64,000 bases of DNA, from NCBI GenBank assembly GCA_949752735.1, contig OX457042.1:38388195-38452194 (forward strand), written 5' to 3'. The position numbers were made by a program, and so were the translations under genes. Shown piece by piece: positions 1-64,000 of this stretch; the stretch's first letter is position 1; every line of letters starts with the position of its first letter. Source of the stretch: Lumbricus terrestris (taxonomy: Eukaryota > Annelida > Clitellata > Crassiclitellata > Lumbricidae). The notes under the pieces were generated by a model. It ran no database searches. It was not told the origin of the DNA and saw only the letters and a program-made list of their open reading frames with translations.

Positions 1-189
1 CCTTATCACACTCCGACCTCCTAACCGGTATGCCTCTCGTGATATTTGCATTTACGGGTAAATTGTCTTTCTCCCCTCCCAACAATACCCTGCATTCATT
101 GACCCAGCCCCTGCCTCTTGGGATGGGCGAGGTGTGTCTTGGGATGGGCGAGGTGGCCCCTGTAGCACTATAGCTGTCTAGCTGCAACG

Positions 190-565
190 TTTCAGGTGAA
201 AAACTGTGAAAGTATGGCAACGAAATAGAAATTTATAGCGAAAATTAGGGTTTTTCCCCTCCCCCACCCTGGCCCCCATGGTGGTAGAGATTCGCCACCT
301 CCTCCACCAGGTGTTCATGCACACACTGACACAGTAGTGAAGGTTTGGAGTGAAAAGGTGAAAAACTTTGAAAATGCATCCCGGTCAAACATAAATTTAT
401 AGCAAAAATGAGGGTTTTCGCCCCCACCATCCTGGCCCCATGGTGGTAGAGATTCGCCGACCCCTCCACCGGGTGTCCTATACCCACACGCAAACAGTAG
501 TGAAAGTTTGGAGTGAAAAGCTCAAAAACTGTTGAAATGCATCCCGGACAGACAGACAGACAGAA
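190..565. repeat. About 163-bp tandem repeat, roughly two copies
   Basis: The block with GGTGGTAGAGATTCGCC near 279 recurs near 441, and the ATTTATAGC block near 231 recurs near 395, so the period is about 162-164 bp. It ends with a short (GACA)n run and TCTAGATATT, which resembles the 3' end of an interspersed repeat. No ORF is supported. Confidence 0.7.
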
Positions 566-852
566 TCCTCTCTTTCTAGATATTATGAATGCATGCAGGA
601 AACAATACATGCGACCGATACATGTTGACAATCTGAGCAAAAGGACAGCTGCTGCAGAGGAATAGGTCCATCAGATGAATGCAGAAGTAGGCTGAGCAGG
701 GAGAAGTGGTGTTTAGACTGATTTAGAATTGAGGAAATTACAAATAGGCTGCGATCAAGATGGGTGCCTTCTGTGATAAGGATTAACGAGGGCAAGTGCA
801 GAGGGTGAACCATGAGGTTGCACAAGTAAAAAAGGAACTGAACAGAGAAAGT

Positions 853-1288
853 TAACAGCACCGAAAAATGGAACTTTCCAACACGCAAAAGCTGAAAGGA
901 AGTGAAATTCAGCTAAATATGGTGTTCGAAATGTTCTCCTTGTTCACGGACACGTGACCGTAGATGTAGTAGAGTAATAGTTGTCCCGGAAGACACTCGG
1001 CTTCATATCCCACAGTTGTAGCTACCCACAGTCCAGACCTCGAGCCGGAGTACATGTACTGGAGGAGCGCTTTTTTTGTTCCCATATTCATGACATCGAT
1101 AACCGTAGGGTGCGTCTGATTGAAGAGCGACAGCTGTTTGACCACATGAAACCAGACCATCAAACAGTAGTGTCTACGTCTACGGTCATGTGTCTGCGAA
1201 CAAGGAGGACATTTTGAAGACTATACATAGCTGAATTTCACTTCCTTTCAGCTTTTGCATGTTGGAAAGTTCCATTTTTTGGTGTTGC
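853..1288. repeat. Foldback element with arms of about 120 bp
   Basis: The left arm (about 853-978) and right arm (about 1167-1288) are imperfect reverse complements, sharing for example GGAACTTTCCAAC and GCTGAAAGGAAGTGAAATTC. The centre of about 190 bp is unrelated to anything I know. Probably a small non-autonomous inverted-repeat element. Confidence 0.75.
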
Positions 1289-1499
1289 ATCTCAAACACT
1301 CATAAATTTGACAAACTCACGAATATTTCTAATTGGCATTAGGAGAGTTGGTGGTGATATGGCTACTGTTGTTGCGTTTAAAATTTCAGACAAATCCTAA
1401 AAGTTTGACCGAATTATGACACGTTTTTGCTAGGTTCTACTTTTCATCGGGACACCGTGTAGTTCATTACTGTTCAATGTACACAATGTGATACTTTAC

Positions 1500-1613
1500 C
1501 TGTGCACTTTTAAATGACAGCTTAATTTCTACGTCACTAGTTCTCTTTCCTATCCACAAATAGACTTGTTCGCCGTTGTCAAGTATCATAACATCGTCAT
1601 CAGCAAGGTCATC
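1500..1613 (-). CDS. FLII: FLII exon 32: gelsolin domain 6 (last exon in window)
   Basis: 114 nt reading [20 protein letters not shown] then [18 protein letters not shown]. Donor gtaaag at 1499. A second copy of the acceptor plus first codons lies 24 bp upstream. The final exon with the C-terminal tail is not present down to position 1. Confidence 0.95.
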
Positions 1614-4600
1614 CTATATAACATAAGCAAGGTCATCCTAAATAAAATAACCAAACAGCTCAATCTGAAAAGGCAATAAATCTAACAAGAAAAGATTACT
1701 ATGTACTATGTATACAGCAGTGCAGCTGCATATAATTGATCAAAAACAATGCCACTGTAATAATAACATGGTAATAATTACATACGCTTCAACGTATGGT
1801 CAGTACTGAATGAAACCTCAACATAACCGTCTTCATATCGCTCAATGTGTTCTGCTGATCGTCTTGATCTTTTTGTTCATCTTGATCTTTCTGTTTCCAT
1901 GATTACGACCGATCTTGCCCAACATCACGCATTAGCTGTGGTTGTCTCTCCATTTGAAATGGCCTTACTCCATCACTAAGGATGGAACCAATGAATCGTT
2001 TGGCATTTCTTTTCAACCAGAGTTTCTGTGCTAAGAGCGCATCTGAGTAGTCGTTCTGCGAGAGGTGCTATACAAATCCATAGATATGATGATATGATAA
2101 AGCTAAATCCAGGACTCAGTCAAACTCAAAACAACCATTGCCAGCTCTGATGTGTAAAGCCAACTCAGACGTGTAACAAGTTCTAGATAAAACTCCAGTC
2201 AGCCTCAATTTATCATTATTAGCAGAAAAATTGTCAACACGATAAAGCAAACTGGTGAAGAGCTGGCAAATGTTCAGATGTCTGGAAGTCAAAAATAAAT
2301 AGTGAGTGTTGAGGCATTTCTTAAAAGTTCAGGCATCAGTGAAGCGTTGTTAATCGGTTGTATTCCATAGCCCTGGCAGCAACATGGAAGCATGAGAGCT
2401 CACAACAGTCTTACATACTGCTGCAACTGGACTCTACAGTGCCTGGCATGTGGCTGATTCGTGAAGTGAAGATTGTAAATAGTAGGAGTCAAGAACATAT
2501 CTTTTGGAACATCAGAAGTACAGAAATGATCCAACCAAGCAGTTATAACACCTACATTGTATTGCATTGTATTTATAAAGCGCCTCTCACAGTGCACACC
2601 AATCAGAGGCGCTCCCAGTATGTTAGACCAAGAGAGAGAAAAGTCTTGAGACACCGAAAAGAGGCATTAGGCCCACCAGTTAATATGGAGGAACGAGAAC
2701 ATTTCTACATGATTAGACTGCATGAAGAAGTATGAAGTTAGCCAGCTTAGTATATAGTAACAAAGACAATGATACTTTTACTGAGTGTAGATAATAGTAG
2801 TAGGTGATCAACAGTGTCAAATGCACCACTGAGGTTGAGACAGACTGAGTGGCATGCCTTTCTTAAATTATCAACAGATGAGAAGATGTAAAGGCGAGAG
2901 CAATCTCAATGGAGTAGACTGTGAACAGTGAAGTTTCTTGGTAAGGATTGAGGTTAACAGATAAAGAATTGTGCCTCTTGATCCATGTGAGGAAGAGAAT
3001 CTTTTAAATGTTCTTAATGGTGGATATGGGTCTAAAGTTTGACAGGCTGCTGCTGTCCAGTTCAGGTTTCTTAAATGCATGACAGTTAACTGCTATTGGT
3101 AGCACAGTGTTGCACCATTTTATCAGGAGCAACAAGAAAGGCAAAAATATTCAAACCAGCAAACATATAAAGGTAGCGTTCATCCTATGACCAAGTGAAA
3201 AGCAAATTCATCACCATCCTCACATTCAATACAATTGCCTACCTTCAATTAGAGTTTCTGTAGTTGGTTGCTATATAAAAATCTAAAGTTGCCTCTTACT
3301 GCCTAAAACTTTCTTTTAGATGGAAGCAGTTAGAAAGCACTGGTTGTTCAAAATACCATCAACAAAATAGAAAGCAGCTGTACATAGAAGAATATGTCAA
3401 GTTGCATTCATCAGTGAACTGGATGATGATTAACCCAACACAGACCGATCAGTTCAAAGCTAGAAGCCAATAGGCTTTTTGAATGTGACTAGCATCTTTG
3501 ATTATTTCGTAAACTTAGAAACAAGACCAGCAGTCAGACATGACATCAAGTCATTCCATGTAATAACTTGCTAAATAAAAATGTTATCCAATGAATGACT
3601 GAATACCTGGCAGAAGTCAGAGCATTTCTCCGAAACCATGAAATATCCTTTCTCATTGGAACAACGGAAAAGTCGAACATAACGCATATACTCAGCACGC
3701 TGTAAAAACCAACAACAAAGAGTACAGACCAACTCAGTCTCTTGTCCTTTTTGCACAATTATAAAGTGACTAATGTGTAAAAAAACCGCAGTGTCTTCAG
3801 ATTTCCCTGCTAGAGAATGGTGCTCTTACTTTTTCTATTGTCTTCACGGGTGCCTGTAGATAGGGACCCCTTTGGAAAATTTGGTACCTGTTTTGCCCCT
3901 CGTACAAAAATATCTGCAGGTGCCTATCACTGTCTTATTTTCTTTGCAAAACATAGATAGGAATATCTATGGGGTGGAGATGGGGTAGCATGCGCCTCAA
4001 ATAGCCTCTGCTACCGAATTGCCCACCACGCCACCTACACGTGGTCCCCCTGTTGGAAGCCGAGTGCGTGGTGGACGACCGAATAATCGCTGATATATGT
4101 GATGCCCCATGGGCGAAGAAGCCGAAGGACGGACGATAGAAGATATCGACGCTAGGAGATGGTGTCTCCAGGAAAAAAACACAGAGAGGAAGGCAACGGG
4201 AAACCACCTCTCTACAACTCCCAAGTAAAACGTATCAATGGAAAAATTAGAGAAATTCGTTAACTTAAGGACATGGCACAACAGCGTGAAAGATGGAGAC
4301 ATTGGACGTTTGGACCTGCCACTTGGCAGAGAACCTAAAGAAGAAGAAGAGATAGGAATAACATCATACAAGCCAATATTCTATGCATGAACTTTTCAGC
4401 ATAAACAAGGGTCTAACCTCATCATACTTCTTCTTTCCACCAATGCCGATCCAGAAGAAGTTGACTGGTTCTTCACCTTCATTCAGTATCTGAATGCTGT
4501 GTGTTTCCTGCAACAGAAATCATCTCTACATAACTTTCCATTTTAGTTTTAAGCTGTGCATTTTGGACATTTGTGGACATGGCATTCAACTAATAAGAAA

Positions 4601-7600
4601 GATCATTGGAAAGTGACCATGAAGATTTCCGACCAGATACAGGTTAGAATAATAATCTAACAGTCTCTTCTGTTAGAAAAAAAGCCACCATAGTTTGTGA
4701 TAGCAAAATGGAGAAACCGACTTTATTGTCATTAATATTTTTAGCATATAAGTACGGTTTGGAGCTGCTGTTTCATCATAATTGTCCAGCAGACTGTGGA
4801 CAATTATGATGAAGACAATAGCATATATGCATTGCTTCAAACTCACTACCTGCAACACCACAAGATCACAACTGATAGCAGACCTTTTAGACAAAAAAAC
4901 CAAAGAAATATTCCTGTACTTAAGGAATGATTCAATCCTTATAACAATGTTGTTGAGCAAGCAAGTATCCTCGGCACACATGTGTTTGAGGTCTTTCACT
5001 GTAGCCAGTGCCTCTCCAGTACTTGACACCTCGTTTGGCATCTCAGGATTTCCATTTATATGGATATATGGATCCATTCTTTCCTTTCGGCTCTGTTCCC
5101 TTGAATGATCTTATTTTATTAATCAGAAGTGAGCTAGCTAATCAGTCTGTCACCTTACTTGTTCTGCAAGTTCTTAAAGTCTGCTCTGCTTAGTCTAGAT
5201 GTGCTGCTTCCTTACGACATGTGTTACATCATGCTATTCTACATTTGCACATTACAAGTGAACACATGCACCTTGCATGGTACAGTATGATCATAAAAGC
5301 AGTTACCAGCGATCTAGATCAACACAGATCATAGATCAATACAGATGATAAAAGCAACATGCAAGTATGCAAGTAAGAATGCGCTTTATTACATTAAACA
5401 CAAATGTAGAGTAGCTTACAGAGGAAGTCAACAATAGAAACAATTATGCAGAGTCATTTATAACATTCTCATAATCATAAAAATAATCGAATGCATGTTT
5501 GGCACAACAGAAGTAGAGAGATATACCGTCATATTTCAAAATTTCATGACTAAAGCAATTTCTTAAAGCATCTTTCAATGCATCACAGAATATCAGATTT
5601 CATGAAGTCAGATGGATGATACTGTCTTGCAGTTACTCCAGTAAACCAAATCATTGACAACTGGTTTTCAGATCAGTGTAAAAGTCACGGTTCCATGAAA
5701 AGCTGAGAAAAGTCATTTCAGTTTGCATAAAATAGCAAGAGGTATGAAAATTTCCTTTAGCATATCAACAGATTGTCTAAATCATGACAACCATCAAGAC
5801 ACAAACCCCAAACATATCTTCAGCAATTTCTTCACAGACACGAGCTTCCTCTGGATTGGCATGGCTTCCGATCCATACATAGACAATTCCCTGATTGTCT
5901 TCACTGTCAAATGGCACCTTCAGAATGTAGCTAAAACATAACAATAGCTCATTATGTTCCTATCAGAATCAGGAAAAAACTATTTTGCTATTCTAACTAC
6001 ATAAGCACAGCACAGAACAGAGAAGAATGCAGACGTCAAACAATCGAACCTGCCTAAGGGCAGAGAACGAAAAGAAGAACTACATAAAAGTGACAAAACA
6101 CAAGAATCAAGAAATTTTCTAAATTAAATACAAAATATAAACAGATTAGACTATCAAGACTTGAGTAACATTCAACATGGACTTAAAACACAATTAAGTT
6201 TACATAATCAAAAAATAAACAATTGCTAATGTCACCAATCCCAATATACGAGGTCTTGCATTGGCTTCCTTTCCCGCAATGCATCTCATTTAGGATTCCA
6301 TCTTTGGTGTGGCAATGCTTATCAGGCTGGGCACCCTCTTATCTGTGTGAGCTTTGCCTCCCTCTTTCCACTTGCATAGGCCGCCGCACACTGCGTTCTG
6401 CTGTCCATGGTGACTTAATGGTTCCTTTCGCTATGCAGAGGCATTTGTTCTCTGTGGTTGTTCCAACAACCTGGAATGGGCTTCCCTTGACTAAGCGACA
6501 CCTCCCAAGCTATTCTCAATCTCACAAACTGTTGACTGTTTTTTTCGCTTGATCTCGGCCGGGAGCACCTCTGAGTAGGTAACTTGAAGAGACGCTATAT
6601 AAATTCTGATTGATTGATTGATTGATTAAACTGCATAGCATTTGGATAAAAAATTTTTATCAGAACAACATTCATGGCTTCCTCCAGATCAGATTCAAAG
6701 ATTAAAACTGCAAATTTCCTATTGTCTGCTTGAGAAAGTCAATTGAAAAGTTCATTCTGCGTAATAATCATGAAATGCAAGTTCAACAGTTGAGTCTTGG
6801 TTACAGACTGTAGGGCAATAAAAGGTTATGTTCATTTCAGGTTAGTCAAAGCACCTTTGATACGTATATGATAGCCTTTGAGTAACTGGAAATTTATTTA
6901 GCATCCTTACATGATATCTGCTCAGAAATGCTCTCAGGAAAAAATACAGTTTTCACATCTGAATAAAAGATTTAATTTGATCATGCATTGTCTTAAGATA
7001 TGACAGATCTAGAGGAAGGTCATTCCATGCAACAATTGCCCTGAAACCAGATGTGTTTTCAAATGAACAGTCAATCAAACACATGTTATCAGTATATTGA
7101 CAAAATAATGACAATAAAGTCCAAAAGTGCATGAAAAACATGATCTACCAAATTAAAGCACTTCATAAAGAAAGACTGTACAGTGGTCCCACCAATACTA
7201 AGGGTAGGGGCAAGAGTAATTGTAAAATTAGTAATTTCTATCACACTAATGTCTAATGCATAAGACATTAAATGATGGTGCACCAAGACCCACCAACAAG
7301 ATCCAGTCTATATATCGATATATCGATCAGATCAGTTCATAAGAGTGACAGCAGGACAGTCAGCGAATGGGAAATGATTCACAATTGATAGGAAACCTAT
7401 GTTATTCTAATGTGTTCAGCCATGGTCAATGCTAGTCAAGGTCCACCTCTAGGACCAATTAAACACAAGTTATTCATCATTCTATATGTAGCAAAGACAA
7501 CTTCATCCCACCTGGCCTATATTGCAATATCTATTGTCAGTTAAAGACAATGGAAGAAGTGGGCATTGGGCAAAACCATGATGTATGGGGGGGGACCTGG

Positions 7601-10600
7601 TGGTGCATTGTATAGCAACCAGTCTACTTAGCAACCAAGCTCTGAAGCATTCAACATTCTTAGCAACCAACCTTCATAGCCAACCCGCCTCAACGTCAGT
7701 CAATTTCAACAGAATGCCCTGATGACCAGAGTATGAGAGCAATGCCATTATTCTTCATTTACACTAGTTCCATAGTTTACATATATATCAGATTCAAAGA
7801 ACAACATCTCATGTAATTAGAAAACAATTTTTAAAAAATTATGCTTTAAATGAGTTGACACTTACGAAAATTCTGAGTTCAAATTCGAGGCACTGACTGG
7901 TATCTGTAAAAACATGAACAAGATATATTGACAGAAATATTTGAAATGGCAAAAAATCAAAACCAGATCTGTTACTAAAGTAACTGAACAAAAGTCCAGA
8001 TGCAGACTGCAATGGAAGAGTCTCGGTTCAGCTTCATCGAGCTGTCTAGTCAATGTAATGTATTAATGTGGTGCAGTTGTGGAATCCACCTCAACTTGCC
8101 GTGTAGGGACCTTGAGCAAGTCCTTCACTCGCAATTGCTCATACACATTGCACTTCAGCGTGAAACTCCAATGCAGTGTCAATGCTGAAGTCAGGAGCGC
8201 CTATGAGTACACAGCTATAGCAAATGCGAAAAATAAATAAATAAATAAATGATGTTGAATGCTTGACAATAACTGCATTGGCTTCTTGAATTTTAAGAAT
8301 GTTCGCTCTCACTGTTAAAACATTAAAAGTGTGTTCTAAATCTACTGAGTTTCATAATAAATAAACTATTCAAATTGGTCAGCTAATAACAAATTTAACA
8401 ATCATTTCCTTTTAATCCATACCTTGAGCAGATTAGATATTCCATAAATTCTAAATTCATTAATGAAATAAATGACAAACATTCTGATCCCATGCCAGAC
8501 AAGATATATGAGTGAATTAATCTTATTTACCAACAGAACAAGAAGTCAAGCTGTACATAAATGGACATTGATATGACATCTGGTTACGACTACATTACCT
8601 GAATGCATCGCATCATAAGAGGACTGCCATTTGCTCTTAGGTGGTAAAGTTCTACTGGCAGCTTCTCTCCTTCCACCCTCACGGCTTTTCGCTTCCCTTC
8701 ATGTATGACAAACTTCATCTTGAAATGGGACATAAATTTCAAGTTTTCCTGTTGCTACAAACAGCAAAAGAACAATTAATCAAAAACTGCTAAATAGTAA
8801 AAATTTTCATAACTTAAAATAGTAATTTCAGTGTCTTTAAGCCAGTGTTTCTCAACCTTTATTACATTGCGACCCACTCGGCAACATCGAAATGTAGACG
8901 AGACCCCATCTCATTGAAATCCAAGGAAATCCATCGTCTTGCGACTAACTATTTCAGATTTCAGACTATTATTGGCAGAGATATCGGCTTTTAAATGTTA
9001 ATAATTTCAAAAGAAATTACAGAATGAAAGTAAAAAATTATAAAAATTGATTTTCATTGCTTGTTACATCAAATTAGGTTGTGGTTTTGCAAGACACATT
9101 CTGAAATCGTTATTCACACAGAGTCTGTTCCTGTCTTGTCTGTAGCCATCTTTGATTCGCACCCTGAACCGTCTTTCTCCAGATGCGTCTTTCCTCTGTC
9201 ATCCTCAGTAGTTGAATCGTAGTCAAACCTGTTTCTGTATTCAATCTTAATTGTAGTCATAGCGGAAAAGCCGGTCTCACAGAGAAACTGAGTTGAAATT
9301 GTGACAAAATTGAAAACGGCACCTTCTGGAAAATTGGCGACCAACTGAGATGTTCCTTGCAACCCACTGGGTCGTCACCCACAGGTCGAGAATCACTGCT
9401 TTAAGCTCATTCTCCAATGGTTCAGCATATCTTTCCATAAAATTTCCCAATAAACTCAATTTTATGACATATTAACACAATTTTTAGAGTGAAAACGTCA
9501 TATTTTTATTAATAGATTTTGAGCAGGATCAAACTAATTGAAAAAGTTGAATGTGTGATTAAGAAGAAAACTAGTAGGCTTGATTCTTTATTTATTAGTA
9601 TTCTTCATTTTATAATTATTATTACTATTATTACTATTATTATTATTATTATTATTATTATTATCCAAATTAAGGTCGATCACAAAGGCAATGTGGAAGA
9701 GAAGCAGACGGCGTTTCCTCGTTGGACTGCAACCGAGATTCTCTGGAAAAGGTAGCTTGTCTCGAGTCTGTCTTGTGTCGCCTCGGTCAGCCTCCGCCCC
9801 AAGTCTAGCACAAAATCAAGTCCTTCCGAACTCCAGGCACCGCTCGATTCCAATGCCACCGCCACGAAGGCATGTGTTCTGGTGATTGCGGTGTACTTTA
9901 ATCTTTTGGCAACGGCTGCCCGGTTTGCGGCTTCACCTGCTCCTGTTGATGTTGCTGCCAGGTACGACGCTGCAAAGGTGTCTGACACCGTCACGTCCCA
10001 AGTGAGGCATCTTCCACATGACCATGGAATAAGTGTCACACCGTCTGGTCGTTTGCCATCTTCCCTTGTAAGCCCTAACGGTTCCTTCTGTGATGGAATG
10101 TTTGCTCTTCTTAAAGAGCGCCATATGATATTACTATTATTATTATTATTATTATTTTACCTGAGGCTTCAAAGAACCCTCAGGAGTTATGAAAAATTGT
10201 TATTAGGAGCAAGAAATTTGTCTGGAGGGTCAGGCCCTACCTTTAGAGTTGGTAGGAAAGGACCCTTTGAATGCAACTAAGTTGTGACGCTTGACACAAA
10301 TTGAAGAGAAATGATGTTGCTACCAATGGATGACAAGCGACTGCTTCACTTAGAAACTCAAGAGTCGAAGGATTAAATGGGTCCAAAGTCTCGCTTGCAA
10401 CCGGCTTAAATGCACCAGATGTGGGGAAACCCCAGATATTTCAGCAACTTTACAGTTGGCCGCCTCACTGAAGTGGGCTCAACCAAGCTGGGTGTGATGC
10501 AAGATGCCGTACATGTGAGTAAGACCATTGAGTCCCACACCAGTACTTCTCTCCTGTTCACAGTATAACGGTGCATCTGATCGAAACAGGTCCACTGGCT

Positions 10601-13600
10601 CCATGTTGCTTGAGACGTCTGCCTTGAGGAGAGTGACATATTGAGCAAGGCTCATCCAGCACCCCACCCATGAAAAGCAGGGCCCCAGTAATATCAACCT
10701 ATCAACCTTGACCTGGGTATATCCAGACAAAGGGAGCGACAAAATAAAGTCAGTATCTGGCACAAAGAGCTCCACATTTGTTGGAATTGAGATGGAGACT
10801 CGTAGATGACTAAGCGTTGTAAAGTTCTGTCAACACATCTCTGGTGATATTGTCCCAATAACCCCCTGAATGACGAATCATCAAAGAATTATATTTCATT
10901 ATTATTACTATTACTATTATTACTATTTAGTATTTATATTATCATTATTACTATTATTATTATAATTATGATTTTTTTAACCCAAGGTATCAATGATCCC
11001 TCAGGATTTATAAAAATCATTTTAGGAGTAAAAAAGAAATCTCTGAGGAATCAGGCCTCGTCCCAGGTTTCAAAACCATCCTGAAATGTGCCTCTGAATG
11101 CAATGGCATTGTGACGTGCAACACAGATGGAAAGACGTTGGAACAGAAATTTCGATTCACGGTGATCTCCAGAGACTGCTGAAATGCGACATCCCAGCTC
11201 AGAGAGAAATTCTGCACCTTCAGCATTCATAGGTCCAAGGGTTTCAAAGACAATGGAACAAACATGTGGGTTGCAGGTAGCAATGCATATTTGGCAGACT
11301 TATGAACAGCAGCCTGTTCAGCTTCAGAACCTCCAAAAAATAGCTGTATGAGATAGGTATGAAGCAGCACAAGTGTGAACCACTGTAGCATCCCAGGTCA
11401 TGTATTTGCCAGCAGACCTAGAAACCAGTGTGGCACCGTCCGGTCGTTTGCCATCGGTCCTCAGAAGACCCATTGGTTCCTTTGTGCTTGGTATATCTGC
11501 ACTCTGGAGCGAACGACAAATTACGTCATTAATGGCATGATGTTGAATGGCATGATGTTGGATGGAAAGTCCCTTCAATTGCCTACAAACCAGCCCATGG
11601 TGACCATTTGAGCTAACAGCATCTCCGCATCGACACATGTGAGGGCGACAGAGGTCAAGGCCCAACCGAAGACCAACTGCCACTCGCACTGTCTCGTTGT
11701 CAATGCAGAGTCCACAAGAAGTGATTGGGAGGGCAGTTAGCCAATCTCCCGAGTTAGAAAAACTGGCAGCAACCTGTCTAGCCCGATCAAAAGGATTGCT
11801 CATGGAGGCCAAAATTGACATTTTATTATTATTATCATCATCATTATCCTTATCAAACTGTAGCATCTTTTAACATGCAATGGCGACCCGAATGGTTCTG
11901 CTATTGTTGTTATATTGCTACTGTTGTTGTTGTTGTTGTTGCTGACTTGCTGCGCACTTTGTGAATCGTACCTGATGCATTCTGACAACCTCCAACTTAT
12001 CACCGAAAAGTGATTCGAATTTCTTCTGAAGGCTGAATGTGAACGTCAGCCATCCCATGTTGCTGGCATCTCTTCCCTGCCAGAAGTAGACAATGCATCG
12101 GAAGTCATCATCCTGTTCAGCTTCATCATCCTCTGCATCCTCGTTCTTTTCATCATCTGCCGCAGCCTCCACTGGTACCCAGTAGCGGCAGAGGAATACA
12201 TAGCAGTCTTGAGTGTAGAAATGTCCTGCAGTAGCAACAGAAAACAGAAATCATTTTGGATATCAATGTTGGATATGATGACAAACATTAACTCAACAGA
12301 ACAGGCAGATGAGTGCAGAAGGACTTAGCTGAATTAAAGACATCTTTGTACCAAGTGTTTTGCTGTTAATCATTTAAAACTATATATTCTTTAAAATTTA
12401 ACAGCAACTCAAACATCATGTTTAAACAACATTTCATTTCTCAAAGTGCAACATTAACACTGAAATGTACCGCAGATGATTGACTGCAAGCAGTACAAAA
12501 TAAGAATCATCATCTGTTAGCCTGAAGAAGAACCGTCCTCTAAGATAGCCCTGAGGTAGGGATTTTATTAATATATTTATTTCAGAAATTTATATAGCGC
12601 CTCTTCAAGGTAGGCTACTCAGAAGCGCTCCCGGCCCAACCACGGATAAATAAAACAGTTGTTAGCTTCTTAAAGAACAGAGTGGAGTGACCCCTGGGAA
12701 TGAAGCGCAGTGTAACAGGGAGACCATTCCAAGTTGTAGGGCCTGCAACAGAGAATGAACGACGCTGTCGGATAGCAGTCCGTGAGCGGAGATGGGTATG
12801 AAGTGTTAGCAAAGTCTCAGCCTCAGCAGATAAGATGGGTGGCCAATCCTCTCCCTCACCATCTCAGCTTCCTCCCCTGAACAGTCCCTTAAGTTAGCCC
12901 TGAGGTAGGGGTGGGTCAGTGTACTCATCATAGCTGATTTGGCTGATTAGAATTTCAATTCTTCTTTGTCCGTTTTGCAACACTACTATGTTATTGACAA
13001 CCACATCTACTGGTTTTTTCAGAAATGCCCAACAAGAGCTTAACTCTTTGGTGCCGTATACGATCGATTGTGATCGTATAACAAAAAACGCACCCATTTG
13101 TCATATAATGTAGATATATTTAGAGTTCAATTTATATATTTCACTAGCAGACATGTCAAAGATTCAGAAAATACCATAACATTGGTTTTTGCAAATGATT
13201 TGATGAAGTTATAAAAAAAAATTATGGCCATAATTTTGTGAAGATTTATATCCAGCCATCTGCATACATTCGTCCGTGCGTTCGGCTTCTTGGCCATTGA
13301 CCATTTCGCTGTAATTATGTCTTTTCATCAGAAGAATTTCAGACAAAATGAATTATATCGTTCAACAAATGCTAAATGCTAAATTATAAGGTCTCCCACA
13401 AATATGTTAGATGATGCAGAGGTTTTGGGATTTGAAAAAAGCACATTTACCGTCCGGCGTCCGGTCATCAGACCACGCCGATTTCATCATAGATTAGGAA
13501 AGCATCTCATTTTATCCCTTATCTGTAGTTAATTTTTAGGCCTATAATAAGCCTAATCAGAAACATAAAAGTTATCAATCAGGCAAATTTTATAAAGGAT

Positions 13601-16600
13601 CTATAAAAAAATTCTCTATGTTTAGACATTTTGGGACCGAAATACGGCCACATCGCTGCAGAACTATTATTTTGTCAATGTAAATGTCGGTGTCATAATC
13701 TTCCAAGTGTGAGTAATAAAAAATTATTTTAAAAATAAGTTCACAATTTTGTAACCCTTCACTGTTTGCCGCAGGCTTGTCATACAAGTAGCCATATTTA
13801 GCAGTGCTTGCATTACATTTTATTTTGTTCATAGATATTTTTATTAATTTCTAATGTAATAAATTGTATTTTTATTTTTTTTTAAATTTCATTTATTTAT
13901 AAATTTTAAGCTAAACCAGTCAACTGATCTGCTTTTTCAAGACAGAATATTGTTGAGGAATCAAATTCGAACAAAATGATATAGGACATGTCAATATTTT
14001 CACAAAATTTAAGAGTTTTTCTTCCTATATGAACAAATTATGGTTATATTTATGAAAAAAACTTAGGTGTGATAGAGTTAAAGAAGGCAAGCTTACCGTT
14101 TTCATCTTCTGGAAGACGAACAAATTTCTTTCCTTCCAGAACGAAACTTTCCATTCCATCAAGGTCTTCATTCCAATCATGCATCATCTGATCCTAGATG
14201 CAGACCAAATACCAATACTTGATCTTAGCTAAGATGTTGGACAAAATTCTTTCTAAATTATTGCCATCAAATATTCAGCACTCTACTCTGCTTCAGAGGA
14301 GCCACTGAAAAAGTGTAGCCCAAAACAGCTAGTGACATCTATATTGCCACCACTTACTTTTTTACTGATTTCAATTCAACAATGTTATACGCTTGATTAC
14401 TTTCTCTTACCTATACATAATATGTATATATATTAACTGTGCCAGCCCTGGGCACTTATCGCTGTTAAAGGGTTAAAGTGCTTCTAAATGTAACTGGGTG
14501 CAGTACGTGTGATCCAGATTTGTCTCATTTTTCAAATAAATGAAAATATTATATATTTTGATTACATGTATACACACCCCCACACTTTGTAAAATCAACA
14601 GAACTCCATTAGAACCAAATGGGTCAATGGGTGAACAGAATGGGCAACATAAAGACTGCATGTGTTTTCAGTCGCGTATTTTCTTCATTTGGCAAAATTT
14701 TTAAATACATGTAAGTTGCATATAACGGGACTCTCTTAAATTAAGCCTTGAACACGAAATCTCCAGTTAAGTCATCAATGCTACTTTTCAGCAGCTAATT
14801 GCCACCAATCACCAGGATATGACAGTCTATTTAGACGAGCATAAAATACTATAAGTATATCAATAGCAAACTGTACGATGAACTTCATTGCCACTCAACT
14901 TCTTAAATTTCAGTGAGAGACATTTCGCTGTTCCTGTTAACTTATGATTTCCCGGATTTCATAAGCATTATCAACATCATCATTTACATGTACATTGTTG
15001 TCATCATCATAGGAATAAACATGAATAGAGAGCTACAACATCATTAAGCTTACAGCATCTTCGGTTGCCATAGGAGGCTGACGTGGGGTGAATAAAGCCG
15101 TCAGATCCGTCTTTATCTTGTCTCTCTCCATAATTGCCTGAAAAACAGTCAAATCCATCATTTGAAAGAGTTCAGACAAGACACAGCAAAAGTCTACAGA
15201 TAAAAGGTCATGGACAGAAGTCCAACTGTAGCTCAAAATTGAAGCCCAGTATTAAAAAATACAAAAATATCTAGCAAAAACACAGCACAAACGTTAACAT
15301 AATACATGAAGAAGTGCTAAATTCAAAAAGATACAGTAAAGTACTAAAAACCCAACCCAAACACAATAAATACTACATACCTGGTAATAGCGATTACGAA
15401 AATTAGTTTCCATTTAATAAATGATTGATAAAAGAAGAGACAAAAGACAATTCACCTTCATGTCAACTCCTCGTCTCGAAACAGATTCTGAAGTACGTGT
15501 GTAGTCAACAGGTATGACATCATCCCATCCCCTGAACTTACTCTTGAAAATCTGTGGTTCAGTTCTAAAGCAAAATTTCAGTCTTCATCATTCACCTGTC
15601 ATACCCATCAATCGAATGCTATGGAAATGTTCTTCAGATTGTAATTATAATTAGCAACTTCTACCATGGATGCGCAAGACGTGTCTCATGCACAAGGCAT
15701 CAAACAATGGCACATGAAACCCAGTTTCTAATCTGATCCTGAAGTTGGGAGAAGTTCAAAGCAATGGTAAGGACTCTGGCACAAAGAGCACACGAACATA
15801 GAATTGCCTCAGGCTGCTAACCTCCCAAAGGTCCACTGGTGCTGGAGAAATGAGCTGCACGATGTGATGAAAGCCATGCACGACTGCCAAACAGTTAGAC
15901 TCAACTCCTGTAATAACTTGCTATCACCAGTTCATACTATGAATTGTAATCATACTGTCATATTGTCAGGTTTTTTTGTCAGTTTGAATTCAAACTAAGA
16001 TAATATTATTATTGTTTTTTTACCCGAGGTATTTATGATCCCTCAGGTGTGCCAAACAATATCCGGAGATATAACTAATGTCGCTCTGGAACGGCAACTC
16101 ACTCGGTAGTGCATGGTTGGGCAAAAGTGCCCCGGAAAGAAATAGCATTAAAGCGTTGGATGGAGGCAGAAAGACGTTGAAAAAGGTAAGATGTCTCTTT
16201 AGTATCTCCAGAGATTAATGTGAGATTAATGTTATTATTGTTATTATTATTATTTATTAGGGCAAAAATTTATTTGAATTTTCTGTTAGCTGCCAGTGGC
16301 GCTTTCTGTTCTGTTGTGTTGTTTGCCTCGGGTCTGTTGAAAATAAGATCGCCCCTCCCACTCCTGGCTTGGCCGAACCAGGAGCGTTCCAGCACTTAGG
16401 CCATTAGTGTTAAGTTACCGAGCCTGTTGTAGCCGACCTGCGTGTTGTGCGAAGCCGGCCATATTTCATATAACTTGTACCTGTAATCGTTCTGCGGTCT
16501 GTCAGATTGAATGTCAATAAACGAATATTATTAATATTATTTATTATTATTATTGATTGTTATCATTAAATAAATTTTGTATCGCGCGCAAGGTCACACC

Positions 16601-18348
16601 GAAATAGTCAGCAGCCAGAGGAAGATGCAGTTAGAGATCCATGTGCTTGAAAGCCAAGGAGAAGTAGTGAGTTTTGAGCCGCTTTTTGAAGGAAGGAAGT
16701 GAAGTGGAGCTATGAAGAAAGAACGGAAGCTGATTCCATACTCTAGGTGCAGAGGCATGAGCTACTTTATGCAAGAAAACACTAAAAATCACAGAAGTTT
16801 GTACATAATTAAACTTTTGCATTTGCATTTTCATTGGCAAAAACTGTTAAAATAGTTTGCAAAGAGAAAACACATTAAAGATGCAGCTACACATTTAGAA
16901 TTGCTTAAACGTTTAAATCTGTGTGCAACCTTTCAAGGCATCGTGTTACTACAGCATAGCGTGGTCGGTTGAGAAGAGCATGAACTTCCTGAGACAATTT
17001 CATCGCAGCTGCTCGAATTAATCGTGTTGATTTACGACCAATCCTAGAAAATAATGTCATATTGCCATATAATCATTTACTTAGATAATATTTTGGGCAA
17101 CTAGCTCGGTTTCTCTTGCCTAGCCCACACGACTAGCTCTGTATAAATACTTTCTTCCTAGTGAATCATAAAACCAATGGTAAAATCAAAACATGGTAGA
17201 TAACCCCCCACACAGATGGTCAAACACACATTATAAGAGTGTGAGCTGTCATTGACAGTAAATATATAGCCATTATTAGCATCTACTTGCAAAAATGAAC
17301 CTTTTGTGCACTTCAGTCTGTAACTAGTAAAGATTATATGTCAGAATTCTGTTTTTCTGACTGGTATTTTTGTTAGGAGCTTGCTTGTAGTCTTTATAGA
17401 AAAGCACTGGCAGTATCTTATTTTCCGGACTATACATCATTGCGTCATGGTTTTTTTTACATGAGAGTCATGAGTAGCAACCTATCATCATCATCATGAA
17501 CCATGGGCTGAAAGCTCGTAGGTGTCCACTGTCCAATGCACACTTCGTCACCACTTTCCACAGTCCCCTATCCTCTGCAGATATAGTTAGGCTGTATGAG
17601 TCTTGATTGCATTAGTCCTTGATGTCGTCCATCCACTCCCTGCTTGGTCTTCCTCTTCTCCCCTTGCCATCCATAATTCCAAGCATCACACTTTTTATTT
17701 TATTATTATTATTATCATTATCATTATTATTATCATTATTAATTAAATTTGTATCATGTACACGGTCACATTAAAATGTGAATCTGAGGCGCAGATAGTC
17801 AGCCGCCAGGAGAAGATTCAACTAGATTTCCTGATTTCTTGGTGGTTGAAAGCCAGGCGGAAAATAGTGAGTTTTGAGTCACTTTCTGAAGGAAAAAGTG
17901 ATTTTGAGCTGTGAAGAGTGAGTGGCAGTTTTATGCCAGCCCATTACTGTTGTGTATTGTGGCTCAACTAAATGACCTATACATGATGATCCCGGACAAC
18001 AAGGAGGGAAGTAAGGAGTTAGTAATGATTGAAAGTAGGGATGTGTGTCAATGCTGAGACCTGCTAGATATCAAGCAGGCCAATTTAAATTTTATTCTGA
18101 ATTCCACAGGACGTCAGTACAGCTGATGGAGTAGAATTTCAAAAGGAACTTGTTCATTGTAATAATGTAGCACAAGTGAGCTAAGGAGTGTTGGATGCAT
18201 TGTTGCCTGTTGAGTTCAAGGTCAGCAGCTGGATTTGAGACTGACATAACACAGGGGACGAGGACCAAGAACCATAGAAGCGATACTTTTTCTTCGGAAC
18301 TTTTGCTACATTAGGGTCGTGTCTGTTTTGCAATAAAGGAAGTTGTTC

Positions 18349-18406
<58 letters not shown>

Positions 18407-21400
18407 GCACTGACCATATGAAAACATCAGCATAGCAGTCGAGAATGTAGACGCCCTTTGTATCAAGAAGTTTCTGAGTTAGGACGTGCTGTGGAACATC
18501 AACTACAAAATCAAGAGAGCACAGAATAATTAATGAGTTAGACACTTAGATGTCAATCATCATCCTACACTGTCAATTGTCCAATGCCTCTCTTCTGGTC
18601 TCCATGGCCTCAAAGACTTCCATTGATGATGCCATTTAAAGGTTTGTGATTTAACAACTCCTACATTACAATGCAGCACAAAGATGTGTGCTCAAATATC
18701 AAAGTAATAGGTAGAATGCTAAGCAGTGAGTGAAACTTATAACCCATTATGTCAGTCTCAAATCCAGCTGCTTTCACTTTCTAGTCAGATACAGCCTCCC
18801 CCAGAATGAGAGCCATGCTGCCAATAGTGCCAGTTGAGAGCCTTTCATTAGATGCCAAACACCTGACTGTACTCAGGATGAGAATTGCAGAATGTGGTAT
18901 ATAACAAGTCACCACCCATGATGCTTCACCATTACTATGACCAATGACCATTATGTCTGCACAACGTATGACTACGGGTAGTGTTGTTTCTACCAATCGA
19001 TGACTTATTTCTTATCATTGAATAAATTTTATTCAACACTTATAAAACAGAAACAGTAAGTCATTGGTAAAAACAACACTAGCCTCATGCAGACAACTAT
19101 GTGCAAAGCACCAACATCTCTTGAACCTGTCTTCTGCTGGTACTGGTCAATTGGTCAAATACACCCTCACCCAGTTCAAGATTGCATGCTAATATGGTCT
19201 CAACTGCATGTCTCCTATTACTTAGAAATGCAAGTCAACAATGGCCTAATTCTTGGTCTTCACTGTAAAATCTTGACCGTTGATTCATGACACTTCAAAT
19301 CAACAAAGTTTTCCAAAAGTTCCAGCTCGACCATCTCGGATTTAAACGAAATGCCAAATTTCAGATCAATATCTTAAGCAGTCTTAAAGAAATTAAGTTT
19401 TAAAACGACGTTCAGAATCTCATAACTTCATAAATAACACAGATAATGTTATGAAATTTTCAGTATATTTCATCTTTGTTGTTTACATGACATGCTGAAT
19501 TCAAGTGGCACAAAACTAATAACGAGAAACCAATGTATCCACCAAGTTTGGACTGTTATATCACAGCGAGGAAATTAACCAGCGAACTGATAATTTTTTC
19601 TTATAATCAGTTTTTGGTGTTCTTTCCAAATATGTAGGAATCTGGGTGGTAGTCCTTGTGATTTTTAATTTATAAATTTGTAAATGTTGCACAAATGCCA
19701 ATTTACATTTTTTCGGGTATGTGTATCTCTTAGATATATCTTTCATATGACAATGAATCATCAAGTTAGATATCCACTTAATAACTTCAAGAACTGAGGA
19801 AGATGAGGGACTGAAAACTGAGAAAACTGACTTATTACAGATATTATTTCACAATATAATGCCATGATCTTGACTCCATTATAAACTCGCGAATGCAGAA
19901 AACTGCCACAATTGAAATTAAAATATTGCACGAACAAAACAAGACATCATCACAATTTTTGGTGAACTTAGAATATCTGAGCTGCTCTCTCCAATGAAGT
20001 AAATTTCATTGCACCATGACCTATCAAATATGATGATTTTTGACTGTGAAAATTGTCTTGGAATACAATTTCCCATTTTTAGAAGATCATATGGTAGTAG
20101 GCAATGCTAGGCATGCATACATCAGAAATGCAAACTGTTTGCATATTTTTGTAGAGCAAGTACATTAGTATCATGAATTGTTAAAACATTCTTTAATGCA
20201 AACTCAGTTTGGCCACATCGTGGCTGCAAAGTATGATCATCAGACATTCGCAAGTTTTTTTAACCATTTTCAGTTGGGTCATGGTATCAGAGTACTTTCA
20301 ACACTGGTCATTCATCTCGTCAGCATGTCATGTAAACAACAATGACAAAATAGCCAGAAAATTTCATAAAATTATCTGTGACATTAATGAAGTTATGAGC
20401 TTCTGAAAGTCGCTATAAATTTAGATGTGAGTTCTAAAATATCAAAAACGAGGTCACACGAGACATCTTTAAAAATTAATGTCTTTAAAACTACTTAAGA
20501 TATTGATCTGAAATTTCACATAGTTTCCTCTAATACCATGATAAACATTCTGTAAAATTTTCTAACATCATGGCAGATGGTCGAACTGGAGCCATTTGTT
20601 GAATTGAGGTGGAATGACCAATAAATATTCATAATAAATCCCATCTCTTATAAGCAGACATCCTAAGGACATTTTCCTAAAGTAAAACCTGGAGACAGCC
20701 CACTGACATGCTTCCCTTCATCAGTGACATAATAACCCTTATTTTTCTCCCGTGCATGCCTCGGCTGAAGTGTCATGGTGTTGGGGTAGTCTACCTAACA
20801 TCACTGCCCCTTGAAGGGGCACTATATAAATTCCTCAGATTGTACAGAAATACAACAAGGAAGGCAATCAGTTACCTTGTGGCAGTTCCAGATATCCCAT
20901 TCCCAGTCCCACTTTATATAAGACTGGTCTGTGTTGTCCAGCGTCATCCATGCTGCTTTCCTATTGAAATGAAAGAAATAAAAATGCCACGCAGATTACT
21001 AAAAAATGCTTCTTAATGTTTAAATGATTCTTTACATAGCATAACCGGTTTAATGCAAGCAACAGATAGAAACAGAGACACAGAAAGAGACAGAAATCAA
21101 AATTTGCCCTTAAATGGTCAACTGTGCTAATAAAGTCGTGGTCGTTGGCTCTTTGCTAAATGGTGAATTGGTGATCCTGCACCATGGCCTGGTTTTCTTT
21201 CATCCCTTTGGAGATTTACCTCAGGCCTTACATAGTTTAGAAACTAACTCACATAACTAGAGTTTACAATGACTTGAGACTGTTAGCTTGGAACCTCAAT
21301 ATTCGAACAGCTTGCAAAATCCTTTGTAGAGGCTGTAGAATAAAATGTATCGAGACAACTTAAAGTAAACATCAGAACAAACTGCAAAACAAACAATGTC

Positions 21401-22884
21401 AGCCTCAGATGCAAAGTCACAATTTACATGAGGTCAAGGCTCGAAGACTGAAGCTCCCAAGTCTGTCCCAGGCCTCAAAACCTAACAACACTGCAAGAAT
21501 CAACAGCTAAACAGGTAAAGAAATAAAAACTGCTGATCAAAAAAGAGGACAAATATCTATATAAAAAATACCTAATGTTTCACAGCGATAATAAAAGATC
21601 TACCTTGATCTCTTGCTTTGGAACATCTCCAATGTGATCCCAGAAGGTGCCATCCTCTGATCCCTGACTGACGCTAACAATCTCCGCCAATCCCTTGCGT
21701 TCATTCTTATTAATCTTCTCAGCTATCAACCTGCCCAAACAAAACCAATACAGAATTTTTCACAGATTAATACAGAAACTCTCCACAAACCCAACAGACC
21801 CAGGAGAAAGATCCCCTATATTCAGATGAAGACTGTTTCAAAAGGATAAATCAGTGCATGGGAGAAGTTCGGAGGAAGAAATCAGAAGATGGAACTCAAT
21901 AGATAGATAGGTTTATCATGCCACTGTACATGAATTCAGGAAGAATGCTGTAGAATGACAGTTTACGAATGCAAAGGGTCTGCTCACTATTGGCATCTAA
22001 AAGAGGCATTTAGTGTATGTAGGACCATCTGAAACAGTAAACAAATCAACTATAGCACCAAATTAAATGTTCTAAGGACATGTGTGTTCAGTACCGCACT
22101 GTATGCATGTAAGGCAATGAAATAAACTGATCGGGATAAAATATTGGCCTTTGAAATGTACTGCTATATAGAAGAATATTACACCTGAATTGGACAATGA
22201 AGGTTACAAATAAAGAAGTCCTTAGAAAGATAAATATAAAGAAAGACATAATGCAGAGAATTATGACGAGGAAACTCAGTCTATTCGGACATATATGTAG
22301 ATTGGACAACAGAAAAATAAAAAAGGGTGATGCTTGGAATTATGGACGGCAAGGGGAGAAGAGGAAGATCAAACAGGGAGTGGATAGATGACATCGAGGA
22401 TTGGTGCAATCAAGATTAACTATATCTGCAAACGATCAGGGACTATGAAAAACGGTGATGATATTGTAGGCGTTAGACCTAGCCTAGACAGGTGTTGTAT
22501 GGTGAAAGGGATGGTGAGAGGCGTGTGAGGTGTAGACTGACAGGTGACGGGTCAGTCTGCTGCCGGCCTTCACCAAAGACAGTCGTGTGCTTCTGAGTAG
22601 TTTGCGATAGTCGTTTCTATTGTTCTTCGTCATGCTATCTTATGTCGCAGTACATTTCGACGGACCTTCTGTATATTCTGTTCTGCGGACGATTTAGTCG
22701 TGAACTGCTGTTGTTCTGAATCAAGATATTACAAGATATGAGAAAACGAACAGGATTTTCGTCAACTTATCTGTCTAACTTTTCATAGGATGTCTATTCG
22801 GGACCTTCTAGACCAAAGATACTTGCCAATTACAGACATACATCCTACAATATGTGCATTGGACACCTACAGGCTTTCAGCCAA

Positions 22885-22969
<85 letters not shown>

Positions 22970-25293
22970 CGACGTGTATGTAGTTCAGATGATCCTGACA
23001 GATTGATATACAAACAGCAACCTTGCCAGGACTGTTCCATTGTCTTTAAGAAAATATATTTTTGGCTCGGATGCATTGTCCATCAGCAAAGCAGCTCAGC
23101 CAATGACTAAACAAACTATCCTATTACTGCCACTAGAGGGTTACTTGCTTCACAATGCCAGGATGGAATCAGCAACTATCAACTACAGAGCAGCAACTGA
23201 AAATGTTGCAATGCTAATTTAATTAATTTTAAATTAAAAGCATTAATTAATATTATTGCTACATGTAGAGCAGCGGTGCGCAACCTGCGGCCATACGGCT
23301 GCATGCGGCCATGAGAGGAATTATTGGCGGCCATGAATGCAAATCTAACTATAATTACTGGCGGCCGTTTGTAGATAAATTCATAAATATTTTTATTCCA
23401 TTGTTTTGAAACTAAGGTTGTGAGAAAAAAAAAAGTTCCATTTGTATGTTTTTGAGTGTGCATGTATGTAGGTATTAGCCTGGACTCTCACTTGAAGCAT
23501 GCACACAGTCGCACACACATGCCCATAAACGTGCGCGCACATGCCCATTGTCCGTCGCATGTGCAATGTTGTGCATGCATCCTAGAGGTATCAACTGCGT
23601 GTGTATCTTCCAGATGTAGCTCAAAGAACCCGTCAGAGTACTAATATCCCATACCCAGCCCCGGACAGTCAATCATTGCATACAATATGGACCAAGATTC
23701 CTCCACTAGTGAGTAGAAAGATCTTGATATTGTACAGCAGGGCTGACTGTCAGCTATGGCCAGCTGACGGGAGAGTGACCAACGAAACCTACAGTCTACA
23801 CCACAGATAATTTGAAGTAGGCTATGTTACAATGTACAAATGTATCTGTGGAGACTGTAGGGGCCAAGTGTAGGACATTCCCCCCCCCTGGACAAAACCC
23901 CCTGGACAAAACCCCCCAGATAAAACCTCCCCGGACAATTCCCCCCTGATTTAGCCCTGGCAGAACTCAACTGTAGTAAAACTCTGACACAGAAGAGTTT
24001 TACTCAATTCCACCAAAGGTAGCTAACAAACTGAGCGAAGTTCATTTGACAGCATTCAAAATGTGGACATACTATTCAGTTTAGAGATTAACGATTAATT
24101 TTAATACCCAGACAAGGCACCCGGACCGGCAGATTTTATTAAAACTACCCGGACCCGGTACCCGGTTGAAAAATGGCACCCGGCTATGCCCTAATTCCCC
24201 CTTCCAGAGGACGGTGACTAGATTAAACACTGGCGACCGTGGTTAAAATGTAGGCCTTTGATGCGGTCAACACTGACAAAAAGGTTGCGCACCCCTGATT
24301 TAGAGCTAATTTGTAATTTAGTATGAAATGACGACCTGCTGCTCGACTCTGACCTATCTCGATCTGCTTTTAACGACCTTTCAACCAAGTCTACAATCTT
24401 CTCAGAGACATCTTCCCTATACCATTCCCAAATAACTGCACCACTTATTGCTTCTTCTTCTCATTTTATTTTCCACCTTATTGCACACTTGGCCTACCTG
24501 TCTCTTGCTGAAGGGCATTTCCATCATGCTTCAAAATCTGCTTTACTCACACATATACTTTAAAAACCTGACCTAGAAAGTCAGCAACCTTTCTAATTTC
24601 AGACCTATCTCCAGCATCAACAACACTCCCAATGTCCTTTCCTCCTTGTATCAACCTCAGTCCTTATCAATCGGCTTAATGTGAATGCTATTTCATAGAA
24701 ACTGTCCGCTCTCAACTCTACACTGGATAACATCTTCTTTTTCATTGACAATGGAAAAGCCTGCCTCCCACTATGCCTGGTCTCAGTGCAGCTTTTGGCA
24801 CCATAGACAACCAAAAGCCTCAGTGTCAGGGACTGCTCTAAACTTGTGAGCTTCTTACCTGAATTAACGTAATCAGCAGGTGGATATTGAAAGCATTGGC
24901 CAACTTCTACCGCTTTTGTACTGTGATGAAAAATGACTCCAAGCTGTATTGACTACCTGGTAACGGCAAACTTTTAAACTCTTGTGTGTGTGTGTGTGTC
25001 CAGCCCATCTAATTATTTGGATGTTACTACTATTACTATTGGCATCGTTGCCTTGAAGATTCGAGGTTCGAATCCACCTCAAGTCACCGCGTAGGGACCT
25101 CGGGCAATTCCTTCACTCGTAATTGCTCAGCGCTTCGGCGTGAAACTCCGATGCAGTGTCCGCTCTGCATTCGGGAGCCCCTCTGAGTAGAGAGCTTGAA
25201 GAGGTGCTATAACAAGTGCAGATACAAACATACAAACATATTAGTAATAATAATAATATTATTATTATTATTATCATTATTATTACTATTATT

Positions 25294-25325
<32 letters not shown>

Positions 25326-28300
25326 TAAATGTGAAGGGATGGCAAAGGATATTTGAGTTAAGTTGCTTCCTGCCACATCCAAAAACTGACACATCAACTG
25401 AAAATGTAGGTTGCCTTTCTACGTACCTTGCTTTCGAGCGCAGCATAAGCTTGGACTTTTTGCCCATCCAGATGTTGAGTTGCTTTCCAGCGTCCAGTAG
25501 GAAGACATATCGATGATCCAAAGAACTACTGTTCGGTGGACACTGGCAACACAAAAAACGATGCAACACAATTGCAAACTCAATAATAACATAGCATTGT
25601 ATGACAATTAGACAAAATAATTTCCTTGGTCAGACCGCAGGGTCGCTCCCAAAACATGTGTCAAGTCGACCAGGATAGCACCTTGCATCATCCGTTGACT
25701 GACATTGTGCTTTACTGCTTTACTGCATATTACAATCATTTCTCTGGTCTTTGTTGTGTTGCTTTAACAGTTATTGTCACTGGCCGAATGTGCAATATAA
25801 GCAATTCTTCTGTACTTTTTTAGGTGAAGGTATGCAGCAGACGGAGGGGCAACCCTGCTAGAGGAACGAAATTGATCCGTTTGGCTTTACCCTTTGACAC
25901 ACATGAACTGTTACATGAAAATGGACTTTTTTAATAAAGCTTATGATTGAAAAAATTGATTTGAGTTCCTGTGCGATTAAATGTCGTATGATGCTGGTCC
26001 AATCACAGAACTTGAACGACACGACTAGCACTGAAGAAGGCTAGTCTAGATTCAATCATTCATTCATTCTGAGAATTTATATAGCGCCTCTTCAAGATAT
26101 CTACTCAGAGGCAGTCTCTGCAATAACTAGCCGAAATGATGTTTAGAGTCATAGCAAGCGAAAAATAACAACAAGACTTTGCAAAACAAAACACAGTAAG
26201 CTGAAAGTGTCACCAGTGGCAAGCCCTCGCAAACACATAGAATTAACCATCAGATTCCCGTAGATAGCTGGTAGATGACGTGGTTGATCTCTGGTAGGTG
26301 GTAGATGACACCCGTCTGGCTAATCGACGATGCTCAAACAAGGATGCGTGTAAGAGAAGGCATTCGTCGCTTGTCGGTCGGTAGTTGGAAGCACCGCCGG
26401 TGACAACAGTCGAGGTCACTCCACTGACCTGCGTGAGCCATCCTCCAGCGAGATGTAAACATCAGCTAGCAGCGGCATACACGCACGGTGTATGGTACGA
26501 TGGCTGTGCTCAGTGTGCTGCCTGTGCAGTCACGTGGCCAAGTAAACTTGCAACAAAAACCTTCTAACGAGCGTAAAATCCTTGAGAAATACAACAAAAA
26601 GTCCAATACGCGAGTCTAGAAGCAGTAAACTCCAGTTTGTCTGAAATAACTGCAAATTCTGCATTATGATGAAATAGTCCGTCGAAATGACAGAGAGGTC
26701 GGTAAACGACCACATGCATGCCGCTGACCTGCGCAGACTAATGTGACACAGGTTAGAAACCATATATCAAACTTTGCTGACTGACAGGTCACATAAGAGG
26801 CAATTGATGCTACGATTTTCATTGAAACATTTAGCAGCAGAATCTTAAGCATGTTTTGCATTTACATCAACATGAAGGAAGACATTAATGAATAGATCGA
26901 ATGGTTTAAATAAGGTGAAGTCTACTGACCACATCCATCGTCAGCACTTGTTGACCAGTTATGCGGTAAAGACGAATGTTATGCGCCTACAAGAAACAAC
27001 TTCATAAGTTGGCAAAGATGGCAATGTAATGCTGCGTCAATTCTTTATTCCCATATATATATTATATATACATACATAAATATATAATATATAATACCAG
27101 CAAACGTACAGCATTTCTCAAATCAAGATATGAAATCGATTACAGCATCACAATCACCCATCGTAATCTAAATCCAAAGCTAATATGACCAGCCATAACT
27201 CAAAGCCAGAGATAAAAAGTATAAGAACAGTGTAAACCATAACTAGAACTCGTCTAGCCTTCTTAAGTATTGGGGTCATGTCGTTGCATTTAACTATTAT
27301 TGTTCTTCGAAACTTCTCAGTGAATCTGGAATACTCTGCAGCCCTTTGTTAATGACATTAATTCTGCATGTGACTATATGGCTGTCTCTAAACTTTTTGG
27401 GTTGTGGTGGACACTGGTGGTGTAGGGGTATGTTCGGTGCCTTGGAGCCAGAAGGTTGCCAGTCCGAATCCATCTCAAGCCACAGCATAAGGACCCTGAG
27501 CAAGTCCTTCACTTGCAATTGCTCATGCGCTTCAGCGTGAAACTCCGAATCAGTGTCCGCACAGTAGTCGAGAGCACCCCTGAGTGGTGATCTTGAAGGG
27601 GCACTGTAACAAGTGCTCATACATACATACTGCACATACGTACGCAGTTACGCACCTACGTACGTACATACATACATAAACTCTTAATGATGTGCACATT
27701 TTTTTCAGCTGTTTGATGGCCACATGTTGAGTGCCTCTGAGAGACTCTTACATGGTGCTTTATAAATGTCTTGCTACATTACATTACATTTTACACTATT
27801 CAGTATACATTTTCTAGCTGTCTAACCAAGCCTCAATTAAGATCAGTCAGATAGTCTTCTCTGTAAGCTACACAAAATGTGCTGCACTGGCATAAGTATC
27901 AATCATCAATTCAGTTTTAGCCGCAGCATAAAAGCTCTTTTCGCAAGTGTTTAAAAACCATTCTCATTGATTGTGGTTTGTGGTGTCAGGTCTGAGGAGT
28001 TGTTCCTGAAGTGGCGCTATATAAATTCACAACTATAATTGCAATAAAACACCTTTTCTATCCTACACACAAGATTTAAACTCTTGGCATATGAGTCTTC
28101 AGACTAGCATACATCAATTTTTTACAGAGACAACAATGCTACGCAAAGACAATAACCAGTTTTATTATGACTCAACAACAAAATTATCAATTTATATGGC
28201 ATAAGAGGCATAAGAGGACTGGCCTAGTTAGCTACACCAGTAAGCGAGAGCGGCATTCGTCTGTTGGTTGCAACAGACTGTGGTTCAAGCCTCGGGCTGG

Positions 28301-31300
28301 GAGTTGACATTCAGAGATTTAGATATCTCGGGCTAGCACGTGTGGGACGCAGGGGCACAAGCTCCTGCGGAGCAACCTTGGACAAGTTGCTTACCCATCA
28401 TTGTCTGTGGGGAAAGGCAACAGGAAACCACCTCACTCATCTCATCCCCAGGGGCGTAAAGCCAATGAACCTGCCTTCGGGCAGAGAACCATCATCATCA
28501 TCATCAAGAGGAAGAGGAGAAGGAGGAGGGGAGAAGGAGGAAGAAGAGGGGAAGAGTAAGAAGAGGAGGGAAGGATAAGGAGGAGAAGGAGGCAGGGAGA
28601 AAAAAGAAGAGAGGAAAAGGAAGAAGAGAAGGGAAGGATGAGGAGAAGGATGAGGTTGAGTTCTGCACAAATCATGAAGAAGATGATAAGCTAATCACTG
28701 AACTTACTCCTTCGTCAACTGTGTAGAATCCACTTGTGGTTCGTCCTCCTTCAATATAGGAAATAGGATTTTCAAAAAGATCAAGGAATTCCTCGCTTTC
28801 ATCATCCTGTTCTTCACGTATTGTCCTACATTCAGCTCCAAGGAGATTACGAAGATTGACAGCATGGATTGCGGCACATGCCTTCTTGTCTAACTAAAAA
28901 CATCCAGTACACACCTCAGCTACACTCACAGCTTTCACAACTCACAAAACTTTAAAACCACTAAGTAGCAGCCAAATCAACAATACAGTTCTAGTACAAT
29001 TTATAGAGGAGGACCATCATTACCAATAAGAGTGAGTTCATCTGAAGCCAAACCAGCCCAACTACAGAAAACCTGAAGAAGTGAAAATGGCTGTCAACTC
29101 AAGAGCATATTTTAAAAGACCCATTATAAATAAAAATCAGAGAGAGGACCTTGATCAAAATTTTGTCCATGACATTTTTCCAAAGTTTTCACTTGAAAGA
29201 CATGGATGCTCTAAACAGGTAAATGACCTACAGTGTAAAGTAACAGATTCAAAGCCTGTGAGATGCAGAACTGATATTGAACTACCGTTGCCTTGCTGCC
29301 GATCCAGTACCAAATACTCCAGTTGATGCTATTCTTCTCATCAATAAATGTCTTGAGGATAATGTAGCAATCAGCTTCATAGAATTTACCCATCAGTGCT
29401 ACAAAATAAAGCACAAAATAAGATTGCAGCATTTCAGGCCATAATGAAACTGGTATTAAATCGACTGCATTGAAAGCAGTCTCATTTCTGCTCACTTGCA
29501 TCAAACAACTGAAAATGAAAGCGTAAATCATTCACCATATCCTCTCTCATCCAGTTTCAGAATCCCTCTTTCTTCTTCTTATTCCAGGTTTATTTTATTC
29601 AGCCACACCGAAATTCAAGACATGGCTACAGAATACAAAAGTTCTACTAATGATGATGATAACAAGCTAATATTAGAAATCACATCAGCCAGAAAGAAAC
29701 TCCTGATTGAAAAAGATAAGAGAAAGAAATACAAGGCTTACCTTCATCCAACAGATTTGGAAGGAAGTTTTCCATTTCCCAGCAAAATAAACCTGAAAAA
29801 TATAAGAATTTAAAAAAAAATTAAAGTTGCCGTTTAAAAAATCCTGTTCACAATCAACAAAGTATCATGTAATTGTAAGACCAGCAGAGTATGAAAACAG
29901 CGAACATAGCTAATAACTGCAGACAGCCAAACACCCAGAACTCATTTCTAAGATAACAAGAACTGCATGTTAGGATTCAATATTTGAACATCTGGCAGAA
30001 CAGGCAAGAATTCGGTTACCAGTGTTTTATCACATGTGTTCAAACTGACAGAAGAAAATAAATTACAGCCAACCAAACTAAACTTCACTCAGAAACGGAT
30101 AGACCTAATTGAAAGAAATAGTTCAGATGGAGAAATCATTAAAAGGATTTCTGGCTACATACACAAATTTCTCAACAACTGCTTTAACTGCATAAATATC
30201 TGTCAGCTCAAGTCATTTGTATCATCACTTTAAATCTTACATCTCACACTTAAATGAAGTCCTACAAAATATTTGCCAATACTGACACTTTGAATACCAA
30301 CTTGCTCAGCCTCAACCTTTGCTCAACATTCCGTAGCAGATTCATTTAGCTTTTGCAGAACGCGTTCAGCCACTGAACAGCAGCCTCATCAGCAAGGCAG
30401 TTAAACCACCTGGGAAGGAAGTTATTTTACAGTCATTTACGATGTGTGACATTGTCTGAATTTCACCACAGCTACACAGTGGGTCCGAAGCCTATCTCCA
30501 TCAAACCATGTCAGTAGCACAGCGTCCCTGCCCAGTTCTAAAGCGATTCAGTGTTGACAAATGTCCACGTGGCAGATCATGACCAAGAGACCAGACAGAC
30601 AGAATGGACCACAGCATCAGCTGCCGAATATTCAGCACACCAGGCCGCTGCCATTACAGCAGAAAGTATTCTTGGCTTCTGAAGACCTCCCAAACTTGCA
30701 GTTGGCACAAGCGAAAAATTGCAATATTACAACTGTATAACAATCACAAATTACAGTAGTCTATTAAAATTAGGTAAGTTTAGCAAACCCAGCTCATGAA
30801 TTACAAAGTCAAGTCAATATCTGCCAGCATGCAACACACCTGGAACTTGACCAACATCTTCTTCAAAAATGTCACTATAGTCGAGGTTTGGTCGTTCCAG
30901 AGCTTCATCCCATCTCTTTACGCTGTTACAAGAACCATTATAGTAAAGCTTAATCTCATAACACACTACAAACTATCAGATTACTTCAATCACCATATTG
31001 CCGTAAACAGGAAATCCATTAAATATAAGGAACAATGGAATATGAAAAAAGACCCAAAAAAATTTTTAAATGTAAAATACAAAAATGTAAACGACAAAAA
31101 TGCTCATGAAATTGTTTAAACGCCAGATGCAATTTGGCAATTAAGTTGTCGTCAACATTATCTCGGATGAATTTAAATTGAAACAATAAACAATGAACTG
31201 TGATGGACAATGGACATTCAATGCCTATTATATTGAAAACTTCTGACCTAAGTCAACCTCTGAGTAGGCTTCTTGAAGGGGCGCTATATAAGTTTTCGGA

Positions 31301-32528
31301 TTGAATGAACAACACTATAACAAAAGCAGAGCTACAGATTATGGTATTATAACACCACTGTACTGTATTATTATACAGCCATGATAACCAGTATTAATCT
31401 GATGTCTCTAGGGAGGCTTCCCCTCCCCCACCCCCGTCCCTACCCCGGAATGACATTTCCCAAAAAATTTGACAAAATGATAGTAGTTTCTAGTTTCTGT
31501 ATACATCATTGTATTACATGAAGTGTTATATTAATTATACTAACAGAACAGACAGCCTGCAATAATTGTATTAGGCCACAGTCAGCACACACACCCGGGT
31601 CATGTTTGGCTTTTTGGGGAAGCGGGGATAGGGTGGAAGGGTGGCAAAAACCCGAAATTTAGCGGTCAACGCTGGGTACCCCAGAGGAGTAGTGCTGAAA
31701 ACCCTAAATTTCCCGGGCAATGCCGGGTCCCACATCTAGTAATTATATATCTTGAAATCCTAAAACACTCTTTTTATCAGTAATTTTGCTAAAATGGCAT
31801 CTTAAAAGGGTACCATTACCATTACAATGTGGAAACTACCAAAAATTATTATTGTAAGTAGTCTATATTTCAGTAAGTATAGTCCATATTTACTGAAGTC
31901 TTAGGCCACTCTTGTAAGCACTGAAAAAGTACAGCTATTTTGCTAAGATGTGTAGTTTCATATTCCTTGTACCAACTCCAACAGGGATATAAATAACGAT
32001 TCACGGACACACAAGACATACCGAGGAGGTTCCTTTTCCTCTTTTGGAGAAGTCACTCCTTTATTTTTGTCCTTGGCAACATCCTGCATTCCCTGGTAAA
32101 ATAAACAAGAAAAATGTATGTGGTTCAACAGTGCCATGCATGAATAAATAGTGCAGTAGCCAGAACTGGACTTTCAATTTGGTTCTCTCATACCTGCTCC
32201 AGTGTTCCTATATAGTTAATCACAAAATAGATGATACATATACTAAGATTTCATACCTTTAGTACTTTGGCGCTTTCATCTCCTTCTTTTCTCTTGCGTA
32301 GGCGCACATGCCTTGACCGAGCATCTCTCTCTTTCTTCCCTTCACAAATATAAAGCTTAAATATATAATTAAACATCACCAAGGCACAGAAGTATAGAGA
32401 CATGCTTGGAACAATTCGCAAAATTACTCAATATCTTAGCAATGCTCTGGAAAGGCGAGAAGTCCAGGATATAACTCTCAGCTTCGTCCTAGCTTTCCGT
32501 CTGTCCATGAGTAATGTGTCTCTCTGTC

Positions 32529-32608
<80 letters not shown>

Positions 32609-35600
32609 TAACTTGACAGTGTCCTTGTTTGATATCTTCATGTCATGAGACTATCATCAACAACATCATTCACATACATATGAACGTATCATTAAAATGA
32701 CAAGTAAATAGTTATTTTAGAATTATAATTTAAGCAGTTGGACTATGCTCTCATGAACCTGACCATATCGTTCATTCACAATATTCATCCTCATCTGGTA
32801 GTCTTTCTCTGGTCACACCAAGGACTTCATGTGTCTTTTGAAGCAAGTGAATTTGAGAATTTGACCAATGAAGCAGACGCAAGGAATGCATGTCATTGAT
32901 GCAGAGGAACGGAATGCACGTGAGCCCATAACTGTTCTGCTCAGCTAAAAGACCTGTGCTTGATGATCGCAGGCAACAATGAGGAATGTAGGGAGTTAGT
33001 AATGTCTGAAGGTAGGGAGGTGTGCTGTTCTTGAAGGATTTGTAGAGCGTGAAGGCCAATTTAAATTTTATTCTAAAGCAACAGCTGATGGAGTAGGAAT
33101 GAGGAACTTGTTCATAGTGGGATATGCAGCCCTAGAAGTGCTCACCATTCCTTGTGAATTAGCTTTTCTGCTACTGGACCCAGATTTTGGAAAATCCGTT
33201 ACCGTATTTTCAGGAAAATCCATTACCGTATTTTCGCGAATATAACACGCGGGTTATACCAAGTTTTACAAACCACGCACCCTACCCGCGTGGTATACTC
33301 GGGGGCTGTCTATCTATTCTGTTCAGTCATTCTCAGCTTAACACTTACATTATCCAAACTGTGAATCCACCACAGGATGAAGTCTGTCTCATTGATACCC
33401 TATGCATTAGCAGGCAACAGCACAACAGAAGTGACACATCGATTAAGCAATAACTATAATCCTTAAAGCTCAAGCTAGCATTTCATCTACACCAGTCTAG
33501 GACTGGTGTAGATGTGAAAGCAAGCAACAGTCTGGCAATCTTACTTGGTGTCTCATCAGCTGAGGACGGAAGAGGAGCAATTCCTGCCAGCTCCTGCTGA
33601 TGCTCAAGCGAAAAGTCAACCCCATAGAACTCTGACCAGGCACCTCGTGCCAACTCAGGTGGCTTAGGGGGCATCACCAAATCTGGGTTATCTCGAATAT
33701 CCAAAACCTACAAGCGTATAAGAACATACGCATGTCATCATTGTACAATTACAAGTGCATAATATTGTTATAGGCAGACACAATTTCCAAACTGCTTATC
33801 AACAGATGACTAGAAGAGATCCCCTGCAAGTGCTTCTAATACACGTCAGGAGACAGCAAAGGGATCGTATTATTGAGAGATTATACTTGGAACTAAACCA
33901 GTTCAAATAGCCAGTGGGTATTTATTCTGGTTGACCAGCCTGCTGTTGTGGAGTCAGTTCTTCACATTAACACAGTTCTTCACCTTCACACAGTTCTTCA
34001 CATTAACACAATTCTTCGCATGGAAAATGTTCTTATTAAGAGAATACTATGGAAAAGATCGTCTCAAAAGAGCTCATCGTGATTTCTAACTGTGACTGCT
34101 GACAATTGAACTCTGGGTCCACCAAGAATGAGCAAGCCAGAACTAGTTACCGTATTTTTCGAACTACATGTCGCTCCTTTCTATACGTCGCTGTGACGTC
34201 ATAATGGAATATGTTTTGTAAAGTCCGTACATACGTCGCTCCGCTAAACAGGTCGCACCCACACGTGGATTTCAGGGTAGGACGCAATGCCAAAGACAGC
34301 CGTAATCACGTCAGAAGTATTAGCAAATACTTCATGGAATTTGTTTTGTTTTTGTTTTCTTTTGTATATTTAACTTTGTGTGCTTAAATAAAATAAAAGA
34401 ACTTCAACATTTGCTGTCTGTTGTGGTTTTATGATAGTTTTTATGCTGTTAATAATGACTTGTTTCGGTGATCATACCTTGAAATGGTAAGCACTTGATT
34501 CCATACATCAAACATCCGTGGGATAAAATCATTATACACTATACAGCCATGTTGACTAAACAACAGATCAGATTAGACTATAATTATTAGTGATATTTTG
34601 AATTATGGATCAGTGTTATACTTTAAACAAATAATTAATGAGGTCCCACAAGTCCTGCATGAATATTAATACGAACGAATGACTGAATTCTAAACGGGTT
34701 CGAAATATAGACTGTACCACAGTCTACATTTATACAGGGCAATTAAGACGGTCATGACTAGACGCAGACTCCTAGGTAGGACCTGCAGGGTTCTAATGCT
34801 TTAAACAAACAATTGCCCTGGCTCTACTAGACTCTGCAGACCTGTCCATTAGATAATTAATTGCGATCGGTCGCACATGTCTTCTACCTACAGGTATGAT
34901 CGGCTGGGCCACAGAATACGAAGGAAGGACTGAATTGAATGCAAACAAACCCGCTCGAAACACAGACGACTAGGGTAATACAGATGGCCATGACCACACG
35001 GATTCCTACGTTGACCTGGAGTTCTAATTCTTCAAACAAACAATTGCTCAGGCTCTACAAGATTGCAGGCCTGTCCATTATTAGGAACAATTGACCTATC
35101 CATTAAAAGGAACAATTGCGTTCGGTGCACATGTCCTCCTACCTACAAGAGTACAACTGTACAGGTATTATCGGCCTACCTTAAACAAGCGTTTTAATAT
35201 ATCGGCTGGACCACAGAATACGAAGGAATAATTTCGCCATTTCACATTTAGACAGTTTTTGAACAGCATTATAAGAACCCTAGAGCAAATTTCAATCGTA
35301 TAGGAGACTGTAGAATTTTAATTAGGCAAGCTACAACAATTGTTCCATGTTATATATTGCAGGTCTACTTCTCGGATTAGGTAGGAATAAATGTTAGGCC
35401 TATATATGGGAAGCTATCGAAGCATGTACCTATTAATCAAACTCGCTAAAGATATAGCCTATATAATTAGAGATTGCCAGCTTAGCCTTGTTTACCAATA
35501 TAGATGATGCTGTCGATATTTATCTGCCCCTCCGTGAAGCTATGACACTTTACAATAGGTCGTTTCACGTTCAATAAATGTGATTTAATATTGCTTCTTT

Positions 35601-38600
35601 GTTCCGATATTATTTGCCAAAAATACCGATTGAAATTTTTTTGAAATTTTAATACATACGTTGCACCTTTATACAAGTCGCAATCGCCGACGGCCATGTA
35701 AAAAACCGCGACAAATAGTCCGAAAAATACGGTAATAACAATATTATATATATATAATTATATATAATGTATATACAATACATATATAAATTATATATAT
35801 ATATATGTGAATGCATTACACGAAAATCTACAGCATTTCTCAGCATTTTAGCCATGCTGTTTTAGATTTACTGATTATGTTAAGTCTGAAAACTGATACC
35901 CTAAACATCCAGTTTAGACAGAATAAATGTTAAAACCAACTAACTCAAAACAAATTCTAAAATAACCTAAACTGCAACTGTATCAGAACATTTGAACACT
36001 GCATCGTAAGAGCACCTCAAAGGTGTTCTTTATAGGACTAAATGCACCTAAAAAAGTGTGTCTCTAACATCTGAGAAAATACTGTGTCGAAGTACTAAGA
36101 AAAGAGTGAATTTAAGTGGAAAGACTGTTAAAACAAGAAGAAAGTTATTTGAACACGGAAGAAGTCCTGCCATCCATTGGTCATTGCTAAATGGTTAATT
36201 CATCTATAGCTTTAGCCAACTAAGTTAAATAGTATAAAATAGTCCAGTATATATGAATGCGCATCCAGCTTCCAGAAAATTTAAAAAAATAAATAATTCA
36301 ATTCAAAATTCCAGTTAACACATTGAACGACGAATGGCAGAAGCCGGGCAGTGACCAACCTCGAGATCGGTGAGAAAGTGGATGGCATCAGGCAATGTTA
36401 CCAAACGGTTACTATTCAGAATCAGCTTCTTCAATTTGCCACATCTAGAGCAAAATCAAGATTAAAGATATATTGCAAAGATCATAATATACACCTGCAA
36501 CCCGTCACCACATACAATAGCAACCCATTATTCCTATACATTAAACGCAAGCATTTGCAATACAGGAGATCACATGTCACCTAAATGTAAACTGCAATCC
36601 AGTGCAACATTTATATAGAGCTTTTCAAACACCTTCTGTAAGAACTGAGCTTTGTTCCATGTTGTACATGTCATCAGTGTATGCAGGCAAACAGCGTCTT
36701 TCAGTGGTTCTTAAACACTGAGCTAATTCAGTCCTGATTCATAATAGTCAGCTTATGACACTGATACCTACTTTGTCTCATTACTCTACTCATCCACCCC
36801 CCTGCCTCTCTCTCATCCTTTTCATCTAATCTATCTAATCTAATGCAATGACCTCTACAGTGACTGCTTTAGGGCGATGCTATCACAATAATGACCATGA
36901 CAATCGAAATAAAATCCACTGGAGAGGCAGGTTATAGTCGGCAGCCTGCCTCTGGGTTCCTCTGGCTCCCCCTAAATAACTAATGAAAGCCCACAACCAA
37001 TCCACCTGCAGACTCCTTCTGGTATGGTTTCCAAGTTGTTGTTCGAGATGCTGAATACTTCAAGACTGTGCAGTTTTCCCATTCCAGCTGGAATACCATT
37101 GAAGTCAATCTGGTTGCTATTAAGGAACAACTTCCTTAGATTTGTCAGTTTGCAGAGAGATACCTGGAAAAGAAACATGTAAGCAATTGCTGTCGGTGTG
37201 TACAGCCACTAAACACAAGATATAATGTGTACCTCACAACAGAAGTGAAAATCATGATGAAAAGAGAGCCTAAACTCGTGAGGAAAATGATATCACTTGT
37301 ATTCGGCAGTGAAGACCATTTAGACAATCCGCCTAATGTGTAATGTCTTCTTTACTTTACTTACAACACCTGGGATAAAAGAGTTCTGCCGCTGTTAGAA
37401 GTCACTGTCCAATGATCTAATGTTACCATTTGCTAAAAGTACTTGAGGTATTGATTGATTGAATGAATGAATGATGAATGAACTTTGTTTATTGCACACA
37501 CACACAAGTCAAACAGTATAAACGTGACTCAACAGAGTGCAAAAGGAATCAGGAAAAGCTAACAGCTTATACAACCCTGACCCCTAGCTCCAAGACTATT
37601 TTTTAGTGCAAGTTAATATTAATACTTAATTAATACTTAATTAATACTTAATTAATTAGAACATAACTGAAAGTATTTAGGGATAAACATACAATGCAAT
37701 AATAATAATAAGAAGAAAATTATAATATTAAATAAATAATAATATTAATAAATAATAATAATAATAATAATAATATATAATAGTAACAGCATATTATTGC
37801 AGCAGTAAATCATCACAAAATACAAAGGTTTATAGACTCGGAAACATCATAATAAACAGTCAGGATACTAACATACTGACATACAGAGTGCCTAGTTGCA
37901 GGTATAAAGACCAAAGTTAATCAACATAAGCAATAGTTTGAAAACAAAGTCTTTTTAACATTTTTCTTAAAGGTACATACACTATTTTCCCTCTTCACAT
38001 CATCTGACAGTGAGTTCCATAAACGAGGACCTAGAATTCGGAAGCTATTAAAGCGACAAGTGGTACGGGCAAAAGGAACAAGATAATTACTCGATCCTCG
38101 AGTATTAAATGAGTGAAATTGAGCCACTGTCATAAAATAATTTTTAAATATGGGGGTAAGAGACTAATTCGAAATTTGTACATAAGGACGACAATAGACA
38201 AATAGCACAGGTCATAAACTTTGAGGATATTAAGTTTACTGAATAAAGGGTTGGAATGGGCTAAATAGGGAGAGTTAGAGATAATACGACATGCGGCTTT
38301 CTGAAGCTTTTTTTTAGATCATGGTTAAGTGAAGCCAACCACAGAGCAGCCAACCACCAAAAATGCACGATTCTACCTGGTGGCTGTGTGGTCAAAAGGA
38401 ACGATGAGCACATTTTGCTCAGTAGAGCGGAGAGAGTAACGAGCTAGCGCACTCAGGGTAGGGCAGCAGAAGTCGCAAAGATAGTCCGGAGCAAGACCCA
38501 ACAAGGAACGCCAGAACAAAGCGATGATCTAACCAGTACGAGCCCTGCAGATTGAGGGGAGCCAGTGAAGTACATCCAGCATATAGCCAGAAACATGATC

Positions 38601-38882
38601 AAAGTTGAGGATGCATCTGCAAAGGCATGCAGCAGAATGCAGAACCCAGTCCTGGCACCCCAACTGACCAGCTGGGAAGCTGACACAGCATGAGCAGCAG
38701 TAATCTAGTCATTGCAATTGAATGTTCAAATATTTATCAGAACTTTGACTAAATATAATTTTAAGTCAGATAGCATATAAAAATTGTAATTGTCTCCAAT
38801 TTAGCAATAAACGAATATACACATGCAGTAAAGTAAATCATCGTTCATGTAGAGCCAGATAAAAGGTTCAGAGAATATAATG

Positions 38883-38920
<38 letters not shown>

Positions 38921-41900
38921 GATATAGCGCTTAATTTTGCGATTTTGAAACATTAATCGTCCTTTTCAGTGTCTTCCACTACCTTTTCCACATAACAAAT
39001 ACAAATATTGTCAGCGGTATCAAAAAGGAAGTGCAAATTTGGCAGAATAGATCACCCATAAACCAATATTTCCATACCACTTTCCAATTAGGAAACATTG
39101 TGCCGCATGCCTTTAACTCGTGTCAAAGTCGGAGTTTCCTTTGGCCAAACTCATTCTATTTTTGTCACTTGATCATATCACACAATTTTAATTGTCGGAT
39201 TTATCTAAACTGTCCTATTTAAATCTAATTTTTCAAGGAAAGATTGACCTTGTCCGTGAATCTATACCTCCACAAGAGCTGCCATCTTAGGTTATATTGA
39301 AGGTCGATATGCATCAACTCGTAGGATGCATGAAAATGTGTGCGTATTATAATGTGCATAAAACTTTTACTAAAAGTTCTAAAAGTAGCCAGTTATATAC
39401 GGGTGCGTGTTATATACGGGTGAGTGTTATATCCATGAAATACAGTATATCGATGGCTTGGAGCACAGACGTCGTATGTGCAAAAAACAAAATTTTTCAG
39501 GAAGTAGAAAAAACTTTTTTTCAAGATACGTGTTCCTTTCTCATAAAAAGTGAGATAGCCAAAATGTTTATTTTGATTGAGCAAGTGATATTGTCAGTGT
39601 CTTTTATGCAGCATCATAACGGAAAGACTTCAAAATGTATTTAAAGGTCAGATACGACATCTGTGCAGTAGATTATTTTTGACGGACAACCGCACGATCA
39701 TCGTAATGTGCAAGAACAAGAGCATTTAAGACGACAGAACAAAACTATCTGTTACAAGCATGTTGCTTTTTCATACACAGTGGTGGCGGTAGGGGGCTAG
39801 GGGCTCAGCCCCCCCACCAAATGCACAAATATCGCATGTGGCAGAAATTACTGCACAGATGTCGTATGTGACAGAAATTACTGCACAGATGTCGTATGTG
39901 ACAGAAATTACTGCAAAAATGTCGTATGTGCGGCAGACATTGGAGCACAAATGTCGTATGTGCGGCAGATACGACATTTGTAACCTTGACTTGCAGATAC
40001 GACATTCAGTTTATGAACGATATCTTAGTGCCTATTCCCCGTATGTACATACAACCTTTGTGAGGCTGTGAAGAATAATTTTACGCATCGAATAGCGTCA
40101 AAAAGTGATTTTCGGAAAAAATGGTAGATACGACGTCTGTGCTCTAAGCCCTCGATATACATGCGAACATAATACATATCATACAAACATACAGACAGCA
40201 GACAATAACAGGATTATAGATGACAGTGTAACACTGGATCACAGGAAAAAATGATATGACTGTTTATTACCAAAGACACAACAACTAAAATTCTAGCTTT
40301 GTCAAGTTAGCAGTCACTTACTGGGACTTCTCTCAGTTGATTGCGTGATATGTTAAAGTATTCAAGCGTTTCCCACACATCTAGAGAAGAGTAAAAACAC
40401 AGTGAAATAGTCATATCAAAATATTCATTCTGCAAAGTCAACCATGTCATTTTTACCATTTCACTGCTTAGGTTCTCATAAATATTTATCAATAACACAA
40501 TGGATCAGAGGTTCAATATGAATCTCAGCTACAGAGGAAAGTCTTATTGGAACTTAAATATTAATAAACTCATCAGATGTTTGAGTCAACCTATCACAAC
40601 AGGTTTCACCAGTTCATCACATAAATGGATAATTCTCACACAAATCTTTCAGAGTTTGGATTACCAAAAAGCAGAACATAACGATCAATTAAATCGGACA
40701 ATTGATGTGCCTATCAGACAGTTCTTGATTTGTCACCACTGGTATTGAAATTTTATCCATACTTTCAAAGTTTATTTTTACCTCCTGAAACGTACAAATT
40801 CCTATCGTCGCACCAATGGTTATACCATTACCCGCTTATTCATTAAATCTGCTGGCACTTTAATCAGAACTCAGTCATAAAAGTGCAAGAAAAATGAGGA
40901 AATACGTGAAATATATCAGCATTCAGCAATATTATAGCTATCGTATCTTCATCAATTTTTGACATCTGATTTCTACTTCCTGTCCATCTGTCCAGGGTTA
41001 GAGAAAACAAATTTGGGGTACTCAAAGCTGCCACAAAATGTGCCCCCAATTTTTTACTTTTCTATGTTGAAGTCCATATGTATAAATATTTTTGTTGACA
41101 ACAAAAGGTCATTATGCGTAATGTGTAATGTCAACACAGAGAATGTGCAGAAATCACTACTAGATAAAACACAATTTTTAGAAACCTTTACATGACATTC
41201 ACGCATGAAGGAACAATAATTTGTAAGTAATTTGAAAATAGACATAAACCAACCTATGTTTGAAGACAACTCCGTAATCTCGTTGTTGGCAAGGTTAAGT
41301 CGCACAAGGGAGGTCAACTTATACAGAGCTTCAGGAACAGCTGGGAGATTGTTACACGAAAGATCAAGATCTGCAAGTTAACAGAAAGTTTTGGTTCAAT
41401 GCATGCAGATATGACATACATACATCAGCCACTGCTTATTTAACCAAAGCTAAGCTTTCAACTGCCACATTCATCTTTAGCACTGACTTATTTGATATTT
41501 TCTTTATTGCACCTATAATATATGCAAGCTTGGCCAGTATATCTAAGTTTTAGGCGCAAGACAAATGTGTGCGGAAAGATTACACGGACCTTACCCATTA
41601 CCTAGACAGAAACTCACAATTGTTGGCTTACAGATCCAACGTACTACCAAACAGACCACACAGTCACACAAAATGTGAGACCAAATGACATTGGTTGCAA
41701 ATGGCTCGTACCAGAAACGGTTGATAATGAATGTTTCAGAAGCTTCTTAAATCAAAACCTACTCTACTCTGGGAACATCTAAAGCAGCAATGTACTCTTG
41801 CTTCATGCATCAGTCAATGCAATTGAAATACATTAGCTCTCGTAGCTGCATTGGAAAACTGCAATCGTCAATGCGTTCAATCCTGCTCTGCATTTCAAAA

Positions 41901-44900
41901 TCTCAAGCTCATCCTTGCAAGCAGATTCAGAATGGAATAAGAGATGAACTCTGTAAATTATAGCGCAACTCAGCTGATTTGCACAAGAAACTTGCCAACT
42001 ATCTTTCTTACTTTAGATATGCTAAACTTAATTTGATGAATAATCTGCTGCTTTGAAATATAAAAATATTTAAATCTTGCTGCTCGAGTTCCTATGAAAT
42101 CAACTAAGCTTTTCATTATTTAACAACTTCAGTATTCAACAATTTTCATATCTTATCCTATCTGACCATTTATAAAGCACTTCTCGCAGCAAGAGCCTTT
42201 CATAACTGCATTAACTACTAGATAAGAATTTCAAAGATAACTATTAACTATATTAGAGCAGGAAGGTAATTCTGGAATGCCACAGGTCCTGCTATGGTTA
42301 TTAGATACCAGTGTTGTGCGTTACTCGTTACTAGTAACGCGTTACTAGTAACTAGTTACTTTTTTGAGGTAACTATTACAGTAACTAGTTACTTTTCGGA
42401 AAAAGTAATTAGTTACAGTAACTGATTACTTTTACCAGGTAACGATAACTAAAACAACAATAGTTACTTTTCGTTACTCTCCATGGAACAGGCCATTGTT
42501 TATTGCCACAACCAATTCAAACATTTCGTCTGCTTTCTTGGGCACTCAGCTCAGACAAAGGAGCCCTTTTAGCCTACGGGTTTAAGACACTGGATCGTCC
42601 GTTAATTAAACAACCTGACACCGAAGTAATGTGACGGATGGCTGCAGGGCACCACTGACCACATGCAGAGCGATCGAAGCTAATTACAGGTGTAAGCTTA
42701 TTTGATGTATGGTCGACGTTGGGTTACGGATGGGCGAGTGTGAACATTATTTGAACATGAGCCTTTAGTATAGATACACAAACATAACCAGGTGCCACTC
42801 ATGGCACTCGTACAGTTGAAATCGAGTTCGATATTTTGACACCTTAATAGACTTGGCAGGAATAGGCTGATCGAATAGGCCGATATACGACATATACTTT
42901 TAATCTATCTAGATGTTTATGGATAAAACAATTGAGGATAGGGTTGGACGTGTTTATTTGTGGCTTGTGATCTTGGAACCATTAATAGATCAGATACTAC
43001 ACAATATACGGATTGCAACAGGCAGGGTCGTAGCACTTAATTGGTCTATGTTTGGGTATTGGAAGGCAGATGATATTAACATAGCGGATAGACCCCATCT
43101 CCCCAAACCACATACTCAGAATATTTTCTTTAAAAGTAGAGGCATTGCTAATGGGTGACAGTTTTGGCCGCAAATCTCAACGTAAGAGACTTCACAAGAT
43201 GCGAGTGTTGAACTTGTGTTTGGCGGTGGAAGAATTGTATTTATTCCATTGCGCTAGGTTATCGAACAAAACTTTATCTAAACTTAGTTCAGTATTTTTA
43301 AAGTTCAATTTTGATAAATTACATTAAAAACCTTTTTCTATAAATATTGTCGATACCTTTTCTATGTCATTGTATTGAGTGTTGATATTACTGGACTCGG
43401 ACTTGGACTCGGTCCTTATAGTGACTCGGACTCAAACTCCTTTGGACTCGGACTCGACTCGGTCTCAGCTTAGCTGGACTCGGACTTGAACTCGGACTCG
43501 GCTCAGGTGGACTCAACTACATCACTGGTCAGCGATGGGCAAAAGTTTGACTAAAATTTCAACTTTTGGCGAAACTAAAAAGTTAACTCATTTCTTTAGT
43601 TATTAGCTAAGTGACAGTAGCAGCATTGGCAACTTTGCAACTAAATCATCTTCATCAATGACAGTGAACACTGCGAGCAGCTCAACGTGATGTGTAGTTA
43701 GGCCTACTTATTTTTGCGATACAGACTATTACTCTGGTGACTATATGCTAAAAGACCCAATTAATGAAATTGGACCTGTGGTAACTAAAAGTAACTATAG
43801 TTACTTTTAAAAGTAACTGTAATCAGTAACTAGTTACTTTTTTGGAAAAGTAATCAGTTACAGTAACTAGTTACTTTTCGCAGTCCAGTAACTAGTTACT
43901 GTAACTGATTACTTTTAAAAAGTAACTAGCCAACACTGTTAGATACCATATGAAGGACCGATGAATGTTACCTCGCAGCCGAGTTAATGCTTCTAAACCA
44001 GCAGGGAAGTTGCCCATGGTACGAGCCGTGTTGCGCATGTGTAGAGTCTCCAAAGACACAAGAACAGGAAGCTGCCTGATAATAAAATGGACACAGTAAT
44101 ACAGTACACTTCATCTCAGATTACTGCAAGTGGTCTGGGACAGTTCTAAGTCTGGAGAAAAGTTCCCTGATAGGCTTTACAACCCACCTCGGTAGCTGCT
44201 TCTAGTAACAGAAACAACACAACAAATTTATTTGCTTAAACGTTATACACTGAAAGAAGATAAAAGAGTAGGCTACACAATACCCAAATGCACAGTGGAT
44301 CACCAGGCTATTACATGGAGGACCACAATGAAAATCAGTCTTAGGAAGTTTGGGTTAGCAGAGCTCTGCCTATTCTTTCAGCCAAGTGCTTAAGTTACCT
44401 GTTGTCTATCCATCACATCCAACAGCCTTTCCATTTCCAGGCTACCTATTGCCATTACCTCTCTTATATATCTCTTTTATGTATAGCCTCAAAGCCAATA
44501 TCCAGCTCTTCAACTTTGTCAAAGGCCTCAATCTGCATGGTTTGTTCTGGAAATTCAAAATAAACTCATGGCATTCTTTCGAAACCAGCTCTTGCCATCC
44601 ATCTATGTTATTGTTCATTGCTCTTTCTAATTGGGATCGTCTGCAATCTTGAGTTATCTTCAGGGGACCTCCTTCAGAAAGAAACAAAGGAGTCTGCTCT
44701 CCCTGCTGCCTCGTCTGCCTGATGTGTTCTCTTCAGGATCCATGATACTTTGCCATCCATACGTCTCCTCTTTACTGCTCTACGTCTAGTCTCTGTAGGT
44801 CATTGCCATTTCTTGTTGACCGATTACAAGATAAAATGCAAAGTAGAAACTAAGTAAAAATTAATGACCGTGAGAAGATTTCGTCATCACTTATTGTTTA

Positions 44901-47900
44901 GACTTCTTCTTCTTCCCACCCTGTCCATAATTCCCAGCATCACACTTTTGATTTTTATGTTGACATCCATTCTACATATATGCATATATGAAATGTTGTC
45001 ATCCATTCTACATATCCTTCTACATATACATTTTCAGTTTCCTGCCCATTATTTTCTGCATTAGATCTTCATTTATATTTAGACTTCTCTGGACTTCCCT
45101 AGTTGTAACCTTCATTGTCCAATTCAGATGTAGTATTCTTCTGTAGCAATACATTTCGAAGACCAATACCTTATCTCAATCCGTCTTTTTGATGGTCCAT
45201 GTCTTACAGCAGAGGTTCTCCACCTTTTTTTGCCAAATTTCGCGACACACCATGCAATCGTCATGTGAATATCGTTAACAAAAGTAAATTAGACCCAAGC
45301 CAGCTTAGCCTATATAATTGAAATTGTTACAAATGTTAATGAATGAAATGTTGACACTGAATGCTTTCTAGTTTCCAATTATTCTAAAGTTCCGATTTCT
45401 ACTGATCTAAATTTACAATTCCATACATCGTTTTATGACTCTGCGTTAATTTTTGACCTACAGCTAATGGGATTTTTGCTCCTGGATTCTTCTCTGGATC
45501 ATAGTAAGACGAGGATACACCGGCTTTGTGAGTGCAACACCTAGCCTACAACTGCATAGGTCTATGGCAACCCAGCCATAATGAGCCTGAAGACTTTAAT
45601 CTTGGGTCCTTAATGACCCGTAAACGAGACTAACAAATGAAAGTAGCCAAATAGGAATTATATAAAACTGCAGTTTTTGGATAACAGTTTTAGTTTTAAA
45701 AAAGAACATATGAAATATTATAAATTATCCTTAATCGTAATCGTAAACTCAAAATTTTCTAAAGCGCTACTCGAAAGCCAAGCGCGGGGCACCAGCTTAT
45801 TCATTAACACTGCGTATCTTTAGTCCAAGCTGCTCTAATAGCTCAAGGCAAAACAAGTGATAAGGGTGGCTAAACACTACCGAAACTAAACGCCCTTCAA
45901 AACGTTGAATTATTGTAACGAAAAACTGGAAAACGTAGGCCTACAGATAATTTTTTATTTAAAAAATTTGGGCCATTATGACCTCTGGTCCTTGGACTTT
46001 GCCCGCATTATTTACATGGTAAATGCTCTGAATACGCAACCATTCCGCGTCGTCAATTTTATAGCAGCGCAAAATTTCTGTTTCTTTATGATAAATTTTC
46101 CCAATATTTTCAAAAGTTACAGCATTGGGTAAAAAGTTTAATCCGTGCACTTGCCAACATCTCATAGGCCTACTGCAGTCTATGTCATGTAGGCCAACAT
46201 AGAGAGTGCAAGTGGGCTTATGAGGAAAACATTGTGGCTGCTCCCGATTGCGATCAAATGGAATAGATAAATGAAGTTGTCGCGGTCGCCTCCACAAGGC
46301 CAAGCAGCGACATCTGGTCATCTTCGGCGCCACATCAACAACACGACGTGATCACTTCCAACGACAACTGCTGTGAGAACTCGTCATGGGCAGAACATTT
46401 ACGGACCTGAAGATAGGGAGGGCACCTAAGTGATTCGACTGGGGGTCTGCTATCCGGGCAGGGGTAACATTTGACCGACCGACCTAGGCGGCAGTAACGG
46501 ACCCCGCGACCGACTTGAAAGAGGCAATTAGCCTTTGACTGTACCCCAGAACGAATCGCCACCTCTGGCGTTACCCCACCACGCTGGGTTAAATAATCGT
46601 TGCGTCCCCTGAACTCGGGGCGCTCTCGATATGATCACAGACACGTAACATCGTCGAACAAGATTGAATCAACGGTCATAAATCGACAGAGAGAAAGAGC
46701 TGCCAAGGGACCGGCATTCTGTTAAACTGATCGCCTTAGTCATATAATATTGATATCTTATAGAAACCGTCATTTATTAATAATCAATAAAACCATCAAA
46801 ACCATCCTCTCTTCTTCGAGTTTGAACATCGTGGCGTGATTTTGAGCACAAGGCTAGAGTCGGCCACGACAGATGTTCTATGATTATATTCTCACAGCCT
46901 AAGCCTGCATGCCAAACGGTTAAAGTGAACAAGTCAGTGTAATGAAAGAACGACGGCTGTATGCTGTGGGAATTCGCGACACACCATTTCTTCGCGACAC
47001 ACCAGTGACACACCATTTTTATGCGACACATCGCCGGTCGCTTCGCGACACACTAGTGTGTCACAACACACCCTGTCTTACAGGGTTGTGCTGAACATGC
47101 ATGTCCTCCAAGACATTTAACTTGGTCTTATAGCTAATTTGTTTACTATTTCAAATGTTGTTCAATCCTGCCATGACTTCCTTTCCCTTTCCTATTCAAG
47201 ATTGATTTTATTTCCTTTGTGCAGTCATTATTAGCAGATTACCTAAATACACAAATTGTTCTACATCCTCGATCACCTCCTCTTGCACTTTAATTTCCCT
47301 ATCCATTGTCTCTTCCTCAAATACAATTGTTTTTGTTTTGTCCACATTTATTTTTAGTCCAGCGTGTTGTGCAGATTTATCTAGCTTACTGACATTTTCC
47401 TATAACCTATTGCAGCCATATTCCAACAAGTTAATGAGAAGGTTTAGAAAATATTAAAAGAGCCGAAAGATATGGATGAGGCTGGGTGACTAAACATGAT
47501 GAATCTGGAAGCTATCCGCAAAGTGGATTTACATAATTCAATTACCACATTAAACCACCTATAAAAGACAATGTCATGCATAAATTGATGGCTGTTCTGA
47601 GGTCAGTAAAAGATAAATGATTCTAAAATCCATAGAATCGTTTAATTAATATTAATTAAACAAAAACATGCTTGCATGCATAAACTACAGCAACCTACCA
47701 TTCATGTCAACAGTGGCGTAACTACGGGGGGCAAGGGGGGCAGCCGCCCCCCCAAATGAAAGGGCTGCCCCCCCAGCTGCCCCCCCAATCCCTACGTTTG
47801 TTTTACTTTTTACTCTTACGAGTGATAAAGAATTAAACAATGTTATATAATTTCTGACTTATTTTATTTTTTATACAACTTCCTGTACAACTTCTTATAG

Positions 47901-50900
47901 GGTGGTGATGGGAAAGTGGGACAGGCCACTATAGTGCACTGTGGGACAGACAAGCTAGTGAGGTTTGCATGCGTATTATGTCCAATACTGTAATACATCC
48001 AAAATCTAAAAATACATAGTCTATGGCAGCGGTTCCCAACCCGTGGCCCGCGGGCCAAAAGTGGCCCGCCTGACCTACAAAAATGGCCCGCAGCATATCA
48101 ATGAATTAAAAAATATATATGTAAAAATTGACAATATGGACATAATAGAATATATAATTCTATTCTATTACAAATTATTTATTTGGACGTTAACAAATCG
48201 CATCAAACATTTTATTTTGATTCAATCATAACAATTTTATACGCCTTTAGCTCATTAAATTTTAGTCTTGTGGCCCCCTAATGTCCTTCAACTAAGAAAA
48301 AGTGGCCCTTATGTCCTCCAAGTTAGAAAAAGTGGCCCGACAGTCAAAAAAGGTTGGGAACCACTGGTCTATGGCAATATACCGATGCCGATGCACGCTT
48401 TAATTGCCAACGGTAGCCACCCCATCATTTTAAGCTGCCACCCCACTGCCCCCCATGAAAAAATAACTGGCTACGCCACTGCATGTCAATGATGTCACCG
48501 ACATCAATATTGTCAGTGGTCTTAATCTCTGTCTTCATAAGTCATGCATTACTCTCAATATAAACTAAACAAAACTTTATAATACTCTATTCTAAGAATA
48601 AGCCTCTTCATGTTTTGACTCACACATGGTCATATAGTCCATACATTGTTCTGTGCATTTTAGAACTGCATGCATACCTCAGTTGTGCATGGACAAGTGG
48701 ATTGTTATTTACAATCAGCGTCTGCAGGTTTGCCAATCGTCTCATTTGAGGAGGAAGAGTTTCTAAAGAAACAAATAACTCATGTACGAAATGAACGTTT
48801 TTGAAAGACTACTACTCAGTGCACATCTCTAACATTAGAAAAAGACCTATAGGTATCAAAGATCAAATTTTATACACTTGACAGAAATGTCCCATCTGCT
48901 CGTTTTGACTCAGCCTAGTCAACAGTCACTATCCTCTGTTGACACTAAAGACTTGATATTCACACTTCATGTAAAATAACCTCAGCACTTCATACTTCGC
49001 ATATACCGGTAGTTTTTGGAACACTTAAAGACATTTTCCATATACAACTTATATTATTTGATTTCTTGTTGCTAAAAGTCTCAACTTATGCACTCCTTAC
49101 ATAACTTTCAAATAGACACAGAGACAGAACCTTTTAATGGCTTTGAAAATATGTTGACTCTTTCGCAAACATGCTGTTTTTTATTAATTTGACCATTAAT
49201 ACCTTATATGTATAAAACACATTAAATTTTCAGTAATATAAACATTAAACATGCCATATTACATTTTGTTCACAGTTTATTCTTTGACAATCGGTGAGGA
49301 AAAGTTTATCATGTCATGCCTTTACCACAAAGTTGCTAAATTATATGATTATATATTAAAGATTTTATCAACATAAAAATTCAAATAAAATTAACAATCC
49401 ATACAAAATTTCATGAACAGAATAAAATGTAGTAAAAGAATGCAAAATGTAGCCACTCATCTGGCACAACTGTAGCAACTTGTGAAGAACTAACTAAATT
49501 AAAGAATCCAATTAATCCAATATAATGAGCAAATTTCCCTGCAAACTTCACAAATGAATAAGCACATTTGACAACACAGAAGCAGCCCAACATGAAGTTG
49601 TGTTTCTTCATAAACATGACTATGGCTTTTATGACGCTTCATGAAGTGCTGTTCATCGTTTTCACTGCCATCAAATTTCAAAAGGCTGAATGACGTGCAT
49701 GTTTATTTCAAAAGACCCTTCATAATATTCAGTTACTCACTGCATGCATTTTTTTTACTTGGATGGTGAATACAAATTAATTTAACTACAGAGAGGCAGC
49801 CAATTACCAAGAAGGGATCTGGTTATTTATATTTAAAAGGCTGAATGCAAATGTCTTCAAATACCAGCAATATTAGAACTGTTTATTAAGAAACCATTGG
49901 AAAATCCTACAAGGAATTTTTACATCTGCAATGGGTTATGTAGCAACAGATAAAAATAGAACTACAAATTATAATTATATCCCAGATAGGGTTTTTGTAG
50001 TGCGGAAGTTATCAACCGCACTGACCATGGAAGAGCTAATGCATGTCTTTAATTAAGGTAAACTAATTCATACAATTCAGCATCTACAAGTCTAAGACTT
50101 TGCAGTTTGTTGGTATCATTTGCGGCCAACATGACAATCGTGGATGTTGCAACCAAAATGTATTGCGCTGCTCTCTGATGAGCAAAATTGTTGTCTAAGA
50201 ATAACTGTGCAATCACGAGTGGTAAGCATTGAAAGCTTATGCAAATGAGACTAAGTCTCCGATTATAACAAGAACAAAATAATGGCATGGCAATTTGTCT
50301 TAATTTTGCAATAATTCCAATAAGACGATCAAAATAACCAACCAAGTTTGTTATCACTGACGTCAAGATACATCAGATCTGTGAGCTTGATGAAAACTGC
50401 ACTTGGTATATTCTCAATTCTATAAAAACATTACACAACTTTTTACAGCTACAGTTTCCACAGAGTTAAACTGTAATAAAGACAATGCATTGTAAACTAT
50501 CAGTAAACCTTTGGCTACTTTTGCTATGTTATTACTCATTGTGTTTTTGAGGGGTTCCTAAAATCACTACATAAAATCATTACCGGTACATAAAAGTTCA
50601 GATAAAAGTTCAGACCCCTTGCCAGAGGGATTAATTCTAGCATGAATGGAAAGAAAGATACGCCCAGCTGATAAAATTTAAGATCCTACTCCTTGACAGG
50701 TTTGTTTAATGTTCATGAGAATTAGTGTTCAAATCCAACTGTACATGTATGTAATCCACACATTGGGCATAGTCAACCAATGATTACTTCAGCATAGGAG
50801 ACATATTTATAATAGTATGGTTGCTACGCCATAACAGCTTGTCAAAATGGATTGCTTAGGTAAAAATCGTAAAGGTCACACAGACTTCTGGGCGGGCCAA

Positions 50901-53900
50901 AGTCAATGCCAACAAGCAAATTGGAAAATAAACAAATTCTGAGTCAAGAGTTCAATGGCAGCAAAATATCAGCAGAGTGGATGACAATTCAATTGGAAGT
51001 AAATGTCTGAACATAAGGCCAGCCATTGAAAGCGTTATATTATCCATCCATGGCTGATCATGTGAATTCGATGTGCAGGAGGTCACCTTCGTTAGATTTG
51101 ATCAATTCAATACACCCTAATCTTTTGACGCATCTGGACTAAATTGAAATTCCATCTTTGTAGGCTAAGTCAATCAATCAGAATTTATAAAGTGCTCTTT
51201 CAAGGTCTCAGACGTGCTCCCGCCTGAGATCAAGTAAAAAAATCTTCAACAATTTGTGAAATTGAGAACAGTTTTGGAGGTGTCGCATAGTCAAGGGAAG
51301 CCCATTCCAGGTTGTTGGACCAACCACAGAGAATGAACGCTCTGCATTGTCAGCTCCAATCCGTCCTAAGCTGTGGCACTCAGGTAGTGATAAATCTATC
51401 AACAATCTCTCATGTCTCAGCATATAAAAGAGATACACTACACTGGCTTCATATCAATGGTTGGTCCTGCACCATCATAGACATCAGAGCTGCTTGAGCC
51501 CATTTAAACTCAGCCAGGTCGGTGGTCACTTCATTCATCAACCCATGGAGACAGTCTGACCATCTCTATTCCATATGTCAACTCGACTGCACCATTCGCT
51601 CTTATGTGCAATTCCACTCCGTTGCAATAATCTTCTTGCCATACATACATACATACATACATAACAATACATTAGAACAATCCCTTTAAGCTCTGCTCAA
51701 ATAACTTTTACCTTTTCCAGCTCTATCAAGATACATCTGTCCTCATTCCTTAGACAGCCATGTTGGTTCATCAAATGCACTTCATAAAGTTCAAATACAT
51801 ACATACACGCTGGCTAGTGATGTAAAAATGTGATCACTCATGTGATGCCACTGATATCAATATATTTAAAGAGCCACAGAAAAATATATGCAGACACTAG
51901 AAATGGTACACAATTCTTTGGTTAGAAGCATACAAAGACCCGTAAATTCATGTTAAAACATATATCATACCAGGTATGTTACAATTTAGTCATCTTTCGA
52001 GCAAACTCTAAAGTTCAAAATTTCTCCTATACTCATATACATAATTATACTTAAATCAGCATATTTTACAATAAAATTAATCAGGCAACACATTAGTACC
52101 GGTACTCCATGCTCATTCATTCAATTAACCCCTCATATCATTCATTCAATTAACCCCTTATATCATTCATTCAATTCACCCTTCATATTATTCATTCAAT
52201 TCCCCCCCCCATATATCATTCATCCATTTATTCATTTATTTATTCAATATAGTTTGTATATATATATATTAGGGTGCTTTTAAGGTACATGTGAAATCTT
52301 AAACTCGAATATTTTTTAACGACCAAGTCAGATTATCGTGACAGATCATGAATAACCTCCATATCCAAAATTATATCTTAATAGCTCAACATTTAGGACT
52401 TGCGCAAAGCGACCAAAGTTAGGAACCAGGTTGGATTATAGGCAATATTTTCATGATTCCCATTCTTGCCAGCCTTTGACCCCTTCTGAATGGCCGCTTC
52501 CCAACTAATCAATATTCGTGACAATGACAGCTTATCTTTTGCTTATGTCATGGGTGTCGTGCTGCAAATGGCGGACAGTGTTTGTTTTAATTAATATATC
52601 ATATCGCACTTGGGATGGCTAAATCTACTAGAAAAAAGGCTGAAATCTGGTTGATAGGCAGTACGGAAGATCATTTCAGTTATGCGAAATTACCTACACG
52701 AGGACAGGTTCTGAAGGTGCTTTTTAATTTCCATACACTAAGAAATCAGAGTCTGGATGATAGCGTAAAAGAAACGGCAGCTATGGTACTCCCAATTTGG
52801 GAAAGAGCCCGCATTCCAACGAAGGCTAGGAATCACGTTTGGGATCGGCTACGACATCTCCATAAGGAATGGCAAAACCTTAAGAAAAGTATTTCGAGGA
52901 CGTCAGAAACCGAAGATGGCAAGCGTGAGGCTTTCAAGGATTCCCTGGAGGATCTGTTTGATATTGCCCACAGTGATGCCATGACAATAATCAAGATAGA
53001 AGAGGATCGACAGTTTTTGAAAGCACAGCGTGAGAGAGGACGACGTGGTTCAATGGCAGGTATTGATGTCAAACTTTCAAAGCAAGAAACGAGAGTGGCA
53101 GCAAGATCAGCAGCACTTGCAGAGCGTATGGAACGCTATCGTGCTAGCACAGCTGCTGCAGCGACAGAAGTTTCTGTGTTGGAAAAGTCATCCGAAGAAG
53201 AGGCGTCATCCAGTAGCTCAGAAAAAGAACCAGAACCTTCGACGTCTGCTTGGCCACCAAAACGGCGAAGGGGGACAATCTCTGTCGTTACTCGTGATGT
53301 TGCTGCTGCTCTAGATCGTACCAAAACCAGCAGCAGGAAGGCCTCTCACATTTTGACTGCTCTCGCTGTATCCAATCTTTGTGCAGCACCAGCTGGCGAG
53401 CTGATTATCAGTCCTTCTGCGATTCATCGAGCAAGGAAGGATAGCCGTGCAGCCCTAGCAGCAGAGATTCATGAATCTTTCGATCCGAAAGTTCCTCTTA
53501 CTATTCACTGGGATGGCAAGATCATGCCAGATGCTACAGGAACAGGACGAGGGTGTGTTGATCGCCTTCCGATAATGGTATCTGGTAAGGAGGTGACCAA
53601 GCTATTGGCCATCCCCAAACTCCAATCTGGTACAGCTGCCGTCATGTCAGATGCGTGTTTGGTCGAGATCAGACGTTGGGGATTGGAAGACAGAATCGTG
53701 GCCATGTGTTTCGATACAACAGCGAGCAACACGGGTTGCAAGGGCGGCGTATGCATCAGGCTGGAAACAGAATTAGGAAAGGACCTATTGAACCTTGCTT
53801 GCCGACATCATATTTCTGAAATTGTTCTGGAAAAGGTGTTTTCACTGCATGATTCTGCAAGGTCTCCAAAATTGGAACTCTTTGTTCATTTCCGAGACTT

Positions 53901-56900
53901 CTGGCCACAAATCGATCAGACCAAGTATCGCACAGCAATGGAGGATAAAGATGCAGTACAGCATATCACAGAAATTCGAGATAATGTCATCAGCTTCGCA
54001 TTGCAGCAACTGAGTACTGATCATTACAGAGATGACTACAAAGAGCTACTTGAGCTGACAGTAATTTTCTTAGGAGGAATTCCGCCAAAAGGAATAAAGT
54101 TCAGGTACCCAGGGGCAGTTCATAGAGCACGCTGGATGGCACGTGCGATCTATGCTATCAAAATGTGGCTTTTCAGAGATCAATATCCCATTCAACAACG
54201 TCAGAGCTCAGAGAGGGCATCACGAACATCCTATTCTCAAAAGGTGTGGAATCATTTAGTTCGAGTGTCCCTTTTTGTGACAACAATTTATGTGAAGTAC
54301 TGGTTCACATGTGTCTCACCTAAAGAGGCCCCAAGGAACGATCTTGAATTCTTGAAGGCAATCCACACTTATCAAGACAAGGAAGTCTCACAGGTCGCCT
54401 CAACAGCATTTTCGCGACACCTTTGGTATTTATCAGAGACCCTGGTTGGCCTCAGCCTTTTTGATGATTCAGTCACCGTCAATGAGAAGCAGCGCATGGT
54501 CTACAACATGCAGAACAATCAGGGATCTGATGATCCTCCAAAGAGGATTCCTCCCATACATGATCCACTTACAAAAGCACTGCCCGATTTCGTCTCCACT
54601 TCAACCTCAAAAATATTCAGGATCCTCGGATTGGATGACTCTTTTCTTGAACGAGATCCGCAACAGTGGGAGTCAGAGCAATCATACAATGAGGCAAAAG
54701 ACATCATATCTGCCCTAAGAGTGACGAATGATTTGGCAGAGAAAGGAGTGGCTCTTATGCAGACCTTCAATGAAGCGCTGGTAAGAAATGAGGAAGAGAA
54801 ACAATTTGTTCTGCAAATGGTTGAGTACCATCGAGATAAATTCCCGAAAGCACTAAAGGGAATAAATTATGACGAATAACTGACAGTATTTCCTTTGATT
54901 ATGACATATATCTAATGTTCAAGGTTCTAAAATTGTTTGGATCTCTGAAAATAACAATGAATCACATTGATGACAAAGTCACAAATCTTAAAGGGCTTTG
55001 CGCAAGTCCTAAATTTATTTCGATTTTCACATAATTTGGCAGATAATAATTACTATCATGATGGAACAGAAAACCAACTTGGTCGATGTTTAATTCGAGA
55101 CTTTAATATTTAGACACACCCTAATATATATATATATATATATATTCGTTTAATTGACAGAATAACCAGTCGACATAACGCGACAGTTAACAAGCACAAA
55201 GAAGCAGCGAATAAAGCCTAATAAACATTTTTATACAGCATCTGTGTAATGAAATTTGTATTGTTTTTATTAGTTAGTTCAAATGGATGCGGCCTAGGGC
55301 GCAGGTTGTATTTACCAGGACGTCTATAAGAGAAAAATTTGTGAAGAACATGATCATTGTCCTTAATTATAGCTTTGAAGAGGGTAGCATCAGCAGTCTC
55401 AGTCATAATGTCTGCTTTTGGGGAGTCTAAAGGGAGGAATCCAGCTCGTCTGACACGTCCCAAGAACCTTTCGATGCGGTCGACCTCTCCCACGCTCAGC
55501 AGTCCCCACCAGGTTGGAGAGGCGTACAGCAGATGTGCAACTGTGGTCGCTCGAGACTTCGAGTGATGACATGCAATGCCGGTCCAGGTATGCCATGAGC
55601 ACGCAGCACGCACAGAGCGTAGATTGAGGAGGCACATAGCTTAGGGTATTGTCAACATGCTCCGAAACAGTAAACTGTTCACAGATTGTAACACCCAGTA
55701 TTTTTACAGAAGTAGCTCTTAACTCCTGTGATGGACGACATGGAGGCCAATGAAGCATGTGAGCTCCTCACTACAGCCATTTCCCTGGATGAAGGTCAGA
55801 AGTGCCAGTGATAAACTTTGCCGTGCCAACGCCAGAACCCTGAACAACACTAGCATTTATTTTCTTAATCTGTGATGTTTTCCCTTCAAAGCAGGTGGCA
55901 TGTCTTCTAGGCCCTCTTCAAGGGGACTACTCAGAGGTAGGGCATAACCGGGTACTGACCCAAAAAACCGGAAATTCCGGGTATTTAACACCCAGAAGAC
56001 ACCCGGACCCAGAGGTCATCCGGGTCTGGGTAATTCTTTGATCTTAGACTGCATGGTAGCGTTTCTCTTTGAAGCTCCTGTTACGTCCGTTGATAGACAC
56101 AATTGGACAATTCGCTGCCATATTGATATGACAATATATGCAATATACATTATACAATATGACATAAGCATATGGATCCTTAATTGCATCTTCCTCTGGC
56201 GGCTGACTATCCACGCCTCAGATTCACATTTTGGTGTGACCTTGCACGCGTTACAAATTTATTTAATAATAATAATAATAATAATAACGGCTGAGCTAGA
56301 CATCTTTCTGTGAAATTCGCCGAATCGCTGCCTTTCTCTTTTAAGCCAATGCTATGAGCTGCAATCAATTGGCTGACATAATGGACGACGACTGCCAAGC
56401 GAGAGTTTCTATCTTTGAAGTTTGTGATTACTTTGATGCCTGGACCTGGCAGGTTTCGGTTCAAATTACCTGTGCCGGGTACCCGGCTAAAAAAACGGCA
56501 TCCGGCCATGGCCCTGCTCAGAGGTGTTCCCAACCCCAGTTCGCCCAAATAAAACTGCCCTCAGAAGAGAGTTGAGTAAGCTGTCTGAAAAGAAGGTGGT
56601 GGAGCATCATGAGGTCATTTCAGGTCGTTGGGCCTACCACCGAAAAGCCATGATTCTGCACTGTGGAGGCAAAAAGAGGCAGAAAGCAGACCTTGTACGG
56701 CCGAACAAAGGGAGTGCAAGTGACGAGCACTAAGAGTATGGCTACAGAGCTTGCTATGGTAAGCCTAGTACGCAACACCAGATTAGAGCAGTGATCCTAT
56801 GTATACTTGATTTGCTGCTTGAGGGGACCCAATGGAGAACATCATGCACATAGCAGCATAGCTGCGTGAAGACTTTCTTATTTTCTTGGGGCTATCAAAC

Positions 56901-59900
56901 GGTTTGAATAGCCAGTACTGCAAGAGGTGCTTTAGGTGCTTATAAATTCTTATATATACGATACGATGCAATATGATATGATAGGTGGAGATGTGGCTGA
57001 ATTTTGATATGCAGTCAATAAGGCAGGCTGCAGGACGCTATCAAGGCAACTCAGTCGGACCAGCATAGAGAGAGCAGCAGTAGTGAAGTGAAGTCTGCTG
57101 GTAACAAAAGAATGGACAAAAGTAGCAGTATGAGTAAGCAAGCGAGCAACAGTGCGTATCTGTTTCAGTTAATAACAGGCACAGCTGAGTAAGTAATTGT
57201 GCAGAGCAAAAGTGAGTTCCTGGTCCAGAGTAAAACCAACAGTCCAACATGTATTTCATTTGATCAAAAAACAGTCACTTTGACACTTCTATTTAGGGCC
57301 CCCAGAAATTCGCGATCTTGCGCAGCGCAAATTTTGCGCAAATTTCCAGGTTTAGCGCAACAGCGCAAAAATTGGCAGTCCGCGCGATTTTAGCGCAAAT
57401 TTTGAAAAAATCTTGCTAATTTATCTAAATTGGGCTTTGATTGACTTAAAATCACCGCTAGACCTGGGAGTGACTTTGGTCAGCCAATCTGACCCCACTT
57501 GACCCTAAAGTGACTTGAGGTCGACTTGAAGTCGACTTCTTGGATACAAAACGACTTGACCCGACTTGGCAGAAAAACAACCGACTTCCGACTTGAAGTC
57601 GACTTATGACAATGGTAATAGCCATTAGCGTAGGTCTACGTACGGCTACTAATGCAAGAAGTCAAGCCAATTTTCCTGGCAAGCATTAATTTTATATAGG
57701 CCTGCCAATGAGTAACGAGGTCTCAGCATTTAACCTAATTGAAACATGAATTTTTTAAAGTTTTATTAAGCCCATTAAATTTTTGAGGCTGTTTGTGTTT
57801 CAGTTTGAATAGCTTTGTGATGCTTTGGGCCAACTAGTAGCCTAGACAACGTCGCCTCAGAATTATCTTGTCGTATGTCCACTTTTGTGAATTCCGAGAA
57901 AATCGAGTTTGAAATTTCGGAACTTTGGACGGAAATTTTAAAAAATGAGTGCAATAAAACTTTAGGCAAAGACGTCATATTAAAGCATCGACATTAATTA
58001 AAGGATGCTGCATTAAAATTAAACTGAAACTTAGAATGGTTTTTGTGAAATTTAGGAAAATGTTGTATAAAATGGATTTAAATCAATTGCAAGTCATCCT
58101 GACGAGAATTTTTTTTAAAAAATATGAAATGATAAAAGAAAGCAATACACAATCATTTGCGACCTTGTTCGTTTCAATTTTCGCAAGTTTAATACCTTTT
58201 TTAAATAAAAGAACGTTTTTATTCCCTGGACATACGACAATATGATACAACGAATTGGGCAGCGTATTGATGTCGTAATTTGTCGTATCTCCCTATCGTC
58301 CAATCAACGACGAGCATTCTATGGAGATACGACAAACACTACACTGAAATTGGGACATACGACAAGTAGTTTTCGTTGAATATCTTTAAAACGACTTGTC
58401 GTATCTCTTAACGGTTAACAGTGAAGAAAGATAAACAATTTTTTGCTACAAATCAAGTCTAAACTCGATTTTGAAAAAAATGGACATACGACAAGATAAT
58501 TCTGAGGCGACGACAATGCGACGGCAAATTATTAGGCCTATGAATTTTAGCTTGCCCATTGTCTGTGATAATTATATTCAGATTACACTCATTATTATTA
58601 TTATTTTATTATTCATATTAATATTGAATAAATTATTTGTAAAACGCGCAAGGTCTACGATAAAAATGGGGGACCGCGGACTGGTTGCAATGAATGGTGT
58701 GTTATAATATGTAAATCCGTTGTCATAATAATTATTATTCAGCCAGTCGGCCACTAACGTCATTCCGCAACTTAGCAAATAGCATTGCAATTAAGCGCAT
58801 CGTCCGGCAGTAGGCTACTACTATAGTAGCCTAGGCCTACTCACTGACACTGCCTGACAGTAAAGTCTTTCATTGTGAATTTGTCCAATTGACCTGTAGG
58901 CCTATAGGCCTGCAATAGCTTTTCCGTCTGCAGACAACTGCAGATGTAGCGTACCAAAGTTGTGCCAAACTATCAATTCATCAGCAGGCCTTGTAGATCC
59001 AGCTTTCTTTACGCCGAATTCACTGACCACTAGAAGTTCACTTATTTGCTCATGTTCATGTCTTGATAAGCACACGTGCTAATACCTTAGTAGCATTTGT
59101 TTCACCATTTTAATTAAGCGCATGCCTAAGCGTGACGTTTTAGCATAGAATGACAAATTATATGAATAGATCGGCAGACGGTAGTCTGCACGATAGCCTA
59201 CCGGTAAAATAATCAGTTAGGCTAATTAAGTCTCTGTTTAGTAAAAACCTCATTCATTCTTGTAAACACACTACAAAAGTTGCTTAAAATGTTGTCCTGG
59301 TCTCACGATCATTGGTTTGAAGTGACAAATTTAACTATGTTTGTGTCTCAAGTCGGTTTAAGTCGACTTGTGGTAAAAACAACTTGAAGTGACTTCTCTC
59401 AACAAAATTCGACTTGGGGTCAGTTGCGGTGAGCAGAAACGACCCGACCCGACTTGGAACGCCCAAGTCGACTGGGGTCGACTTATTGGGGTCGACTCCC
59501 AGGTCTAATCACCGCGGCCCATGACAGTTCAACATAGCAACGACGACCGATGTGCGATAATCAAAATGGCGGCCGCCGAATGGGATGAAATTATACTTGA
59601 ATTTTTAGTTAAAGATCGATATTTTTGGTAGTAACGCACAAACTTATAGTATAAAAAATTCCAGAACTTCACGGCCACACAATAAAATGTGTTAGACGAT
59701 GTTTCTCAAAGCGGTCACACAGCAGCGTCGCGTGCTGTCTCGGCTTAAGACAGAACGAACGCATTTAATCGCATTTAGGCGTGCACACAAAGACGGAAGG
59801 CTAGTACTCAGCACGTTGTGTAACTTGGTGATTCATTATAATATAGGCATATATAATACTATTTTGAAGTTACATTTGTAATGAGCGTAGATTTCGGTGG

Positions 59901-61085: not shown

Positions 61086-62157
61086 CTAATTTACATAATC
61101 ATAAAAGCATCAACATTATTCAGGAAATCATATCTTTATTTAGTAAATTCCCAAAATTTTAAAAGTAGTTCACACATTCTGGGATAAAGCCATAACTGAT
61201 ACTGTTATCTTATGCAAAAACTGTCATTGAAGTCTATGAAATAGCCACCATTCATCAGTATGTGAACTGGAATCAACACAAACAGAGAGGTCCATGTCAA
61301 ATCAACCAAAATTTACACCTTTTCCCACTCTCCAAACCAGATTTTCTTGATTTATTACCAAAAATTCCTGATCATCTGGTATGAAGAACTGGAAAGCTTC
61401 AAGTGTCTATGTGAAAACTGACCGAGATATGGGCTACTCAAGTTGGTTTGGGTAGGATGAAAAATAAACGCAAATTTGCTTCTGCAAATTTTTTCCATTT
61501 TTACAGAAACATGAGTCTCCAATGTTGCTACAGGTGCCAAAGATTCATTCCAGTGATTGAGAAATAATTTGATTATATGGTGCCATCAAACCATTCACTA
61601 CACCTTCTGGCTGTGCCACCCAAACCACAACCGAATGGCATTATTGAACAAATTCGATATAAATTATGAATGAAATGGAACATTTGTTCAAAAAATCTGC
61701 ACATAAAAACTTTTAAAAGAATTTCCTTATAAAAGGAACAAATGTGAATGCGGAAATGATTCATAACTTTGCAATCATTATTGAGACTGCCTATGCTACT
61801 TACTTTCAAATTACATAATTATGCAGTGCAATTGCTAAATGCATCATCACGAATAGCAAAAATCACAGATCTTGACAAACTAATTCAATGACCTAATCCT
61901 AGGAGTACCAATAAACGTTTCATGCCGAGTGCTGTGTCTTGTCAGAGGGGTTGTCCAAAAGAGTTGTCCAAAGGAGGTCATAGTCCGGTTACCAAAGGAT
62001 TAGAGGTGGCAGAATAGCTGCTAAGGTGGGTGCGATTTAGGTCGAGAATTAGAAGTTGGAAGATCAGGTGATCAGGGTAAGAATCCCTAAAGAGGCAAGA
62101 CTTTAGTTTCGAATGGAAAGCCCAAGGAGAGGTGGATATAGAAGCCTGACCAACAAA
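61086..62157 (-). other. Intron 5' of FLII exon 1, nothing recognised before the LINE
   Basis: No first LRR exon or start codon of FLII is visible here on the minus strand. AGGTCCATGTCAAATCAACC at 61289-61308 resembles an interspersed-repeat end but has no partner. Confidence 0.5.
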
Positions 62158-63960
62158 GATTCCAGCGGACGATCTCATTTCAGCCGATGAATTCCACCAG
62201 TTCTTCGACAAGAAAGTGGCTGACGTGAGAGAGTCCACTGCTGATGCTGCTGACCCAACCTACATACCTACCTCTCACTGTCTACCATCATTCTCGTCAG
62301 TTACAGTTGATGACATTCTGGGGCTCATCCAGTGCACTCCAAACAAGCAGTCAACGGCCGATCCACTGCCCACGTGGCTGCTGAAGGAATGCGCTGGAAC
62401 GATCGCCCCATTTATTACTCAACTGGTGAACTACTCTATGGCAACTGGCAAAGTTCCAACGGCCTTCAAAGTAGCAACCATCACTCCGCTACCAAAGAAA
62501 CCTAGCTTAGATACTGCGGACGTCAAAAACTATCGGCCAATCTCCAACTTGTCCGTTATGTCAAAAATTCTGGAAAGGGTCGTATCCAGGCAACTTGTTC
62601 ACTATCTCAACATCAACCAGTTATTCCCAGACAGGCAGTCGGCCTACCGTGCTTTCCACTCCACCGAGACGGCTCTCGCAGATATTCTGTCTGACATTCT
62701 TCTTGCGATTGACTCTGGCAACTTCTCTCTTCTTTCACTCCTGGATCTGTCTGCCGCATTCGACACTGTCGATCACACTATCCTGCTCCAGCGACTGCAT
62801 CTTTCTTTTGGTTTGTCTTCCACTGCTTTACAGTGGATGACCTCCTACCTCACTGACAGACAGCAATGTGTCCGCCATGCCGGCTCCTCTTCAAAATCCA
62901 CCTTCATTACCTGTGGCGTTCCTCAAGGCTCAGTCCTGGGACCCATTCTCTTCCTCCTCTATACCGCCGATATCTTAACTCTAATATCCAACCATGGTCT
63001 GCAGGGTCATCTCTACGCTGATGACTCGCAGATCTATGGCTTCTGTCGTCCTTGTCCAACTGAAGTCCAGAATCTGCGATCCATCTCAACGAGCTGCATC
63101 AGTGACATCGCTGACTGGATGAAATGCAACCGACTGCAACTTAATTCATCCAAGTCGGAATTTCTCTGGTGCTCGTCTACGCGCAGAGTGGGAAAACTAG
63201 ACCGCAGCCCATTCGTCATTGGTGGGGATGCTGTCGTGCCAAAGAGTGAGGTCCGCGATCTCGGTCTTCTACTCGACAGTAACCTGTCAATGACACCACA
63301 TATCACTGCAGTTGTGCGAACCAGCTTCGGAATACTGAGACAGCTGAGATCTGTGTCTCGGTCACTCACACAGGAAGTGACACGCCACCTGATACAAAGT
63401 TTAATTTTGGGCCGAATCGATTACTGCAATGTCGCCTTTGCTGGCTTGCCACAGTGCAGTATCATTCGGCTTCAGGCGGTCATCAATGCTGCTGCTCGTC
63501 TGGTCCTGCGATTGAAAAAATTCGACCACATTTCTAGCGCGATTCGAGACCAGCTTCAGTGGCTTGGCATAGGTGCCCGCATCAATTTCAAACTTTGTAT
63601 CCTAATGTACAAATGCCTCAACAATTGCGCACCAGCCTACCTCGCGGCCAACATCAAACCGCTAGCAGACGATCCAAGGAGGTCCCGGCTGCGATCGTCC
63701 AAGACCGCCGACGTGTTCATTCCTGCGACGAAAACAAAAATGGGCGATCGCGCCTTTCGCGTCGCAGGCCCACGCGCCTGGAACAGTCTTCCATCAACCA
63801 TCCAGGATATCAAAACTGTATCAACTTTTAAAAAACAATTGAAGCTACACTTGCTCTCGAGCTCATGACATTTACTCTGACAGTTGACATTATGCGTGTA
63901 AAGCATCCTAGAAGTAGCTTGCTACTGACGATGCTATACAAATTGTCTGAATTACATGGA
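62158..63960 (+). mobile_element. 5'-truncated CR1-like LINE
   Basis: In-frame pol codons are readable from about 62158 (ISADEFHQFFDKKVAD), before the first ATG at 62216. The endonuclease domain is missing, so the copy is 5'-truncated. The 3' end ACGATGCTATACAAATTGTCTG at 63917-63940 resembles the tails of the other fragments in the window. Confidence 0.88.
62216..63868 (+). CDS. CR1-like LINE reverse transcriptase, C-terminal 550 aa intact
   Basis: Copies LINE RNA into DNA at the target site. Visible RT motifs: NYRPIS (105-110), LLDLSAAFDTVDH (175-187, catalytic D177), GVPQGSVLGP (234-243), YADD (267-270, catalytic DD), then the thumb and the C-terminal RAFRVAGPRAWNSLP. The frame is open to the stop at 63866-63868. 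The true protein would start further upstream with an APE-type endonuclease that is absent here, so ATG 62216 is only the first internal methionine. Intact RT without stops suggests a young insertion. No promoter is expected in a truncated copy. Confidence 0.92.
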   Translation: MADVRESTADAADPTYIPTSHCLPSFSSVTVDDILGLIQCTPNKQSTADPLPTWLLKECAGTIAPFITQLVNYSMATGKVPTAFKVATITPLPKKPSLDTADVKNYRPISNLSVMSKILERVVSRQLVHYLNINQLFPDRQSAYRAFHSTETALADILSDILLAIDSGNFSLLSLLDLSAAFDTVDHTILLQRLHLSFGLSSTALQWMTSYLTDRQQCVRHAGSSSKSTFITCGVPQGSVLGPILFLLYTADILTLISNHGLQGHLYADDSQIYGFCRPCPTEVQNLRSISTSCISDIADWMKCNRLQLNSSKSEFLWCSSTRRVGKLDRSPFVIGGDAVVPKSEVRDLGLLLDSNLSMTPHITAVVRTSFGILRQLRSVSRSLTQEVTRHLIQSLILGRIDYCNVAFAGLPQCSIIRLQAVINAAARLVLRLKKFDHISSAIRDQLQWLGIGARINFKLCILMYKCLNNCAPAYLAANIKPLADDPRRSRLRSSKTADVFIPATKTKMGDRAFRVAGPRAWNSLPSTIQDIKTVSTFKKQLKLHLLSSS

Positions 63961-64000
63961 GGAGGTACGGAAATAGAGTGCTCAGAAAGAGTTCAATATT

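Follow-up and report, generated by a model that had tools for sequence, protein, structure and literature searches.

A hAT-like DNA transposon, probably autonomous and very recently active, in the earthworm Lumbricus terrestris

Structure of the element and its transposase gene

The window analysed here is a stretch of 64,000 nucleotides of the Lumbricus terrestris genome (contig OX457042.1, positions 38,388,195 to 38,452,194 of the forward strand). It contains a complete transposon of 2,854 bp on the + strand (52270..55123) that begins with TAGGG and ends with CCCTA. Its boundaries are common to 58 full-length copies and, for one of these, an empty paralogous site was identified. No second copy was found within the window. 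Immediately to the left of the element is a 25-bp tandem repeat (3.6 copies, 52113-52201). Also present in the window is a long open frame (62150-63868, + strand) with an RVT_1 reverse transcriptase domain (E 6.5e-30), which is probably a LINE-type element.

The outermost perfect terminal match is seven bases long: TAGGGTG at the left end (52270..52276, +) and its inverted partner at the right end (55117..55123, −), which reads CACCCTA on the + strand. Inward of these bases are imperfect, gapped inverted arms in subterminal position (52290..52410, +, and 54995..55118, −). Their local alignment score of 71 exceeds that of every one of 1,000 dinucleotide shuffles (26.5 ± 4.3, maximum 49), and thus the long imperfect arms described in the first-pass annotation of this DNA are upheld. 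The perfect 20-bp subterminal inverted pair reported there was also recovered, at 52391..52410 (+; element positions 122-141) and 54995..55014 (−; 110-129 bp from the right end), and is probably a transposase binding site. TAGGG is found at both ends of all 58 full-length copies and matches the hAT terminus consensus [T/C]A[A/G]NG (PMC6027215), as had been proposed.

The transposase gene is a single open frame of 754 codons (52615..54879, +), uninterrupted as first annotated, with 345 bp of noncoding sequence on its 5' side and 244 bp on its 3' side. An identical protein is encoded in all 59 places scored in the genome. Residues 1-145 (52615..53049, +) form an N-terminal helical domain with the motif LFDIAHxDA and without zinc ligands, which we presume to be DNA-binding. 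There is no cysteine in residues 1-255 of the window protein and no BED-like pattern in any of 137 fetched family proteins, in line with the earlier suggestion that this domain replaces a BED finger.

Residues 261-744 (53395..54846, +) are predicted to form an RNase H-like core with a helical insertion, matching residues 135-609 of the transposase of Hermes, a housefly hAT transposon. We propose three catalytic residues, all encoded on the + strand: D300 in HWDGK (53512..53514; kept in 49 of 50 aligned family members and directly after the strand 295-299), D367 in FDTTASNTG (53713..53715; 50/50, directly after the strand 361-366) and E709 in NDxAERG (54739..54741; 50/50, on the C-terminal helix 706-718). 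The candidate for the third residue is an addition to the first-pass annotation, from which it was absent. Residue 710, next to E709, is lysine in the window protein and arginine in 48 of the 50 aligned members. CRHH at 396-399 (53800..53811, +; 50/50), with C396 and H399 kept in every aligned member, is what we take to be the counterpart of the hAT CxxH motif. RW at 506-507 (54130..54135, +; R in 50/50, W in 49/50) is the proposed counterpart of Hermes R318-W319. The motifs at 300 (HWD), 367 and 396-399 were therefore correctly placed at the outset, whereas RW had been put one residue too far, at 507-508. All three of HWDxK, FDTT and NDxAE are present in 119 of the 137 family proteins, fragments included.

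Genomic copies and target sites

A protein search of the L. terrestris genome (1,056.3 Mb) scored 59 places, all of them free of stops and 100% identical over 754 residues. This count is a lower bound, the places being those with the best protein scores out of 7,623 first-look candidates. The genome contains 83 exact matches to the 38-bp left end; there are no occurrences with one mismatch, five with two and five with three, and the reversed control of the same pattern does not occur at all. The copies compared were 58 fetched places and the window as the 59th. The full-length set comprises 57 of these loci and the window, with L039 left out on account of an insertion, and for the remaining 24 exact left ends the comparison covered the end only.

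Compared with the majority sequence, 37 of the 58 full-length copies are identical, 15 have one difference, two have two, three have three and one has five. Pairwise, they differ by 1.05 bases on average and by 6 at most. The search for further copies with the same ends, proposed in the first-pass annotation, thus yielded a large set with shared boundaries, and two findings named there as adverse, a single copy per genome and copies without terminal repeats at these positions, are contradicted by places on many chromosomes and by the common termini. Near-identical copies at so many sites make the recent activity claimed at that stage hard to doubt; with dozens of them, the element has evidently transposed in the very recent past and may be mobile to this day. 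An older wave seems to have preceded this one: L067 (G000 C5:65186400-65189100), the single one read among the ten places with two or three left-end mismatches, is 94.7% identical over 2.7 kb and its frame is broken by shifts and stops. Seven variable sites within the gene all fall in third codon positions, which we do not take as evidence for selection because the search kept perfect-protein copies only.

An exact 8-bp duplication flanks 48 of the 58 full-length copies (random pairing of flanks: mean 1.9, maximum 6, in 1,000 shuffles). In the window, the element lies between two occurrences of ATATATAT (52262..52269 and 55124..55131). A (TA)n run occupies both flanks and makes the duplication unreadable from this copy alone; its length is set by the others. 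The equal 8-bp flanks noted previously thus hold as an 8-bp duplication, by virtue of the other copies, but the flanks in the window are themselves uninformative. Simple repeats, defined by a 20-base flank repeating with a unit of 1-4 bases, surround 22 of the 58 copies. Such repeats, for example (TA)n or (TACA)n, fit an nTnTAnAn target and host more than a third of insertions. Outside them, 27 of 36 copies have an 8-bp duplication, with T at position 2 in 21 of the 27 targets and A at position 7 in 24. The pattern nTnnnnAn, which is also the target preference of Hermes, fits 18 of these 27 targets (9.9% in nearby sequence), and a central TA is present in 11 (7.9% in the background).

Empty-site comparison, also suggested earlier, was possible within the same genome. 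The L011 copy is located in a tandem array. In a neighbouring unit of this array (L003 873-1119, 86% matching across 255 alignment columns), the target CTATGCAC is present once. Around it, 55 columns align ungapped with two mismatches. This is one empty paralogous site, and it supports the 8-bp duplication. Two further units of the array were set aside as empty sites, being less alike around the target, as were spanning matches of the joined flanks at L042 and L050, which consist of AT-rich repeat with gaps at the target.

Ten full-length copies are without an exact 8-bp duplication (L009, L018, L028, L048, L051, L054, L055, L057, L059 and L063). There is a 9-bp direct repeat at the junction of L048 and L051, and the duplication of L059 matches at 7 of 8 positions. 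In several of the remaining copies, one end is separated from the target by a few extra bases, perhaps traces of abortive excision or of end processing.

Relatives and predicted fold

Relatives at E ≤ 0.001 numbered 313 in a protein search and 314 in a profile search (8,000 candidates scored in each). The best 120 of the 313 are 36-90% identical to the window protein, 106 of them over at least 90% of its length. No relative listed by either search has a precomputed Pfam domain, and these 120 are also without informative names; thus annotation pipelines likely miss or misname the family. Named hosts among the best 120 of each search are few (aphids, a phylloxera and a moth). In a tree of 125 sequences, built by a quick method from family members only, the window protein adjoins P0001 (90% identical) with full support. 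Given the few named hosts in this tree, we infer no transfer between hosts.

By sequence, the window protein matched no hAT profile or solved hAT transposase. Its best Pfam match has an E-value of 0.23, and no hAT model, such as that of the dimerisation domain, is among the two families obtained at E up to 10, a range in which HMMER filters drop most matches above E 0.1. The 50 aligned members matched 45 Pfam families at E up to 1. The 25 of these that are listed include no hAT model, and the matches are weak and scattered, with a best E-value of 0.0023 and no more than five members per family.

The RNase H fold expected in the first-pass annotation is seen in the predicted structure. In a Foldseek search, six Hermes chains scored ahead of P-element transposase (best E 1.9e-5), with TM-scores that are low (≤ 0.44 by target) and an rmsd of at least 12.6 for the Hermes matches; structural identity to Hermes is only 9-11% (VIA-align). 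The predicted fold has the RNase H DDE core and helical insertion characteristic of the hAT superfamily, as in Hermes, and D300, D367, R506, W507 and E709 are proposed counterparts of Hermes D180, D248, R318, W319 and E572. The spacing of 67 residues between D300 and D367 is close to the 68 between D180 and D248. The earthworm protein differs from Hermes in its length (754 versus 612 residues), in a longer stretch from D367 to RW and in having no BED finger.

Placement and proposed mechanism

We are confident in interpreting the element as a cut-and-paste DNA transposon of L. terrestris, probably autonomous and active until very recently, that belongs to a deep hAT-like lineage. The end consensus, duplication length, target preference, key residues and predicted fold agree, and thus we infer that it works like a hAT transposon, divergent as first described. 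We prefer the label hAT-like lineage over plain hAT membership because neither a BED finger nor a match to a hAT profile was found and the perfect terminal repeat is short. A BED zinc finger at the N-terminus is stated for all hATs (PMC10368747), and their terminal inverted repeats are given as at least 8 bp (PMC6027215) or as 10-25 bp (PMC3942097). According to the latter paper, elements of the Ac, Buster and Tip groups are 2.5-5 kb long and have 8-bp duplications. The earthworm element is like them in both respects, but has only seven perfect terminal bases and a different N-terminal domain and matched no hAT model. Similarly, hATx-6 of Hydra shares the 8-bp duplications but combines a BED finger with a Pfam hAT dimerisation domain (PMC8721813); neither of the two was found in the earthworm protein. 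The element may already have a name in Repbase or Dfam.

In the mechanism that we propose, the transposase would bind the subterminal inverted repeats via its non-zinc N-terminal helical domain and cleave at TAGGG/CCCTA. Cleavage would rely on D300, D367 and E709, within an RNase H core that resembles that of Hermes and contains a helical insertion. The element would then insert at 8-bp targets with the pattern nTnTAnAn and duplicate them.

These steps are also compatible with a different rank for the lineage. It is possible, and we hold this tentatively, that the family ranks as a eukaryotic transposase superfamily in its own right, with hAT as its sister. Its members would then share the Hermes-like core through deep descent but carry a helical DNA-binding domain of their own where hATs have the BED finger. 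Such a superfamily would be spread across animals, the hosts that could be named being aphids, a phylloxera, a moth and an earthworm, and would include the earthworm element as a currently mobile member. The 8-bp duplication, the nTnnnnAn preference, the [T/C]A[A/G]NG ends, the RW and C..H motifs and the fold point instead to hAT.

A further consideration is whether the copies are non-autonomous passengers, moved by another transposase while their own protein is inactive. The lysine at residue 710 would fit this scenario, which we consider unlikely given that the frame is open in every one of the 59 scored places and that the catalytic positions are conserved, although the scored set favours intact frames and this argument is weaker than it looks. 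The encoded protein likely drives the transposition of these copies.

P elements also have 8-bp duplications, as well as internal inverted repeats near 120 bp, and an RNase H core with an insertion is shared between the Drosophila P element and the earthworm element. P-element transposase is the sole other family at Foldseek E ≤ 0.001 (6p5a, 4.3e-4; 6pe2, 8.7e-4), a weaker match than the Hermes chains; it is absent from the 50 VIA-align matches listed, which does not amount to exclusion. Members of the P superfamily have an N-terminal THAP (C2CH) finger and a GTP-binding insertion. The finger requires cysteines, and the cysteine-free residues 1-255 offer no such zinc ligands. The termini and target of P elements also differ from those of the earthworm element, which are hAT-like, and a P-like transposon is thus very improbable. 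A domesticated host gene, or segmental duplication of one, might explain an identical protein in 59 of 59 places, but this set was chosen by best protein score and the copies are on many chromosomes with differing flanks (of 1,711 locus pairs, one has over 80 15-base flank words in common, and this pair is AT-rich repeat). In addition, 48 of the 58 are each flanked by a separate 8-bp duplication and one has an empty site, so we give this explanation almost no weight.

For the hAT-like lineage that we favour, a family with hAT-type core, ends and target but another N-terminal domain would separate the role of the core from that of the finger. With its dozens of near-identical open-frame copies, this 1.06-Gb annelid genome offers a natural example of a transposon burst, either very recent or ongoing. 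One young copy has itself been interrupted: the left part of L039 (G000 C11, from 19198964) is split by an insertion of 1,740 bp. At the right junction, GGG is followed by TTAA at element position 109, and the insertion looks like one of presumably piggyBac type at a TTAA target.
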